NCBI RefSeq assembly: GCF_008711325.1 | Contig: NZ_VXDB01000018.1 | Location: 1 to 64,000 of the forward strand | DNA from: Roseibium sediminis | GTDB lineage: Bacteria > Pseudomonadota > Alphaproteobacteria > Rhizobiales > Stappiaceae | Length of the DNA: 64,000 bases | Reading direction: 5' to 3' | In this document: positions 1-64,000 of the stretch, one piece after another | Layout: each line of letters begins with the position of its first letter | Numbering within the stretch: position 1 is the first letter of the stretch | Notes under the pieces: generated by a model | What the model was told of the DNA's origin: nothing | The model's database searches: none | Seen by the model: only the letters and a program-made list of their open reading frames with translations | Made by a program: the position numbers and the translations under genes

Positions 1-106
1 TCTGATCCTCCGTTTCCTAACTATAGGGGCGGACCAATTCAAAGGGGGAGGATCAATAGTCGGGAAGCAGGGTGAAGAGCGAACAGAAGAGAACTTCCAA
101 CATGAC

Positions 107-610
107 TTATTGTTCCCCTTGCTTGGCTGGCGCGCTGACTGGTGCTTCGGGAGCGGCTTGCGCTTCGGCAACATCAGTGTGGGAACCGGTATTGTGGGCA
201 TCTGCTGTCGGTTCAGGTTCAGGTTCCGGCAGTCCTGCAAGCTTGCGAAGGGACATAGCAATCGAAGCGAGCGGCGAAGCGACATCGGGAATGCGAATGA
301 AAGCCAGCAAAAGCGCAGCGACCCAAAAGAAATTGTTATGGGTGAAAAGAGCGAGAAGGCAGAGAACGGCCACCAGCTCCAGATGAGGGGCTTCCTTGCC
401 ATGAGCCAGTCGTTCTGGAAGCGAGTGAAGATGCAGGTAGAAGGTGCCTGCCAGCACAACAAGCACAAGCAGCCCGATCAGGACCGAGGTCATCAGCGTG
501 TCGCTACCATCTGCACCGGGCAGAAAGCCTGGCAGATGATGAGGCGCAAGTGGATGTATCGTTCCGGACACCAAGGCATCCGTTGCAGCTGAAGCAGCTG
601 TGTCTGTCAT
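107..610 (-). CDS. hypothetical two-helix membrane protein
   Basis: A 167-aa protein of unknown function. A soluble N-terminus of about 38 residues is followed by a hydrophobic helix (about residues 40-60, rich in L/V/I), a short HLH-containing loop, and a second hydrophobic stretch (about 78-106, containing NNFFWVAALL). The C-terminus is Pro/Glu/Ala-rich and probably disordered and cytoplasmic. The ATG at 610 is preceded by a G-rich ribosome site (GGGGGA, 5 nt upstream), which supports this start. It lies alone, on the strand of the downstream tRNA. I do not recognise a domain; a small inner-membrane protein is all that can be said. Confidence 0.6.
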   Translation of the reverse strand: MTDTAASAATDALVSGTIHPLAPHHLPGFLPGADGSDTLMTSVLIGLLVLVVLAGTFYLHLHSLPERLAHGKEAPHLELVAVLCLLALFTHNNFFWVAALLLAFIRIPDVASPLASIAMSLRKLAGLPEPEPEPTADAHNTGSHTDVAEAQAAPEAPVSAPAKQGEQ

Positions 611-872
611 TAGCGTCCCCCAAAACGGAAAGGATTCGGTTCAGGTCAAACCGGATTGCAGTATTTACAGAGGCTCTACCGCGGGTAAAGACGTCATTTC
701 AACGGAGGGCGGAAAGTCTGTGGCGGCGGCGGACAAGCCATCCGCGCTATAGCACGAACAGGCAGATTTTCCGGTTTCTAGATGTATCTTGTTCTGTGCA
801 GACGGTGCCGGTTCCCAGCTTCAAATTCGACGGCGAAGGCGTCTGGAAATTTCCAATAAGCTATTGAGAAAA

Positions 873-947
873 TGGTGGGCGATACTGGGATTGAACCAGT
901 GACCCCTCCCGTGTGAAGGGAGTGCTCTCCCGCTGAGCTAATCGCCC
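873..947 (-). tRNA. tRNA-Val (anticodon CAC)
   Basis: Read on the minus strand this folds as a complete cloverleaf. The acceptor stem GGGCGAT pairs with ATCGCCC, the D arm is GCTC/GAGC, the anticodon stem CTCCC/GGGAG closes the loop TTCACAC, and the T arm ACTGG/CCAGT closes TTCAATC. Anticodon CAC reads GUG, hence valine. The 3' CCA is encoded (873-875). The body without CCA is 72 nt. Confidence 0.95.
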
Positions 948-1039
948 CAACCAGCTGGTGAAGCGGTGTCTAACGGACTGGTCATGTTAGGACAATAGGC
1001 TTTTTTTCGGCCCGCTCGATTTTCCAGAGGATGATTGTT

Positions 1040-1708
1040 TCAGTTGGCCGGAACAAGCTCTTCGATCGCGCTGCGAAGGTCATTGAAATGGGAAATGATG
1101 CGATCAGGTCCAAAGCCCGCCACGGGCTCTGGAGAATAGCCGAAGTCCACGACGACGACCGGTACGCCTGCTGCTCTTGCCGCATCAATGTCGGTTGCCG
1201 TGTCGCCAACCATCACGCTGCCAGCTGTGGTGCCGCCTGCGCGCTCAATTGCGCCAAGAAGAGGTTCGGCATGTGGTTTGGCTTTTGAGAACGTGTCGCC
1301 TGCGACGACAGACGAGAACAGGGACGAGATCCCCAGTTGCTCGAGAAGAGGCAGTGTCAGGCGGGTTGACTTGTTGGTGCAGACCGAGAGGGACCAGCCG
1401 TCAGCCTTAAGACTTTCCATCGCCTCCAGCGCGCCGTCGAAAAGGCGCGTGTGAACCGCCATGTTGGCTTCGTAATGGTCGAGAAAGCGGGGCAGGAGGG
1501 CATCGAGTTGGTCTGCTGTCTTGGTTATTCCATGTGACTGGAATCCCTTGTCCATCAACCGTTTGGCACCAAAGCCAACCCATTTCCTGAACGGGGAAAT
1601 GTCAACTGGCGCAAGGCCTTCGCTCTTCAGGATGGCATTCAGGGTCGCGATAAGATCCTCGGCGGACGAAACGAGTGTTCCGTCAAGGTCGAAAACGGCA
1701 ACCGGCAT
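1040..1708 (-). CDS. gph: phosphoglycolate phosphatase (HAD superfamily)
   Basis: A 222-aa HAD hydrolase that most likely dephosphorylates 2-phosphoglycolate, salvaging the product of DNA 3'-phosphoglycolate repair or oxygenase activity. Motif I is DLDGTLVSS at residues 7-15 (nucleophile and acid/base Asp). Motif II is the CTNKS stretch near residue 110. Motif III and the metal acids are in GDTATDID near residue 167. The helical cap between motifs I and II matches the Gph/CbbY type. Length is normal for Gph (about 220-230). Other HAD phosphatases of this subclass share these motifs, so the exact substrate is inferred. It is transcribed alone. Confidence 0.85.
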   Translation of the reverse strand: MPVAVFDLDGTLVSSAEDLIATLNAILKSEGLAPVDISPFRKWVGFGAKRLMDKGFQSHGITKTADQLDALLPRFLDHYEANMAVHTRLFDGALEAMESLKADGWSLSVCTNKSTRLTLPLLEQLGISSLFSSVVAGDTFSKAKPHAEPLLGAIERAGGTTAGSVMVGDTATDIDAARAAGVPVVVVDFGYSPEPVAGFGPDRIISHFNDLRSAIEELVPAN

Positions 1709-1789
1709 GTTTGAACTCCATCCTGCAGTGGCTCGTACTGAGCCTTTGCCGAGGATGTAGCGTTATTTGGCGCACCCGCCAAGGTCCGC

Positions 1790-3568
1790 CTACATCTTGT
1801 ACGCTGTCCTGAAGCCTCCCCAGTGGCGACCGTTCACGAGGATAGGGGCGTCGACTTCAGTCATCCAGACAACAGTTCCGTTGCCCATGTCGCGGGCATA
1901 GGTCTGGATGAGGAAGGGGCGGGTGTTGCGCCCGGCGCTCAAACCGGCGCGATCATCAAATATGCGCTTGTTCCTGCAATTGGCTGCGTTCCAGACAGGA
2001 TCTTCCGGGTTCTGGGGCTTGGAGTAGATCTTGTTGTGAACCGGCAGATAACCGTTGCGATCGACGGCGGCGCAGAAGGTCATGTTTGCAGCGGATGCTA
2101 GGATTTCCTCCTGAATGGTTGGCAGGACGCCTTCAAGTTCGCGGACATATCGTGTGTCCAGTTGCTGCGGGTTGGTGCCGGATATCGGGTTGTAGTTCGT
2201 GTCAAACAGGGCTTCGGTGGTCAGCCGCTTGGTTTCGATCAGTCTTTCCATCGATGCGGAAATACGTTCGGCTCCGGTTTGGGCTCGCTGAACCAACTCG
2301 TCATAGCTCGCCCTGATGTCTTTAAGCTTCTGATCCAAGCGGCTTGCAAATGTGTCACCCGGAGCCAGGAAGGCGCAGTGCAGACCGGCATCGGATTGCC
2401 CCACCACCTTTGCCTCAACGGATCCAAGGTGGTCCAGAATGAGGGATATTGTCTGGTTTGGCCGGATGTTCAGCGGGTCGCGACTGGTGATGAGCGCGCC
2501 GCCTGCAGAAAGGTCTCTGGTTTCGATGCTGGACGAGCCGGAAGCCGTCTTGATATTGCCGCGCAGCTTGACCGGAAAACGGTCGCTCTTGCGGCGGTCA
2601 CCCTGCGCGCTTTGGCGCAGGAGCATGGTAAACCGGTTCCCGAGCGCCGCTACATCGTTGTCCAGTTTGTCGGCAGATTGCCGGGCCCGTTGACCGCCTT
2701 CAGCAGCTTGCCTTGCTGCGGTGTCGATCGTGTTGACCCGTGATGTGACTTCGCCCACAAAGGCGGCTGTTTCACCTGCCATCTTGCTGAGCTCGGTCGT
2801 GGTCGATGTTTGCCTGTGAACGGCTTCCTCAACAGCGGCGAAACTTGGCTTGATGTTGCCGATGACCTCGATGATCCGGTTGACCGATGTAATGCTGGTT
2901 TCGGACGAGGCTTGAAGTCTTTCAATATTGGCCGAGATCCGGTCTGTCGCGTTCTGGGTCTCCACAGCCAGAGACTTGACCTCACTCGCGACGATCGCGA
3001 ACCCGCGCCCGGCATCGCCGGCACGTGCAGCTTCGATGGTGGCATTCAGCGCCAGAAGGTTTGTCTGACTGGCGATGTCGGAGATCAGTCGCACGACTTC
3101 CGCAATGTCTGATATTGCGGATTTCAGCTCGCCCACGCCTTGGTTCACATCGTCCGCGACGCCCATCGCTTCTTCAGCGAGAATGGTGGAATGATTGACC
3201 TGAGTGCCGATCTCGGTGCTAGAGGAAGTCAGGTTCTCGATCGAATTTGCCAACTCGGCAGCATTTCGGCTTGCCTGTGCCGCCTGATCTTTCAGTTGGG
3301 CACTATCGGTACCAATTTGCTCCAGAAGGGCAAACTGCTCGTTGATAGCCGTTGTCACCTCGGAAGATGAGGTTTTCAGGGCTCTCGCTGAGACCTGTAG
3401 ATCATCCTCAATGGCGTCAAGCGAAAATGCCGTTACGTCATCTGCTTCGGTATTGCCCAAAGAATTCATGGAGATAGTTTCCATGTCTTCATTTGCAGGT
3501 TTATCTTCCGGCGCGGAGTTGAAGTTATCGCTCTCGCTGTTTTTTCGACTAAATATTCGACTCAGCAT
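1790..3568 (-). CDS. soluble methyl-accepting chemotaxis protein with internal PilZ domain
   Basis: A 592-aa chemoreceptor with no transmembrane helix, so probably cytoplasmic. Residues about 60-310 are the MCP signalling coiled coil, with the conserved hairpin tip at [19 protein letters not shown] (179-197) that contacts CheA/CheW. Residues 325-402 are a PilZ domain with RxxxR at R326-R330 and DLSAGG at 352-357, the two c-di-GMP-binding motifs. The C-terminus (about 410-592, with NCRNKR and HWGGFRTAY) resembles the small sensor module found at the end of many alphaproteobacterial soluble MCPs. The ATG at 3568 is chosen because GAAGAAG precedes it; an in-frame start 42 nt upstream lacks one. 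The predicted role is coupling c-di-GMP to taxis. No che genes are nearby. Confidence 0.85.
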
Positions 3569-3785
3569 GGATTTCTTCTTCAGATGACTATGTTGGATAC
3601 ACGTTTTCACTTGAAAATGAAGACTGGGTTAAATTTTCACAATGATAAAATGAGCGGTCCGGTGCGATAGTCGCGCAGGCCTCTTCAACCGCGCTCTTTT
3701 GCTGGACCGGGCCTCGTTTCACGTGCTAAGCACCCCACGAAATGTGGATTCCTGATGGCTTTATCGCCCGGGGACGGAGGTTGGC

Positions 3786-4475
3786 ATGAGCGCCACACAA
3801 AAACAAAAAGCGGCTGAACGTGCCGCCGAGGACGTTGTGTCCGGCATGAAGCTTGGGATCGGAACCGGTTCGACCGCCGAGTTCTTCGTAAAGGCACTTG
3901 GTCAAAGGGTTCGTGCCGGGCTTGACGTTGTTGGAGTCCCGACATCAGAGCGGACTCGCGAGCTGGCCGAGGAAGAGGGCATTCCGCTTTCAACGCTGGA
4001 TGAGTTGGGAACACTGGACCTGACCGTTGACGGTGCCGATGAAATCGGACCCGAGCTTGCCCTCATCAAGGGTGGCGGCGGAGCGTTGTTGCGCGAAAAG
4101 ATCGTCGCAGCTGCATCCAAACGGATGATCGTTATTGCCGACGAGAGCAAGACGGTTGAAACCCTTGGGGCTTTTCCGCTTCCCATCGAAGTCAATCCGT
4201 TTGGTCTTGGTGCAACACGTATTGCCGTTGAAGGCGTTTTGAGGGACCTTGGTTTGCCCACTGATATTCGTCTGAGGGGCGGGGATGAACATCCTTTCGT
4301 CACAGATGGGGGGCATTACATCCTCGACGCCCATCTTAAAGCAATTCCGGATCCTTCCGGCCTGGCTGAAAAGCTGGTGGCGATTCCGGGAGTTGTTGAA
4401 CACGGCCTGTTCATCGGTCTTGCGCAAAAGGCTTATGTTGCGACCAGTGACAGTGTAAAGACACTCGACAAATAA
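3786..4475 (+). CDS. rpiA: ribose-5-phosphate isomerase A
   Basis: A 229-aa enzyme interconverting ribose 5-phosphate and ribulose 5-phosphate in the non-oxidative pentose phosphate pathway, in the cytosol. RpiA signatures are the phosphate loop [11 protein letters not shown] (about residues 24-34), the acidic active-site segment [10 protein letters not shown] (about 80-89), and [12 protein letters not shown] (about 94-105) with the catalytic Glu and Lys. Full family length. The start is supported by GGAGG 6 nt upstream. It reads in the same direction as the DUF2059 gene and gor, but 60-160 nt gaps and a terminator suggest separate units. Confidence 0.95.
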
Positions 4476-4535
4476 GAAGAGTATTTAGTCTAGGCTCCGG
4501 AATAGGGTATCTGGAGCCGGGAATGGAGTTTGGAT

Positions 4536-5048
4536 ATGAACCTTAAGTCCCTCATCCCGCTCGGCAGCGCGTTTGCCGCAGTCATGATGGCAACCAGCCA
4601 CATGCCCGCGTTTGCCCAGGAAGAGTTTACCGAGAGCCATCTGAACGCAGCGCGTGACGTTGTGACGGAAACCAAGGCTCTGGCAACGTTTGACGACATC
4701 CTGCCGCTTCTTGCGGAGCAGACCCGGACGCTGTTCATTCAGGCAGATCCGTCGCGCACTCAGGAAGTCATCGACGTGAGCACCGAAGTGGCCTTGAGCC
4801 TTGCTGCAAAGCGCAAGGAGCTGAACAAGACGATCTATGAAGTCTGGGCGCGCCGCTTCACCGAGGAAGAGCTGGTCCAACTGGCCGACTTCTACAAGAC
4901 GCCGCTTGGCAAGAAACTGACCGAAAACGGCCCGACCCTGACTGCACTGTCCATTGGTGCTGCGCGTCAGTGGCAGGATGCCATTTCCACTGAAATGGTG
5001 TCACTTGTCCGTGAAGAGTTGGACAAGCGTGCTGCTTCTGCAAACTAA
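4536..5048 (+). CDS. DUF2059 periplasmic protein
   Basis: A 170-aa exported protein. Residues 1-27 form a signal peptide (basic MNLK, hydrophobic core, cleavage after PAFA-Q). The mature part is helical and matches the DUF2059 family in its characteristic tail: EVWARRFTEEELVQLADFY followed by KTPLGKKL. The biochemical role of DUF2059 is unknown. The ATG at 4536 follows GGAG with 7-nt spacing; a TTG two codons upstream is less likely. A strong terminator follows at 5094, so the gene is probably monocistronic. Confidence 0.85.
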   Translation: MNLKSLIPLGSAFAAVMMATSHMPAFAQEEFTESHLNAARDVVTETKALATFDDILPLLAEQTRTLFIQADPSRTQEVIDVSTEVALSLAAKRKELNKTIYEVWARRFTEEELVQLADFYKTPLGKKLTENGPTLTALSIGAARQWQDAISTEMVSLVREELDKRAASAN

Positions 5049-5093
5049 GTCCGGCCTGAAATACAGCCGCTTAGCTTGATATGAGTGAAATCA

Positions 5094-5121
5094 GGACCGC
5101 AACTTGCGGTCTTGTTTTTTT
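5094..5121 (+). terminator. Rho-independent terminator after the DUF2059 gene
   Basis: The stem GACCGCA/TGCGGTC with a 3-nt loop is followed directly by a T-rich run (CTTGTTTTTTT). It lies 46 nt after the stop codon. Confidence 0.85.
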
Positions 5122-5209
5122 GTGGCGGATTACGATATGGCCACAATGGGTTGCCGACGACCGTTCAACGGAGAGAGGTCGCGACCAAGGGAATGAAAGG
5201 CGAGGTTTC

Positions 5210-6586
5210 ATGAGCCAGTTCGATTACGATCTTTTTGTCATTGGCGGTGGATCTGGCGGCGTACGTGCCGGCCGGATTGCAGCGACTCATGGAGCCAAGG
5301 TGGGGCTGGCCGAAGAGTATCGGTATGGCGGAACCTGTGTCATTCGCGGCTGCGTGCCCAAGAAGCTGTTTGTCTATGCGTCCAAATTCTCTGAAGAGTT
5401 TGAGGATGCGGAAGGCTTTGGCTGGAGCGTTGGCGAGCGAAACTTCTCGTGGCAGAAGCTGATCGAGGCGAAGGATCAGGAAATCACCCGCCTGGAAGGC
5501 CTGTACCGCCGCAATCTCGAGCGCAGCGGCGTGGAAATGCATGACAGCAGGGCGGTGATCGAAGGCCCGAACACGGTTCGCCTTCTGTCCACTGGCCAGA
5601 CGATTACGGCGAAGTACATTCTGGTGGCCGTTGGCGCGACGCCGAACGTGGATGCCGGTCTTGTTGGGGGCGAACATGTGATTACCTCCAACGAGGCGTT
5701 CCATCTCTCTGAATTGCCTTCCAAGATTGTTGTGGTTGGCGGTGGATATATCGCAGTCGAGTTTGCCGGCATTTTCAACGGTCTCGGTGTCGAGACAACG
5801 CTTCTCTATCGCGGGGAAGAAATTCTTCGCGGCTTCGACACGGATTTCCGTAAGGCAGTCCATGAGGAAATGGAGAAGAAGGGCATTCGCGTCATTTGCG
5901 AGGATACGTTCACATCCATCGAAAAGCTGGCAGACGGTACCCTTGTCGGTCACACCAAGAAGGGCGAACGCCTTGAGGCCGGTCAGATCATGTCTGCCAT
6001 TGGTCGCAAGCCGAATACGCGTGACCTTGGCCTGGAGACTGCAGGCGTTGAAACGGAAGTGGACGGCACCATCAAGGTGGATGCCCAGTCCCGCACCTCC
6101 GTTCCGTCCATCTATGCCGTTGGTGACGTGACAAACCGGGCGAATCTCACGCCGGTCGCGATCCGCGAAGGACATGCCTTTGCCGACACGATCTTTGGCA
6201 ACAAGCCGTGGACCGTCGACCACAGCCTCATTGCCACGGCAGTATTCTCCCAGCCGGAGCTCGGCACAGTCGGCCTTTCGCAGGAAGACGCGCTGAAGAA
6301 GACCAAGAACCTCGATATCTTCAAGTCCTCCTTCCGTCCGATGAAGCACACGCTTTCAGGGCGCGACGAAAAGATGCTGATGAAGATCATCGTCGATGCG
6401 GATACGGACAAGGTTCTGGGTGTGCATATTCTGGGCCCTGATGCGGGCGAACTTGCACAGGTTCTGGGTATCACGCTGGAAATGGGTGCAACAAAAGCGG
6501 ACTTCGACCGTACCATCGCTGTTCACCCGACAGCCGCCGAAGAACTGGTCACCATGCGCGAGCCGACAGAGCGTCTACGCGGCTAA
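5210..6586 (+). CDS. gor: glutathione-disulfide reductase
   Basis: A 458-aa FAD- and NADPH-dependent reductase that regenerates GSH from GSSG in the cytosol. The FAD-binding GGGSGG is at residues 11-16. The redox disulfide GGTCVIRGCVPKK is near residues 39-51 with the CxxxxC spacing of GR/lipoamide DH-type enzymes. The second dinucleotide fold VVGGGYIAVEFAG is near residue 170, and the dimer-interface motif HPTAAEE near the C-terminus supplies the catalytic His-Glu. The ATG at 5210 has GAGG just upstream; longer readings lack similarity. It meets the diguanylate cyclase gene tail-to-tail with a 19-nt gap. It belongs with the other glutathione-linked genes of the window (two GFA proteins, glutathione peroxidase, gamma-glutamylcyclotransferase). 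Confidence 0.93.
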   Translation: MSQFDYDLFVIGGGSGGVRAGRIAATHGAKVGLAEEYRYGGTCVIRGCVPKKLFVYASKFSEEFEDAEGFGWSVGERNFSWQKLIEAKDQEITRLEGLYRRNLERSGVEMHDSRAVIEGPNTVRLLSTGQTITAKYILVAVGATPNVDAGLVGGEHVITSNEAFHLSELPSKIVVVGGGYIAVEFAGIFNGLGVETTLLYRGEEILRGFDTDFRKAVHEEMEKKGIRVICEDTFTSIEKLADGTLVGHTKKGERLEAGQIMSAIGRKPNTRDLGLETAGVETEVDGTIKVDAQSRTSVPSIYAVGDVTNRANLTPVAIREGHAFADTIFGNKPWTVDHSLIATAVFSQPELGTVGLSQEDALKKTKNLDIFKSSFRPMKHTLSGRDEKMLMKIIVDADTDKVLGVHILGPDAGELAQVLGITLEMGATKADFDRTIAVHPTAAEELVTMREPTERLRG

Positions 6587-6605
6587 CCGCAGTGAATTGA
6601 AACAA

Positions 6606-8204
6606 TCAGGCCGCGTCGCTTGCCTTCGATCCGGAGGATTGCGCTGCGGCCTTTTTCTTTGCTTCCGGCGGTTCGTGGACGTAGTCGTCCTCAAAGAAGG
6701 CGGCGCGGCCTCGACCGGCGCCCTTGGAGCGGTAAAGGGCAGCGTCAGACGCGGCGATGATCTGTTCGGTGCGTTTGCCGTCCGTTGGAGCAATCGCGAT
6801 ACCAACGCTGAGTCCGACGGAAGCGACATGCGTTTCGTCCAGATCAACAGGTTTGCTGACGGCCGTTATCATATCCAGGGCCAGGTTCAACAGCGTGGTC
6901 CGGTTGATCGTGCGGGTATAAAGCACGACGAATTCGTCGCCGCCGATCCGGCCGACTAGTCCGTGCTCCCCGACTACGTCCCGTAGCCGCTCTGCCACAG
7001 CCTTGATGACCGTGTCTCCGGCCGCGTGGCCATAGGTGTCGTTGACGGCCTTGAACCTGTCGAGGTCGCAATGCATGAGCACGAATGGACGTTCTGAAAG
7101 GTTTGCGACAGCCGCTTCCAATGCGCTGGAAAACTGCAGGCGGTTCGCCAGTCCGGTCAGGGTGTCATGATGGGCCAGATAGCGGCTACGGGTTTCGCTT
7201 TCCTGAAGCGAGTTCGTCAGATTGCCGATCCGCCAGGCGATACCGAAGGCGAGGAAGGAGAGGGCGAGGCTAAGTAGCAGGATAACCGGAATGACGGTCG
7301 GCCAAATGGAAGCCCCCTGCGATTTACTGGTCCATTCAAATGCGCCGATTTCCTCGCCGGACAGGCTCTTGACTGCCCATGTTGGCAAGTCGTCCGCAAC
7401 TGCGCCATTTGCCTTGAAGGTGAGCCCATCAAGGGCAAGCGAACCACCGAGGCCCGTGAGAACCTTCTGTCCTTGACCTGACAGCTCGCCGTTGAGGTCT
7501 TTCAAAAGCCCCCCGTCAACGAAGATTGCCGAGATCAGAATTGTCGGTTCCGGATCGGGGAGTGCGACCCTGTGATCTCCCGGCATCAGGGGCACCGCAG
7601 AGACCATCGCGACGCGGCCATCCAGCACGGCAAAGCCTGCAGTCGCATAATCCTCCGTCTCCAGACCGAGAAGGGAGCGATGACCATAACCGCCGGGGAC
7701 CCGTACGCGATTGGTTTCAAAGAGTGCGCGGGTGCGAGCGACGAGCGGTACAAGGGCAGGGGAATCCGCCAAATCGGTATTGGTGATATGAGTGTAGTCT
7801 TCAAAGACCTCCACCCGAATGCGATCATCCGGGCTGATGACGAAGGCCCGGTTGTGCCCATAGTCGTTCCAGAGGCGGCTGCCACGTTCCTGAATGAAGT
7901 GCACATTAAAGTTGCGCACCAGTTCCTTGATTGTCACGTCCGACCGCGCCACGGACAGCTGTTCCTTCACGAACATGTTGAGCCGGTTTGTAATGGCGCT
8001 TTGAAGGCGGGCCTTTTCGTTCTGGATGGTCTGGTACTTCGATGCGGTGGATGCAACCTGGCCCACAAACAGCAGGGAAGTGGCGCAGACTGCAATCAGC
8101 AGGCCCGCAAGCATGAATGCCAATCGGGAAATCGATTGCTTGGAAGATTTTATGGAGGGCCCACCGGAGGCATCAATGGTTTTCTGCACGTTGCTCGCCC
8201 ACAC
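6606..8204 (-). CDS. membrane diguanylate cyclase with CHASE4-like sensor
   Basis: A 532-aa inner-membrane GGDEF protein predicted to make c-di-GMP. A TM helix (about 29-50) leads to a large periplasmic sensor (about 51-303) whose segment with NDYGHNRAFV resembles CHASE4 domains. A second TM helix (about 304-326) and short linker enter the GGDEF domain (about 350-510). The active site is intact (IGGDEF) and the upstream DLDRFKAVNDTYGHAAGD motif is typical. The inhibitory RxxD I-site is absent: the four residues at that spacing read GEHG. A charged Ala/Lys tail ends the protein. The start is GTG at 8204, with a later in-frame start possible. The ligand is unknown. Confidence 0.87.
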   Translation of the reverse strand: MWASNVQKTIDASGGPSIKSSKQSISRLAFMLAGLLIAVCATSLLFVGQVASTASKYQTIQNEKARLQSAITNRLNMFVKEQLSVARSDVTIKELVRNFNVHFIQERGSRLWNDYGHNRAFVISPDDRIRVEVFEDYTHITNTDLADSPALVPLVARTRALFETNRVRVPGGYGHRSLLGLETEDYATAGFAVLDGRVAMVSAVPLMPGDHRVALPDPEPTILISAIFVDGGLLKDLNGELSGQGQKVLTGLGGSLALDGLTFKANGAVADDLPTWAVKSLSGEEIGAFEWTSKSQGASIWPTVIPVILLLSLALSFLAFGIAWRIGNLTNSLQESETRSRYLAHHDTLTGLANRLQFSSALEAAVANLSERPFVLMHCDLDRFKAVNDTYGHAAGDTVIKAVAERLRDVVGEHGLVGRIGGDEFVVLYTRTINRTTLLNLALDMITAVSKPVDLDETHVASVGLSVGIAIAPTDGKRTEQIIAASDAALYRSKGAGRGRAAFFEDDYVHEPPEAKKKAAAQSSGSKASDAA

Positions 8205-8407
8205 CCGTTTGAGTCAACTGATGACTAAAGGTCAGAACTATTCCTGATGAATAGTTAAAATCAAACCCGCCCGCCAAACATGAAACTATGTAATCAGCCC
8301 GAGCGAAAGCTGTCAGTTTTACAGTCGCAGTATTTGGTAAAATTATCATTGATGCAGTGCCGGAGTGTGGCGACATCTCCGGCATGCAATTGCAGTTGTA
8401 GGCGTGT

Positions 8408-9601
8408 TCAGTTGGCTGAAACGTTCCGCACCATTGTTTCGATCTCGTCCTCCGTGTTGAAGGCATGCACAGAAGCCCTCACCAGAGCATCAAGGTTTCG
8501 CATCGGCAGGTCAATTTGTGCAGATGTGGCGCCCGACACGGAGACGTTGATGTTCAGGTCCCGGAGCCGGGCCTTTGTCTCAGCCGGTGTCTCTCCCTCC
8601 TTCAGGAAGGTGACGATGCCGCCCTTTTTGAGGCCCTTGTCGTGAACGGTCACGCCCCTGAGTTTCGACAATTCCGTTCGTAACAGCGCAGCAAGGGCAC
8701 AGATGCGGTTCGAGATCCGGTCCATGCCGAAGTGCATCGCGTAGTCTGCGGCGACGCCAAGCCCGATCTGCCCGGCGACATATCGCTCCCAGTTTTCAAA
8801 ACGGATCGCGTCCGGTTTCAGGACGTATGTATCCGGCCCGGTCCATCTTGCGGCTTCCAGATCGATGAAGGCGGGTTCCAGCTGGTCGAGAATGCTGGTT
8901 TTGACATAGAGGAAGCCTGTTCCACGCGGCCCGCGGAGGTACTTTCGGCCTGTTCCGGACAGCATGTGACAGCCGATGGCATCCACATCCAAAGGCACAT
9001 GCCCGACTGACTGGCAGGCGTCGAGCAGATAGAGGATGCCGTGCCGTTTCGCAATTGCGCCGACCTCCTCGGCTGGATTGATCAAGCCACCGAAGGTTGG
9101 GATATGGGTGAGGGCAATCAATCGCGTTTTAGGGGTAATTGCGGCCTCAAGCGCCTTCACATCAATTTGCCCGTGCGCGTCATCCTCGATCAGGTCGATC
9201 TCGATGCCCTTCTTCGCTTTCATTTGCAAAAGGGCGACGTAGTTGGAGACATATTCTGCTCGCCCGGTAATCACCCGGTCTCCGGGTTGAAAATCGATCG
9301 AGTAGAATGCCATGTCCCAGGCACGCGTCGCGTTTTCGACATAGGCGATCTCATCGCGGCGGGCACCGATCAGGCGTGCCACGTTGTCGTAGAACTCGGC
9401 ATAGGCTTCAGATGCCGCATCCAGCGCCTCGTAGCCGCCTATTTCCGCTTCCAGATCAAGATGCGCCTTCACGGCATTCAGAACTGGCGTGGAGATCAGG
9501 CCCGTGCCTGCGTTGTTGAAATGAATACGGGTACGCGTTCCCGGAGTATCAGCCCGCAGGCGTGAAATTTCATCTTGCGTCAGGCTGAGGGAAGAGGGCA
9601 T
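8408..9601 (-). CDS. class V aminotransferase-fold PLP enzyme
   Basis: A 397-aa PLP-dependent enzyme of the cysteine desulfurase/class V aminotransferase fold. Family features are the N-terminal FNNAGTGL (about 28-35), the cofactor-binding [13 protein letters not shown] (about 194-206), and the Schiff-base Lys in [16 protein letters not shown] (about 218-233). It lacks an obvious desulfurase Cys loop and looks closer to isopenicillin N epimerase-like or EgtE-like members, but the substrate cannot be read from sequence. Start supported by GGAA 8 nt upstream. It is divergent from the gamma-glutamylcyclotransferase-like gene. No egtB/egtD neighbour is present, so an ergothioneine role is only a possibility. 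Confidence 0.8.
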
Positions 9602-9677
9602 GGCATTTTTCCGGAATCGGTCAAAGGGACAATGGTACCAACTTTACGCCGATCACGGAGCGGATTAGAACCCTGTC

Positions 9678-10268
9678 ATGACCATTTCCTATTTCGGCTA
9701 CGGCTCCCTCGTAAACATAAACACCCTTCCGGCCAGCGCTCATGTAGTGCCGGGAAAGATGTCTGGCTGGGTGCGCGAATGGCGCATCTGGGGGACAACA
9801 CAGCTGGGTCGACCGGTGTGCGGCCTGTCCGTTTCACAAAAGGACGGGTCCGTCATTCGCGGCGTGATGGCACGAGAGCCGAAGGAACGGCTGGCGGAAC
9901 TTGACAGGCGCGAGGCGAAGTACCACCGGGTGTCTGGTGTTGGTTCATCCTTCACATGCGATGCGACCGGAGAGGCTGGCCCGAAGGACATGTTCCTCTA
10001 TCGCTCGAAGCCCGAGCACTATGGCTGGGGAAGTGAGGACTATCCGATCCTTCAGAGTTATCTGGATTGCGTGTTGCAGGGATTTCATGCCTTTTGGGGG
10101 CTTTCCGGAGTGGATCATTTTCTGGAGACGACGGATGGCTGGCATGTGCCGATTCTGAAAGATCGGGACGCTCCGATCTATCCCCGCGCGCAGCAGGTCC
10201 CGGCTGAGTTGCTGGCCGAATTTGATGCCCGTTTGAACGCCTTGGGTGTTCGGTTTATTGAACTCTAG
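9678..10268 (+). CDS. gamma-glutamylcyclotransferase-fold protein
   Basis: A 196-aa protein with the gamma-glutamylcyclotransferase fold. The substrate-loop signature is FGYGSLVN at residues 6-13, followed by the barrel pattern GVMAREPKERLAELDRREA (about 61-79), which supplies the usual acidic residue. Family members cleave gamma-glutamyl amines, dipeptides or glutathione to 5-oxoproline; the substrate here is unknown. It is divergent from the aminotransferase gene. Its TAG stop lies against the edge of a dispersed palindromic repeat that separates it from the convergent VIT-family gene. Confidence 0.78.
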   Translation: MTISYFGYGSLVNINTLPASAHVVPGKMSGWVREWRIWGTTQLGRPVCGLSVSQKDGSVIRGVMAREPKERLAELDRREAKYHRVSGVGSSFTCDATGEAGPKDMFLYRSKPEHYGWGSEDYPILQSYLDCVLQGFHAFWGLSGVDHFLETTDGWHVPILKDRDAPIYPRAQQVPAELLAEFDARLNALGVRFIEL

Positions 10269-10369
10269 AGCACGTCTCGCATTCACTGAATCACTCGACG
10301 TGCTCTAAATATTTGATTTGGCGCATTTCCTGACGGCGAACCGGTATCCACTTCGCCTGGAAATGCTCT
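10267..10369. repeat. dispersed palindromic repeat, copy A
   Basis: A 103-bp intergenic element with two nested hairpins. The first arms are AGAGCACGTC and GACGTGCTCT (10 bp, perfect). The second are GCATTTCC and GGAAATGC, with inner arms GGCGAA/TTCGCC. A copy in opposite orientation lies at 50717-50819; gapless hand alignment gives 87 of 103 identical. It fills the space between two convergent stop codons. It resembles the mosaic palindromic intergenic elements (RIME/RPE type) of rhizobial genomes; that family assignment is from memory. Confidence 0.8.
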
Positions 10370-10380
10370 AGGCTCCAATC

Positions 10381-11115
10381 CTAGCCGGTCAGGCCGCGCA
10401 ACAAATATCCGACCAGATAGGCGATGCCTGCGGCTGACATTCCGATGAACGTTGTTTCAAGCCCGGACCAGACCCAGTGCTGGGTTGACCATTTGGCTTT
10501 CGTGGAGCCGATCAGGAAGAAGGCAAGGCCGGTCAGGAGAATGGCGGCCTGTGTCGTTGCCGAAAGGCCCATAACAAACGGGACGAGGGGAAGGCTGCCG
10601 CAGATCACGAAGGCGGCAAAGGTGGAAAGGGCTGCCTTCATCGGGGAGCGTGTCGCGCTGGCGAGACCGTATTCCTCCTGCATCATCGTTTCTATCCAGG
10701 CAGAGCGCCGCGAAGTGAGGATGGAGACGAGGGTTTCCAGTTCCTCGCCCTCATAGCCCTTGTTGCGATAGATCTGCCGGACCTCCTCGCGCTCTCCTTC
10801 CGGATCAAGGCGAATGTGCTTCTCCTCGATCTGTCGCAGGCGATTGAAATCGTCATTTTCCGACTTGCTGCCGGAATAATTGGCCGCTGCCATGGAAAAG
10901 CCGTCTGCAAGCAGGTTCGCCAGCCCCAGAACCAGCACGATGGTTGCGGACAGGTTTGCACCCACGGCTCCAGCCACGATGGCAAAGGTCGTTACAGCTC
11001 CATCTATGCCGCCATAGACCCAGTCCCGGAGATAGCTGATCTTTGGCCCGTCATTGAGCCTTCGTTTGATCTCTGCAGGTTCGTGGCTGTGCTCGAGAGA
11101 TGGCCGGGAACTCAT
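10381..11115 (-). CDS. VIT1/CCC1-family iron/manganese transporter
   Basis: A 244-aa membrane protein of the VIT/CCC1 family, which exports or sequesters Fe2+ (or Mn2+). The N-terminal TM1 begins with the family motif WVYGGIDGAVTTFAIVAG (about 32-49), and TM2 contains GLANLLADGFSMAA. A cytoplasmic acidic/charged metal-binding region follows (about 80-150, with many E and R residues), then three C-terminal helices. No fused ferritin domain is present, unlike MbfA. A near-consensus Irr box lies about 40 nt upstream of the start, so iron-dependent control is likely. It is convergent with the gamma-glutamylcyclotransferase-like gene across repeat copy A. Confidence 0.87.
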   Translation of the reverse strand: MSSRPSLEHSHEPAEIKRRLNDGPKISYLRDWVYGGIDGAVTTFAIVAGAVGANLSATIVLVLGLANLLADGFSMAAANYSGSKSENDDFNRLRQIEEKHIRLDPEGEREEVRQIYRNKGYEGEELETLVSILTSRRSAWIETMMQEEYGLASATRSPMKAALSTFAAFVICGSLPLVPFVMGLSATTQAAILLTGLAFFLIGSTKAKWSTQHWVWSGLETTFIGMSAAGIAYLVGYLLRGLTG

Positions 11116-11153
11116 GGGGAGCCTGCCTTCGGTTCTGTTAGACGTATAGGTAG

Positions 11154-11170
11154 TTTAGATTTGTTCTAAT
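11154..11170. promoter_or_regulatory. candidate Irr box (iron control element)
   Basis: The 17-bp sequence TTTAGATTTGTTCTAAT matches the published Irr ICE consensus TTTAGAA-N3-TTCTAAA at 12 of the 14 defined positions. It is 38 nt upstream of the VIT-family start codon on the minus strand, where it would overlap the promoter. Irr is the heme/iron-responsive repressor of Hyphomicrobiales and is known to control MbfA iron export. Binding is inferred. Confidence 0.7.
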
Positions 11171-11440
11171 TATTGGCATTGATCTTGAGCAAGTCCGGTA
11201 CGATCTTTGAGAAATGCTGCGGGTTAATCACGCCAGACTGCCGTTGCGTTTGTGCCACGGTGCAAAGAAACAGGACGGATCGGCACATCAAGCGGTTTCT
11301 ATTGTGGTTTTCCCGGAGGCATGTGTGTATAAGGCCGCACGTTTCTCTCGTTTGAGAGAGGGTTTGCGAAAGAAAAGTACTGCGGGTCAGGAGACTGCAA
11401 ATCGTGGGACTGCCCGATCCCAAGCTTAGGAGTTGGTAAA
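11171..11440. other. 270-nt leader region upstream of DAHP synthase
   Basis: No gene or recognised riboswitch is seen here. A short hairpin CTCTC-GTTT-GAGAG lies near 11346-11359. I found no Trp-, Phe- or Tyr-rich leader peptide that would indicate attenuation. The region probably holds the promoter and a long 5' UTR, ending in the ribosome site TAGGAG before ATG 11441. Confidence 0.4.
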
Positions 11441-12823
11441 ATGGCGGAGAAGTGGACACCGGATAGCTGGAGATCGAAACCGATCTTGCAGGTTCCGGAT
11501 TATCCCGACATGCAGGCAGTAGCGGACGTTGAGCAGCGTCTGTCGACCTATCCGCCGCTGGTTTTTGCAGGTGAAGCGCGGGACCTGAAGCGCCAGCTGG
11601 CCAATGTGGCGGCCGGTCGCGGTTTCCTGCTTCAGGGCGGCGACTGCGCGGAAAGCTTTGCAGAGCACCATCCTGACCATATTCGCGATTTCTTCCGCGT
11701 TTTCCTTCAGATGTCGGTCGTGCTGACCTATGCTGCCAGCCAACCGGTTGTGAAGGTTGGCCGTATCGCTGGTCAGTTTGCCAAGCCACGTTCGTCAAAC
11801 ACCGAGAAGGTGGACGGCGTCGAGCTTCCGAGCTACCGCGGTGACATCATCAACGATATCGCCTTCACGGAAGAAGGGCGTATCCCTGATCCTGCGCGCA
11901 TGGCCATGGCTTACCGCCAATCCGCAGCGTCGCTGAACCTGCTGCGTGCCTTTGCGCAAGGTGGTTTTGCCGATCTTGATCAGGTGCACAAGTGGATGCT
12001 CGGCTTCATTTCCGACAGCCCGCAAGGTCATCGTTACAAGGAACTGGCCGACCGCATCACCGAGTCGCTGAGCTTCATGCGGGCCTGTGGTATCGACAGC
12101 TCGTCTGTGCCGCAGCTTCGCTCCACCGGGTTCTTCACCAGTCACGAAGCGCTGTTGCTCGGCTATGAGCAGGCCTTTACGCGTGTCGATTCCACGTCTG
12201 GCGACTGGTACGCAACATCCGGTCACATGATCTGGATCGGCGATCGGACCCGTCAGCCGGATCATGCGCATGTGGAGTTCTTCCGCGGCATCAAGAACCC
12301 GATTGGCCTGAAGTGTGGTCCGTCCCTGTCACCCGATGGGTTGCTGGAGCTGATCGACATCCTGAACCCGGAGAACGAGCCGGGCCGGTTGACCCTGATC
12401 GCACGGTTTGGTGCGGACAAGGTGTTCGATCATCTGCCGCAGCTCGTTCGCGCGGTCGAGCGGGAAGGCAAGACGGTGGTCTGGTCCTGTGACCCGATGC
12501 ATGGCAACACCATCACCGCCAACGGCTACAAGACACGCCCGTTCGAGCGTATTCTGAAGGAAGTGGAAGCGTTCTTCGCGGTTCACCGCGCCGAGGGCAC
12601 CCATGCGGGTGGCGTTCACATCGAGATGACCGGTCGCAACGTGACCGAGTGCACGGGCGGTGCCCACGCACTGACGGCCGAGCAACTCGGCGATCGCTAC
12701 CACACGCATTGCGATCCGCGCCTCAACGCTGATCAGGCGATCGAGCTGGCCTTCCTTATCGCGGAAAACCTGAAAAAGGAGCGCGATGGACGCCGGCACG
12801 AACCGGTTGCGGTCAACGGCTGA
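11441..12823 (+). CDS. class II (plant-type) 3-deoxy-7-phosphoheptulonate synthase
   Basis: A 460-aa enzyme condensing phosphoenolpyruvate and erythrose 4-phosphate to DAHP, the first step of the shikimate pathway, in the cytosol. Class II hallmarks are the N-terminal [19 protein letters not shown] (about 4-22), the metal-site [11 protein letters not shown] (about 62-72), [11 protein letters not shown] (about 107-117), and the C-terminal [18 protein letters not shown] (about 388-405). Full family length. AGGAG precedes the ATG. It is followed by a strong terminator and appears monocistronic. Confidence 0.95.
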
Positions 12824-12842
12824 TCAATCAGACAGTAGATGT

Positions 12843-12873
12843 AAAAAAGGGCGAATTTATTCGCCCTTTTTTC
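12843..12873 (+). terminator. Rho-independent terminator after DAHP synthase
   Basis: AAAAAAGGGCGAA pairs with TTCGCCCTTTTTT across a 4-nt loop (TTTA). The stem is perfect and A/T-flanked, so it could act in both directions. It lies about 20 nt after the stop codon. Confidence 0.92.
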
Positions 12874-12962
12874 ATGTGTATCTGGCTAAATGTCCAATAC
12901 GGTAAATCTCCCTTAACGGCATCCGTTATATTTACAGGTCGCGTTTATATCTGGAGCGGGTT

Positions 12963-13511
12963 GTGGAAGTCATTAAGAGGGACCTGTCCCAAACATCCTT
13001 TCTGGTTGTGGAGGACAATGTGCACATGCGCAGCATCCTGCGCTCGATCTTGACCGGATATGGTGTTCGGCAGGTTTTCGAAGCGTCGGAAGGCGCAGAC
13101 GGGCTGGAAATTGCCCTGGAAAGAGTTCCTGACATCATTCTGCTCGACTGGAACATGTCGCCCGTGTCCGGCTCCGACTTTTTGCGGGTGCTGCGCGATG
13201 ACCGGGATCCGATCCTGAGCACCACGCCCGTTCTGATGATCAGTGCCTATTGTCAACGGGCAACGGTGATTGAGGCCCTGAAACGTGGAATCCACGGGTT
13301 TATCGCCAAACCGGTGTCGCCGGTCATTCTGTATCGGCATGTTATCGACATCCTTGTCCGACAGGAACGGGATGGGCGCAGCAAGGGGCTGACGGTCAAG
13401 ATCGGAGCCAAGAAAGATCAGCCGCGCTCAAAACTCGCTGCTCCGTCAATAGCAAACCTGAAGCCGAAGCCGGAAGAGCCGCAGGATGATTCCATGATGG
13501 CTCTGCTTTAG
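12963..13511 (+). CDS. single-domain response regulator (CheY-like) with basic tail
   Basis: A 182-aa receiver protein. Residues about 12-130 form a REC domain: the acidic pocket at VVEDN (15-19), the phospho-acceptor Asp in LLDWNM (about 60), the switch Ser in ISAY (about 94) and Lys in AKPVS (about 117). The remaining 50 residues are Lys/Pro-rich with no output domain. The protein probably works by protein contact like CheY or DivK. GTG start at 12963, supported by GGAG just upstream. No cognate kinase is adjacent. Confidence 0.85.
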   Translation: MEVIKRDLSQTSFLVVEDNVHMRSILRSILTGYGVRQVFEASEGADGLEIALERVPDIILLDWNMSPVSGSDFLRVLRDDRDPILSTTPVLMISAYCQRATVIEALKRGIHGFIAKPVSPVILYRHVIDILVRQERDGRSKGLTVKIGAKKDQPRSKLAAPSIANLKPKPEEPQDDSMMALL

Positions 13512-13576
13512 ATCCCGCATTCCCGTGGAGCATTCGTGCATTGCAACAAGGATGGGTTGGGCTATACAGATGAGCC

Positions 13577-15268
13577 ATGTCCACCAAACTGCGATCTTCC
13601 ATGATTTCCGAACGAATTAGAATTGCCGTTGCCCAGCTGAACCCGACTGTTGGCGACGTATCTGCAAATGCGGAAAGTGTGCGGGCTGCACGCAAGGAAG
13701 CCGCCAAGCTGTCTGCTGATCTGGTTCTTTATCCTGAACTGACCCTTGCGGGGTATCCGCCGGAAGATCTCGTGTTGAAGCGCGCCTTTGTCGAGCGCTG
13801 CATGGCGACCGCAAGAGAACTGGCATCGGAAACTGCAGATGGTGGTCCGGGTATCCTCATCGGCCTGCCATGGTCGGAAAACGGCAAGCTTTACAATGCC
13901 GTTGTTCTGGCGGACGGGGGCGAGATCAAGACCGTTCGCTTCAAATATGTTCTGCCAAACTACAGCGTGTTTGATGAAAAGCGCGTGTTCAATGCCGGTC
14001 CGCTGCCGGGGCCGATGGATTTTCGCGGTGTTCGCATCGGCGTGCCGATCTGCGAGGACATCTGGAATGACGAGGTTTGCGAGTGTCTGGCAGAGACGGG
14101 CGCTGAAATCCTGCTTGTGCCCAATGGCTCGCCTTACTGGCAGAACCGCGCCGAACAGCGGCTGCAGGTGGTCGTGGCGCGCGTTGTGGAGAGCGGGCTG
14201 CCGCTGGTCTATTGCAATCAGGTCTGCGGACAGGATGAACTCGTCTTTGACGGTGGGTCCTTTGGCCTTCAGGCTGACCGCACGCTGGCGTTTCAGATGC
14301 CGCAGTTCAAGACAGATCTTGCGGTCACAGAGTGGGTGAAGGGCGAGGACGAAATCTGGGTCTGCGAAAGCGGTCCGAGAGCGAGCCTGCCGGATCTCGA
14401 CACGGCCAATTGGCAGGCCTGTGTGCTCGGGCTGCGTGATTATGTGACGAAAAACGGTTTTCCGGGCGTGGTCCTCGGGTTGTCCGGCGGTATCGATAGT
14501 GCAATCTGCGCGGCGATGGCCGTGGATGCTCTTGGTGCGGACAAGGTGCATGCGATCATGCTGCCCTTTCGCTACACGTCCGAGGAAAGCATCAAGGATG
14601 CGGCGGAATGTGCGGCTGCGCTCGGCATCCGCTATGACACCGTACCGATCGAGGACCCGGTGCTTGGGTTCACCAATGTCCTGAGCGGCCTTTTTGCCGG
14701 AACGAAAAGCGACACGACCGAGGAAAACCTCCAGTCGCGCGCGCGCGGCGTCATCCTGATGGCGGTGTCCAACAAGTTCGGGCACATGGTGGTGACCACC
14801 GGCAACAAGTCGGAAATGTCCGTAGGATATGCCACGCTCTATGGCGACATGAATGGCGGCTACAATCCGATCAAGGACCTTTACAAGACGCAGGTCTATC
14901 ATCTTGCCGAATGGCGAAATGCCAACCGGCCAGACGGTATGCTTGGTCCCGAGGGCGAAGTGATCCCCGTCAACATCATCACCAAGGTGCCGACGGCGGA
15001 GCTTCGCGAGAACCAGACGGATCAGGATTCCCTGCCGCCCTATGACGTGCTGGACGATATCCTGAACTGCCTCGTTGAAGAGGAAATGTCCGTTCGGGAA
15101 ATCGAGGCGAGGGGGCATGACAGGGCTCTTGTTCACAAGGTGGAACATCTGCTCTACATTGCCGAGTACAAGCGGCGTCAGGCGCCTCCGGGCGTGAAGA
15201 TCACCCGGCGCAATTTCGGCAAGGACCGCCGCTATCCAATTACCAACCGGTTCCGCGACCGTAGCTGA
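13577..15268 (+). CDS. nadE: glutamine-dependent NAD+ synthetase
   Basis: A 563-aa two-domain enzyme making NAD+ from deamido-NAD+, ATP and glutamine. The N-terminal half is a nitrilase-type glutaminase: catalytic Glu in YPELTLAGYPPEDL (about 54), Lys near KYVLPNYSVF (about 117), and Cys in VPICEDIW (about 158). The C-terminal half is the ammonia-dependent synthetase with the PP-loop GLSGGIDSA (about 300) and TTGNKSEM (about 410). Length is typical of proteobacterial NadE with fused amidase. Two in-frame ATGs (13577 and 13601) are possible; neither has a clear ribosome site and the longer one is reported. Confidence 0.93.
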   Translation: MSTKLRSSMISERIRIAVAQLNPTVGDVSANAESVRAARKEAAKLSADLVLYPELTLAGYPPEDLVLKRAFVERCMATARELASETADGGPGILIGLPWSENGKLYNAVVLADGGEIKTVRFKYVLPNYSVFDEKRVFNAGPLPGPMDFRGVRIGVPICEDIWNDEVCECLAETGAEILLVPNGSPYWQNRAEQRLQVVVARVVESGLPLVYCNQVCGQDELVFDGGSFGLQADRTLAFQMPQFKTDLAVTEWVKGEDEIWVCESGPRASLPDLDTANWQACVLGLRDYVTKNGFPGVVLGLSGGIDSAICAAMAVDALGADKVHAIMLPFRYTSEESIKDAAECAAALGIRYDTVPIEDPVLGFTNVLSGLFAGTKSDTTEENLQSRARGVILMAVSNKFGHMVVTTGNKSEMSVGYATLYGDMNGGYNPIKDLYKTQVYHLAEWRNANRPDGMLGPEGEVIPVNIITKVPTAELRENQTDQDSLPPYDVLDDILNCLVEEEMSVREIEARGHDRALVHKVEHLLYIAEYKRRQAPPGVKITRRNFGKDRRYPITNRFRDRS

Positions 15269-15352
15269 TACTGCCGACGCGTTCGGGGCCGGTTTTCGTT
15301 ATATTGCCGTAGCCGGGGTCTCGGCTGCGGACCTCCTGAACTGGACCGTCTG

Positions 15353-16573
15353 GTGTCGTATCTGTCGTTTTTGAAGGCGAATGGTCGCTGGCTGCTGGCG
15401 GCCTACTTGCTGACCCTGTTTTCGGGTTTCGGCCAGACGTTCTTCATTTCCCTGTTTGCCGGAAATTTCCGCGAAGAGTTCGGGCTGTCGCATGGCGATG
15501 TTGGCAGCATCTACATGTTTGCGACACTGTGCAGTGCTCTCGTACTGCCCTGGCTGGGCAAGACGGTAGATGACTACCCGACCCAACTGGTGGCCGGCGG
15601 GGTGATGATTGGGCTTGCACTTGCCTGCCTCGGCATGGCACTGGTTCCCGGTGTCTGGACCTTGTGTGTCGTCATCTTTGCCTTGCGCCTGTTCGGTCAG
15701 GGCATGATGACCCACACGTCCCTGACGGCGATCAGCAAGTGGTTTTCGGCCCAACGCGGACGGGCGATGTCGATTGCGATCCTTGGATATCCAAGCGGCG
15801 AGGCGGTTGGGCCTATTGCCTTTGTTGCGCTGTCACTCGCGTTTGGTTGGCGCACAAGCTGGGTTGTAGCAGCCGCCATGATGGCCTTGTTCGCATTGCC
15901 TCTCGTTCTGTTTCTTTTGTCCCGCGAACGCATCCCTAGTGATGACGACAACCGCGCCCGCGTTGCCGAAGGCAGGCAATGGACCCGTGCGGAGGTGATG
16001 CGCGATCCTGTTTTCTGGATCGTGTGTGCGGGCATTCTGGCGCCACCCTGTTTTGGCACGGCGATCATGTTCCATCAGGCCTATCTGATTGAGCTCAATG
16101 GCTGGACACAGGAGCTTTTCGCCAGTTCCTTCATCGCACTTGCGGTCTTTGCAGTGGCCAGTTCGTTGACTGCGGGTGTGCTGGTGGATCGCTTTACAGC
16201 TCGAAAACTCATCGCCTTCACGCTTCTTCCGTTGGCAGTTGGGTGTATTTCGTTGGCCACGTTCTCCGCGCCTTGGGTCGCATTTGTTTACATGGCCCTG
16301 TTGGGCATAGGAAACGGCTTCGCCACAACTCTTGTCGGCGCGCTGTGGCCGGAAATCTACGGAACACGCCATGTCGGTGCCATCCGCTCGGTCGCCTTTG
16401 CGCTGATGGTGTTTGCTTCGGCGGCCGGGCCGGGGCTGATGGGGTGGCTTATTGATGCAGGCGTGCCTTATCGCCAGCAGGTGACAGGCATGAGCATCTA
16501 TTGCCTGTTGATGGTTCTTGGGCTGTGGCATGCGTCCCGGATCATGAGAAAACGCGCCGACAGCGGGGTATAA
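15353..16573 (+). CDS. MFS transporter
   Basis: A 406-aa inner-membrane protein with about 12 predicted helices. An MFS-type loop between helices 2 and 3 carries LPWLGKTVDDYP (about 62-73), a degenerate motif A. A second charged central loop (about 195-220) splits the two six-helix halves. RGRAMSIAILGYPSGEAVGP (about 134-153) resembles the conserved MFS helix 5. The substrate cannot be predicted. GTG start at 15353. It lies between nadE and gltX in the same direction, with 84- and 48-nt gaps. Confidence 0.83.
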   Translation: MSYLSFLKANGRWLLAAYLLTLFSGFGQTFFISLFAGNFREEFGLSHGDVGSIYMFATLCSALVLPWLGKTVDDYPTQLVAGGVMIGLALACLGMALVPGVWTLCVVIFALRLFGQGMMTHTSLTAISKWFSAQRGRAMSIAILGYPSGEAVGPIAFVALSLAFGWRTSWVVAAAMMALFALPLVLFLLSRERIPSDDDNRARVAEGRQWTRAEVMRDPVFWIVCAGILAPPCFGTAIMFHQAYLIELNGWTQELFASSFIALAVFAVASSLTAGVLVDRFTARKLIAFTLLPLAVGCISLATFSAPWVAFVYMALLGIGNGFATTLVGALWPEIYGTRHVGAIRSVAFALMVFASAAGPGLMGWLIDAGVPYRQQVTGMSIYCLLMVLGLWHASRIMRKRADSGV

Positions 16574-16621
16574 TCACCAAAGGGGCTTGCTCCGATTCAA
16601 TCCTCAAGCTACCTGATTGCC

Positions 16622-17986
16622 ATGACTGTTACCGTACGTTTTGCACCGTCTCCGACGGGCCACATCCACATCGGCAATCTTCGGCCGGCACTGTTCAACT
16701 GGCTGTTTGCCAAGAAGCAGGGCGGAAAGTTCATCCTGCGCTACGACGACACCGACGTTGAGCGCTCAAAGGAAGAATATGCCCGTTCCATTGCACAGGA
16801 TCTGGCGTGGATCGGCATTCAGCCGGATCTGGTTGAAAAGCAATCGGATCGTTTTGCATCCTACGATGCTGCAGCTGCCAAGCTGAAGGAAGCCGGGCTG
16901 CTTTATCCGTGTTACGAGACGCCGGAAGAGCTGGAGCGTCGCCGCTCGCGTGCGCGCGCCCTCGGTCGTCCGCCGGTCTATGACCGGGCAGGCCTGAAGC
17001 TGACGGATGAGGAACGCTCTGCATTCGAAGCCGAAGGCCGCCAGCCGCACTGGCGCTTCATGCTGCCGAACCATGAAGGCAATCCGTTTGAGACAAAGCG
17101 GACCGAAGTCACATGGAATGATCTGGTCCGCGGTGAGCAGTCGGTTGATCTTGCCTCGCTATCCGATCCGGTGCTCATCCGCGCGGACGGCACCTATCTC
17201 TACACGTTGCCGTCGATCGTTGATGATATCGACATGGGCATCACTCATGTGATCCGTGGTGAAGACCACGTCGCCAATACCGGCGTCCAGATCGCAATCT
17301 TCGAGGCGCTGGGGGCTACCCCGCCGGTCTTCGGCCATCATAACCTGCTGACCACGCATGACGGGGAAGGCCTTTCCAAGCGCAAGGGTTCCTTGTCCAT
17401 AGCCTCTCTGCGGGAAGATGGTCTGGAGGCCATGTCCGTGGCGTGCGTTGCCGTGCTGACAGGCAGCAGCCATGCGGTTGAACCGTATGACAATCTCGAC
17501 ACGCTCGCCAATGTGTTTGACCTTGGATCGGTGTCGCGTTCATCGGCCAAGTTTGATCCGTCTGAAATTGGCGGTCTCAATGCGCGGATTGTGCATGAGC
17601 TGTCCTATGATGCGGTCAAGGATCGTCTGGCCGGTCTTGGCGTTTCGGGAGGCGAAGAGTTCTGGAATGTTATCCGTGGCAACTGTGCCAAGGTTCAGGA
17701 CGCCGTTGGCTACTGGCAGATCATCAACGGCGAGATTGAAGCTCAGGCCGAAGCCGAAGATCTGGATTTCCTGAAGGCTGCGCGGCGCTTGTTCCCTGAT
17801 GGGGATGTGACTGCGGAGACCTGGGGGGCGTGGACGAACGCTGTGAAAGCCGAGACTGGCCGCAAGGGGCGGGGGCTATTCATGCCGCTCCGCCGTGCAT
17901 TGACCGGGCTCGACCACGGCCCGGACATGAAGGACTTCCTACCCTTTATTGGGAGACAAAATAGTCTGGCCCGACTACCCGAATAG
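16622..17986 (+). CDS. gltX: glutamate--tRNA ligase
   Basis: A 454-aa class I aminoacyl-tRNA synthetase charging tRNA-Glu (and possibly tRNA-Gln). The N-terminal nucleotide site reads [13 protein letters not shown] (residues 6-18), with HIGN at the HIGH position. The KMSKS-equivalent is GLSKRKGS (about 249-256). RGEDHVANT (about 213) is also characteristic. Alphaproteobacteria often carry two gltX genes and this may be one of a pair. The 3' end overlaps the convergent DUF2865 gene by 41 nt, yet the C-terminus ([13 protein letters not shown]) looks native. Confidence 0.92.
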
Positions 17987-19415
17987 AGGCGCGCTCCTTT
18001 TCCGTCTGGATAACGGGAGCCTTCTTGTCGAGGGATGAGAAAACCGGCGCGATTTCTTCCGCCGGTTTTTTTGCGTCTGGCGTTGTCGGCGATGAAAAAT
18101 CGGATGCCGGGATTGTGGCCTTTGTGGATGTTCGCAGGGTCACATTGCCAAGCACAGGCAGGGACTTGGCCGAGCCGCCGAGAGCGCCTGAGCCTTCGCT
18201 GTCAGAAGCTGAGGCCACCAGTCGGCGCGCAGGCAGCGGTGCTGCGGCATTGAAGCCCCACTTGTAGTCTTCCCGTGTGGCAGGATCAGAACGAGCAGGA
18301 ATGTGCTCTGCCGGAAGGGCATTGACCGCGAGCGGATTGAGAGCACCAAGCGGACCTGAACTGCGGTCGTCGGAGCCAGCTGACCCGGAGGTGCCGATTT
18401 CTGCGTAACGGGCCGAGCCGGATTGTCCGATTTCGGCCATCCTATCGCGAGGCAGGCTCATGTTGGCTGAACGGCAGCTGCAGCCCTCGACCACTTCCTT
18501 GCGGAAACGATAGGCATTGGACATCTGAACGTAAGGGTCGCCTGCCATGGAGGTCATGTCTTCCGGCAGGCCGCCGGGATTGGGATAGGCAAAGAGCTCG
18601 GTGCGCGCTGTCGGACACATTTCGGCGCAGCGCATGGAGTCTTCTGCAAAATGCTTCTTGCGAGTGGAGAAGCTGACCGGAAAATAGAAGCCGTCGCAGG
18701 TACGAACGCACATGGTTCGGTAGGTTTCTCCGCCACCAACCTCCACCTTGCTGCGGATTTCGTCGCCGTCATTGGAGAGACGCAAGCGGGCTCGCTGAAC
18801 GGTGAGTGCCGTTTCGGACACCTCCGGTGCGGGGGTGATGACAGGGTTGCTATTGACCGCAACCACAATGCCATTGCCCAGAGTTCTGTATTTGGGAGTG
18901 GTGGGTTCGACCACCTTCTGGTTCTGCGAAAACAGTTTTTGCAGGAAGCCATTGTCGGAGTTGGAGGCTTCACGTGCAGGGGCTGCCGACTGTCCGCATT
19001 TCATGCGCGCATATTGAGCGCGTATCTGCTGGACCTTGGCTGCAACATTTCCGCCGCCGCGTTCCGCCTTCTGGATCTGCCGCTCGATTGCGCCAAGGTT
19101 CTTGCGCATCTTCTGGATCTTGGAATTCAGGCCACGACACTTGGCCGAGTTCGCCTGCACATCACACTGAAAGTAGCGGGCGTCTCGCTCTGCGCCGGTC
19201 ATGGCTGCATCTTGTCGCCTCCATGCCTCTTCCCACTTGGCAACTTCGGCGGATTTGCTGTTGCTGGAAAGGCGGTTCAGTTCCTTTTGCAGTCCGGCGC
19301 ATGTGGCGGCATCGGCAATGTCAGGCGTCAAAATCACAAGGGCAAGGCCAGGCAGCATGAGGTATCGTGCCAGCCCTTTGAGCATCTTTGGAATGTGCAG
19401 ACCGATCGAATGCAT
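17946..19415 (-). CDS. DUF2865 secreted protein
   Basis: A 489-aa exported protein with an N-terminal signal peptide or anchor (about 10-37, cleavage near ADA-A). Residues about 38-135 are helical with paired cysteines ([29 protein letters not shown]) and probably form a coiled coil. The central block (about 230-320: [24 protein letters not shown], and an [11 protein letters not shown] stretch) is the Cys-rich DUF2865 signature found in Hyphomicrobiales. The tail is Ser/Ala/Pro-rich. Function is unknown; a periplasmic or envelope role fits the export signal and cysteines. It converges on gltX with a 41-nt overlap. Confidence 0.82.
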
Positions 19416-19512
19416 GTTGCCCTGACGTTTAATCCGATATCGAAAGGGACAAAAATCCCGAACTCTTTATGACCAATTTGGATCAATTTATCCAGAAAAC
19501 TGCTAGGCAAGG

Positions 19513-20019
19513 TTAACGTAGGGGCTTTAATGGCTTGCCGCTGCGGCGAAAGTCTCGCGAGGCTTGATGCAGTTTGGAGAAGATGCCCTCCAGCGTTTCC
19601 TGCTCTTCTTGGGAGAGGGCGGATTTCAGCAGGGCGTTGAAGGCAAAGGCCTGCGGAACAAGGTCACGATACATCGCCTTTCCGCTTTCGCTGAGCTCGA
19701 TGAAGCTTTCTCGCAAATCGACCGAATTGGGGCTGCGGACGATAAACTGCCGCTTCTCCAACGCTGCGACAGCTCGGCTGACCTTGGTCTTGTGCATGGT
19801 GCTGCGTTCGCCGATGGTTTTTGCTGTAACAGGACCAGACTGACCCAGGATCGCCACGACACGCCATTCGGGAATACTGATCCCGAACTGGTCTGCATAA
19901 ATGCGCGAGAACGAGCGACTGACTTCTTCTGCAAGAAAGTTCAATTGGTAAGGGAGAAACCGGTCAAGGGTGAGGATCGGGTCATCGCCTATGTCCTGAT
20001 CTTTCGATGTATCGCTCAT
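19513..20019 (-). CDS. MarR-family transcriptional regulator
   Basis: A 168-aa winged-helix repressor-type protein. The dimerisation helices frame the recognition segment, in which VTAKTIGERSTMHKTKVSRAV is followed by the wing FIVRSPNSVDLRESFIELSESG, the classic MarR D-R-R-like wing. The start is placed at ATG 20019 (GGAAG 8 nt upstream) rather than a longer in-frame ATG at 20076. It is divergent from the metallo-beta-lactamase-fold gene across about 370 nt, the usual arrangement for a MarR regulator and its target. Effector unknown. Confidence 0.87.
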   Translation of the reverse strand: MSDTSKDQDIGDDPILTLDRFLPYQLNFLAEEVSRSFSRIYADQFGISIPEWRVVAILGQSGPVTAKTIGERSTMHKTKVSRAVAALEKRQFIVRSPNSVDLRESFIELSESGKAMYRDLVPQAFAFNALLKSALSQEEQETLEGIFSKLHQASRDFRRSGKPLKPLR

Positions 20020-20388
20020 GGGAGTGTCTTCCGCCCGCCGGTTGCGTTTGTCTCGTCCATTTGAGCCTGTATGCATGGTGGATGTGCCTGCGTCCAGTGG
20101 CGTTGCCGGGAATTATGTGACGCATGGAGAGGTGCTGATTGATCAGATGTCGCGGCAGCGAACTGTTCGGTTTTTCGCAACTTGATAAACACAACAACTG
20201 GTGTGTCGCCGTATTTAGGTGAACTTATTGTTGAAAAAATCAAATGAGAGCAGTAGCGGCGCCCAATCGATTTGCGAATCAAGCCGAATGCCTGACACGA
20301 TCCAAGTATATATCCGCGAGCCTTTTATCGCGGAACTGGTCTTCGGTCGACTTGGCTGTGCAGGTCAATAACGCGGGTGGGAAGCATC
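20020..20388. other. divergent intergenic region between marR and the MBL-fold gene
   Basis: About 370 nt without a convincing gene. It must contain divergent promoters. AT-rich words such as TTGATAAACACAACAA (around 20180-20196) could be part of a MarR operator, but I see no clean palindrome. Nothing else supported. Confidence 0.4.
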
Positions 20389-21528
20389 ATGACAAAACAC
20401 TTCGCCTCTATCGCAGATACGGATGAAAAAGCTGTATCCTTTCGTGAAGTAGGTGCGGGTTGCTACGCCTTTACTGCTTCGGGAGATCCCAATTCCGGCG
20501 TGGTCATCGGCGACAAGGCGGTGCTTGTTGTGGACGCGCAGGCGACACCTGCGACAGCCAAGAAGGTTCTGGCCCATATCAAGGGGATCACTGACAAGCC
20601 GGTCAAATATGTGGCGCTCACGCACTACCATTCGGTCCGCACCCTTGGTGCCAGTGCTTACGGGGCAAGTGACATCATCACATCGGATCTCACCCGCAGG
20701 CTGATCGTTGACCGCGGCGAAGCAGACTGGGTCGCTCAAAAGGAACGGTTCCCGAGACTGTTCGAGGATGGCGACAACATTCCGGGGCTGACGCAGCCGA
20801 CCATGAGCTTTGCCTCCTCCTTGTCCATTAATCTTGGAAACAAGGAAGTGCGGCTGATGCATCTTGGCCGCGGACATACGATGGGCGACGTGGTCGTCTG
20901 GGTGCCGGATGCTGCAGTACTGTTTGCCGGAGACCTCGTTGAGAACAAGGTGGCCTGCTATTGCGGTGATGCCCATCTGGATGACTGGCCACGGGCGCTT
21001 GAGCGGATCAGTGCATTCCGCCCGAAGGCATTGGTGCCCGGACGAGGCGAAGCCTTGCTCAATGTTCAGGAGGTCAAAAGGGCGCTTGATGATACGCGGG
21101 ACTTTGTCGAAACCCTGCGCGACAGCGCGCGTACGTCCGTTCGAATGGGCAGGGGTCTGAAGGCAACTTACAATGCCGTCCGCGAGGCAATGGACCCGCG
21201 CTTCGGCAGCTTTGCCATCTACGACCATTGCATGCCGTTCAATGTTGCTCGTGCCTATGACGAAGCTCTTGGGATCGAGGCGCCGCAAGTCTGGACCCGT
21301 GAACGGGATCAGGACCTGTGGGATGCCCTGAAAGAAGCGGAAGTCGCCCAGAACGAGCCGGAAGTCGATCTCGGTCAGCCTCTGCAGCCCGTGCCGGATG
21401 AAGAGGTCGCAGTGTCTTCCGACGAGGAGACGCTGGACCTGTCGATGCTGGACATTTCCGAAGAGTTCGCTGACGAGGTGCGCAAGGAGCGTGGTTCCGC
21501 AAGTGAGTCCAAGCTGATGTCAGCCTGA
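20389..21528 (+). CDS. metallo-beta-lactamase-fold protein with variant metal site
   Basis: A 379-aa MBL-fold protein. The core fold is clear: VLVVDAQATPATAKKV (45-60), the first metal motif at THYHSVR (78-84), HLGRGHTMGDVVVW (158-171) with a His, and FAGDLVENK (179-187) with the bridging Asp. The canonical HxHxDH reads H79-Y-H81-S-V-R84, so the Asp and His of the second metal site are replaced. A C-terminal extension (about 300-379) is acidic and low-complexity. ATG 20389 follows GGGAAG. Function unknown. It is divergent from marR, and a terminator follows. Confidence 0.8.
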   Translation: MTKHFASIADTDEKAVSFREVGAGCYAFTASGDPNSGVVIGDKAVLVVDAQATPATAKKVLAHIKGITDKPVKYVALTHYHSVRTLGASAYGASDIITSDLTRRLIVDRGEADWVAQKERFPRLFEDGDNIPGLTQPTMSFASSLSINLGNKEVRLMHLGRGHTMGDVVVWVPDAAVLFAGDLVENKVACYCGDAHLDDWPRALERISAFRPKALVPGRGEALLNVQEVKRALDDTRDFVETLRDSARTSVRMGRGLKATYNAVREAMDPRFGSFAIYDHCMPFNVARAYDEALGIEAPQVWTRERDQDLWDALKEAEVAQNEPEVDLGQPLQPVPDEEVAVSSDEETLDLSMLDISEEFADEVRKERGSASESKLMSA

Positions 21529-21551
21529 TATCCGGCCAACCAGAACTGTGA

Positions 21552-21578
21552 AGAGCGGCCTTTCGGGCCGCTTTTTTC
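21552..21578 (+). terminator. Rho-independent terminator after the MBL-fold gene
   Basis: The stem AGCGGCC/GGCCGCT with loop TTTCG is followed by TTTTT. It lies 26 nt after the stop codon. Confidence 0.92.
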
Positions 21579-21748
21579 GTGTTTGGGCAATTGAGGGTGG
21601 ACGTCAGCGACAAGAACTCCCACATGTGGAGTGAACGGGAGCTGCCTCTGGGGAGGTTTGCCGTCTGTCGTTTTGATTGGCCGCGTTTCCTTTCCATCTC
21701 CAGGTGGTTCAGGGGTTCGCTGGTTTGCCGAATGAAGGAAGAGTGTCG

Positions 21749-22255
21749 ATGCGCCTGCTCGCTGCCACGATTGTTGCATTTGGATTGGGTTTGGTTCCGG
21801 CGCTGGCCGCAGATGAACCTGATCTGATCTTCAAGAAGTCGACAGTGTGGAAGCTGCTGACGCCGGATCACAAGTTGGCGACTTACGCTGTGGACGATCC
21901 AATGATCGAAGGCGTGGCCTGCCACTTTACGGTTCCCGAAAAGGGCGGAATATCCGGCTGGATTGGCGTTGCGGAGGAAGTCTCCGATGTATCGCTGGCC
22001 TGCCGTCAGGTCGGGCCGGTCGTTTTCAAGGGCAAGGCAGAACAGGGTGAGGAGATGTTCCGTCAGCGCCGCTCTTTGTTCTTCAAGAAAATGCAGATTG
22101 TTCGGGGCTGTGACGCCAAGCGAAATGTGCTGGTCTATCTGGTCTATTCGGACAAGCTGATCGAAGGCAGCCCGAAGAATTCCACTTCCACGGTTCCGAT
22201 CATGCCATGGGGCAATCAGGAACCGCCCAAATGCGGTGATTACATCAGCGATTGA
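21749..22255 (+). CDS. creA: CreA family periplasmic protein
   Basis: A 168-aa exported protein with a signal peptide ending PALA-A (about residue 20). The body matches CreA throughout: an F-K-S-T-V-W-K-L-L-type opening, DDPMIEGVACHFT (about 48-60), GWIGVAEEVSDVSLACRQVGP (split by two loops), FRQRRSLFFKKMQIVRG (about 108-124), and YSDKLIEGSPKNS (about 136-148). CreA is conserved in proteobacteria but its biochemical role is unknown. AGGAAGAG precedes ATG 21749. It stands alone, convergent with the bigR gene. Confidence 0.88.
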   Translation: MRLLAATIVAFGLGLVPALAADEPDLIFKKSTVWKLLTPDHKLATYAVDDPMIEGVACHFTVPEKGGISGWIGVAEEVSDVSLACRQVGPVVFKGKAEQGEEMFRQRRSLFFKKMQIVRGCDAKRNVLVYLVYSDKLIEGSPKNSTSTVPIMPWGNQEPPKCGDYISD

Positions 22256-22269
22256 GAGACGAGGCGGCG

Positions 22270-22617
22270 TTAGTCCGCTTCGGAAACAAGCTCAAGTCTG
22301 GCGTCTTGGGCTTGTTTGTCGTGGCCGGCGCAGAAAGTCTCATAGAGAACTGCCATGATCTCCTGCGCGGGCTTGCTGGCCAGCTTGTAGTAGATCGTTG
22401 TGCCGTCGCGCCGCGTTTCCACCAGCCCCTGCGTGCGCAACAAAGAGAGCTGCTGCGAGACCGTGGGCAATCGCATGCCGGTCTTTTCGGCAAGGTCGCC
22501 GACGCTGCATTCCTGCTCGGCCATATGACACATGAGAAGAAGCCTGGGTGCTGAAGCCAGCATCTTCAGGAACTGTGCGGCATTTTCCGCGTTTTCTTCA
22601 AGGGCTTTCGTATCCAT
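22270..22617 (-). CDS. bigR: BigR/SqrR-type ArsR persulfide-responsive repressor
   Basis: A 115-aa ArsR-fold winged-helix repressor. It aligns with BigR along its length: FLKMLASAPRLLLMCHM (16-32), SVGDLAEKTGMRLPTVSQQL (38-57), and LYETFCAG (91-98). C30 and C96 fall at the positions of the two cysteines that form a tetrasulfide/disulfide in BigR and SqrR when cells meet sulfide or persulfides; C37 is extra. The classical ArsR metal box is absent. ATG 22617 gives a BigR-length protein. An alternative ATG at 22671 overlaps the stop of the small upstream ORF (TAATG), which would allow coupled translation. Regulated sulfide genes are not adjacent. Confidence 0.82.
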   Translation of the reverse strand: MDTKALEENAENAAQFLKMLASAPRLLLMCHMAEQECSVGDLAEKTGMRLPTVSQQLSLLRTQGLVETRRDGTTIYYKLASKPAQEIMAVLYETFCAGHDKQAQDARLELVSEAD

Positions 22618-22670
22618 GTCGCGAGCTTGCCAAAAAAGTGGGAGCGCCGCAAGCAGACGAGAGTATTGCA

Positions 22671-22874
22671 TTACATGCGTCCCAGGGCCGGAAGGATCAC
22701 ATGTCCGGAACCACAGCCAACGCCGGTTGACAGGCAGATGGACTTTTTCTGGATCGCACCGATCGACATGTTGGCGCTGCCTGCAACGTAGAAAGCGCTG
22801 ATAAACGGTCCGCCGAAGAGAACGAGAATGAACATGACTGCAAACAAACGGTTCAACATTTTTCGGTTTCCCAT
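22671..22874 (-). CDS. small hypothetical membrane protein upstream of bigR
   Basis: A 67-aa ORF with one strong hydrophobic helix (about 8-32: LFAVMFILVLFGGPFISAFYV). It is followed by a short segment with two cysteines and glycines (SICLSTGVGCGSGHV). GAGG lies 8 nt before the ATG. Its TAA shares a base with an ATG in frame with bigR (TAATG), suggesting one transcript. I recognise no family. It is likely real because of the ribosome site and the coupling, but the short length leaves doubt. Confidence 0.45.
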   Translation of the reverse strand: MGNRKMLNRLFAVMFILVLFGGPFISAFYVAGSANMSIGAIQKKSICLSTGVGCGSGHVILPALGRM

Positions 22875-22917
22875 TGGTGGGTGCCTCGTGATTGAACCCA
22901 CTTTAGAAAACCGGCCT

Positions 22918-22954
22918 TGAACCGAAGCTGAGATCAGCATTCAGCTTCGGTTCA
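22918..22954. repeat. 14-bp perfect inverted repeat between ldt and the small ORF
   Basis: TGAACCGAAGCTGA and TCAGCTTCGGTTCA are perfect reverse complements around a 9-nt centre (GATCAGCAT). It lies about 32 nt downstream of the L,D-transpeptidase stop and 43 nt upstream of the small ORF start. No U-tract follows on the minus strand, so it is either a weak terminator or a regulator site. Confidence 0.7.
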
Positions 22955-22986
22955 GGATCGTAAACTTCACGTATGTATTTGAAAAA

Positions 22987-24633
22987 TCAAAGATTTTCAG
23001 TCATGACTGTGCGAAGGGTATTGAGCAACGCAGCGTCTCGACCGTAGATGTCCTTGCGAAAATGTGTGGATCCGTCCTTGTTCATCCACGCCGTGAGATA
23101 CGTCAGATGAACCTTGATGGGTTCCTTCAGCGAGATGACGGTTCTTTGTTCGCTGTCTCGAATCGATTCCAGCCTGGCCCGGTCATAGCCCTGCGAGGAC
23201 AAGAGGACATCTCCGAGCGCGAAGGGGTCGGATACTCGAATACAACCGTGGCTGAAGTCCCGCTGTGACCGCTGGAAAAGGGATTTGCCCGGTGTGTCGT
23301 GAATGTAGATGTTGAACTTGTTCGGGAACATGAACTTGATCCTGCCAAGCGCATTTCCTTCTCCCGGGTCTTGTCGCAGTTCGAAGGGGAAGGTTTCCCG
23401 CGAATAGGCAGACCAGTTGATACTGGTTGGCGAGACTTCGTTGGTCCCACGCAGCACACGGATGCCCTTGCCGGAAAGCGCCGACGAGTTCTGCTGAAGT
23501 TTCGGGAGATACTCGGCGGTCGCGATTGAACGCGGGATGTTCCAGTAGGGATTGACCTCGACATAGGTCATCTGGTCGGAAAAGACCGGAGTGGCATGGT
23601 AGGGCTTGCCGACAATTACCGGGGCAGTGTGGACAGTCCGCTCGTTCTTGACCACCTTGAGGGCCTGATCGGCGAGGTTCACGAACACATAGGTCGACCC
23701 GAGGTCGTCCGGCATCCACCGCCGCCGTTCCATGTTCAGTTCCATCTGGATAAGGCGGTCATTGATGGGCACGTTCAGTTCGCCCAGTGTTCCTGCACCC
23801 ACAACGCCGTCTGTTTCCAGCCCGTGATAGGACTGGAATTCCTTTACTGCGTCGACAAGCGCACCGTCATAAGTGCTGCCTGCGTGCATTTCAGAGATGA
23901 GATAGTCTTCCTCGATCAACCGTTTGCGCAAGGCGGTCACGCGGGGGTCGCTCATGCCGGGCTTCAGAACAGGGCCGCTGGGAACAGGGGTGAAGCCGCC
24001 ATTGGCTGCCTTCTCCCTGTATTCGCCCATACGAATCTGGAGCCGCAGGTAATTCGGGCTTTGCGGGGCGAGACCTTCCAGAAAGGCGCTGAAATCTTCC
24101 GTTTTCTCGGCATTCGCAAACAGCTCTTCCGCCTTTGGTCGGTCGGGGAAGATGTTGAGCGCCTTGTTGACCTTGTTGGGCTGCACGCGGCCAGAAGAAA
24201 GATGCGTGGCATAACGCAGAAACTGGATGCTGAGATCAATGTCGATGGCGGCCCAGTCTTCGACGCTTTTTGCCGACTGCGCCCGTTCCAGAAACCTCAG
24301 GGGCTCGTAGTTGTCCGGGTTCAATGCGTGAATATTGGCTGACGAAAATGCCTCAAGAACAAAGAAGGCATTCTCTGTTGCCCCGGAAGGCGTAATCCAT
24401 ACCGGCTCGAAATTCCGGGAATTGTAGACTTGGCGAAGTCCGGGGTCCAGGTTGCTCGGCAGGCTGTTGCGGATTGCACGTGCGATTGGCGTTGTCGGTT
24501 CGGCGGACTGGACGCTCGTTCGCTCAGGAGCAGCTCTTGGCGTAGGAACAGGAGATTGCGCCTGAACCGCCCCGGACAGGATTGCAAGCGAGATGCTGCA
24601 CAGCGTGATTATGGTTTTCCGGATTTGTGTCAT
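22987..24633 (-). CDS. L,D-transpeptidase (YcbB type) with peptidoglycan-binding domain
   Basis: A 548-aa periplasmic enzyme that forms 3-3 peptidoglycan cross-links or anchors proteins to the wall. A signal peptide (about 1-25, ending VQA-Q) precedes an N-terminal scaffold. A PG-binding domain (about 225-290) contains GLETDGVVGAGTLGELN, and the YkuD catalytic domain (about 320-470) carries the signature SHGCIRVSDP with catalytic Cys and His. The size and order match the large YcbB/LdtD class. ATG 24633 follows a G-rich site (GCGGGGGCATGAACGG) and gives a clean signal peptide. Confidence 0.9.
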   Translation of the reverse strand: MTQIRKTIITLCSISLAILSGAVQAQSPVPTPRAAPERTSVQSAEPTTPIARAIRNSLPSNLDPGLRQVYNSRNFEPVWITPSGATENAFFVLEAFSSANIHALNPDNYEPLRFLERAQSAKSVEDWAAIDIDLSIQFLRYATHLSSGRVQPNKVNKALNIFPDRPKAEELFANAEKTEDFSAFLEGLAPQSPNYLRLQIRMGEYREKAANGGFTPVPSGPVLKPGMSDPRVTALRKRLIEEDYLISEMHAGSTYDGALVDAVKEFQSYHGLETDGVVGAGTLGELNVPINDRLIQMELNMERRRWMPDDLGSTYVFVNLADQALKVVKNERTVHTAPVIVGKPYHATPVFSDQMTYVEVNPYWNIPRSIATAEYLPKLQQNSSALSGKGIRVLRGTNEVSPTSINWSAYSRETFPFELRQDPGEGNALGRIKFMFPNKFNIYIHDTPGKSLFQRSQRDFSHGCIRVSDPFALGDVLLSSQGYDRARLESIRDSEQRTVISLKEPIKVHLTYLTAWMNKDGSTHFRKDIYGRDAALLNTLRTVMTENL

Positions 24634-24899
24634 CCGTTCATGCCCCCGCAAGATTCGGTTGTAGGGGCAGGGTAACGCAAGCGACCGCAGTGTCCAGTAA
24701 AGACAAAAGGAGTAAAAACGGACCTTGACGCCCAAAAGGAAACCGGGTCATAAGGTTGCCCATGATGACGGCCACTTGGAACATCATTTCGATCACCATT
24801 ATTTGCAGCTAGCGACACCGCTGGCTGTGGCCGATCCCCTTTTGGCATTTTTCCCTTAAGACGGACCGCCCCGGCCAGCCGGCCAGGAGACGGTTTGAC

Positions 24900-26327
24900 A
24901 TGAGCGCCGCAGGACATGCGACATCAGATGCTGACACGGGCACCTTCAAGGGCTTGCGGGTAACCAATACCCTGAGCCGCGCCAAGGAAGACTTCGTTCC
25001 GATTTCCGACGAAAATGTCCGCATGTATGTCTGTGGGCCGACTGTCTATGACTTTGCCCATATCGGCAATGCGCGGCCTGTCATCGTGTTTGATGTGCTG
25101 TTCCGCTTGCTGCGCCATCTCTATGGCACTGATCACGTCACCTATGCCCGCAACATCACGGACGTGGATGACAAGATCAACGCCCGGGCCTTGCGCGATC
25201 ATCCGGATCTGCCGCTGAACGAGGCCATTGCCAAAGTCACGGAAAAGACCACTAACCAGTTCCACGCCGATATCGCGCGGCTCGGCTGCCTTGAGCCGAC
25301 CCATGAGCCGCGGGCAACAGCCCATATCGGCGGTATGGTCGCAATGATCGAGATCCTGATCGACAAGGGCAATGCCTATGTGGCAGGCGGCGAGGTGCTG
25401 TTCGATACAACATCCATGACGGATTACGGATGCCTTTCGAAGCGCAATCTCGATGAGCAGAAGGCGGGAGCCCGCATCGCGGTCGAGGCGCACAAGAAAA
25501 ATCCGGGTGACTTTGTTCTCTGGAAACTCTCCTCGGACGAAGAGCCGGGTTGGGAGAGCCCATGGGGCAGGGGACGTCCGGGCTGGCACATCGAGTGCTC
25601 GGTCATGAGTGAGCACCATCTGGGCAAGGTATTCGACATTCATGGTGGCGGTCTGGATCTGATTTTCCCGCATCATGAAAACGAGATCGCCCAGTCCTGC
25701 TGCGCGCACGGGACGCAGAAGATGTCCAACTACTGGATGCATAACGGCTTTCTTCAGGTTGAAGGCCGCAAGATGTCCAAGTCGGAGGGCAACTTCTTCA
25801 CCATCCACGAACTGCTGGACAGCGAAAACTTCGGCGGCCGCAAATGGCCGGGCGAAGTGTTGCGCCTTGCCATGCTGATGACCCATTACCGCGAGCCGAT
25901 CGATTTCTCGATCAAGCGACTGGAAGAGGCGGAGCGTCTGCTGGCGAAGTGGCCGGAACCGGTTGCAACTGACGCAGCGCCGTCAGAAGCCTTCCTGGAA
26001 GCCCTCAATGATGACTTGAATACGGTTGCTGCCGTTCAAGTCCTGCATCAACTGGCTGGCGAGGCCGCGCAGTCTGCGGACAAGCTCGCGGTCTATTCCG
26101 CGTCCGCTGCAGTGTTGGGCGTTCGTCCTGTTACGGCAGACATGAGCGCGCTGGATATAGCATCGATCGATGCACGTGTTGCAGAACGACTTGAGCAGCT
26201 GAAGGCAAAGAACTGGGCCGAAGCCGACCGCATCCGCGATTCACTCGCTGCCGAGGGCATCGTGCTGAAGGACGGCAAGGATGCGCAGACCGGGGAACGT
26301 GTCACGACCTGGGAGGTCAAACGATAA
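24900..26327 (+). CDS. cysS: cysteine--tRNA ligase
   Basis: A 475-aa class I synthetase charging tRNA-Cys. The zinc-site [19 protein letters not shown] (about 42-60) combines the first Cys ligand with the HIGH-equivalent [14 protein letters not shown] (about 231) and [11 protein letters not shown] (about 257) give the further zinc ligands. KMSKSEGNF (about 292) is the KMSKS loop. AGGAGAC precedes ATG 24900. A 26-residue N-terminal extension precedes the usual start. It is monocistronic; the 38-bp inverted repeat pair begins 17 nt after its stop. Confidence 0.95.
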
Positions 26328-26344
26328 GGATACCTGGAATGGGT

Positions 26345-26382
26345 TACCCCCACCCCTAACCCCTCCCCACAAGGGGGAGGGG
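26345..26382. repeat. 38-bp GC-rich repeat, left arm
   Basis: An exact reverse complement of 26465-26502. Within the arm, CCCCTCCCC and GGGGAGGGG form a 9-bp hairpin with a 5-nt loop. It begins 17 nt after the cysS stop codon, so it could also serve as its transcript end. Confidence 0.9.
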
Positions 26383-26464
26383 CAATACTCCATCGAGTTT
26401 GTCGACGGGTTCGGCAGCTCGATCTGGGTGATCTCGTAATTTGAATTGGCGGGATGGTTCATTT

Positions 26465-26502
26465 CCCCTCCCCCTTGTGGGGAGGGGTTAGGGGTGGGGG
26501 TA
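26465..26502. repeat. 38-bp GC-rich repeat, right arm
   Basis: The perfect inverted partner of 26345-26382 (38 of 38), separated by an 82-nt non-coding spacer. It lies 45 nt before the DUF559 start. Two inverted hairpin repeats with a spacer form a REPIN-like unit. Confidence 0.9.
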
Positions 26503-26547
26503 CTAGGCTGGTATCGCCAATGGGCTGACGGAGGCAGTGGATCTGAG

Positions 26548-26913
26548 ATGTCGCCAACAAGGATCACAGGGAAAACGCGTCAGACAGCAAAGCAACTGCG
26601 GCGTGAGCAAAGCTACCCTGAAAAACTGTTATGGCGGCAGCTGAGAGAGTTGAAGACAAAAGGCGTTCATATTCGTCGGCAAGCGCCGATCGGGCCTTAC
26701 GTTGCTGATTTTGTGGCCTTTAGCCGCAAGGTGGTGATTGAAGTGGATGGCGACTTTCATGGTTTGGATGACGTCAGATTGAGAGACGAACAGCGCGACA
26801 AGTGGCTTGCAGGTGAAGGCTTCGAAGTTTGGAGATTTCCGGCGGTGGATGTGATTGGAAATCTTGAAGGAGTGATGGAAGTCATCCTCAAGCGGTTTGG
26901 CGTTTGGGACTGA
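26548..26913 (+). CDS. DUF559 endonuclease-like protein
   Basis: A 121-aa DUF559 protein, a small family with the Vsr/restriction-endonuclease-like fold. The N-terminal helix (RREQSYPEKLLWRQLR, about 18-33) precedes RRQAPIGPYVADFVAF (about 43-58) and VVIEVDGDFH (about 62-71); the Asp and Glu are the predicted metal ligands of a PD-(D/E)xK-like site. RLRDEQRDKWLAGEGFEVWRF (with a short loop) completes the fold. The true substrate is not established for the family. The start is the first ATG after the repeat; a longer in-frame reading would translate the repeat itself and is rejected. Confidence 0.85.
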   Translation: MSPTRITGKTRQTAKQLRREQSYPEKLLWRQLRELKTKGVHIRRQAPIGPYVADFVAFSRKVVIEVDGDFHGLDDVRLRDEQRDKWLAGEGFEVWRFPAVDVIGNLEGVMEVILKRFGVWD

Positions 26914-26956
26914 GTTGGGTGCGGTGATTGACTTTTGCCGGGTGAGGGAGAGCGTA

Positions 26957-27436
26957 ATGAGTGAGTTGCGATCCGGAGGGTGTCAGTGTGGAGCTGTCCG
27001 GTTCAAGGTGGACGGGGCGCTGGGGGAGGCGTCTGTTTGCCATTGCCGCATGTGCCAGAAGGCCTTCGGGTCCTTTTATGCGCCGCTGGTGTCTGTATCC
27101 GAGGATCGCCTTGAGTGGACCCGCGGGCAGCGGGCACAGTTTCAGAGCTCCAATCATGCCACGCGCGGGTTCTGCCGCGACTGCGGTACGCCGCTGACCT
27201 ATGAAGCGCCGGACGGAATTGCTCTGGCCATCGGTGCATTTGATGATCCGCGCGAAATTGCACCTGTTGTGGCTTTCGGAGTGGAGGGAAAGCTTCCCTA
27301 TGCTGACGGAGTTTCGACCCTGCCCAACCGGGTGACGGAAGACGATATGGAAGCAGCTCCGTTTCTGGCCAGCCTCGTCTCCCTGCAGCATCCGGATCAT
27401 GACACCGCCGAGTGGCCGCCAAAGGAGCGCTCATGA
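26957..27436 (+). CDS. GFA-family (Mss4-like) zinc protein, first copy
   Basis: A 159-aa protein of the glutathione-dependent formaldehyde-activating (GFA) family. Zinc ligands are CQCGAVRF (9-16), CHCRMCQKAFG (about 28-38) and CRDCGTPL (about 72-79), the usual CxC, CxxC and CxxC sets. GFA proteins were named for accelerating S-hydroxymethylglutathione formation, but most members are uncharacterised. GAGGGAGAG precedes the ATG. Its stop overlaps the next gene's start (ATGA), and the three genes to cimA form an operon. Confidence 0.87.
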   Translation: MSELRSGGCQCGAVRFKVDGALGEASVCHCRMCQKAFGSFYAPLVSVSEDRLEWTRGQRAQFQSSNHATRGFCRDCGTPLTYEAPDGIALAIGAFDDPREIAPVVAFGVEGKLPYADGVSTLPNRVTEDDMEAAPFLASLVSLQHPDHDTAEWPPKERS

Positions 27437-27909
27437 CTGTAAATGCGAGGCTTTCCGGGGGATGTCAGTGTGGCGCCGTGCGGTACACCGTGTCCGAATT
27501 TGGTCGTTCGTCACTATGCCACTGTCGCATGTGCCAGAAGGCCTTGGGCGGACCCTTTGCCGTGTTGGTGACGGCGAAGGATCTGGAATACACACGCGGA
27601 AATCCGACCTACTTTCAAAGTTCAAACAAGGTTCGTCGCGGGTTTTGCAAGGACTGTGGATCGCCGCTGACCTTTGAATTTGAAGGCTGGCAGCCGGACA
27701 TCACCGTGACGAGCCTTGATGATCCAACCGTTGCCCCGCCGATTATCCAGCTTGGGACGGAAAGCCGACTGCCCTGGTGCGAAGGCCTATTCGACTTGCC
27801 TTCCGATCAAGGAAACCCCGATGGGCAAGGGCCCATATCCTATCAACATCCTGACCACGACACGACACACTGGCCGTCAGACAAGACCGAGGACGGAAAA
27901 TACGCATGA
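27433..27909 (+). CDS. GFA-family (Mss4-like) zinc protein, second copy
   Basis: A 158-aa paralogue of the preceding GFA protein with the same zinc ligands: CQCGAVRY (11-18), CHCRMCQKALGG (about 29-40) and CKDCGSPL (about 73-80), and the same C-terminal QHPDHDT. The clear similarity suggests a tandem duplication followed by divergence. It overlaps both neighbours by ATGA (upstream GFA stop and cimA start), so translation is probably coupled. Confidence 0.87.
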   Translation: MTVNARLSGGCQCGAVRYTVSEFGRSSLCHCRMCQKALGGPFAVLVTAKDLEYTRGNPTYFQSSNKVRRGFCKDCGSPLTFEFEGWQPDITVTSLDDPTVAPPIIQLGTESRLPWCEGLFDLPSDQGNPDGQGPISYQHPDHDTTHWPSDKTEDGKYA

Positions 27910-29501
27910 GCAAGGAACGACTGTATCTCTTCGATACCACTCTTCGCGACGGGGCCCAGACCAGCGGGATCGATTTCTCCGTGACCGAGAAGGTTGTGGT
28001 CGCAGAGCTGCTTGAGCGCCTCGGGGTCGATTATGTCGAAGGCGGGTATCCGGGGGCCAATCCTACGGATACCGAATTCTTCTCCGAGAAACGCACCCAG
28101 AAGGCAACCTTCACAGCGTTCGGGATGACGAAACGACCGGGACGGTCTGCCTCAAATGATCCGGGTCTCAACCAGATCCTTTCTTCCCATTCGGACGCAT
28201 GCTGCTTTGTCGCCAAGACATGGGATTACCACGTCGATGTGGCGCTCGGCTGCACGAACGAGGAGAACCTTGAAAGCATCTCCGATACGGTGAAGGCCGC
28301 CGTTGCTGCCGGCAAGGAAGCAATGATCGATTGCGAGCATTTCTTCGACGGCTACAAGGCCAATCCGGACTATGCGCTGTCCTGCGCCAAGGCCGCTTAT
28401 GAGGCTGGAGCACGGTGGGTGGTGCTGTGCGACACCAATGGCGGCACCTTGCCGGGAGAAGTCACCGAGATCGTGAAGGCGGTGCAGGCGGTTGTCCCCG
28501 GCGATCATCTTGGCATTCACACTCATGACGACACCGGTCATGCGGTGGCCAACACTCTTGCGGCGATTGATGCCGGTGTGCGCCAGATTCAGGGTACGAT
28601 CAACGGGATTGGCGAACGATGTGGCAATGCCAACCTGATCACGCTCATCCCGACTCTCATGCTCAAGGGCACTTATCCGGAGCGTTTTGAGGTGGGGGTT
28701 TCGGGAGATCAGCTGGCCGATATCACGTCTATCTCCCACGCCTTTGACGAAATTCTGAACCGCTCGCCGAACCGGCATGCACCCTATGTCGGACAGTCGG
28801 CCTTTGCGACGAAGGCGGGCATTCATGCGTCCGCCATCCTGAAGGATCCGAAGACCTACGAGCATGTCCAGCCCGAGGAGGTTGGCAATCGCAGGCGGGT
28901 GCTCGTTTCGGATCAGGCAGGCAAGAGCAATCTGCTTGGGGAGCTGAACAGGCTTGGCGTGACGGTCGACAAGGCCGATCCCCGCCTTGATCGGCTCCTG
29001 GCTGATGTGAAGGAACGGGAGTCGCAAGGATATTCCTATGAGGCGGCAGATGCGTCCTTCGAACTGCTTGCCCGCAAGTCGCTTGGCGAAGTGCCAAGCT
29101 TCTTTGATGTGGAATCCTTCCGTGTGATGGTTGAGCGCCGCTTCAACGCCATCGGAGAGCTTCTAACGGTTTCCGAAGCCGTTGTGAAAATAAGTATCGA
29201 TGGTGAAACCCGGATGTCGGTCGCCGAAGGAAACGGCCCGATAAATGCGCTCGACATGGCGCTGCGCAAGGATCTGGGAAAATACCAATCGGCCATCGAC
29301 GGACTTGAGCTGATCGACTACAAGGTTCGCATTCTCAACGGTGGTACAGGTGCCGTGACGCGCGTTCTCATTGAAAGTCAGGACGTGAGAACACACCGGC
29401 GTTGGTTCACCATCGGCGTTTCCAGCAATATCGTAGACGCCTCCTTCCAGGCGCTGATCGATTCCATCACCTATGCCCTGATGAAGGCGGAGGCCGCCTG
29501 A
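27906..29501 (+). CDS. cimA: citramalate synthase
   Basis: A 531-aa enzyme condensing pyruvate and acetyl-CoA to (R)-citramalate, giving isoleucine precursors without threonine. The N-terminal DRE-TIM barrel opens with FDTTLRDGAQTSG (9-21). GIHTHDDTGHAVANT (about 199-213) holds the metal-binding His pair, and NGIGERCGNANL (about 231-242) is typical of the family. The C-terminal LeuA dimer/regulatory domain (about 395-525) is present, so feedback control by isoleucine is plausible. Sequence and length fit CimA better than LeuA. Translated from an ATGA overlap with the second GFA gene. Confidence 0.9.
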   Translation: MSKERLYLFDTTLRDGAQTSGIDFSVTEKVVVAELLERLGVDYVEGGYPGANPTDTEFFSEKRTQKATFTAFGMTKRPGRSASNDPGLNQILSSHSDACCFVAKTWDYHVDVALGCTNEENLESISDTVKAAVAAGKEAMIDCEHFFDGYKANPDYALSCAKAAYEAGARWVVLCDTNGGTLPGEVTEIVKAVQAVVPGDHLGIHTHDDTGHAVANTLAAIDAGVRQIQGTINGIGERCGNANLITLIPTLMLKGTYPERFEVGVSGDQLADITSISHAFDEILNRSPNRHAPYVGQSAFATKAGIHASAILKDPKTYEHVQPEEVGNRRRVLVSDQAGKSNLLGELNRLGVTVDKADPRLDRLLADVKERESQGYSYEAADASFELLARKSLGEVPSFFDVESFRVMVERRFNAIGELLTVSEAVVKISIDGETRMSVAEGNGPINALDMALRKDLGKYQSAIDGLELIDYKVRILNGGTGAVTRVLIESQDVRTHRRWFTIGVSSNIVDASFQALIDSITYALMKAEAA

Positions 29502-29527
29502 GCCGGGATATCTGAAAGTCACGGTTC

Positions 29528-30466
29528 ATGAGTGAGGTCACCGGCACTGGCAAGAGCGCACCTGCGGCAGAAGACGAAACACGTACCGGTCTTCTGCTTG
29601 CGCTCGCGGCCTATGGCATGTGGGGGTTCTTTCCGGCCTATTACAAGCTGACTGAGACTGTTGCGCCGGATGTGGTGGTTGCTCACCGGATCGTGTGGTC
29701 CGTTCTGTTCGTCGGTCTCTATCTGTTGCTCCGCAAGCGCGGCGGAGAGATCCGGGAGGCCTTGACGACACCGGCGATCGTGTATCGTCTGTGCGTTTCT
29801 GCCGCTCTCATCTGCGTCAACTGGCTGGTCTTTGTCTGGGCGATCTCCAACTCGAAGGTTCTGGATGTCTCGCTCGGATATTTCATCAATCCGCTGGTGA
29901 GCATCCTGATCGGGCTGGTTGTCCTGCACGAGAAACTGTCTCCGCTGCAAATGGTGGCTGTCGGACTTGCGTCCCTTGCTGTTGCTATTCAGGCCGTTTG
30001 GACCGGCGGTCTGCCATGGGTGTCGCTGGTGCTTGCCTTTTCCTTCGCGGGATATGGATATGTGCGCAAGGTAACCCCGGTGCGGCCGACGCCCGGCCTG
30101 CTGGCGGAATCAGCGCTTCTGGTGCCGCTGGCTGCCGGCTATCTGCTGCTGACCATCAGTTGGGGTCAGGATTCCCTGTCGTTGAACAACATTCCGGTGC
30201 TGGTGGCACTGGCGGGAACGGGCATTATCACGGCCTTGCCGTTGATCGCATTTTCCGGAGCAGCCCGGCGCTTACCTCTGGTGATGATCGGGATCATGCA
30301 ATACATCGCGCCATCGCTGCATTTCCTGATGGCTGTCTATGTCTGGAACGAGCCTCTGGATCAGACCAAGCTGCTGACATTCGGTATCATCTGGGCGGCG
30401 CTGGTCATCTTCACCTTCGACAGCTATCGCCGCTACAAGAAGTCCCGCCGCAAGGCAGCTGCCTGA
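29528..30466 (+). CDS. rarD: EamA/RarD-family transporter
   Basis: A 312-aa inner-membrane protein with about ten predicted helices in two EamA halves. RarD hallmarks are AAYGMWGFFPAYYKL (about 31-45), VAHRIVWS (about 54-61), and LGYFINPLVSILIGLVVL (about 115-132). The C-terminus is basic (RRYKKSRRK). RarD proteins are assigned to drug/metabolite export, but the substrate is unknown. It follows cimA by 26 nt and may be read through from the GFA-cimA operon; no clear ribosome site is visible. Confidence 0.88.
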   Translation: MSEVTGTGKSAPAAEDETRTGLLLALAAYGMWGFFPAYYKLTETVAPDVVVAHRIVWSVLFVGLYLLLRKRGGEIREALTTPAIVYRLCVSAALICVNWLVFVWAISNSKVLDVSLGYFINPLVSILIGLVVLHEKLSPLQMVAVGLASLAVAIQAVWTGGLPWVSLVLAFSFAGYGYVRKVTPVRPTPGLLAESALLVPLAAGYLLLTISWGQDSLSLNNIPVLVALAGTGIITALPLIAFSGAARRLPLVMIGIMQYIAPSLHFLMAVYVWNEPLDQTKLLTFGIIWAALVIFTFDSYRRYKKSRRKAAA

Positions 30467-30490
30467 TACACAACAGCAACGGCGCCGGTG

Positions 30491-31738
30491 TCAGCAGGCG
30501 ATGAGCTTGTCCCGGCCGCCGTCCTTGGCCCGGTAAAGGCACATGTCGGCCATATCAAGTGCGCCGGTAATGTCGCCATTTTCCACATGCGCGATACCGA
30601 CGCTGGCTGTGACGTTGATATTACCCTGTTCCAGCTTGACGCCGGTCAGGCGCAGCTTGTCGAGGAATGTCTGCATCTTGAGGGCCGCCTGATCCTTGCT
30701 TTCGCAGCTCAGCAAGGCACAGAATTCATCCCCGCCCAGTCGCAACATGAAGTCGGAAGGGCCTGCCAAAGCCTGCAGGGATCTGGCGATGGTCAGCAGT
30801 GCCGTGTCGCCAGCAACGTGCCCATAGGTGTCGTTGATGCTCTTGAACTTGTCGATATCTACCAGACAGACCCAGTAAGACCGGTTCTCGGCTTCCGCGT
30901 TCTTGATGTGCGCTTCGGCTTGAGAAAAGAGGAAACGGCGATTGTAGAGCCCGGTCAGGGGATCGCGTATTGCGCGGTCTCTCAGCTCCGTGATCCTGTC
31001 GATCATCTTGAGGTTCTGAGCGACCCGCAAAAGAATCTCCTCGGACGAACAGTTCTTCTGAATAAAGTCGTTCGCACCATATTTCAGGAAGCGGACACGG
31101 TTTTCCCCGTCGTCCACCCCGGAGAGGCCAAGAATGGCGAGATCATCGCGGCTGTAATTCCGGCGAATGGCTTTCAGGAAGGCGAATCCGTCTTCACCGG
31201 GCATCACATAGTCGAGCAGCAGAAGCTTGATTTGCGGGTTCTTCTCCAGAACCTTCTGGCCTTCCACGGCCGAAGAGGCTTCAAAGACCTGATAGCGGTG
31301 TTGCTTCAGCACGTTGACGATCTTCTCGCGTGCCGGACGGGAATCGTCGATCACAAGCACGCCGGTTTCCGGATTGCGGCGCAGCTGCAGGATAAGTTCG
31401 CTCAGGTAGTCAAGGCTGCTTGGGCTGTCCTTGACGACATAGTCCATGACGCCCTTGCTGTAGACGGACTTGCGTATATGCGCGGCCCAGCGGCTGGTGA
31501 ACACAATCGTCGGGATCTCATGTGTCTTTGTCAGGTCGACAATTTGTCCATCCCGCGCGTCCGGCAGGGTCAGGTCCACAAGTGCCAGATCAGGCTTTTC
31601 TCTCGGGGATTTGAGTAATTCTTCGGCTTCCTTGTAGGAGCGCGCAACGTATACATTGCATTCTTCAATGTTTCGAAGTGTCATAAGGACAGCTTTTTCG
31701 AAGAAGGATGCATCTTCTACAAGGAGGATACTTTGCAT
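30491..31738 (-). CDS. PleD-like response regulator diguanylate cyclase (REC-REC-GGDEF)
   Basis: A 415-aa cytosolic protein with two receiver domains followed by a GGDEF domain, the PleD layout. REC1 (about 1-120) has ILLVEDASFF and the acceptor Asp in ALVDLTLPD (about 55). REC2 (about 126-245) has LVIDDSRPAREK and LLLDYVMPGEDG (Asp about 179). The GGDEF domain (about 255-415) has DIDKFKSINDTYGH and the active LGGDEF. At the I-site spacing the residues are GPSD, so the product-inhibition Arg is missing. ATG 31738 (MQSILLVED) fits the REC fold. No cognate kinase is near. Confidence 0.9.
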   Translation of the reverse strand: MQSILLVEDASFFEKAVLMTLRNIEECNVYVARSYKEAEELLKSPREKPDLALVDLTLPDARDGQIVDLTKTHEIPTIVFTSRWAAHIRKSVYSKGVMDYVVKDSPSSLDYLSELILQLRRNPETGVLVIDDSRPAREKIVNVLKQHRYQVFEASSAVEGQKVLEKNPQIKLLLLDYVMPGEDGFAFLKAIRRNYSRDDLAILGLSGVDDGENRVRFLKYGANDFIQKNCSSEEILLRVAQNLKMIDRITELRDRAIRDPLTGLYNRRFLFSQAEAHIKNAEAENRSYWVCLVDIDKFKSINDTYGHVAGDTALLTIARSLQALAGPSDFMLRLGGDEFCALLSCESKDQAALKMQTFLDKLRLTGVKLEQGNINVTASVGIAHVENGDITGALDMADMCLYRAKDGGRDKLIAC

Positions 31739-31864
31739 GCCGTAACAGGTCCGTGTTTCGAAAATCGAACGCAACGGTATCGCAAATAGTAAAACAAAAT
31801 CTTATTAAAAATCGCGATGGCGCAGACTTGCCGCGCCGCCGTCAAATGAGGATTTTTGACAGGA

Positions 31865-32479
31865 TCACATCCGCTCGACAGGAATCGCCGAAGGAGATGC
31901 TTCCGGGCATTCCAGGCAGGCTTTTTCCAGTTTCGGAATTGCGTCCTCGATGCTGTCAGCTACCAGATAGGGGACTTCCGTTTCCGGTCGAATAAACCCC
32001 TGTGCCCGCATGTGATTCAGCAACTCGAGTAGAGGCGACCAGAATCGATTGGTGTTGGCGAGAAGCACCGGCTTCCTGTGTTGACCGAGCTGTGCCCAGG
32101 TCATCATTTCCACAACTTCTTCCAGAGTGCCGATGCCGCCGGGAAGGGCGATGAAGGCATCCGAGCGCTGGAACATCAGCATCTTCCGCTCATGCATATT
32201 CTCGGTGACGATGAGATCGTCGACCGACTTGAGCATGACTTCCCGCTCTTCGAGAAAGCGCGGAATGATTCCGGTGACCGATCCGCCGGCATCAAGTGTT
32301 GCCGCAGCCACAAGTCCCATAAGCCCAACCGAACCGCCGCCATAGATCAATCGGATGTTCTGTTCGGCAAGGATTTGGCCGAGGCGAATGGCAGTCGCCT
32401 CGTAAACCGGATCGACGCCCTTGCTGGAACCGCAATAGACGCAAATGCTTGAGAGCTGTCTTGGTGTGTTTTCTTTCAT
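31865..32479 (-). CDS. LOG-family protein (cytokinin riboside 5'-monophosphate phosphoribohydrolase type)
   Basis: A 204-aa cytosolic Rossmann-like enzyme of the LOG/TIGR00730 family, which cleaves ribose 5-phosphate from nucleoside monophosphates. The two signatures are ICVYCGSSKG (about 11-20) and LPGGIGTLEEVVEMMTW (about 111-127), the PGGxGTxxE motif that carries the catalytic Glu. YGGGSVGLMG and HERKMLMFQ also match. Older annotation called these lysine decarboxylases. ATG 32479 begins just before the conserved fold; longer readings are unsupported. Confidence 0.9.
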   Translation of the reverse strand: MKENTPRQLSSICVYCGSSKGVDPVYEATAIRLGQILAEQNIRLIYGGGSVGLMGLVAAATLDAGGSVTGIIPRFLEEREVMLKSVDDLIVTENMHERKMLMFQRSDAFIALPGGIGTLEEVVEMMTWAQLGQHRKPVLLANTNRFWSPLLELLNHMRAQGFIRPETEVPYLVADSIEDAIPKLEKACLECPEASPSAIPVERM

Positions 32480-32698
32480 GCAACCTGTGTGGCACCGGGC
32501 GCGGCGACGGTCAAGGTGCATCAGCGGTTGGTGACGGCGGCTGTTTCCTTGCTCAGGGTTTAAAAGGGGTTTATTGATTTGAAGAGTTTTGGGAACCGTT
32601 GGCCAAATGATGGCGACTGGTGCCATCCAGGAACACAAGAGGAGGAGTGAACCGGTCCCGGCTGAGACGGGAGTTTGGCTTCACTGGGAAACTTCATT
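32480..32698. other. divergent promoter region, LOG gene and LysM gene
   Basis: About 219 nt with no gene. It separates two divergent genes and should hold both promoters. No palindrome or riboswitch-like structure stood out. Confidence 0.4.
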
Positions 32699-34282
32699 AT
32701 GAGGCAAAACGTAGTCTGGGCCCTGATCGCCGCCTTTGTTGTTGGAGCTGGTGCCCTTGGCGTTGGATACTTCCAGCTTAAAAAGGGTGAGGGATCGGAA
32801 ATTGCCCTCAAGGACGACAAGGCATCGAACGCAGTCTCCAAGAGCGCGAGCGAAACCGCATCGGGTGGTGAAACAGCTGAGAATGCTGGTGGGGCAACAG
32901 ACCCTGTTGCGACCGGACAGGGCGACGCCTCGCAGACCGCTGAAAGCGGTGCAGGCGATGCGACCAAACCCGAAGAGAGCCTTTCCTTTGACGTCGTTGG
33001 CGTTGAGCCGACCGGCGAGGGGGTCATTGCCGGACGTTCGGATGCGGGCGCGATCATTGCGCTGAGGGCTAATGGGCAGGTTGTCGGCAAGGGTGTGGCC
33101 AACAGCGCAGGCGAATGGACCATCATTCTCGACAAACCACTTGAACCCGGCGACTACGACATGGCGCTGGAAGTGCAGGGTGAAGACGGGAAGGTCGTAT
33201 CTGAATCGTCCCAGCGCCTCGCGGTTTCCATTCCCGAAGGGGGCAATGGACAGCCGCTCGTCGTGCTGAACACGCCGGATGCGCCGTCCAACATTCTGCA
33301 AAAGCCTGAAGAGACCGTAGTGGCAGCAGCTGCTCCTGTTGAGGACGCAAAGCCGGAGGCCGGTGCAGCTCCTGAGGTGGCCGCGTCTGCAGAAGCAACC
33401 ACAACGGCCGGCCAACTTGCAACTGCGGTCGAAACGGCTGTCTCCGGTGTTGCGAGCGAGACTGCCAAGGCTGTTGGTGAAGCTGTCGATGCCGGGTCTG
33501 TAACTGTTGCTGCCGCTGAAAAGACCGCAGAAACGGTGGTTGAAGGCGTTGCCGAGGCCGGGCAGGCCGCGATTTCCGCAAGTGGGCAGATTGTTGCCAA
33601 TGTGACAGAGGAAGTTGCCACTCTTGCAGGTTCCTCTGCGTCGGCTGATATGCCTGTCGATGCATCTGCGACCTCTGGCACCGAGACAGCCGCTGACGCT
33701 GCACCTGCTGCTGACGCAGCCGGAGCGCCGAAGGTGACGGTGGAAGCTGTGGAATCGGAAGAAGGCAAGGTCTTCGTTGCCGGTACCGGGGAACCGGGGT
33801 CTTCCGTGCGGGTCTATGTGGACGACAAGTTTGCAGGCGAGGCTCCGGTGTCTGGAACAGGTCGCTGGTTGCTTGAGGGCAAGGAAAATATCTCGGAAGG
33901 CAATGTCGAAGTTCGTGCCGATCTGGTTGAGCAGGGCGCCGACAAGGTCGAAGCCCGTGCTGCCGTAACCTTTGAGAAGGAAGCGCCCCAGCAGATCGTT
34001 CTGACGAAGGTCGTTGCGACCGGCGAAGCCTCTGCTGACGGATCCGCAGGCGCGACTGTCACCAAGGCGCTGCCGAACGTCATCATCCGCAAGGGCGACA
34101 ATCTGTGGCGGATTTCCCGCCGCCTCTACGGCGACGGTTTCCGCTACACGACAATCTATCAGGCGAACAAGGTTCAGATTCGCAATCCGGATCTCATCTA
34201 TCCCGGACAGGTGTTCCTGACGCCGGAAAACGATGTTCGCTGGGATAACGAAGCAAAGAATGAGGGCGTGGCCGTTCAGTAG
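32699..34282 (+). CDS. LysM-domain envelope protein with long Ala-rich linker
   Basis: A 527-aa protein anchored by an N-terminal TM helix (about 7-25) with the rest probably periplasmic. Two Ig-like/bacterial adhesion-type strand modules are visible (about 95-185 and about 345-430: GEGVIAGRSDAGAIIALRAN and GKVFVAGTGEPGSSVRVYVD). Between them is a low-complexity Ala/Glu/Thr/Val linker (about 205-345). The C-terminus is one LysM domain (about 465-515: RKGDNLWRISRRLYGDGFRY) that should bind peptidoglycan. The role is probably structural. ATG 32699 is preferred over a TTG eight codons upstream. Confidence 0.82.
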   Translation: MRQNVVWALIAAFVVGAGALGVGYFQLKKGEGSEIALKDDKASNAVSKSASETASGGETAENAGGATDPVATGQGDASQTAESGAGDATKPEESLSFDVVGVEPTGEGVIAGRSDAGAIIALRANGQVVGKGVANSAGEWTIILDKPLEPGDYDMALEVQGEDGKVVSESSQRLAVSIPEGGNGQPLVVLNTPDAPSNILQKPEETVVAAAAPVEDAKPEAGAAPEVAASAEATTTAGQLATAVETAVSGVASETAKAVGEAVDAGSVTVAAAEKTAETVVEGVAEAGQAAISASGQIVANVTEEVATLAGSSASADMPVDASATSGTETAADAAPAADAAGAPKVTVEAVESEEGKVFVAGTGEPGSSVRVYVDDKFAGEAPVSGTGRWLLEGKENISEGNVEVRADLVEQGADKVEARAAVTFEKEAPQQIVLTKVVATGEASADGSAGATVTKALPNVIIRKGDNLWRISRRLYGDGFRYTTIYQANKVQIRNPDLIYPGQVFLTPENDVRWDNEAKNEGVAVQ

Positions 34283-34321
34283 GAACTGGCCGGATCATCT
34301 GTCCGATCTGAATGCAGAGAA

Positions 34322-34348
34322 AGCGCACGATTTTCGTGCGCTTTTTTC
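34322..34348 (+). terminator. Rho-independent terminator after the LysM gene
   Basis: The stem AGCGCACGA/TCGTGCGCT with a T-rich loop is followed by TTTTT. It lies about 40 nt after the stop codon and separates this gene from arsR. Confidence 0.9.
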
Positions 34349-34451
34349 GTGCGCCTGCCCCGAATGTTGCCCTTGTGACCTTGCCTTTACGGAAACCCAT
34401 CGCATATTTACGATCAATGGGTTGTTGCTTTGCAAACGGGAGAGGAGCGGC

Positions 34452-34868
34452 ATGGGCCAACAGGTGAATGACGATGATGTTCCCGCGTGCCTCAATACCG
34501 GCGAATTTGAAGACCTTGCGCAGATCTACCGCGCGTTGGGGCATCCGGTTCGCCTCGCGATCCTGAGCGATTTGCGCCGTGTTGAAGTGGCCTGTTGCGG
34601 CGAGATCGTGAACCGTCTGCCGCTTGCCCAGTCGACGGTCTCTCAACATCTGCAGGTTCTGAAGGATACGGGTCTGGTTGTTTGCGAAAGCACCGGGCGC
34701 TCGTGTCAGTATCGCATCAATGTCGACCGCCTTGAGCAGGCGGCCGAGCAATCTGCCTCCTATTTGTCCAGGGTTCAAAGCGCACCGGAAAACGACGCCT
34801 CGGCACAGGCGTCTGCCTGCACAAAAGGGCCGGGTCGCGGCGAAGAAAAGGAAACGGCTTTTGACTGA
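34452..34868 (+). CDS. ArsR-family metalloregulator-like repressor
   Basis: A 138-aa ArsR/SmtB-type winged-helix protein. LAQIYRALGHPVRLAILSDL (split at the family helix, about 22-41) leads to VEVACCGEIVNRLPLAQSTVSQHL, where a Cys-Cys pair sits at the place of the ArsR metal box. A further Cys follows in VVCESTGRSCQYRI, and the C-terminal tail holds another (ASACTKGP). AGGAG precedes ATG 34452. Its stop overlaps the probable TTG start of the ABC exporter gene, so the two form an operon in which ArsR likely represses the exporter in the absence of thiol-reactive metal. Confidence 0.88.
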   Translation: MGQQVNDDDVPACLNTGEFEDLAQIYRALGHPVRLAILSDLRRVEVACCGEIVNRLPLAQSTVSQHLQVLKDTGLVVCESTGRSCQYRINVDRLEQAAEQSASYLSRVQSAPENDASAQASACTKGPGRGEEKETAFD

Positions 34869-36792
34869 TAGAACCGCGTCTGCCCGTGACGGCGAAAACG
34901 CAAAACCTGCGGCAAAAGCTGCGCAGACCCAAAAAGCCGTGAGTGCGGATGAGGGCACAACGTACCAGACGCTTGTAAACCTTTGGCCCTATATCTGGCC
35001 GGAAAACAGACCTGACCTGAAAGCACGCGTGCTGTTGGCGATCTTTGCGCTGGTGATTGCAAAGATCGTGACGGTTCTGTCTCCCTATTTCTTTGCCTGG
35101 GCATCGGATGCGCTGACGGGTGAAACTTCCAACTTGCCGGCCTTTCTTGTCGCCCCGGTCATGCTCGTGCTGGCTTATAATGTGGCCCGCGTACTGGCCG
35201 TTGCCTTCAATCAGTTGCGAGATGCGCTCTTTGCCCAGGTCGGGCAGCATGCGGTGCGCCAGCTGGCCATCATCACCTTTCGCCATCTTCACCGGCTCTC
35301 GTTGCGGTTTCATCTGGCACGGCGCACGGGTGGTCTCAGCCGGGTAATCGAGCGCGGGGTGAAGGGGATTGAGGCGATTGTCCGTTTCACGATCCTCAAC
35401 GGCATCCCGACAATCCTCGAATTTGCCATCATGGCAGCTGTGATCTCGATCCAGTTCGGCATGAGCTACCTCACCATCGTGGCGATCATGATCGTTGCCT
35501 ATGTGTGGTTCACCATCAAGGCGTCGAACTGGCGCATCGCCATTCGCCGGGAGATGAACCAGAGCGATACGGAGGCCAATTCCAAGGCCATCGATAGCCT
35601 GCTGAATTTCGAGACGGTCAAATATTTCGGCAACGAGAACATGGAAGCCGCGCGCTTTGATGTCTCCATGGAACGCTATGAGGCAGCCGCCACACGCACA
35701 TGGACGTCGCTTGCCTGGCTGAACTTCGGGCAGACGGTGATCCTCGGCGTGGGGATGGCAGCCTGCATGGTTCTTTCCGCGCAGGCGGTGATGGCGGGTG
35801 AGCAAACGATTGGCGAGTTCGTTCTCATCAACGCCCTGTTGATGCAGATTTCCATTCCGCTCAATTTCATCGGCTTCATCTACCGCGAAATCCGTCAGGG
35901 TCTTGCCGATATTGAATCGATGTTTGATCTGCTCGGCGCGCCGACGGAAATCGAGGACAAACCGGGAGCGGGGCCACTGAGGGCGGTTGAAGGTCGCATC
36001 GAATTTCGGGATGTGCATTTTCACTATGATGCGGACCGCAAGATTCTGAAAGGTATCGACTTTGACGTGCCCGCGGGCAAGACGATTGCCATCGTTGGCC
36101 CGTCCGGCGCAGGGAAATCAACGATCTCCCGTCTCTTGTTCCGCTTCTACGATGTAACGGGCGGTGCAGTGACCATTGACGGTCAGGATGTTCGGGACGT
36201 CACGCAAGAGAGTGTTCGCATGGCCATCGGCATGGTGCCGCAGGACACGGTGCTCTTCAACGACACGATCGCCTACAACATCCGCTATGGCCGTCCGGAT
36301 GCATCCGACGAGGAAATTCGTCAGGCCGCACGAATGGCGCAGATCCACGAGTTCATTGAAGGACTGCCGCAAGGCTATGACACGGAGGTCGGTGAGCGCG
36401 GGCTGAAACTGTCAGGCGGGGAGAAACAGCGTGTGGCCATTGCCCGTACGATCCTCAAGTCGCCGCCCATCCTCATTCTGGACGAGGCGACTTCGGCACT
36501 CGACACCCACACGGAGCGGGAAATTCAGACCGCGCTGGATCAGGTCTCGAAAAACCGCACGACGCTTGTCATCGCGCACCGGCTTTCGACAGTCGTCAAT
36601 GCGGACAAGATCATCGTGCTGGAGGCCGGGCGGATTGCCGAATGCGGAACCCACTCGGGCCTGCTGGAGGCAAATGGCCTTTATGCATCCATGTGGGCAC
36701 GCCAGCGCGAGGCAAGCGAGGCTGAAGAGCGCCTTCGGGCCGCTCAGGAGGCCGATGATATGGGCATCGTGACCCGAGGCCCGAAGGCGTAG
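34861..36792 (+). CDS. Atm1-like ABC exporter (fused TMD-NBD)
   Basis: A 643-aa half-transporter of the Atm1/HMT1 class that exports glutathione conjugates, metals or sulfur species. Six helices span about 60-330. The NBD has Walker A GPSGAGKST (about 415), signature LSGGEKQRVA (about 518) and Walker B ILILDEATSA (about 538). The start is taken as TTG 34861, overlapping the arsR stop (TTGACTGA), with AGGAAA upstream; longer readings run through arsR in another frame. The last 60 nt before the stop are duplicated at 37621-37680. The native C-terminus was probably four residues longer (ADAPD) before the insertion. Confidence 0.87.
   Translation: MTDRTASARDGENAKPAAKAAQTQKAVSADEGTTYQTLVNLWPYIWPENRPDLKARVLLAIFALVIAKIVTVLSPYFFAWASDALTGETSNLPAFLVAPVMLVLAYNVARVLAVAFNQLRDALFAQVGQHAVRQLAIITFRHLHRLSLRFHLARRTGGLSRVIERGVKGIEAIVRFTILNGIPTILEFAIMAAVISIQFGMSYLTIVAIMIVAYVWFTIKASNWRIAIRREMNQSDTEANSKAIDSLLNFETVKYFGNENMEAARFDVSMERYEAAATRTWTSLAWLNFGQTVILGVGMAACMVLSAQAVMAGEQTIGEFVLINALLMQISIPLNFIGFIYREIRQGLADIESMFDLLGAPTEIEDKPGAGPLRAVEGRIEFRDVHFHYDADRKILKGIDFDVPAGKTIAIVGPSGAGKSTISRLLFRFYDVTGGAVTIDGQDVRDVTQESVRMAIGMVPQDTVLFNDTIAYNIRYGRPDASDEEIRQAARMAQIHEFIEGLPQGYDTEVGERGLKLSGGEKQRVAIARTILKSPPILILDEATSALDTHTEREIQTALDQVSKNRTTLVIAHRLSTVVNADKIIVLEAGRIAECGTHSGLLEANGLYASMWARQREASEAEERLRAAQEADDMGIVTRGPKA
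36730..36789. repeat. 60-bp direct repeat, left copy (3' end of the ABC exporter gene)
   Basis: Identical at 59 of 60 positions to 37621-37680. It encodes the exporter's last residues up to GPKA. Its own ends are inverted: CGCCTTCGGGCC at 36730 and GGCCCGAAGGCG at 36789 (12 bp, perfect). Confidence 0.95.
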
Positions 36793-36820
36793 GTGTTAAC
36801 GGGTAGCTGAAAGTAGATCG

Positions 36821-37600
36821 ATGCAGTGGATCCTTCAAAAATTTGAGGATACGGAAAATCTAGTACCAATCCTTGAGCGTTTGGGCGCTAGATGGTCTTG
36901 GCACAAGGTTGTTCCATTCGTGGGAGACCTTTTTCCGGAACCTGTTGTTGAAGATCCAAGCGCTGTTGTCATGTTTGGTTCTTATTCACTGAGGTTCTTT
37001 TCCGAGCGGCGAGGTTATCGACCTGGAGTGTTCGTAATCAGACCATTTGTCCATCAGGAGGCCTGGTACCCATTTTTGTTGAATGGTCGCAATGCTCAGT
37101 TTCTGACTGTCAGGGATATACCTGCACATCTTCCAGATGACGGAAAAGACTGGTTCTTCCGTCCTGTTGATGACAGCAAGGCTGAACCAGGAAGTGTCAT
37201 GTCAGCAAGGGATATCATTAGCCTTGCTGAGCAGGTGCTGCGTCTGAAGGAAGATGAAACTCCAGTTGGTTCGTTACGCCACGATACTGAGTTGATGTTG
37301 AGTGAGCCGAAACGCATCCTAAAGGAGTGGCGCCTTTGGATCGTTGGTGCGCAGATTGTCACGTACTCCCTTTATAGGGATGGAAGTCGTGTTGTGTACC
37401 GCCATGAAATTGATGAAGACGCCTTGGAATTTGCCAAGACAATGGTTTCCCTACATCCAGATTATTCGCCAGCCTACGTGATGGATGTGTGCCGGACAGA
37501 AGAAGGCCTTTTTATCGTCGAAACTAACTGCCTAAATGCAGCTGGATTTTATGCGGCAGACTTGGAAAAACTTGTGAATGCTATCGAGGAGATCGGTTAG
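36821..37600 (+). CDS. ATP-grasp domain protein (DUF4343/R2K-like)
   Basis: A 259-aa protein that looks like a divergent ATP-grasp of the R2K type (DUF4343). Supporting features are KDWFFRPVDDSKAEPGSVM (about 107-125), with the Arg and Lys expected to contact nucleotide, EWRLWIVG (about 169-176), and the C-terminal metal-binding strand AYVMDVC followed by LFIVETNCLNAAGFYAADL. ATP-grasp enzymes of this clade are predicted peptide or protein ligases, often in phages and biological-conflict loci; no activity is known for this one. No clear ribosome site. It is flanked by 60-bp direct repeats and has a base composition unlike its neighbours, so recent acquisition is likely. Confidence 0.75.
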   Translation: MQWILQKFEDTENLVPILERLGARWSWHKVVPFVGDLFPEPVVEDPSAVVMFGSYSLRFFSERRGYRPGVFVIRPFVHQEAWYPFLLNGRNAQFLTVRDIPAHLPDDGKDWFFRPVDDSKAEPGSVMSARDIISLAEQVLRLKEDETPVGSLRHDTELMLSEPKRILKEWRLWIVGAQIVTYSLYRDGSRVVYRHEIDEDALEFAKTMVSLHPDYSPAYVMDVCRTEEGLFIVETNCLNAAGFYAADLEKLVNAIEEIG

Positions 37601-37620
37601 GGTGAGTTGTATTGTCTCCC

Positions 37621-37680
37621 CGCCTTCGGGCAGCTCAGGAGGCCGATGATATGGGCATCGTGACCCGAGGCCCGAAGGCG
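37621..37680. repeat. 60-bp direct repeat, right copy
   Basis: The second copy of 36730-36789, differing only at its twelfth base (A for C). It is followed by GATGCGCCTGACTGA, the probable original end of the exporter gene. Its inverted ends are 11 bp (CGCCTTCGGGC and GCCCGAAGGCG). Confidence 0.95.
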
Positions 37681-37701
37681 GATGCGCCTGACTGATCAAG
37701 G

Positions 37702-37890
37702 TCAGGCGGCAAGCTTGCGGGAAAGTTGAACCTCGCAGTCGTTCGACGGAGTTTCGTGCTGTCTTGCGAGGGTCTCTTTCGTGGTAAAGGGGCGCCAATT
37801 GATGAGTGACCAAAAGGCGTTGCTTCGGATCTTGCGGGCGCGGGCATCGTAGTGGCGCAGCAGCTCCGGTGTCAGTGTGATGTGTGTCAT
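37702..37890 (-). CDS. small conserved-looking hypothetical protein
   Basis: A 62-aa basic protein starting MTHITLTPELLRHYDARARKI with an aromatic centre (NAFWSLINWRPF). AGGAG lies 8 nt before the ATG, which is the main evidence for it. It has no TM helix or signal peptide. It is divergent from the LysR gene across about 95 nt. I do not recognise a domain, and no function is proposed. Confidence 0.55.
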   Translation of the reverse strand: MTHITLTPELLRHYDARARKIRSNAFWSLINWRPFTTKETLARQHETPSNDCEVQLSRKLAA

Positions 37891-37985
37891 GATCAGTCTC
37901 CTGTCGTGTTGAAACGAATATGGCGCCTTCGATCAGTTGGTAGAATTGACTTTGCTTTGAAGGTACTTTTCGATATTTTCGAATA

Positions 37986-38936
37986 ATGAGACTGGATGAC
38001 CTAAGCTTCTTTGCCCGTGTTGCCGAATTGGGCAGCTTGTCCGCAGCCGGACGCGAATTCGGCCTGTCGCCGTCGGCGGCAAGCAGCCGGCTGACCAATC
38101 TTGAAAGGGATCTCGGCACACAGCTCGTGGCCCGCACAACCCGCCAGGTCAACCTGACCGAGGCGGGCAAGATCATGCTGGACCATGCTCGTGCAGCTCT
38201 GGGCGAGATTGCTCAGGCGAGAGCGTCGATTGATGCGGCTCAGGACGCGCCGCGCGGCATTTTGAAACTGTCTTCGAACGTGTTTTTCGGGCGCAAGCAT
38301 ATCCTGCCGTATCTGGCAGAGTTTCGGCAGCTCTATCCGGACCTGCGGCTGGAAGTGGACATGTCCGACCGGCTGGTCGATCTGGTTGCGGATGGCTATG
38401 ACGTTGCCATTCGTGGCGCGCCGCTGCCAGATTCCAGTTTGCTTGCCCGCAAGCTGGGCGGCAATCCGCGTGTCCTTTGTGCCAGTCCCGACTACATTGC
38501 ACGGAAAGGCGAACCGCGAAATCCGGAAGAACTGTGCAATCACGACTATATCGGATTTGACCCGATGCCGGTCTGGTACTTCGCCGGGCCGGAGGGGGAG
38601 GTTGCCTTTCCGCTGAAAGACCCTGTCATTTGTGGAGATAGCGGTGATTTTGCCTATGATGCTGCGCTCTATGGCTTGGGATTGACGGTCAAGTCCATTG
38701 CCCATGTCTGGGAGGATTTGCGTGACGGACGGCTTGTTGAAGTCATGACCGATTATCCGGTGACGCGAACCGGCAATATTTATGCAGTCTATCCGCCAAA
38801 CAGGTTCGTGCCGCCGAAGGTGTCCGCATTTGTCGATTTTCTGATCTCCAAATACGGGAGACCACCCTATTGGGAGACCGACTACAGGCTCGCTCGCGGG
38901 GACAGTTCTGTTAAGAGCGGCACGAAAACAGCCTGA
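37986..38936 (+). CDS. LysR-family transcriptional regulator
   Basis: A 316-aa LysR-type regulator. The N-terminal winged helix (1-60) contains FFARVAELGSLSAAGREFGL and SPSAASSRLTNLERDLGTQL. The effector domain follows (about 90-295), with LKLSSNVFFGRKHILPYL and a VDLVADGYDVAIRGAPLPDSSL-type segment (split by one strand), as in the DmlR/CrgA-like group. Length is typical. It is divergent from the 62-aa gene, a possible target. Effector and regulon are unknown. Confidence 0.9.
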   Translation: MRLDDLSFFARVAELGSLSAAGREFGLSPSAASSRLTNLERDLGTQLVARTTRQVNLTEAGKIMLDHARAALGEIAQARASIDAAQDAPRGILKLSSNVFFGRKHILPYLAEFRQLYPDLRLEVDMSDRLVDLVADGYDVAIRGAPLPDSSLLARKLGGNPRVLCASPDYIARKGEPRNPEELCNHDYIGFDPMPVWYFAGPEGEVAFPLKDPVICGDSGDFAYDAALYGLGLTVKSIAHVWEDLRDGRLVEVMTDYPVTRTGNIYAVYPPNRFVPPKVSAFVDFLISKYGRPPYWETDYRLARGDSSVKSGTKTA

Positions 38937-39085
38937 GACCTGCAAAAAGTGTTCTCAGCCAAGGCAAAAGCCACTAGAAGCGAGGCATGGGCCTTGGCAG
39001 TAACTTGCCATTGGCCATCTGATTTGTCTTTTGGCGGCATGACCCGACTATTGGTCCGGGGGAGCTGCCCTAGCTGGAAACTGAT

Positions 39086-39790
39086 ATGTCGATCGTTGAC
39101 TCCATAACCAAGGCCTTTGTTCCGATCCATCGGGAAGGTTGGCCTTTCATTGCCATTGCTTTTGTCTCTGCCATCGTGGTGGGGTGGTTCTTCGATCCGC
39201 TGTTCTGGATCGGCCTCTTGCTCACGGGTTGGGTCTGCTATTTCTTCCGTGATCCGCCGCGCGTGACGCCCGTCCGCGAAGGTCTGATCATTTCACCTGC
39301 CGACGGTGTTGTGAGCCATTGTGGTCCGGTGTTGCCGCCCAAGGAACTGGAACTTGGCGACCAGCCGATGATGCGCGTCTCTATTTTCATGAACGTTTTC
39401 AACGTCCATGTGAACCGCGCACCGATGGATGGCAAGGTGACCCGGGTTGCCTATATCGCCGGCAAGTTCCTGAATGCCGAGTTGGACAAGGCGAGTGAAC
39501 ACAATGAGCGCAACGGTCTTGTGATCGAAAATGGCGACCAGAAAATTGGTGTTGTGCAGATTGCGGGTCTCGTGGCCCGCCGCATCGTTTGCTTCGTGCG
39601 CGAAGGTGAGACGCTTTCTGCCGGCGAGCGCTTTGGCCTGATCCGCTTCGGGTCTCGACTTGATGTCTATTTTCCGGAAAATGTGAAGCCGAAGGTTATG
39701 CTGGGACAGACCATGATAGCCGGTGAAACGATTCTGGCGGATCTGACGGAAACGCCGTCTGATCAACCCATCCTGACCCGAGTTGGCTGA
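39086..39790 (+). CDS. psd: phosphatidylserine decarboxylase (short bacterial class)
   Basis: A 234-aa proenzyme converting phosphatidylserine to phosphatidylethanolamine at the inner membrane. Residues about 15-50 are hydrophobic (one or two short helices). [18 protein letters not shown] (about 93-110) holds the conserved His, and [13 protein letters not shown] (about 188-200) contains the Gly-Ser self-cleavage site that creates the pyruvoyl group. Length matches the short PSD-A class of alphaproteobacteria. It lies directly upstream of pssA, which makes its substrate. Confidence 0.93.
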
Positions 39791-39800
39791 GGAACAGCAC

Positions 39801-40670
39801 GTGACAGCAACCGACGATCAGGGCAAACAGAAAAAGCGCCGGTTTGGCCGCGTACCGATCCGGGTGATCCTGCCCAACATGGTGACCCTTCTGGCGCTTT
39901 GTTCCGGTTTGACCGCCATCCGCATGGCTTTTGAGGGGCGTTGGGAATTCGCGGTCGGGGCGGTGCTTCTGGCTGCCGTTCTTGACGCGGTCGACGGGCG
40001 AGTCGCGCGACTTCTGAAAGGAACCTCGCGCTTTGGTGCGGAGCTTGACAGTCTCGCGGACTTTGTCAATTTCGGCGTTACGCCTGCCATTATGCTCTAT
40101 GTCTGGATTTTGCATGAGATGGGCAATCTCGGCTGGATTGCTGCTCTGGTTTTTGCGATTTCCATGGCATTGCGCCTTGCTCGTTTCAACGTCGCACTGG
40201 ACGATCCAAACAAGCCTGCCTGGGCAGTAAACTTCTTTACCGGAGTGCCGGCGCCTGCCGCGGCGCTCACGGTATTGGTGCCGCTGTATCTTTCCTTTCT
40301 TGGCTTCTTGCCCCAATGGCCGGAGTTTGCCGGGCCGATTGCCATTTATGTGCTTCTGATCGGCTTCCTGATGGTGAGCCGCATTCCGACCTTTTCCGGC
40401 AAGACACTCGGCACCCGCATCCGCCGGGATCTGGTTCTGCCGCTGATCGTCGTGACTGTTCTGGTCGTGGCGCTGACGGTGAGTTACCCGTTCAAGGTGC
40501 TGGCTGTCTGCTCCATGCTGTATCTTGCGTCCATACCCTTCGCATGGCGCGCGCATCGCAAATGTCTGCGGGGCGAGGACTGCGAAGTTTTCGAGTCGGA
40601 CGATGATGACGACGACGAGGATGTCGATCTGGATGAAATCCAGAAGCAGGATGCGCGTTCGGGTCAGTAA
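39801..40670 (+). CDS. pssA: CDP-diacylglycerol--serine O-phosphatidyltransferase
   Basis: A 289-aa inner-membrane enzyme joining CDP-diacylglycerol and serine to form phosphatidylserine. The CDP-alcohol phosphotransferase signature runs from DAVDGRVARLL through FGAELDSLADFVNFG (about 57-85), with the D-x2-DG-x2-AR-x8-G-x3-D-x3-D spacing. About seven further helices follow. The C-terminus is strikingly acidic (ESDDDDDDEDVDLDE). GTG 39801 is preferred because GAGGAA lies 6 nt upstream; a TTG at 39783 would overlap the psd stop. It is cotranscribed with psd. Confidence 0.92.
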   Translation: MTATDDQGKQKKRRFGRVPIRVILPNMVTLLALCSGLTAIRMAFEGRWEFAVGAVLLAAVLDAVDGRVARLLKGTSRFGAELDSLADFVNFGVTPAIMLYVWILHEMGNLGWIAALVFAISMALRLARFNVALDDPNKPAWAVNFFTGVPAPAAALTVLVPLYLSFLGFLPQWPEFAGPIAIYVLLIGFLMVSRIPTFSGKTLGTRIRRDLVLPLIVVTVLVVALTVSYPFKVLAVCSMLYLASIPFAWRAHRKCLRGEDCEVFESDDDDDDEDVDLDEIQKQDARSGQ

Positions 40671-40706
40671 GAAGCCCGATAAGATATTAGCGAAGGAGAT
40701 GCCGAG

Positions 40707-41231
40707 ATGGCCGAACCGACCATTCGTGCTGCTCTGCCTTCAGATTTGGCAGACATTCTGGACCTCTATCCGAAGGCCTTTCCGGACGAGGATCTGGTGC
40801 CGCTGGTCCGTGAGCTCCTGGAAGGCGAGGTGGACTTGCTTTCCCTTGTTGCGACAAGGGGCGAGGCCATTGTGGGCCATGTAATCTTCACGGCCTGCAA
40901 GGTTGAGGAGACAGGGGAGCCTGTTGCGCTTCTTGGTCCGCTCTGCGTTTCACCCGACTGCCAAAGACAAGGCATTGGATCCCGGCTGATCGCGGCCGGT
41001 GTCGCGGAGTTCGCTCGTCGCGAGGTCAGGGAAGTTTTGGTGCTGGGTGATCCAGCCTATTATTCGCGAGCCGGGTTCAAGCCAAGGGCGGCTCTGAAGA
41101 CCCCGTGTCCAATTCCGCGGGAATGGGCCGAGGCCTGGCAAACCATGCCGCTGCAGCCGGGTTCACAGCCGCTTACGGGGCAGCTATGGGTGCCGGGTCC
41201 ATGGCAGGCGAAAGCGCTCTGGTCAGCTTGA
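40707..41231 (+). CDS. GNAT-family N-acetyltransferase
   Basis: A 174-aa cytosolic acetyltransferase of the YhbS-like group. The acetyl-CoA loop is GPLCVSPDCQRQGIGSRLIAAG (split around the R/QxxGxG/A turn, about 81-102), preceded by VGHVIFTACKV and followed by VLGDPAYYSRAGFKP. The acceptor is unknown. AAGGAG precedes the ATG. It follows pssA by 36 nt and ends at a bidirectional terminator. Confidence 0.87.
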   Translation: MAEPTIRAALPSDLADILDLYPKAFPDEDLVPLVRELLEGEVDLLSLVATRGEAIVGHVIFTACKVEETGEPVALLGPLCVSPDCQRQGIGSRLIAAGVAEFARREVREVLVLGDPAYYSRAGFKPRAALKTPCPIPREWAEAWQTMPLQPGSQPLTGQLWVPGPWQAKALWSA

Positions 41232-41260
41232 AGACATCAAAACTGCAAGAACAATAAAAT

Positions 41261-41287
41261 AACCGCCGGAAAACTCCGGCGGTTTTT
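41261..41287. terminator. bidirectional terminator between the acetyltransferase and RND genes
   Basis: AACCGCCGGA pairs with TCCGGCGGTT across a short AAAC loop. A T-run follows on the plus strand, and A-rich bases precede it, giving a T-rich run on the minus strand. It lies between the stops of the two convergent genes. Confidence 0.9.
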
Positions 41288-41304
41288 GTCTGTTGTGTTT
41301 GCCG

Positions 41305-44300
41305 TTACTCGGCTGCCTGCGGCAAGTCCTGTTGGGCTTCCGTCGGCCGGTCCTTTTTCGGCATGGCAACGATTTGGGCGGCGGGGCGTTGTTCCTGCTG
41401 TGCGGGAACTGCTTCCTCGTTGCCCGTATCGGCACCAGCGCCTGCATTTGTCGTCGCAGTCTGGAGTGCCAGATTGCGACGGGTCGCGCGGCGATCCATG
41501 ATCCGGTGCCACGACTTCACCCATACGCTCGGCGCGGCGATCATCACCGGAATGATCAGCAACGTTAGGATGGTGGAGAAGGCGAGGCCGGCAATGACGG
41601 CGGTCGACAACTGCACCCACCAAACAGCGGTGATGCCACCAACCGCAGTGACCTGGTTGAAGAAGTCGAAGTTCACCTTGGTTGCCATCGGGATCAGGCC
41701 CGCAATGGTGGTGATGGTGGTCAGCAGGATCGGGCGGATACGCTGGGCCGATGTTTTCAGGATTGCATCCAGCGGCTCAAGTCCGTCCTCGCGGAAGCGG
41801 TTATAGGTGTCGATCAGAACAATTGCGTTGTTAACGACGATGCCTGCAAGCGCAACCACCCCGGTCCCGGTCATGATGATCGAGAACTTCTGCCCGGTGA
41901 TCATCATCCCCAGCAGCACACCGAAGACCGACAGGACCACCGTGGAGAGGGTCAGGAAGGTCTGGTAGAACGAGTTGAACTGGGTGAGCAGGATCAGGAA
42001 CATCAGGAAGAGCGACGCGATCATCGCCTTCATGAGGAACTCGCCGGACTCCTTCTGGTCCTCGTCCGCGCCACGGAACTGCAGGAACACGTTTGACGGC
42101 CAGGTTTCTGTCTCCAGCCAGTCCTCGATTTCCTTGACCTTCTCGTCGACCGTTGCGCCTGTCGTCTTGTCCACGCTGGCTTTCACCATCATGGAATAGA
42201 AGCCGTCGCGACGCACGATTTCCGAGACTTTCTGGGCCGGCTGGCGGTCCACGAAGTTGGCGAGCGGAACCAGACCAAGAGGGGTCTGCAGGCGCAGCTG
42301 GTCCATGCGGTCGACGGTTCGCTCGGATTCTGGAAGACGAACGCGAATGTCGATTTCGTCTTCGGAATCTGTCGGACGGTAGGTACCGATCAGAACGCCA
42401 TTGGTGACCAGCTGGATCATCTTGCCAACGGATGCAATATCCGCCTTGAAGCGAGCCGCCTGTTCGCGGTCAATGGCAACACGCCATTCGATACCGGGCA
42501 GGGAGCGATCGTCTTCCTGATCCATCAGGTCGTCAATTCCATCCAGATGGGCGCGCACTTTGGCGACATTCTCCACCATGGCGGCGTAATCGGTCGACCG
42601 CACTTCAAGCTGGATATCCTTGCCCGTAGGTGGCCCCCCCTCGATCTTGCGCGGCTCGACCTTGATGCCTGGCAGGTCTGCGGTCAGGTTGCGGATATCG
42701 GCAGCAATCTGCTTGTATTCCCGGCGGCAGCAATAGTCTGCCAGTTCCAGCTGCAATTCGCCGATCACGTCATTGGGTTTGTCGGAAACACCGCCAATGG
42801 ACGGTCCACCACCGCCGCCGCCACCCGGTGCTTTTGCAACGGTGATGACGTTCTTGATGCCCGGAATGGCGAGAATGATAGCCTCGATGTCCTTGACGAT
42901 GGCAAGGGATTCGGCTGCAGAGATGTTGCCGCGCCCGGAGACGAGCACCACAGCCTGTTCGGGTTCCTCATCGACGAAGAACTCCACACCGGTCGGGTTC
43001 GCAGAGAAGCTTGCCACGATTGCAAAACACCCGCCGACCAGCAGAAGAACCGCTGCGATGTTGCCAATCGGATTGCCTGCAAAGAGGCGCAGGAGACGGA
43101 CATATGCGCCCGTCATGCCGCTCACCTTCTTGACGTCAAAGGCTTCGGTTCCTGAAAGAGCGGCTGCCTGCTGTTGTTCCAGTTGAGCGCGCTTTGCAGC
43201 CCGCTCCTGCGACCAGCGTACGAAGGGACGCAGGATGCGATAGGAGACATAACCGACGACAAAGAAGGCAAGGATCGCGGCACCAGTCTGTAGCAGGGCT
43301 GCCTGGTTTGCAGCGTCCTCAATGGCGCCAACCTGACCACCGAGCGGAATGTTCGCGACGATGAGGGCGACCAGAAGAGCGACGGTACCTGCACTGAGCA
43401 GCGCAGCATAGCGGCTGATCCAGCGGGAGACCTGAGCCAGAATGCCGCCGGTGACAGGCAGGAACACCATTGCCGTGACCAGCGAAGCTGTCAGGACGAT
43501 GATCACCATGATCGGCAGGTAGCTCATGAACTCGCCTGCAACGCCGGGCCACAGGAGCATGGGCAGGAAGGCGACAAGTGTTGTCGCAGTGGACGAAACA
43601 ATCGGCCAGAACATCAGCTTGGCGGCGCGGATATAGGCCTCGCGGTCCTCCATGCCTTCCTGAATCTTCCGGTCCGCATATTCGGTCATCACGATGGCGC
43701 CGTCGACCAGAAGGCCGACCGTCAGCACAAGGCCGAACATCACCATGATGTTGACCGTGTAGCCGATGCCGCCAAGGATCAGGAAGCCGACCATGAACGA
43801 GGCCGGGATCGACAGACCAACCAGGAGGGCCGAACGCAGGCCGAGGGCGGCCAGAACCAGCACCATCACGAGGAAGATAGCGGTCAGGATCGACGATTGC
43901 AGCGAGCCGAGGATTTCGAAGATGTTGGACGATGAATCCAGCATCATGTTGACCTTGATCGTCTCGGGCCAATCGGCAGAGGCGGCTTGCACGACAGCGC
44001 GGACGGCACTGTTGTTCTCGATGATGTTGGTGCCGATCCGCTTGGTGACTTCAAGGGCAATGGCAGGCTGGCCGTTCACACGGGTGTAGGAGCTTGCATC
44101 CTTGAAGGTTCGGCGGATTTCGGCAATGTCGGACAGAGTGACGACACCTTCGCCGCTTTGCTTGATCGGCAGGGAGTAGATGTCCTTCGCTGTCTCGACG
44201 AGGCCCGGAACCTTGACGTTGAAACGGCCATGACCACCATCAATGAACCCCGCGGGTACGAGCTGGTTGTTGGCCGTCAGCGTCTGGAACAATTCGGCTT

Positions 44301-44895
44301 GCGAGATCGAATAGGCTTCGAGTTTCTGGGAATCGATCAGGACTTCCAGCATTTCTTCCCGGTGACCGGAAAGCTCTGCTGAACGAACTGTATCGATTGC
44401 CTCGATCTGGTCCTTCAGGCGGCGCGCATGCTGATACAGAGTGCGCTCCGGTACGTCGCCGGAAAGCGTGACCCACATGACGGGAATGAGCGCGAAATTT
44501 GTTTCCGATATCGTCGGCTCTTCGGCCGCATCCGGCAGTTCGCCCTTGGCCTGATCGACCTTGTCACGAACATCGGCAAGCGCTTCGTCCTTGTTGAAGG
44601 AAATATCGAATTCCAGAACGATACCGGCATGGCCCTCGGAGGCGATCGCGGTGATTTCCTTCAGTCCGTCCAGTCCGCGCAGTTCGGTTTCCATCGGGCG
44701 AACGAGCAAGCGCTCGGCATCCTCCGGCGAAATTCCCTGCTGGGCAATGGAGACATAGAACACCGGAACATCGATGTCCGGGTCACTTTCCTTCGGGATC
44801 GAAATGTAGGTGGCGATACCGGCCGCAACCAGCGCCAGCATCAGCACGAATACGGTCTTGGGGCGACGCAGTATGTCTTCAAGCATGGAGATCAT
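41305..44895 (-). CDS. RND efflux permease with extra central membrane segment
   Basis: A 1196-aa inner-membrane proton-driven exporter of the HAE/AcrB superfamily. TM1 and the porter domain (about 1-330) are followed by helices 2-6 with GLVLTVGLLVDGAIVMTEY (about 397-415) and, in the second half, GIVVNNAIVLIDTYN. It is roughly 150 residues longer than AcrB-type pumps; the surplus lies mainly at about 485-590, between the two repeats, and contains two extra hydrophobic helices plus a Gln/Ala/Lys-rich linker. Only one Asp of the usual Asp-Asp pair is present in helix 4. Its start overlaps the adaptor stop (ATGA). Confidence 0.9.
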   Translation of the reverse strand: MISMLEDILRRPKTVFVLMLALVAAGIATYISIPKESDPDIDVPVFYVSIAQQGISPEDAERLLVRPMETELRGLDGLKEITAIASEGHAGIVLEFDISFNKDEALADVRDKVDQAKGELPDAAEEPTISETNFALIPVMWVTLSGDVPERTLYQHARRLKDQIEAIDTVRSAELSGHREEMLEVLIDSQKLEAYSISQAELFQTLTANNQLVPAGFIDGGHGRFNVKVPGLVETAKDIYSLPIKQSGEGVVTLSDIAEIRRTFKDASSYTRVNGQPAIALEVTKRIGTNIIENNSAVRAVVQAASADWPETIKVNMMLDSSSNIFEILGSLQSSILTAIFLVMVLVLAALGLRSALLVGLSIPASFMVGFLILGGIGYTVNIMVMFGLVLTVGLLVDGAIVMTEYADRKIQEGMEDREAYIRAAKLMFWPIVSSTATTLVAFLPMLLWPGVAGEFMSYLPIMVIIVLTASLVTAMVFLPVTGGILAQVSRWISRYAALLSAGTVALLVALIVANIPLGGQVGAIEDAANQAALLQTGAAILAFFVVGYVSYRILRPFVRWSQERAAKRAQLEQQQAAALSGTEAFDVKKVSGMTGAYVRLLRLFAGNPIGNIAAVLLLVGGCFAIVASFSANPTGVEFFVDEEPEQAVVLVSGRGNISAAESLAIVKDIEAIILAIPGIKNVITVAKAPGGGGGGGPSIGGVSDKPNDVIGELQLELADYCCRREYKQIAADIRNLTADLPGIKVEPRKIEGGPPTGKDIQLEVRSTDYAAMVENVAKVRAHLDGIDDLMDQEDDRSLPGIEWRVAIDREQAARFKADIASVGKMIQLVTNGVLIGTYRPTDSEDEIDIRVRLPESERTVDRMDQLRLQTPLGLVPLANFVDRQPAQKVSEIVRRDGFYSMMVKASVDKTTGATVDEKVKEIEDWLETETWPSNVFLQFRGADEDQKESGEFLMKAMIASLFLMFLILLTQFNSFYQTFLTLSTVVLSVFGVLLGMMITGQKFSIIMTGTGVVALAGIVVNNAIVLIDTYNRFREDGLEPLDAILKTSAQRIRPILLTTITTIAGLIPMATKVNFDFFNQVTAVGGITAVWWVQLSTAVIAGLAFSTILTLLIIPVMIAAPSVWVKSWHRIMDRRATRRNLALQTATTNAGAGADTGNEEAVPAQQEQRPAAQIVAMPKKDRPTEAQQDLPQAAE

Positions 44896-45995
44896 TGTGC
44901 AACCTCGGCCGTTTCAAATACCGGCTCGACCAGCTGGCCGTCCTTGACGTAATCCTGTCCCACCACAATCGCGGTCACTTCTTCCGGCAAACCGCCAATC
45001 CACATGCCGTCCTGCTCGCCGCCCAATACTTTCACGGGGTGAAAGACCGTATGGTCGGTGTCATCAACCGCGCGGATACCGACCTGGCCAGCATCGTTGA
45101 GGGTAAGGATTGCCGGAGAGATCTTGTGGGCGCGCTCCTTGGGCAGAGGCAGGCGGGTGAGGGCGGTCACACCGTCCCGGGCCGCGCCATCCTTGTTTTC
45201 AAGCTCGACCTCGATGCGGAATGTACGGGTATCCGGATCGGAGGCGGGAGAAACGTATCGCACCTTGCCGGAGAGACGGTCGCCCGTGATCAGTTCAACA
45301 TCGGCGGGCATGCCCACAGAGATCAGTCCGATATTGATCTCGGATACCTGACCGGTGGCTATGATCGGGTCGGTGTTGACGACGGTGGCGCAAATATCGC
45401 CGTTCTGCAGGAAGTCGCCGACATTGGCCATGGAACTTTGAACAACGCCATCGATGGGTGCGCGAATGACGGTCCGGTTCAGCTCCAGCTCGGCTTCCTT
45501 GAGGCGTGCCTTGGCGGCGTCAAGAAGGGCCTTTACGGCTGCCACCCGTGTCTGGGCGGTGAAACCCTTGGTAACGAGCTGTTCGGCGGCTTCGTGATCG
45601 AGGACCGCCTGTGCGAGATTGGCCCGCGCCTCCAACAGCTTGGCTTCGCGGTTGCTCGTCTCCAGACGGCACAGGACGTCACCTGCCTTGACCTGCTGAC
45701 CTTCATGAGCGGCCCGCTCAATCACCTTGTCATTCGTTTCAGAGCGAACGGCAACCTTTGCTTCGGCTTCGGTGCGGCCCCTGATGTCCAGAACCGCCTG
45801 ACGGTCTTCGGCAACGAGTTTCTGGACCTTCACGCGGAAGAGGTCCTTCTTCTCGCTTTTCAGTCTTTCTGCTGGCGGGGGCGTCGCATTCGCGCCGTCA
45901 CCGGTTCCGCCCTCAACAATCGTGCCGTTGTACATCCAGGCACCAATGCCTGCGGCAAGTCCGACGGCCAGAATATAGGAAAATTTCAAACGCAT
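44892..45995 (-). CDS. RND periplasmic adaptor (HlyD/MFP family)
   Basis: A 367-aa membrane-fusion protein linking the RND pump to an outer-membrane channel. An N-terminal helix (about 5-22) anchors or exports it. The biotinyl-lipoyl half-motifs (EGQQVKAGDVLCRLETSNRE about 104-123 and RAPIDGVVQSS about 176) flank a coiled-coil hairpin (about 115-175). Beta-barrel and membrane-proximal domains follow. ATG 45995 has GGAG 6 nt upstream. It is the middle gene of the padR-adaptor-RND operon. No TolC homologue is in the window. Confidence 0.9.
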   Translation of the reverse strand: MRLKFSYILAVGLAAGIGAWMYNGTIVEGGTGDGANATPPPAERLKSEKKDLFRVKVQKLVAEDRQAVLDIRGRTEAEAKVAVRSETNDKVIERAAHEGQQVKAGDVLCRLETSNREAKLLEARANLAQAVLDHEAAEQLVTKGFTAQTRVAAVKALLDAAKARLKEAELELNRTVIRAPIDGVVQSSMANVGDFLQNGDICATVVNTDPIIATGQVSEINIGLISVGMPADVELITGDRLSGKVRYVSPASDPDTRTFRIEVELENKDGAARDGVTALTRLPLPKERAHKISPAILTLNDAGQVGIRAVDDTDHTVFHPVKVLGGEQDGMWIGGLPEEVTAIVVGQDYVKDGQLVEPVFETAEVAQ

Positions 45996-46017
45996 GAGTA
46001 ACTCCGGGATCTCGTGA

Positions 46018-46572
46018 TTATTCGGCAGCTTGCTGGGGATGTTGCGGCTCGTCCCTGGCGATACGGACGAGGTCATCTCCATGCTTGTCGAGATAATCGA
46101 GAGTGAAATTCATATAGGCGAGACCGTAGTCCCGGATCCACTTGGACCCTTGGTGTTGATGGCAGTCTTCTGCGCTGCCTTCGATTTGCTTGAGTTCCGC
46201 GATCACTTGATCCCGGCGCCGGTTCAGGGCGCGGCGAATGACATCCGGCCCGAGCTCCTCGGCATAAAGGGCGATCAGAAGGAAAGGGGACTTGAATGTA
46301 TCTGGTGCCTGCGGCTCGCAGAGAGACGCGATGAATTCGCTGCGGCCCTTGTCTGTTATCGAGTAGACCTTGCGCGCCGGTTTGCCCTGCTGCTGTTCCT
46401 CGCGAACCGTGACCATGCCTTCGGCTTCCAGCCGCGCCAAGGCAGGATAGATCGATCCGAACGACGCATCGTCAAAATAGCTGAACCGACCCTCGGTCGA
46501 TTCCTTTCGGATTTCGTATCCGGTGGCATCGCCAAATGCGAGAATGGCGAGGCAGAGTGAACGGACGCTCAA
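46018..46572 (-). CDS. PadR-family transcriptional regulator
   Basis: A 184-aa PadR winged-helix regulator. The N-terminal DNA-binding domain (about 4-95) opens SLCLAILAFGDATGYEIRKE and has the recognition region SFGSIYPALARLEAEGMV. The C-terminal helices (about 100-175) form the dimer arm. The start is taken as TTG 46572 because GGAGGAG lies 7 nt upstream; longer readings have Arg-rich non-family sequence. First gene of an operon with the adaptor and RND pump, so it probably represses them. Confidence 0.88.
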   Translation of the reverse strand: MSVRSLCLAILAFGDATGYEIRKESTEGRFSYFDDASFGSIYPALARLEAEGMVTVREEQQQGKPARKVYSITDKGRSEFIASLCEPQAPDTFKSPFLLIALYAEELGPDVIRRALNRRRDQVIAELKQIEGSAEDCHQHQGSKWIRDYGLAYMNFTLDYLDKHGDDLVRIARDEPQHPQQAAE

Positions 46573-46733
46573 ATTATGTCTCCTCCGCAATGCGCGTGCC
46601 CGCTGAAGCCTGGCACGTGGCAGCGAATTCCGATTTTCCAATCAGCCTGGACACCGCAATTCCGATCAGGTGGAGACCACGAGAAACACTGCTTCTGAGC
46701 GGCCTGACACCGATTCAGGTATTCATGGCTGAT

Positions 46734-46765
46734 ATATATCGTATCTATATATTGGTTCGATATAT
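46734..46765. promoter_or_regulatory. candidate PadR operator
   Basis: ATATATCG (46734-46741) and CGATATAT (46758-46765) are inverted around an AT-rich centre. The stretch is far more AT-rich than its surroundings and lies about 160 nt upstream of padR. PadR regulators usually bind AT-rich inverted repeats near their own promoter. The assignment is inferred. Confidence 0.4.
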
Positions 46766-46937
46766 GGCAAGGGGGTCGCTAGGAAAAGCATCAAAGGTGC
46801 ATGGATCGGATAACGAAACCAAAAGATGTGTTGGATAAGATGAAACAATACCGGGAAGGGCTCTGGTTCCCTGTGGCGGGCGCACTAGACTTCCCTGTGT
46901 TGGGGTTCCAACTCTGTACGGGTCGGGAGACTGTGAA

Positions 46938-47327
46938 ATGAGTGTGCGTGGATCCAAAGTGCGGACAATCTTTAAAGGCAGCCTTCTCATGAGAGATCCG
47001 CTGTTGAGACTGCTCTTCCTGAATGGACTGACCGGGCTTGTGATTTCCGGCGTGGTGCTGGCCGGCCTGTTTGCAACAAATGTCGGGCAGTTGCGCTACC
47101 TGATCCTGAAAGCAGAGGATCCCGTTTTGCCGATAGTCATGCTGGCCATGGGGCTTTTCGTCACGCTCGGGTCAGTTGTCATGGGCACCGCAATCATGAT
47201 GCTCCGGGATGACGATCGTGCCAAAGGCAGTGGCGGGCGTGGGAGAGGGAATGGGAAGCCGGGGCGTGATGCCCGCTTTTCTGGTGACCTCCAACCCATC
47301 CGGGTCGAGGTCCGCTCCCGTCAGTGA
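46938..47327 (+). CDS. hypothetical two-helix membrane protein
   Basis: A 129-aa protein with two hydrophobic helices (about 26-47: LLFLNGLTGLVISGVVLAGLF; and about 62-88: VLPIVMLAMGLFVTLGSVVMGTAIM), separated by a short charged loop. A basic Gly/Arg tail follows. GGGAGA precedes ATG 46938. It is divergent from the padR operon across about 365 nt. I do not recognise a named domain. Confidence 0.65.
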   Translation: MSVRGSKVRTIFKGSLLMRDPLLRLLFLNGLTGLVISGVVLAGLFATNVGQLRYLILKAEDPVLPIVMLAMGLFVTLGSVVMGTAIMMLRDDDRAKGSGGRGRGNGKPGRDARFSGDLQPIRVEVRSRQ

Positions 47328-47473
47328 ACCAAACGTTCCATCGGGCCAACAGCTACAGGCTTTGCCCGGCTGTGTTCGGCGTCACCTGCTGCAGACGGTT
47401 GTGCCAGGGCGGCCGTCAGAACAAGACCTGCTGACAGCATGAGGCAGATGATTCCAGCCGATGAAAGACGCAT
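47321..47473 (-). CDS. possible small secreted peptide
   Basis: A 50-aa ORF with a plausible signal peptide (MRLSSAGIICLMLSAGLVLT, cleavage near ALA-Q) and a short polar mature part of about 28 residues. GGGA lies 8 nt upstream of ATG 47473. It overlaps the end of the convergent 129-aa gene by 7 nt. The signal peptide and ribosome site argue for it; the length and absence of homology I can recall argue against. Confidence 0.35.
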   Translation of the reverse strand: MRLSSAGIICLMLSAGLVLTAALAQPSAAGDAEHSRAKPVAVGPMERLVH

Positions 47474-47745
47474 GGTGTGTTCCCTTTGTTTCTTGTTGTG
47501 GGAACTTGATACCAAGCAAGTTCTAAATGCAGGAAAAGCGACTTTCTAAAATTTGATCTTTCTTCCGCGTTTCGGTCCAGAAGAAGAAACTCGATCGCGA
47601 TGCGCCGACAAACCTGACGCCTTGCTATAATTGCTGGCGAAACTGAATAGTGAAATAACTACATATGTTTGGTTATATATCTTGAAGTGACGAATCCGCT
47701 CAAAAACCACATCAGAGCGGGACTTTACGGTCTGTTTACGACGAG
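47474..47745. other. intergenic region upstream of the pcaF terminator
   Basis: About 270 nt, AT-richer than its surroundings, with no supported gene. It would contain the promoter of the small secreted peptide if that ORF is real. Nothing else seen. Confidence 0.4.
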
Positions 47746-47777
47746 AAAACATGACCCTTTTTCAGGGCCATGTTTTT
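47746..47777 (-). terminator. terminator after pcaF
   Basis: Read on the minus strand, AAACATGGCCCT folds back on AGGGTCATGTTT around GAAAA and ends in T-rich sequence. It lies 14 nt after the pcaF stop. One mismatch interrupts the stem. Confidence 0.75.
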
Positions 47778-47790
47778 GGTCACGGGGCGA

Positions 47791-49002
47791 TTAGACGGCT
47801 TCCAGCGCGATGGAAATGCCCTGTCCGACGCCGATGCACATGGTTGCAAGGGCAAGCTTGCCGCCGCGATCCTTTAGTTCCAGTGCTGCGGAGCCGGTGA
47901 TCCGGGCTCCGGACGCGCCAAGGGGATGGCCAAGGGCAATGGCACCACCATTGGGATTGATGTGGTCGCCATCTTCCGGCAGTCCGAGATCTCTGAGAAC
48001 GGCAATGCCTTGAGCTGCAAAAGCTTCGTTCAATTCGATCACGTCAAAGTCTGACGGCTTGATGCCGAGGCGGGCGCAGAGCTTGCGTGTTGCGGGAGCC
48101 GGGCCGATGCCCATGATGCGCGGTGGCACACCAGCGGTCGCACCACCGACGATACGGGCAATCGGGGTAAGGCCGTATTTCTTTACTGCGGCTTCCGAGG
48201 CAATCAGCAGTGCGGCTGAGCCATCATTGACACCTGATGCATTGCCTGCGGTCACCGATCCGTTTTCCCGGAAAGGCGCGCGCAGCTTGGCAAGATTATC
48301 TATTGTCGTTTCGGGGCGGGGATGCTCGTCCGTGTCGATGATTGTGGGCTCGCCCTTGCGCTGGGGAATGGTCACCGGCACGATTTCGCGAGCAAAACGG
48401 CCATTTGCCATTGCGGCGCCGGCACGTTGCTGGCTGCGCAGCGCGAAGGCGTCCTGATCCTCGCGCGAAATCTTGAACTCTTCGGCGACGTTTTCTGCAG
48501 TCTCCGGCATGGAATCAATGCCGTATTGCCGCTTCATCAGGGGATTCACGAAGCGCCAGCCAATTGTTGTGTCGTGAATTTCGCTGGAGCGGCTGAATGC
48601 AGTTTCTGCCTTCGGCATGACAAACGGCGCGCGGGACATGCTTTCGACGCCGCCTGCGATTGCGATCTCCATTTCGCCGGCGATGATGCCGCGAGCTGCG
48701 AGAATGACCGCGTCCATGCCCGAGCCGCATAGCCGGTTGATCGTTGTGCCGGGGACAGTGTCGGGAAGACCTGCCAGAAGCGCGGACATGCGGGCAACGT
48801 TGCGATTGTCTTCACCGGCCTGGTTGGCGCAGCCGTAGTAAAGTTCGTCGAGAACTTCCCAGTTTACGCCGGAATTTCGCTCCATCAGGGCTTCGATCGG
48901 GATGGCCCCGAGATCGTCGGCACGAACTGAAGACAGATTTCCGCCGAAGCGGCCAATTGGAGTTCGAACAAAGTCGCAAATGAATGCGTGACGCATGGTC
49001 AT
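47791..49002 (-). CDS. pcaF: 3-oxoadipyl-CoA/acetyl-CoA thiolase
   Basis: A 403-aa thiolase. The acyl-accepting Cys is in INRLCGSGMDAV (about 88-99); the C-terminal catalytic motifs are NPNGGAIALGHPLGASG (about 345-361) and ATMCIGVGQG (about 385-394). The internal TTIGWRFVNPLMK and GIDSMPETAENVAEEF segments are typical of PcaF-type enzymes, which cleave beta-ketoadipyl-CoA to succinyl-CoA and acetyl-CoA. No other beta-ketoadipate or phenylacetate genes are adjacent, so a general acetyl-CoA acyltransferase remains possible. A GGGGAG site precedes the start. A TetR-type palindrome lies upstream. Confidence 0.85.
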   Translation of the reverse strand: MTMRHAFICDFVRTPIGRFGGNLSSVRADDLGAIPIEALMERNSGVNWEVLDELYYGCANQAGEDNRNVARMSALLAGLPDTVPGTTINRLCGSGMDAVILAARGIIAGEMEIAIAGGVESMSRAPFVMPKAETAFSRSSEIHDTTIGWRFVNPLMKRQYGIDSMPETAENVAEEFKISREDQDAFALRSQQRAGAAMANGRFAREIVPVTIPQRKGEPTIIDTDEHPRPETTIDNLAKLRAPFRENGSVTAGNASGVNDGSAALLIASEAAVKKYGLTPIARIVGGATAGVPPRIMGIGPAPATRKLCARLGIKPSDFDVIELNEAFAAQGIAVLRDLGLPEDGDHINPNGGAIALGHPLGASGARITGSAALELKDRGGKLALATMCIGVGQGISIALEAV

Positions 49003-49137
49003 GTCTCCCCATCAAACGTCTGCGCCGGCAAACCGGCCTGACCGGTATCATCCACTGGTCAGCGGCGCGCGCCATCTCTGACCGGAAAGGATTTATCCTC
49101 CTTTCCGTGAACGACGTTTGACGGGAAGTCAAGTATC

Positions 49138-49155
49138 ATCGACCGATCGGTCGAT
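49138..49155. promoter_or_regulatory. perfect 18-bp palindrome, candidate TetR-family operator
   Basis: ATCGACCGATCGGTCGAT is an exact palindrome 135 nt upstream of pcaF. ACCGA/TCGGT-type palindromes are common operators of TetR regulators of acyl-CoA metabolism. It is also 2 nt beyond the manC stop codon, so it lies between two genes on the same strand. No tetR gene is in the window. Confidence 0.55.
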
Positions 49156-49157
49156 TT

Positions 49158-50549
49158 TTAATCGTGACGGATAATGTCATCCTCACCGAGATAGGTGCCG
49201 GACTGAACCTCGATCATCCGCACCGGTATTCTGCCGCGATTGTGCAGCCGGTGGACGGCGCCAAGCGGGACATAGGCCGACTGGTTTTCGGTCAACAGTC
49301 GGGCTTGTCCGTTGATGGTAACCTCGACTGTTCCTTCCACCACGACCCAATGCTCGGCGCGGTGCATGTGGCTTTGAAGGGTAAGCTGCTGGTTCGGCTT
49401 GATCAGCATGGACTGAACGGAGAACCGGTCTCCGGCGTTGATCCGTTCCGTATAGCCCCACGGCTTGTAGGATCGCAGATGGGCATCCACCTCGCTGCGT
49501 CCTTCCTGCTTCAGGCTGTCGACGATCTTCTTGACGTCCTGCGCCTTGTCCTTGTGCGCAACAAGTACGCTGTCACGCGTTGCCACCACGAGAACATCCT
49601 GCAGCCCGATGACAGAGACTAGCCCGTCATCGGCATAGGCAAGGCAATTTGAACTGTTCAGGAAGCGCGTGTCGCCAAGACCGCTGTTGCCGTCGGCGTC
49701 CTTTTCCAGCACGTCCCAGATTGCAGACCAAGACCCAAGGTCGTTCCAGTTGGGGGCGATGGGGACACAGGAAATCCGATCCGCCTTTTCCATGATGGCG
49801 TAGTCGATTGAAATGTCTTCCAACTTTTCGAACTCTGTCTGGTCGAGCCGGGTAAAATCGAGATCGACTGACCGGGTCGCAAGAACTGCGCGCACCTGTT
49901 TGAGAAGGTCGGGTTGGAATTTCCCAAAAGCTTCCACCATGGCCTTGGCCGAATAAAGGAAAATTCCGGCATTCCAGACATAGTTTCCTTGCGCCAGAAA
50001 GGCTTCCGCCTTCTCAAGGCTTGGCTTTTCGACAAAGGCATCGACCTGGCGAACCTTTTGGTCTCCTGCTTTCAACCGGATGTATCCGTAGCCCGTATTG
50101 GGTTCGGTCGGCTGAATCCCGAATGTCACGATCTCTCCGGAGGCTGCTGTCGGGACGGCTGTATGCACGGCGTCGAGAAAAATATCTTCCTTCCCGATCA
50201 GGTGATCTGAAGGAGCAAGGAGAACAAGCGCTTCCGGATCCTGTTCCAATGCAACCAGTGCGGCAAGGGCTGCGGGCGGAGCCGTGTTTCGGCCAACCGG
50301 TTCCAGAACGATGGAAGCGGCGCGCACGCTGATTTCTTCTAGTTGCTCACCGATCAGGAACCGATGTGAGTTGTTGCCGATGACAATAGGAGCCTGAAAC
50401 CCGTTTCCCACAAAACGCTTGCATGTTTTCTGAAACAGGCTTTCCCCCTGAAAGATCGGCAGGAACTGCTTTGGCCGATCCTGACGTGACAGTGGCCAGA
50501 GGCGGGAACCAACGCCGCCGGAGAGGATGCAGGGGAAAATGGATGTCAT
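49158..50549 (-). CDS. manC: mannose-1-phosphate guanylyltransferase/mannose-6-phosphate isomerase
   Basis: A 463-aa bifunctional-type enzyme making GDP-mannose for surface polysaccharides. The N-terminal nucleotidyltransferase carries LSGGVGSRLWPLSRQDRPKQ (about 9-28) and FVEKPS (about 175). The C-terminal cupin (about 350-460) has YKPWGYTERINAG and QSHMHRAEHWVVVEGT with the metal-binding His residues. Whether the isomerase half is active cannot be told. AGGA precedes the ATG. It is monocistronic, divergent from znuC across 300 nt. Confidence 0.92.
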   Translation of the reverse strand: MTSIFPCILSGGVGSRLWPLSRQDRPKQFLPIFQGESLFQKTCKRFVGNGFQAPIVIGNNSHRFLIGEQLEEISVRAASIVLEPVGRNTAPPAALAALVALEQDPEALVLLAPSDHLIGKEDIFLDAVHTAVPTAASGEIVTFGIQPTEPNTGYGYIRLKAGDQKVRQVDAFVEKPSLEKAEAFLAQGNYVWNAGIFLYSAKAMVEAFGKFQPDLLKQVRAVLATRSVDLDFTRLDQTEFEKLEDISIDYAIMEKADRISCVPIAPNWNDLGSWSAIWDVLEKDADGNSGLGDTRFLNSSNCLAYADDGLVSVIGLQDVLVVATRDSVLVAHKDKAQDVKKIVDSLKQEGRSEVDAHLRSYKPWGYTERINAGDRFSVQSMLIKPNQQLTLQSHMHRAEHWVVVEGTVEVTINGQARLLTENQSAYVPLGAVHRLHNRGRIPVRMIEVQSGTYLGEDDIIRHD

Positions 50550-50697
50550 TTAATGATCCTGATGCTGTACGTGCACTCAACCAAGATTAGGTGGTCCGGT
50601 CCTGACAAACTGTAAAGTTTCACGGTGAAGATTGTCTCTCCGAAATCCGTTGCTATCGGTTTTTGTTGAATGCCTTCGCAGGGATCACTATACAAGA

Positions 50698-50712
50698 TGT
50701 AACTATGTAACA
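50698..50712. promoter_or_regulatory. candidate Zur box upstream of znuC
   Basis: TGTAACTATGTAACA is an imperfect palindrome matching 10 of 15 positions of an alphaproteobacterial Zur motif of the type TGTTATATTATAACA (consensus recalled, not computed). It is 136 nt upstream of znuC, at the edge of repeat copy B. Its position before a znu-zur operon supports the call. Confidence 0.4.
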
Positions 50713-50716
50713 CTGA

Positions 50717-50819
50717 TGGGCGTTTCCTGACGAAGTGGATACCGGTTCACCGTCTGGGAATGCGCCAAACCAAACATCTGGAACACGTTGAGCGATTCTG
50801 TGAATGCGAGACGTGCTCT
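50717..50819. repeat. dispersed palindromic repeat, copy B
   Basis: The inverted-orientation relative of 10267-10369, 87 of 103 identical without gaps. It keeps the conserved blocks CGAAGTGGATACCGGTTC and CGAGACGTGCTCT. It occupies the space between the putative Zur box and the znuC start, so it should be transcribed in the znuC leader. Confidence 0.8.
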
Positions 50820-50848
50820 GGTTCAGACAATCCCGAAAGCCGCTTGAA

Positions 50849-51742
50849 ATGGTAGTTAGCCAAAGTCCGCTTGTTGAATTGAAGGGCGCAGGCATTCAGC
50901 GATCAGGCGCGTGGCTTGTGCGGGGAGTGGACCTCACGGTCTCTCCGAAGGAAATTGTGACGCTGATCGGTCCGAATGGATCCGGCAAGTCGACAAGCGC
51001 CAAGATGGCCCTTGGTATCCTGAAGCCGAGTGAGGGAACCGCGGCCCGTCGCTCGGGCTTGAAAATCGGCTATGTCCCACAAAAACTGATGATCGACTGG
51101 ACGCTGCCGCTCTCCGTCGAACGTTTCATGCGGTTGACCGCCAAGCCGGGGCAAAGACAGGTTGATGAGGCGCTTGACTGCACCGGTGTTGCCCATCTGC
51201 GTGCGTCCGAAGTGCGGCATCTGTCCGGCGGACAAATGCAACGGGTCATGCTGGCAAGAGCCATTGCCATGCAGCCGGATTTGCTGGTTCTTGATGAGCC
51301 CGTGCAGGGGGTCGATTATTCCGGTGAGATCGCGATCTACGATTTGATTGCCCGTATCCGCTCGGACCTTGGCTGCGGCATCTTGATGATTTCCCACGAT
51401 TTGCATGTTGTGATGGCGGCAACAGACCGTGTCGTCTGCCTCAACGGTCACGTTTGTTGTCAGGGCACGCCACGCGATGTTTCCGAGAGCGAGGCGTTCA
51501 AGACCTTGTTTGGCGCTCGTGCCAGCGGAGCATTGGCGGTTTACGAACACCATCACGATCACGTTCACTTGCCAGACGGGCGGGTTCAGCATTCCGACGG
51601 GTCGATCCACCAGAATTGCTGCGATCACGTTCATGGACCGCAGGATCATGCTCATGAGCACCATGGCAAGGGCCATGAAGCGCATGATCATTCCCATGAC
51701 CACAGCCATAGCCACGTAGCGGGAGACCATCATGCTCGATGA
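50849..51742 (+). CDS. znuC: zinc ABC transporter ATP-binding protein with His-rich tail
   Basis: A 297-aa ATPase powering high-affinity zinc import. Walker A GPNGSGKST (about 44-52), signature LSGGQMQRVMLARA (about 126-139), and Walker B DLLVLDEPVQGVD (about 145-157) are intact. From about residue 231 an unusual tail of some 65 residues is packed with His (EHHHDHVH, DHAHEHHGKGH, DHSHDHSHSH) and two Cys, a probable zinc-binding or buffering segment. ATG 50849 is chosen because an earlier in-frame ATG lies inside the dispersed repeat. It overlaps znuB by 11 nt. Confidence 0.9.
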   Translation: MVVSQSPLVELKGAGIQRSGAWLVRGVDLTVSPKEIVTLIGPNGSGKSTSAKMALGILKPSEGTAARRSGLKIGYVPQKLMIDWTLPLSVERFMRLTAKPGQRQVDEALDCTGVAHLRASEVRHLSGGQMQRVMLARAIAMQPDLLVLDEPVQGVDYSGEIAIYDLIARIRSDLGCGILMISHDLHVVMAATDRVVCLNGHVCCQGTPRDVSESEAFKTLFGARASGALAVYEHHHDHVHLPDGRVQHSDGSIHQNCCDHVHGPQDHAHEHHGKGHEAHDHSHDHSHSHVAGDHHAR

Positions 51743-52535
51743 TTTCTTCGTGCGTGCAGTTCTGGCCGGAGTCGGTGTTGCAATCGTTGCCGGTCCGCTT
51801 GGATGCTTCATCGTCTGGAGGCGAATGGCCTATTTCGGTGATACGCTGGCACATGCGGCGCTTTTGGGCGTGGCGTTGTCCCTGTTGATCGAAGTGAACA
51901 CAACGGTCGCCGTATTTGCGGTCAGTGTCGCCGTCGCCATGGCGATGCTTGCCCTCAGGCGGACGGACACATTGTCTACGGACGCCTTGTTGGGGCTCCT
52001 GTCACATTCCGCGCTGGCGCTAGGCCTGGTTTGCCTTGCCTTCATGACATGGGTGAGGGTGGATCTAACCGGATTGTTGTTTGGCGATATTCTGGCCGTA
52101 TCAAAATTTGATGTGCTGACCATCTACGCAGGTGGGGCCTTGGTGATCGGCGTCTTGTGCCTTGTCTGGAAGAGGCTTTTTGCAGCGACGGTCAACCCGG
52201 ACCTTGCAGCGGCCGAAGGCATGGACCCCGATAAGGTCAATATCATTTTCATGTTGTTGATGGCTGCCGTCATCTCGATTGCGATCAAGGTCGTCGGCGT
52301 ACTGCTCATCACCGCGCTTTTGATCATCCCGGCCGCTGCTGCCCGTCGTTTGTCTGCAAGTCCTGAGCAAATGGCGTTTTTTGCAGCGGGTCTCGGGATC
52401 GTGTCGGTGCTTGCGGGGCTGTTCAGCTCGCTGAATTTCGATACTCCTGCCGGCCCGAGCATCGTGGTTGCCGGGACAGCGATCTTTATCCTGTCCATCT
52501 TGCCATGGCCGGGGTCGAAGGGCATATCAGGATAA
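51732..52535 (+). CDS. znuB: zinc ABC transporter permease
   Basis: A 267-aa inner-membrane permease of the ABC-3 family with about eight helices. Family features are GPLGCFIVWRRMAYFGDTLAHAALLGVAL (two blocks, about 21-49) and KVVGVLLITALLIIPAAAARRLS (about 186-208), the ATPase-coupling region. GGGAGA precedes ATG 51732, inside the end of znuC. It is followed by zur in the same operon. The periplasmic binding partner znuA is not in the window. Confidence 0.93.
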   Translation: MLDDFFVRAVLAGVGVAIVAGPLGCFIVWRRMAYFGDTLAHAALLGVALSLLIEVNTTVAVFAVSVAVAMAMLALRRTDTLSTDALLGLLSHSALALGLVCLAFMTWVRVDLTGLLFGDILAVSKFDVLTIYAGGALVIGVLCLVWKRLFAATVNPDLAAAEGMDPDKVNIIFMLLMAAVISIAIKVVGVLLITALLIIPAAAARRLSASPEQMAFFAAGLGIVSVLAGLFSSLNFDTPAGPSIVVAGTAIFILSILPWPGSKGISG

Positions 52536-52555
52536 GACAGGGAGACGGACGGATC

Positions 52556-52969
52556 GTGGGCACGCATTCTCACCCGGAATTGACAAAGAACCAGTCACTG
52601 GTCTTTGGGACGTTGAACAGGGCAGATGGCCCTCTGACGGCCTATGCCATTCTCGACCTGCTGCGCGATGAGGGGTTCCGCGCGCCGCTACAGGTTTACC
52701 GGGCACTCGAGAAATTGCTGGATTTTGGACTGGTGCACAGACTGGAAAGTCTCAATGCGTTTGTAGCCTGCTCGCATCCTGGCTGTTCTCAGCATCACGC
52801 AGTTGCCTTTGCGATCTGCGAGACCTGCGGCAACGTTCTGGAATTCACTCCAGACGCGGCGTTGAAGGATTTGTCCAAATGGGCTGGTGACTGCGGTTTC
52901 AGTCCGGCCAAGACGACAATCGAGCTTCGCGGCACCTGCCGGGGCTGCGGACAAGCTGCGACAAACTGA
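52556..52969 (+). CDS. zur: zinc uptake regulator (Fur family)
   Basis: A 137-aa Fur-family repressor. The winged helix (about 5-75) includes LTKNQSLVFGTLNRADGPLTAY and LLRDEGFRAPLQVYRALEKLLDFGLVHR. The dimerisation domain carries the regulatory zinc ligands around HPGCSQHHAVAFAICETCG, and the structural CETC/CRGC pairs. It is the third gene of znuC-znuB-zur, as expected for a self-controlled zinc operon. GTG 52556 is chosen by family length; an in-frame ATG at 52505 inside znuB is possible. Confidence 0.9.
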   Translation: MGTHSHPELTKNQSLVFGTLNRADGPLTAYAILDLLRDEGFRAPLQVYRALEKLLDFGLVHRLESLNAFVACSHPGCSQHHAVAFAICETCGNVLEFTPDAALKDLSKWAGDCGFSPAKTTIELRGTCRGCGQAATN

Positions 52970-52985
52970 TTGCCGATCTCTGTCT

Positions 52986-53483
52986 TTAAAAGGCGTTCGG
53001 CACCAAAAGAGCAACAAGTACGGCCAGTGTGACCGGTATGCGAAGTTTCGGATACCAGTCCGGGACGCGGCCGGTCTTCTTGCAACGCAGGTCATAGGTC
53101 AAAATCAGCAAAAAACCGATGCCAAGCCCTACTGAATGAAAAGGGTGTGGCAGTGCAAGACTTGCCCACGCGATCAATGAGGGAGCGGTGCTGATTGCAA
53201 GTGCCAAGAGATTCGGCGGACTGCCGGATTGCGCTCCATGTGCCATTTCCACGCCCCAGTGAATTCCTCCGAGAAAGGAGAGAATGATCGCGCCGTAAAG
53301 AAGCAGCGCTATCCCGATTTGGGGCTGAAACGGCGCGGGAGCCAGCAGACTTGCCAAGGATAAGATCGCAAAGGGAATGTATCCGCTAGCGGTGAGCCAT
53401 AAGGCAGATTGAGGAATTGTGGTCGATGGGGCGGCAAGGTCCGATGGGGCCGGAATGTCTTCAGAAGGAACGAGGGGTTTCAT
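52986..53483 (-). CDS. DUF3429 membrane protein
   Basis: A 165-aa inner-membrane protein with about five helices and a Pro/Ser-rich cytoplasmic N-terminus. AIILSFLGGIHWGVEM (about 66-81) is the DUF3429 signature, and YDLRCKKTGRVPDWYPKLR (about 129-147) the conserved loop before the last helix. Function is unknown. It is convergent with zur (16-nt gap) and follows the glutathione peroxidase gene on the same strand. Confidence 0.85.
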   Translation of the reverse strand: MKPLVPSEDIPAPSDLAAPSTTIPQSALWLTASGYIPFAILSLASLLAPAPFQPQIGIALLLYGAIILSFLGGIHWGVEMAHGAQSGSPPNLLALAISTAPSLIAWASLALPHPFHSVGLGIGFLLILTYDLRCKKTGRVPDWYPKLRIPVTLAVLVALLVPNAF

Positions 53484-53522
53484 TTTCTTTTGTCCGTCTC
53501 AAGTCATGCTTCAAGAGCAATG

Positions 53523-54119
53523 TCAGTTGCTCATGCCTTGCTCGTGCATTCGATTCAGTTGGTCCTCAATTGCTTTTCTGACGTCTTTTGAAGTCGGCCG
53601 CGTCGGCGTTGAAAACCAGGTTGCGAGCTGACCATCGGGACCTATGAGATATTTGTGAAAGTTCCAGTAGGGACGAGCCGTGACGCCGTATTGTTCGGTT
53701 GCCCACTTGTAGAATGGGTGCGCTTCCTTTCCTTTCACATGGGTCTCGGAGGTGATCGTATAGGTCGCGCCGTATTGGGCCTGACAATAGCCTGTCAGTT
53801 CCTCTTCCGAGCGGGGTTCCTGACCGCCAAAATCGTTCGAGGGGACGGCCAGAATAACCAGTCCGCGCTCGCCGTAATCTGCCTGTAGGGCTTGCAGGTC
53901 GCCGAGCTGGGCCTTGAACCCGCATTCGGACGCCGTGTTGACGATCAGGATCGGCCTTCCGCGAAATTCGGCAAGCGGGAGGTCTTCGCCATTCGGGAGA
54001 GAAAAGACAAAGTCATGAGCCGAAAAACTGCTGTCGACATTGGGCTGCGCCATACCAGCTCCACCTGTCCAGACAGAGATGAGAGTGGCGGGGAGGAGGC
54101 GGTTCAGGAATGACAGCAT
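53523..54119 (-). CDS. glutathione peroxidase family thiol peroxidase, exported
   Basis: A 198-aa peroxidase of the glutathione peroxidase family reducing H2O2 or lipid peroxides. The peroxidatic Cys is in VNTASECGFKAQL (about 57-69). The Gln (SNDFGGQEP, about 94), Trp and Asn (WNFHKYLIGPDG, about 152) of the catalytic tetrad are present. An N-terminal hydrophobic segment (about 4-24, ending GMA-Q) suggests export to the periplasm, unusual for this family but known. The start is uncertain: ATG 54119 or a GTG at 54146. Bacterial members often use thioredoxin rather than GSH. Confidence 0.87.
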   Translation of the reverse strand: MLSFLNRLLPATLISVWTGGAGMAQPNVDSSFSAHDFVFSLPNGEDLPLAEFRGRPILIVNTASECGFKAQLGDLQALQADYGERGLVILAVPSNDFGGQEPRSEEELTGYCQAQYGATYTITSETHVKGKEAHPFYKWATEQYGVTARPYWNFHKYLIGPDGQLATWFSTPTRPTSKDVRKAIEDQLNRMHEQGMSN

Positions 54120-54307
54120 CTCGATGGGCCTGACTTCGTACAGCACTTGTTACTTCTCTACGCGTGTAGTGTTGTTTGGTTCACTACCAGACTGAAAAAC
54201 TTTCAGAAAAGCATGGGGAATTTGACCTCGGTTGGGGTTCGGCCCTGTATTTCGCGCAAAAAACATGTTTGACGTATCGTCAGTTCGATTTCTTGTCAGG
54301 GTTTCCG

Positions 54308-55060
54308 ATGACCGCAATCTCGTTTCAGCTCTACAGTGCCCGTAATGCTGCCAAATTTTCAGATCTGCTGAAGCTTCTCTCCGGTGTGGGCTATGCGCAT
54401 GTCGAAGGTTATGGAGCGCAATACGACGTCCCCGAGGAAACTGTTGAGGCGCTGCAGGCCGCCGGATTGACCATGCCATCGGGGCATTTCTCCTTGCAGA
54501 TGCTGGAAGACGAGACGGATCGGGCAATCAATGTTGCCAAGACGCTTGGAATGAGCCGGATCTATTGTCCCTATCTGGATGAGAGCGAACGCCCGAAAAA
54601 CACGCAAGGCTGGCAAGAACTGGGACAACGACTTCAGGCCATTTGGGAACAGGTGACAGCGGCTGGCTTTGTCTTCGGCTGGCACAATCATGACTTCGAG
54701 TTTCACCGGTTGCCGGATGGTCGTATTCCCATGGATGTGCTGCTTGAAGCCGCGCCATCCATTTCCTGGGAAGCCGACATCGCGTGGATCGTGCGCGGTG
54801 GAGAGGATCCGTTTGAATGGATCGGCAAGTATCAGGGTCGTCTGTCGGCGGCTCATGTGAAAGACATTGCGCCGGCCGGGGAGTGTATTGACGAAGATGG
54901 CTGGGCTGATGTTGGCCATGGCATCATGGACTGGCAGGGGCTGGTCAATCGCTTGAAGGACACGCCGGTTGATCTGTTGATCGTCGAGCACGACAACCCC
55001 AAGGACATTGAGCGCTTTGCCCGACGTGCCTTCGCAAGCCTCAGCAAATTCATCGGATAA
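54308..55060 (+). CDS. sugar phosphate isomerase/epimerase
   Basis: A 250-aa xylose isomerase-like TIM barrel enzyme (IolE/IolI-like group). The N-terminal FQLYSARNAAKFSDLL (5-20) and the metal-binding strand FGWHNHDFEFHR (about 119-130), then HVKDIAP (about 183-189) and DLLIVEHDNP (about 219-228), are typical. The substrate is not known. It lies 11 nt upstream of the Gfo/Idh oxidoreductase, so the pair probably catalyses successive steps on one sugar or cyclitol. Confidence 0.87.
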   Translation: MTAISFQLYSARNAAKFSDLLKLLSGVGYAHVEGYGAQYDVPEETVEALQAAGLTMPSGHFSLQMLEDETDRAINVAKTLGMSRIYCPYLDESERPKNTQGWQELGQRLQAIWEQVTAAGFVFGWHNHDFEFHRLPDGRIPMDVLLEAAPSISWEADIAWIVRGGEDPFEWIGKYQGRLSAAHVKDIAPAGECIDEDGWADVGHGIMDWQGLVNRLKDTPVDLLIVEHDNPKDIERFARRAFASLSKFIG

Positions 55061-55071
55061 GGACAAGAATT

Positions 55072-56208
55072 ATGTCTGACGTACTGGGTGTCGGCATCAT
55101 CGGATGCGGCAATATTTCAAAGACCTATTTTGACCTTGCCCCCTTGTTCAAGGGGCTCGAAATTCGTTTCTGCGCAGACCGTTATGCAGATGTGGCGCGC
55201 CAGCGTGCTGCTGAATACGGCGTGTCCGGTGGCACCGTGGACATGCTGCTCGCCTCTGATGATGTGGATGTGGTTGTGAACCTGACCGTTCCTGACGCCC
55301 ATTGGCCAGTTTCGCGGGATATTCTCTCTGCAGGGAAGCATGTCTATTCGGAAAAGCCGCTGGTTCTGACACTCGAAGACGGTTTGGCGATGAAGGCTTT
55401 GGCCGAGGAAAAGGGGCTGAAGGTCGGGTCTGCTCCGGACACGTTTTTGGGCGGCGCGCATCAGGCGGCGCGTGCGGCAATTGACGAAGGACGTGTTGGC
55501 CGCATCACATCCGGCACCTGTCAGGTCATGAGCCACGGTATGGAAAGCTGGCACCCCAATCCTGACTTCTTTTTCCAGCCGGGAGGCGGTCCGATGCTGG
55601 ATATGGGGCCGTATTACATCGCCAACCTGATCAACCTGATCGGACCGGTGAAGCGGGTCGCAGCCTTGACCTCCATGGCGACACCGACGCGGACCATCTC
55701 CAGCGCACCGCGCGCTGGCGAGGAAATTCCGGTTGGCACGCCGACAAACATTCAGGCGCTGCTTGAATTCCACAGCGGGGCAACGATCACCTTCCTTGCC
55801 AGCTGGGACGTCTGGGCTCACCGCCATCATCCGATGGAACTGTATGGCACGGAGGGATCGCTTTATGTGCCGGATCCCAACTTCTTTGGTGGCGAGGTAA
55901 CTGCCGTGGACCGGGAAGGGCGTGCCGAGGCGCTTGATTTCTCCGATCACCCGTTGGGCAACGCCAACCAGACCCATGGCGAGAACCGCTTTGCAAACTA
56001 TCGCACTGCGGGTCTGGCCGATATGGTGCAGGGCATTCTTGAAGGGCGGGACTATCGCTGTTCCTTTGATCGCGCGATTCATGCAGTCGATGTCATGACA
56101 TCTATCCTGAAGTCCGGCGAAACAGGCTCCTTTGTAGATATCGGGACAACCTGCAGCCGTCCGGCGGCGCTGGGCGCGGCCGAGGCACGGGCGTTGCTCA
56201 AGGCATAA
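55072..56208 (+). CDS. Gfo/Idh/MocA family oxidoreductase
   Basis: A 378-aa NAD(P)-dependent sugar or cyclitol dehydrogenase. The Rossmann motif is GVGIIGCGNISKTYF (about 5-19), the signature EKPLVLT (about 98-104) holds the catalytic Lys, and GGGPMLDMGPYYIANLINL (about 172-190) is the conserved substrate region of this group. It is cotranscribed with the upstream isomerase. Regulators or transporters for a catabolic set are absent here, so the physiological substrate stays open. Confidence 0.9.
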   Translation: MSDVLGVGIIGCGNISKTYFDLAPLFKGLEIRFCADRYADVARQRAAEYGVSGGTVDMLLASDDVDVVVNLTVPDAHWPVSRDILSAGKHVYSEKPLVLTLEDGLAMKALAEEKGLKVGSAPDTFLGGAHQAARAAIDEGRVGRITSGTCQVMSHGMESWHPNPDFFFQPGGGPMLDMGPYYIANLINLIGPVKRVAALTSMATPTRTISSAPRAGEEIPVGTPTNIQALLEFHSGATITFLASWDVWAHRHHPMELYGTEGSLYVPDPNFFGGEVTAVDREGRAEALDFSDHPLGNANQTHGENRFANYRTAGLADMVQGILEGRDYRCSFDRAIHAVDVMTSILKSGETGSFVDIGTTCSRPAALGAAEARALLKA

Positions 56209-56346
56209 GGTTGGCTCCGACACGATTTGTCTTCGTCTAGCAACTTGTTGCAACAGGACAAATGTCTTGACTGGCAAGCTCCGCTTCACCACTCTCCGCA
56301 CCGGAGAGTGGACCGGCTTCTTCGCCGGAATAGCAAGGCGGGACGT

Positions 56347-56928
56347 ATGACTATCTTGATTGCGGGGTTGGCCCTTTTCTTCGGGCTGCATTTCCTACCC
56401 ATGGCCAGCGGCCTGAGAGCGTCCTTTGTCGACCGCCTTGGAGCAATGCCCTATCGGGGTCTTTATTCGATCCTGTCGATCATAGGGCTGGTGCTGATTG
56501 TGTATGGATATGGTGAAGCGCGCATCGGCGATAATCCCGTTCTCTACACTCCGCCCCACTGGACGCGCCACTTGACCATGCTGCTCATGGTGCCGGTGTT
56601 TATCCTGTTGATTGCTGCCTATGTTCAAGGGCGCATCAAGGCACGGTTCCGTCACCCGATGCTGCTGGCCGTCAAGATCTGGGCATTCGCGCATCTTCTG
56701 GTCCGCGGCGACCTTGCCTCGGTGCTGCTTTTCGGCAGCTTTCTGGCCTGGGCGGTGATTGATCGCATTTCCCTGAAGCGGCGGACGGATGGAGAACCTT
56801 CCGTTGCAATTCACCTGTCGGAGAAGCGTCGTTTTGGCGATGTCGGGATCATCCTGGCGGGTCTTGCCATCTTTGTCTGGTTCGTCCTGCAGGGCCACGT
56901 GCTTGTCATTGGCGTTCCATTGTCCTAA
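56347..56928 (+). CDS. NnrU-like membrane protein
   Basis: A 193-aa inner-membrane protein of the NnrU family with five or six helices. LALFFGLHFLPMASGLR (about 8-24) is the conserved N-terminus, and PVLYTPPHWTRHLTMLLMV (about 64-82) and AHLLVRGDLASVLLFGSF (about 117-134) the family core with conserved His residues. NnrU occurs near denitrification genes in some bacteria and resembles the MttA/isoprenoid cis-trans isomerase Z-ISO fold; its function here is unknown. AAGGCGGGA precedes ATG 56347. Confidence 0.87.
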   Translation: MTILIAGLALFFGLHFLPMASGLRASFVDRLGAMPYRGLYSILSIIGLVLIVYGYGEARIGDNPVLYTPPHWTRHLTMLLMVPVFILLIAAYVQGRIKARFRHPMLLAVKIWAFAHLLVRGDLASVLLFGSFLAWAVIDRISLKRRTDGEPSVAIHLSEKRRFGDVGIILAGLAIFVWFVLQGHVLVIGVPLS

Positions 56929-57128
56929 TCACGTGCATCGGAGATCCGGTTTCCGTCTTTGGTGTGCCGGATTGCCTCACTTGCGCCACTTTGGCGTTGA
57001 TTAACAACCTCGGCTCCTTTTACAGGGGAGCAAATGTGTAGAACATTTGGTGCCGATTGAAGAATGCAGCCTGAACGGCGCTGCTTCGGCTGGTGCCTGA
57101 AGAACAAGAATGCGGGAACGAGACACGC

Positions 57129-57797
57129 ATGTCCGATATCTTTCGTGAAGTCGATGAAGACATCCGCCAGGAAAAATACCGTCGGCTTTGGGACCGTTTT
57201 GGCCCGTGGGTTATCGCCCTTGCCGTGTTGATCGTTCTGGGTACCGGTGGGTATCGCGGCTGGCACTACTGGCAGGAAACGCAGGCGCAGGAAGCTGGTG
57301 ACAAGTTCCTTGAAGCCGTTCGTCTGTCCGAGGCCGGGGATGTCGATGGAGCTCTTGCAGCCCTTGAAGGGCTGTCCGGTGCGTCCGGCGGTTATCCGCA
57401 GCTTGCGCGTCTGCGCGCTGCGTCCGAGCTGGCAAAGGCAGACCGCAAGGCAGATGCTGTTGCAGCGTTTGATGCGATTTCTCGTGATTCCTCGGTTGAT
57501 GAAGCGCTGAAGTCGATTGCGGCCCTGCGTGCCGGATACCTTGTGGTCGACATGGAAGGCTATGGTGCTGTTGCAGACCGCGTGGAAGTGCTGACAGGCG
57601 AAGACGCACCGTTCCGGGCAGCCGCCCGCGAACTTCTTGCTCTCGCCGCCTGGAAGGCTGGTAATGCCGAAGATGCACGCAAGTGGATTGCCGCTCTGCA
57701 AGACGATGAAGACACCCCGTCGGAAGTGTCCCGCCGGGTTGAAATCCTGTCCGAAGTGATCCGCTCCCAGTTTGGTGCGGCAGGAGATGCCCAGTGA
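57129..57797 (+). CDS. YfgM-like TPR membrane protein
   Basis: A 222-aa protein with a short cytoplasmic N-terminus, one TM helix (about 27-46: WVIALAVLIVLGTGGYRG) and a periplasmic TPR-like helical domain. It corresponds to the YfgM/ancillary SecYEG subunit family by its opening (REVDEDIRQEKYRRLWDRFG) and by position: yfgM-bamB-der is the order in E. coli and many proteobacteria. In E. coli YfgM works with PpiD at the translocon. Its stop overlaps the bamB GTG (GTGA). Confidence 0.87.
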   Translation: MSDIFREVDEDIRQEKYRRLWDRFGPWVIALAVLIVLGTGGYRGWHYWQETQAQEAGDKFLEAVRLSEAGDVDGALAALEGLSGASGGYPQLARLRAASELAKADRKADAVAAFDAISRDSSVDEALKSIAALRAGYLVVDMEGYGAVADRVEVLTGEDAPFRAAARELLALAAWKAGNAEDARKWIAALQDDEDTPSEVSRRVEILSEVIRSQFGAAGDAQ

Positions 57798-59146
57798 TCA
57801 GTACTCTTGGAAAAGGCCCGTTTCGCGCATTTGCAGGTGTTTGCCTGTCAGCCCTTATTCTGGGCGGGTGCAGCAGTGTTTCCGAATTTGCCGACAACAT
57901 AAACCCGTTCGGCGGCGAGGATATTCTGGAAGGCGAGCGGCAGGCTCTTTTTGACAATGCCGATGCCGGTATCGTCGGGGATCCGAAGCCTGCATCCATC
58001 GGGTCTGCGACCGGTGGACAAAGCTGGCCGAATTCCGGCGGTGACCTTTCCAATGATCCTGGCAATGTGGCCATTTCCGTAAGCGGCTCTCGTGCATGGA
58101 CCAGCCGCGTCGGATCTTCCGGTGGCGGTTTTGGGGCTGCAGCCTTGCGCGTTTCCTCCCGTCCGGTTTCCGACGGCAGCCGCATTTTCGTCTACAAGCC
58201 CAATGGTGAGGTTGTTGCCCTGTCGACCGGTGGTGGACGGGCCTGGAGCCAGAACCTTCGCCCTGAAGGCGAAAAGGACACAGCTTCCGGCGGCGGTGTT
58301 GCCACGGCGTCCGGTCGCGTCTTCGCTGCTACGGGCTATGGACAGGTTGTCTCGCTTGATGCGGGCTCCGGTCAGGTTGCCTGGACGGCTGATCTTGACA
58401 GCCCGGCGCGCGGTGCGCCGACTGCCGGTGCAGGCCATGTCTTTGTCGTGACCCAGAACAACGAGGTTGTCGCACTCAAGCAGGAAGATGGTTCTCTCGC
58501 CTGGTCCTATGTCGGGATCGAGGAAACTGCTGGTCTTCTGTCTGCCGCCAATCCGGCGATCTCCGGAAACCGCGTGATCGTTCCGTTCTCTTCCGGCGAG
58601 ATCATGGCACTCGACATCAAGAAGGGTGAGCCGGTGTGGATCGAGGGCGTTGCCCGTGGTTTCCGCACGCTTGCGCTCTCCGGTCTGGCGGATGTCTCTG
58701 CAAGCCCGGTGATCTCCGGTGATACTGTCTATGCCACCGGTGTCGCCGGTCGTACTGTTGCTGTGTCGCTCAAGTCCGGTCAGCGGCAGTGGGGTGTCGA
58801 TCTTGGCAGCGTCCACACACCGATTGTGTCGGGAAGTGCCGTCTTCATGATCGATCTGGACAACCGCATGGTTGCTTTGAGCCGCAAAACAGGCGATACG
58901 CTCTGGACAACGGAACTGCCTCGCCCCGAAAAGAAGAAAAAGCGGCGCAACTGGGCAGGACCGATCTTGGCTAATGGAACTTTGGTGGCCTTTTCCAGCG
59001 ATGGTTACATCGCAAAGGTCGACGCCGCATCAGGCCGTCTCGTCGGCTCGAACAACGTGAACACGGATGTCTTTGTAACGCCTATCGTGGCGGGCGGACG
59101 CATCATTGTGCTCCACGGGGATGATGGCGTGGCTGCCTTCAACTGA
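57794..59146 (+). CDS. bamB: outer membrane assembly lipoprotein BamB
   Basis: A 450-aa lipoprotein of the beta-barrel assembly machinery. The signal peptide ends in a lipobox LGGC-S (about 22-26) after a hydrophobic core. The mature protein is a PQQ-like eight-bladed beta propeller with repeated AW/W-containing blades ([54 protein letters not shown]). GTG start in overlap with yfgM. It precedes der by 35 nt. Confidence 0.92.
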
Positions 59147-59181
59147 CCGGACAACCGGTCAGTCACTCAGGAGTATGGAAC

Positions 59182-60618
59182 GTGGGCGCTACTGTCGCCA
59201 TTATCGGACGGCCGAATGTCGGCAAGTCCACGCTGTTTAATCGCCTTGTCGGCAAACGTCTTGCGCTGGTTGACGACACGCCGGGTGTGACCCGCGACCG
59301 TCGTCCCGGCGAGGCGCGACTGGGCGATCTGCGCTTTACCATCATGGATACGGCCGGGCTGGAAGATGCTGATGCCGCTTCGCTGGAAGGTCGCATGCGC
59401 CGCCAGACCGAAGAGGCGATCGAGGAAGCGGATGCCATCCTCTTCGTGATCGATGCCCGTGCCGGTGTAACCCCTCTCGATGCGCATTTTGCTGCAGTTG
59501 CCCGCAAGACCACCACGCCGGTGATCCTGCTGGCCAACAAGGCCGAGGGCCGTGCCGGCGAAAGCGGTCTGTATGAGTCCTATTCGCTCGGCCTTGGTGA
59601 GCCGATCGCGATCTCTGCCGAACACGGCGAGGGTCTTGCTGACCTCTATGACGCGCTGAAGCCTTATGTGGACGCGGTTACCGAGGAAGAAGAGGCGGCT
59701 CTTGAGGAAGCCCGAACCGAAGTTGAACTGAAGTTCGACGAGGACGGTGAGCTGATCGAGGAAGAGGACGATCCGGTTGGCACCAAGGAGCGTCCGCTTC
59801 GTGTTGCCATTGTCGGGCGTCCGAATGCTGGCAAGTCCACCCTGATCAACCGCATGCTTGGCGAAGACCGCATGCTCACCGGTCCGGAAGCGGGGATCAC
59901 GCGCGATTCCATCTCTGTCGACTGGGAGTGGCGCGACCGGCACATCAAGCTGTTTGACACTGCAGGTATTCGCCGCAAGTCGCGTGTTCAGGAAAAACTG
60001 GAAAAGCTGTCCGTTGCCGATGCTCTTCGCGCGATCAAGTTTGCCGAAGTCGTTGTCGTGACGCTGGATGCCACGAACTCCTTTGAAAAGCAGGACCTGC
60101 AGATCATCGACCTTGTGGCCCGCGAAGGCCGCGCACTGGTGATTGCGATCAACAAATGGGATCTGGTGGAAGATCGGGAAGCGGCGTGGAAGAAGATCCG
60201 CGATGCCAACGAGCGCTATTTCAACCAGATTCGCGGCGTTCAGATCGCGACCCTGTCCGGTATTCAGGGGCAGGGGATCGACAGATTGCTGGAAAGCGTC
60301 TTCACCGCCTATGAGCATTGGAACGCTCGCGTTTCAACGTCACGGTTGAACCGCTGGCTGGAAAAAGTCACGGGCAGCCATCCGCCTCCAGCGGTTGCCG
60401 GTCGCCGCGTGCGCCTGCGCTATCTCACCCAGCCGAAGACAAGGCCGCCGCATTTCGTGGCCTTCTGTTCCCGGCCGGAGCAATTGCCGGAAAGCTATAC
60501 CCGCTATCTGGTCAACAACCTGCGAGAGGCATTCGATATTCCCGGATCGCCGATCCGCTTTTCCTATCGCAAGGGCGAAAACCCCTATGCGAAGCCGAGG
60601 AAAAGAAAAATCCAATAA
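59182..60618 (+). CDS. der: ribosome biogenesis GTPase Der (EngA)
   Basis: A 478-aa protein with tandem GTPase domains and a C-terminal KH-like domain, required for 50S subunit assembly. G domain 1 has [14 protein letters not shown] (8-21), DTAG and LLANKAEG. G domain 2 has [14 protein letters not shown] (about 213-226), [10 protein letters not shown] and AINKWD. The two are joined by a very acidic linker (about 163-200). The KH-like part (about 390-470) ends in basic [11 protein letters not shown] start. Confidence 0.95.
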
Positions 60619-60639
60619 GGGCAGCTTGGGTTGCCATTT

Positions 60640-60671
60640 GTCCGGGTCGTTTCAGCGGCCCGGACTTTTTG
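60640..60671 (+). terminator. terminator after der
   Basis: GTCCGGGTCG pairs with CGGCCCGGAC (one G-T pair) around TTTCAG, then TTTTT. It lies 21 nt after the der stop. Confidence 0.88.
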
Positions 60672-60688
60672 TGAAACAGGAGTTTTTG

Positions 60689-61498
60689 ATGGCAAACGAT
60701 CGGTATGATTTTGCGGTGGCGCTGGCACACAAGGCCGGCAATCTGGGGATGGAGTATTTCCGGCGTCTGGACACGCTTACCATCACCTCCAAGGGCCATC
60801 AGGATCTTGTCTCGGAAGCCGATCGTGACGTTGAAACTCTGGTCCGCAAGGAAATCGCCGCAGTCTTTCCCGATGATGGCATTGTCGGCGAAGAGTATGG
60901 CACCGTTGAGGGAACCTCCGGTTATACTTGGGTAATCGACCCCATCGATGGCACCGCGAATTTTGTCAGCGGCATCCCGCAGTGGTGCGTGATCCTGGCT
61001 TGTGTACGCGGCGATGAAACCGTCATCGGCGTCATTCGCGAGCCGAATACCGGCGAAACCTTCCGGGCGGCGCTCGGGAGGGGGGCCTATGTCAACGACC
61101 GCAAGATCGCGGCTTCGTCCTCCACAAGTGTCGCTGTGGGCTCCACCGGGGTCGGCTTTAATGGCCGTACGGCGGCAACGGATGTGGTCAATGCTGTCGG
61201 TGCGCTCATTTCAAAGGGCGGGATTTTCTTCCGCAATGCCTCCGGCGGCCTGATGCTGGCCTATGCGGCTTCCGGGCGCCTGATCGGCTATATCGAGCCG
61301 CACATGAACTCCTGGGACTGTCTGGCCGGCATGCTCATCGCTGCAGAAGCTGGCAACCGCATGGAAGCCGTCAACATTCCCCACGCCGTTCATCACGGCT
61401 GCCGCGTCGTCGTCGGCGCGCCCGGCGTCTATGACGAACTCAAGATGATCGCTGACACGTCTTTTGCACCTTTGCCGGAAAAATATTCGGCTGCCTGA
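60689..61498 (+). CDS. inositol monophosphatase family protein
   Basis: A 269-aa Mg2+-dependent, Li+-sensitive phosphatase of the IMPase/SuhB family. DLVSEADRDVE (about 36-46), GEEYGT (about 66-71), WVIDPIDGTANF (about 80-91) and SWDCLAGMLIAAEAGN (about 208-223) are the metal- and substrate-binding motifs. The natural substrate may be inositol phosphate or another small phosphate ester. AGGAG precedes ATG 60689; the reading frame is open further upstream but runs through der. Confidence 0.92.
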   Translation: MANDRYDFAVALAHKAGNLGMEYFRRLDTLTITSKGHQDLVSEADRDVETLVRKEIAAVFPDDGIVGEEYGTVEGTSGYTWVIDPIDGTANFVSGIPQWCVILACVRGDETVIGVIREPNTGETFRAALGRGAYVNDRKIAASSSTSVAVGSTGVGFNGRTAATDVVNAVGALISKGGIFFRNASGGLMLAYAASGRLIGYIEPHMNSWDCLAGMLIAAEAGNRMEAVNIPHAVHHGCRVVVGAPGVYDELKMIADTSFAPLPEKYSAA

Positions 61499-61522
61499 CA
61501 TTCGCAGTCAAAGGTTATGATG

Positions 61523-61553
61523 ACCCGGCCTTTGTGGCCGGGTATTTTCTTAT
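61523..61553 (+). terminator. terminator after the inositol monophosphatase gene
   Basis: ACCCGGCC/GGCCGGGT with loop TTTGT is followed by ATTTTCTTAT. It lies 24 nt after the stop. Confidence 0.87.
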
Positions 61554-61595
61554 CTTTGGACCGATGTTTCATCGGAACCGCGGCGGCCATTCAGC

Positions 61596-62932
61596 TCAAT
61601 TTTCCCTAGTCAGCAAATACTCCGCAACCGCCTGATAGGCGGGTAGGGAGGTTGGGTCGATGTAGCCGTTCTTGGCCTGCGGATGGGATGAAAACCGGAC
61701 CAGAACCATCTCGGCTTTGGGATCGATATAGATGGTCTGGCCGTGAACGCCGCGCGCGGCAAAGGCGCCGTGGCTGTTGTGAAACACCCACCACTGGCTG
61801 CGATAGCTTGCACCGGGCAGTGTCGGGAACCCGGCGAATTTTTCTCTTGTCCCTCCGGTCCGGATGGTATCGATAACGGAAGCAGGGAATAGCTGCTTGC
61901 CGCCAAGCTGACCCTTGTTCAGCACAAGTTGCCCGAGACGCCCGAGATCGCGCAGGCCTGCAGACAACCCGCCACCAGCAAAGGGCAGGCCTTTGCCATC
62001 CACGTCATGTAGGCGGTCTGTTCCGCGCCCATGGGCTTCCAGAGCCGATTTGAGGCAAGTTCCGTGACGGATTGGCCGGAGACACGACTGATCAGCCAGC
62101 CCAGCATGTCGGAATTGATGGTCTTGTAGTGGAAGGTATCGCCATGATTGCCGTCCGGCCTGACTTGCTGGAGATATTCCCAATAGCCATCCGGCCCGGA
62201 ATAGTCCTGCGCCTTGGGCAGCGGGCTCGCGGCCCCCGAATAGGTCCAGATATCGGCATTTGGGTCCGAATAGTCTTCCGAGTAGGCAACGCCTGTGGTC
62301 ATGTCCATGACCTGACGAACCGTGGCCGTTGCAAAGGCGCTGTCGCCGATTTCCGGAATGATGTCTTTCACCAGCGCAGTTTCGTCCAGTGTGCCCTCGG
62401 CAACGAGGATTTGTGCCAGCAGTCCGGTCACCGACTTCGTCATCGACATGGCGGCATGTTTGCCGCCTTCATCGAGGCAGCCGAAATAGCGCTCATACAC
62501 CACCTTGCCCTTGTGCAGGATCAGCATGCCGTCCGTGTAGTTGGCATGGAGCGATTGGTCCCACGTCATCGGATCGGTATTGCCGATTGGGGTGAAGGTC
62601 AGCTGGTCAATGGCGACCCGGTGGTCGGCAAATTCCACTGGCGGGGCGTAGGCGAGCGGCAAGGGGGCGCCAAGCCCGCGGCTGATTTCCTCTGTCGGCA
62701 GAAACTCACGCAGGTGACAGACGGACCAGCGGAGTTTTGGAAAACTGAAATAGACCGAATCTGGCTGGGTGATCAGCTTGTCTGGCGGCGGCGGAAAGCC
62801 CTGCATCCAGCCAAGGACCCGGGGATCGGATTGTTGCGCGCCCAAAGATGCCTTGTCTTGCGCCGCTGCATATTGGCTGGCAAGGCCACCAACGCCGAGG
62901 GCGAGCCAGAAAATGCCGATCCGTTTCATCAT
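61596..62932 (-). pseudogene. serine hydrolase (class C beta-lactamase fold), frameshifted
   Basis: Two overlapping minus-strand frames together encode one beta-lactamase-like serine hydrolase of about 445 residues. The upstream frame (from ATG 62932, GAGGG ribosome site) has a signal peptide, the nucleophile motif SMTKSVTG and HYKTINSDMLGWL. The downstream frame carries the rest, from DGKGLPFAGGGLSAG through the HGQTIYIDPKAEMVLV region to the end. Homologous sequence passes from one frame to the other near 62001-62006, which fits loss of one base between ATGAC and GTGGAT. A real inactivating mutation or a sequencing error are both possible. Substrate unknown; esterases and 6-aminohexanoate-dimer hydrolases share the fold. 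Confidence 0.78.
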
Positions 62933-63001
62933 GCCATCCCTCGAATACAAAACCTCAAAAAGTGAACCGGAGCGCGATGCTCCGGGCAATGCGATGCTGT
63001 G

Positions 63002-64000
63002 TCAGTAGTTGATCACCAGATTGACGAACCCGCCATACCAGACCGGAAGACTGCGGCCCGCCGCCAGTTCCAGCCCGGTGCCGGGCAAGGAGGCGCTGAT
63101 TCCTGCAGTCAGATAGGCGTTCGGAGTGACGATCCGGCTATATTCCAGAAAGAAATCATCGGCGAGATGGGCGTTTGTGACTCCGGCAACGATATTGTCG
63201 CCGCCTGCTATCTCGAACCGGGTCGCCTGCCCGAACTGAATGGGGCTGCGCAACTCGTTGGCACGAATATGCGCATAGCGCAGGGTCAGTGTGTCCCGTT
63301 GTGTCGGTTTGATGGCAAAGGCCAGCTCATGCGCCTGAACGTTGGAATTGATGAAGGTCATCGAGGACTTCGATCCCGTGGCCCAGGTGCTCGGGTTGCC
63401 GTCGTAATAGAGCGGGTCGAACCTCTCCTGCCGCGCGGTTGAGGGATCATCACCGGAAAAGGTCTTGTAGGTATAGGTGAGGGACGGAAGCCAGCGAACC
63501 TTCGTCCACGTATGCCCCGCCTGCAGGCGCCCGCCCCAGGCAAGCATGTCCTTGCCGGTTTCCTCGTTCCACTCAACGGCTCCGTCAAGCGCAAAGAACA
63601 TGGTGCCATAGGGGTTCTCAAGCGTGTTTGAACGCAGGTAAATGCTGACGGCGTTCAGCCCCTCGCGGGCACCGGGTTGAATGGTCGGCGCGCCTGTGCC
63701 ACCAGCTGCTGCCCTCGGATAGGCGCTGTTTGAGTGCAAGACATTCAGATAGGTCAGTCCAGCGAACCCGCCGGTTGACCCGTCATAGCGCATGTCGAAC
63801 CCTGCCAGCCTGTTCTCATTGTCGCTGGAGGGAACTTCGTTCGGATCAAGATAAAAGGCGGTCGCTGAAAAGGGGCCGTGTTTCGCGCGGGCGAGCGCCG
63901 ACATTTCCCACGCCTTTCGGGGGCCGAATTTCAGCGCACCGCGCTCAAATCCGCTGGAGCCGCCATTGGCAAGCAGCATGCCCGTACCGGCGCGAAACTC
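63002..64000 (-). CDS. alginate-export-type outer membrane beta-barrel, partial
   Basis: The C-terminal 332 or so residues of an outer-membrane barrel; the gene runs off the window edge in frame (EFRAGTGMLLANGG at the boundary). Alternating aromatic/hydrophobic strands with Arg and Tyr ladders (WTKVRWLPSLTYTYKTF, DTLTLRYAHIRANEL, FFLEYSRIVTPNAYLTAG) and a terminal aromatic residue (NLVINY) are typical. It resembles the alginate_exp family, whose name comes from AlgE but whose members carry various substrates. It lies 70 nt upstream of the serine hydrolase on the same strand. Confidence 0.75.
   Translation of the reverse strand, partial: EFRAGTGMLLANGGSSGFERGALKFGPRKAWEMSALARAKHGPFSATAFYLDPNEVPSSDNENRLAGFDMRYDGSTGGFAGLTYLNVLHSNSAYPRAAAGGTGAPTIQPGAREGLNAVSIYLRSNTLENPYGTMFFALDGAVEWNEETGKDMLAWGGRLQAGHTWTKVRWLPSLTYTYKTFSGDDPSTARQERFDPLYYDGNPSTWATGSKSSMTFINSNVQAHELAFAIKPTQRDTLTLRYAHIRANELRSPIQFGQATRFEIAGGDNIVAGVTNAHLADDFFLEYSRIVTPNAYLTAGISASLPGTGLELAAGRSLPVWYGGFVNLVINY

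Follow-up and report, generated by a model that had tools for sequence, protein, structure and literature searches.

The atm1-like exporter gene of the marine bacterium Roseibium sediminis carries at its 3' end a real, derived insertion of a single gene, flanked by a 60-bp duplication of the host gene that is bounded exactly by a hairpin. Insertion with long target duplication is already known; a duplicated stretch with exactly the limits of a hairpin is new here. The link to the hairpin is firm for this case, suggestive for a second insertion in the same genome (a ccdAB pair), and absent from a third. We favour a lineage-specific insertion with long target duplication as the explanation, at a probability of roughly 0.5. 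How single genes enter bacterial genomes when no transposase or integrase accompanies them is not well understood. The exact agreement between the limits of a duplication and those of a hairpin suggests a concrete step, namely cutting at the hairpin bases, and with similar cases present in one genome the process can be tested both comparatively and experimentally.

The atm1 end and its hairpin-bounded repeat

The window (the whole 64,000-nucleotide stretch analysed, from contig NZ_VXDB01000018.1) contains the atm1-like ABC exporter gene on the forward strand at 34861..36792, with matches to ABC_membrane and ABC_tran. The open reading frame is listed from 34678, and we place the start near 34861 from the ORF starts of congeneric genes. 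It ends at 36792 with a TAG immediately after the first repeat copy, the protein now ending in GPKA. The earlier note, made from the letters of the window, had described a 60-nt repeat with one mismatch and a resumption of the exporter frame behind its second copy, and both hold. Copy 1 lies at 36730..36789 and copy 2 at 37621..37680 (both forward strand, start-to-start distance 891), with 59/60 identical positions and a single mismatch (C at 36741, A at 37632). Copy 2 reads RLRAAQEADDMGIVTRGPKADAPD and then stop; the sequence that follows it, GATGCGCCTGACTGA, encodes DAPD plus stop and, by this reading and by congeneric ends, is the displaced native atm1 end (37681..37695, forward strand), the gene in this lineage continuing to GPKADAPD behind copy 2. 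The idea that the insertion restored the end of its host gene is true of nearly the whole end, but the last four residues (DAPD) are lost; the insertion may be tolerated because all other residues are kept. The downstream LysR gene (37986..38936, forward strand) starts 291 bp from the native atm1 stop and is the downstream neighbour of atm1 in 14 of the 16 congeners read.

Copy 1 is an imperfect palindrome, and its limits are those of a 12-bp perfect inverted repeat (CGCCTTCGGGCC/GGCCCGAAGGCG), a point absent from the earlier note; within the same limits copy 2 has an 11-bp inverted repeat. The DNA folding energy of the hairpin with short flanks is -23.8 kcal/mol (z -5.3), and that of the bare 60 nt is -22.7 and -20.3 in the two copies. 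Terminal arms of at least 9 bp are found in 2 of the 63,941 60-bp segments of the window, and arms of at least 11 bp in 2 of the 1,622,575 segments of a genome sample (1,627,840 bases, about one third of the own genome, window included); in both counts the two segments are the copies themselves. It is therefore very unlikely that the ends of the repeat coincide with the ends of the palindrome by chance, and since only the two copies have arms of at least 11 bp, the duplication is tied to a hairpin at the atm1 end. The direct repeat itself is beyond what chance would give: others of at least 30 bp within 5 kb, sought in 464,000 bases of the own genome, were confined to one 330-bp tandem-repeat stretch, and the only further match to the 60 bp in the own genome is a partial one of 17 bp. 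A search of Rfam at E up to 1 returned one microRNA match of 25.6 bits, against a gathering score of 80.

The same 60 nt from 16 congeners fold at -7.7 to -18.9, most strongly in G015 and G017. Because these atm1 ends also fold to a degree, the hairpin tendency is partly native, and the coding sequence may explain part of the palindrome. A REP-transposase origin of the hairpin was considered and rejected, as the one Y1 transposase of the genome looks IS200-like and has different hairpins. Its gene (L132, on G000:C11), the sole Y1 match in the genome, is flanked on both sides by CCTCCACC hairpins.

Eighteen congeners were searched for atm1, of which 16 matched and were all read (G004 and G008 gave no match). 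The 1.4-4 kb read downstream of atm1 contains no R2K match in any of the 16, and no part of the atm1 end longer than 16 bp recurs there; each has a single atm1 end, the empty site that the earlier note had anticipated, so that the arrangement of the window is not one that all relatives carry. The start of the LysR gene follows the atm1 stop at 271-349 bp in 11 of the 16 and at 742, 742 and 1083 bp in three with longer spacers; in the other two (G014 and G015), which lack a LysR match, psd lies about 200 bp beyond atm1. In the identified content of the 16 sites, which leaves aside the longer spacers of three (742-1083 bp), no integrase-bearing island was recognised at atm1. The 60 bp are atm1 coding sequence in the congeners too, for example EERLRAAREEDDLGIVLRGPRAGETVE in G017, and the repeat is therefore host sequence. 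This, together with the absence of R2K gene and repeat from all 16 sites, indicates that the insertion is derived, as judged on the 16 congeners read.

The inserted R2K gene and its relatives

The unique segment between the copies (36790..37620, forward strand, 831 bp) opens with a TAG in the atm1 frame and has a G+C content of 0.475, compared with 0.576 in the 1.63-Mb genome sample, which fits a foreign origin. It contains an apparently intact gene for an R2K-clade ATP-grasp protein of 259 residues (36821..37600, forward strand), with margins of only 31 bp before and 20 bp after it. The earlier identification of one AT-richer DUF4343/R2K-like gene is thus confirmed by G+C and by Pfam profiles (PF14243 R2K_3, 5e-21, 76 bits with a cut-off of 26.3; PF18299 R2K_2, 2e-13). 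The protein is full length against its homologs and keeps K120, E169/R171, D222 and E234/N236; K120, E169/R171 and E234/N236 are invariant across 22 aligned rows, the motifs being assigned by eye and K120 being the one diagnostic lysine assigned. As had been claimed, the unit carries no integrase: neither the ORF list nor Pfam gave a transposase or integrase in the 831 bp, R2K is the one ORF of substance, and the insert has no partner gene. The protein gave no match in PADLOC or NCBIfam, and matches PHROG 7313, a family without annotated function. No promoter-like site was found at the insert and no terminator-like sites at its junctions, one chance-level terminator-like site lying inside the R2K gene; the gene may be transcribed from the atm1 transcript. 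For the R2K family a role in phage-host conflict and a peptide-ligase activity have been proposed as predictions (PMC4431377), in agreement with the earlier note's link to phage and conflict systems. By family prediction, the enzyme is probably a peptide ligase that is retained because it acts in conflicts with phages.

R2K matches occur in 10 of the 45 genomes of the genus, the own genome included (9 of 44 congeners). In seven of the nine congeners the gene lies at one shared locus, beside a TPR gene or the other neighbour of that locus, and two of these seven are damaged (a fragment in G053, and a gene split between frames in G031). In G034 and Stappia BW2 it is located elsewhere; next to the TPR gene of BW2 a match of 22 residues remains. 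In the own genome the start of the TPR gene is 278 bases from a contig end. At the level of the order, five of 397 genomes match at E 1e-20, own included. The best identity of any homolog to the window copy is 67%; phages of Rhizobium and Sinorhizobium have homologs with up to 52-54%, and among plasmids five records match, the best at 62% over most of the protein. Viral contigs contained no stretch matching the search patterns. In a tree the window protein falls outside a 20-row set containing the congeners' copies, albeit at a weak fork, and no close donor was found among the sequences searched.

The earlier note had suggested that the R2K gene moves together with flanking repeats of this type, and had looked to other 60-bp duplications around the same gene. 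Neither expectation was borne out at the R2K loci tested (22 besides the window, representing 18 distinct places, plus 9 more): none has a flanking direct repeat comparable to that of the window, those present being mostly of 11-19 bp, and the 60-bp sequence itself is absent from the nine loci tested for it. The longer pairs are one of 32 bp at L045 and L058, which judged from sequence resembles pieces of a tRNA-Val gene, and one of 37 bp (86% identity) at a phage locus. As far as tested, the window R2K gene thus appears not to be a mobile unit of its own.

Some other R2K loci have features in their own right. Five genes of the Roseobacter group (L052, L054, L059, L060, L061) share a GCTGACATTCG-like stretch downstream, and four share about 110 nt upstream, with wider contexts differing, as a moving unit might; no link between these flanks and the window insertion was found. 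One of them, the gene of Ruegeria haliotis (L054), is on a 3,042-base contig with a coverage of 1423, possibly a high-copy element. The BW2 gene (L044, L109, L110) lies among a dispersed family of repeats of about 190 bp, which in G043 and G047 also forms loose arrays that include single genes.

Similar insertions elsewhere in the genome

The 1,627,840 own bases were scanned for direct repeats of at least 20 bp at a distance of 250-4000 bp. Apart from rows explained by repeated genes or dispersed repeats, some of them on the listing alone, the scan yielded two cases that resemble the one in the window. In one, a ccdAB toxin-antitoxin pair (CcdA 1.6e-20, CcdB 7e-18) is flanked on each side by a copy of one terminator hairpin (29/30 identical positions), at G000:C106:92770-92799 and 93430-93459 (L164:12770-13459). 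Of 29 congeneric loci, three (G045, G051, G034) have these convergent neighbours at a distance of 52-66 bp, with a single hairpin between them as judged by eye; the remaining 26 lack the VWA neighbour and are uninformative. On one side the repeat goes four A's beyond the hairpin; its pattern fits 425 of 1,625,005 30-bp segments. The link to the hairpin is suggestive here.

In the other case, beyond the end of the window on the same contig, the last 29 bp of a rhodanese-like gene (identified by eye) are repeated (28/29; G000:C27:93495-94086, L219:9495-10086), copy 2 continuing in frame to KVNEAG and stop. The insert (G+C 0.431) contains a 140-residue ORF without Pfam match that looks like a membrane protein. 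This repeat forms no hairpin (-0.5 kcal/mol), and the hairpin is therefore not general; we regard the case as a weaker candidate insertion. In the sample all three repeats occur twice, further matches being partial ones of 15-17 bp. With two more insertions of similar appearance in this genome, there is a hint that genes were gained in such a way more than once.

Among 127 other loci (644,357 bases, five that overlap the window repeat left out) seven repeats were found, none with palindromic ends, and in 400 kb sampled from G017, where L251 was read and the other rows were judged from their listing, no case was recognised. Candidates rejected in the own genome were L150 and L213 (paralogous or repeated coding sequence), a 29-bp repeat within the window at 26960-27700 (row 27038), caused by two adjacent paralogous small genes that are GFA-like by eye, and the dispersed repeats L205 and L224. 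L205:1590-2529 (G000:C95) has a GIY-YIG-like ORF, seen by eye, among several dispersed intergenic hairpin repeats. Rows L136, L143, L231, L232, L235 and L240 were assessed on the listing alone, and L133, a tandem stretch, had been dropped beforehand. L136 contains a perfect 19-bp palindrome repeated 4.3 kb apart, which we took for an operator-like site.

Origin of the insertion and known systems

We propose that both strands of the atm1 end would have been cut at two opposite hairpin bases, possibly by a housekeeping structure-specific nuclease, that an R2K fragment would then have been joined to the cut ends, and that fill-in of the 60-nt overhangs would have produced the 60-bp direct repeat; template switching at the same two points would be equivalent. 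Evidence for an insertion of this kind comes from the coincidence of repeat ends with palindrome ends, the empty sites of congeners, the foreign-looking cargo, the second case, ccdAB, and, with less weight, the third. Breakage of palindromes has been described for E. coli (PMC3315005, PMC4245961). The genome has no Ku match, and canonical end joining is therefore unlikely. Against the mechanism, the insert is trimmed to one gene more tightly than random capture predicts, and terminators, as in the ccdAB case, are located at places that tolerate insertions anyway. Moreover, a 12-bp stem with arms 36 nt apart is expected to extrude poorly from duplex DNA.

Other origins of the same arrangement have to be weighed. 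The earlier note had compared the unit to integrative elements at gene ends, and an integrase may have used the palindromic atm1 end as an att site, leaving an element since shrunk to one gene, or may have acted in trans. The duplicated 3' end with its immediate replacement stop codon is in keeping with this, palindromic arms could suit a recombinase, and integrase-like genes, below the integron cut-off, are present in the genome. The likeness stands in that the gene end is nearly restored; it is weakened in that the unit has no integrase, that no integrase-bearing island was recognised at the 16 congeneric sites and that the repeat ends exactly at the hairpin. Arms 36 bp apart are also unlike a usual recombinase core site, and we consider this origin unlikely, while still deserving weight. 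Somewhat more doubtful is template switching during replication, in which synthesis would leave at one hairpin base, copy R2K and re-enter at the other base without a double-strand break. It would give the same product as staggered cutting, from which it cannot be separated on these data, and would need neither Ku nor transposase, but its donor must be in the cell and no close donor was found. Entry by homologous recombination of a circle with R2K and the atm1 hairpin already on it, excised from the atm1 of another strain, is improbable: the repeats would permit such an excision and 59/60 identity fits a recent exchange, but the first insertion is merely moved elsewhere, and the R2K loci examined have neither such repeats nor, at the nine tested, the 60-bp sequence.

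We see as a long shot that Roseibium has an undescribed gene-capture process, its enzyme yet to be found, which would install compact conflict genes (R2K, ccdAB) at gene-end hairpins; both hairpin bases would be cut and the hairpin duplicated, as by Cas1 at CRISPR repeats but with whole genes. The draft state of the genome (117 contigs) might suggest that the assembly joined two places at the 60-bp repeat, which is very improbable, as the assembly contains just two copies, differing by one base and both at this locus, and the flanking host genes on either side are neighbours in congeners too. An R2K gene ancestral at atm1, with a local duplication of the gene end, is scarcely credible: nine of 44 congeners do have an R2K match, but congeneric R2K genes are located elsewhere, and absence from the site in all 16 congeners read refutes this history for them.

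Compared with known systems, the unit differs from an integrative element at a gene end in not encoding its own integrase. Integron cassettes pair a single gene with a foldable site some 60 bases long, and the window shows a similar pairing, in which the repeat, however, is host coding sequence; no GTTRRRY pair (the attC core) was seen by eye at the junctions, and integron integrase profiles gave four part-matches in the genome below the cut-off and none over it. Spacer acquisition by CRISPR systems is, in the available part of PMC4940900, an integration at a palindrome that duplicates the palindrome, and the window insertion likewise duplicates a palindrome at its integration site; its insert, however, is of 831 bp rather than 30-40 bp, there is no array, and the genome has no Cas1 match. 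The protein belongs with the R2K-clade ATP-grasp enzymes (DUF4343) by its Pfam match and conserved residues, yet its best match is R2K_3 while it has ExN, in contrast to the ExGD given for R2K.3 in the available text of PMC4431377. The description of insertion with long target duplication comes from work on Helicobacter pylori (Nobusato et al. 2000; PMC1643837, PMC3031569); such insertion is, in the portions available, frequently associated with restriction-modification genes. That association does not extend to the window, where the cargo is R2K (with ccdAB elsewhere); that the duplicated target is exactly a hairpin goes unmentioned in the same portions of these papers, and, at the level of titles and opening lines of abstracts, the available literature on long target duplication, cruciforms and hairpins at target duplications, palindromes as insertion targets, palindrome breakage, ccdAB insertions and R2K/DUF4343 did not yield the combination of such an insertion with a hairpin-bounded duplication. 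The features shared with long target duplication are an insert absent in relatives, a long target-derived repeat and the lack of a transposase or integrase: in both, genome comparison reveals an inserted gene between repeats that derive from the target and are longer than the usual duplications made by transposons.
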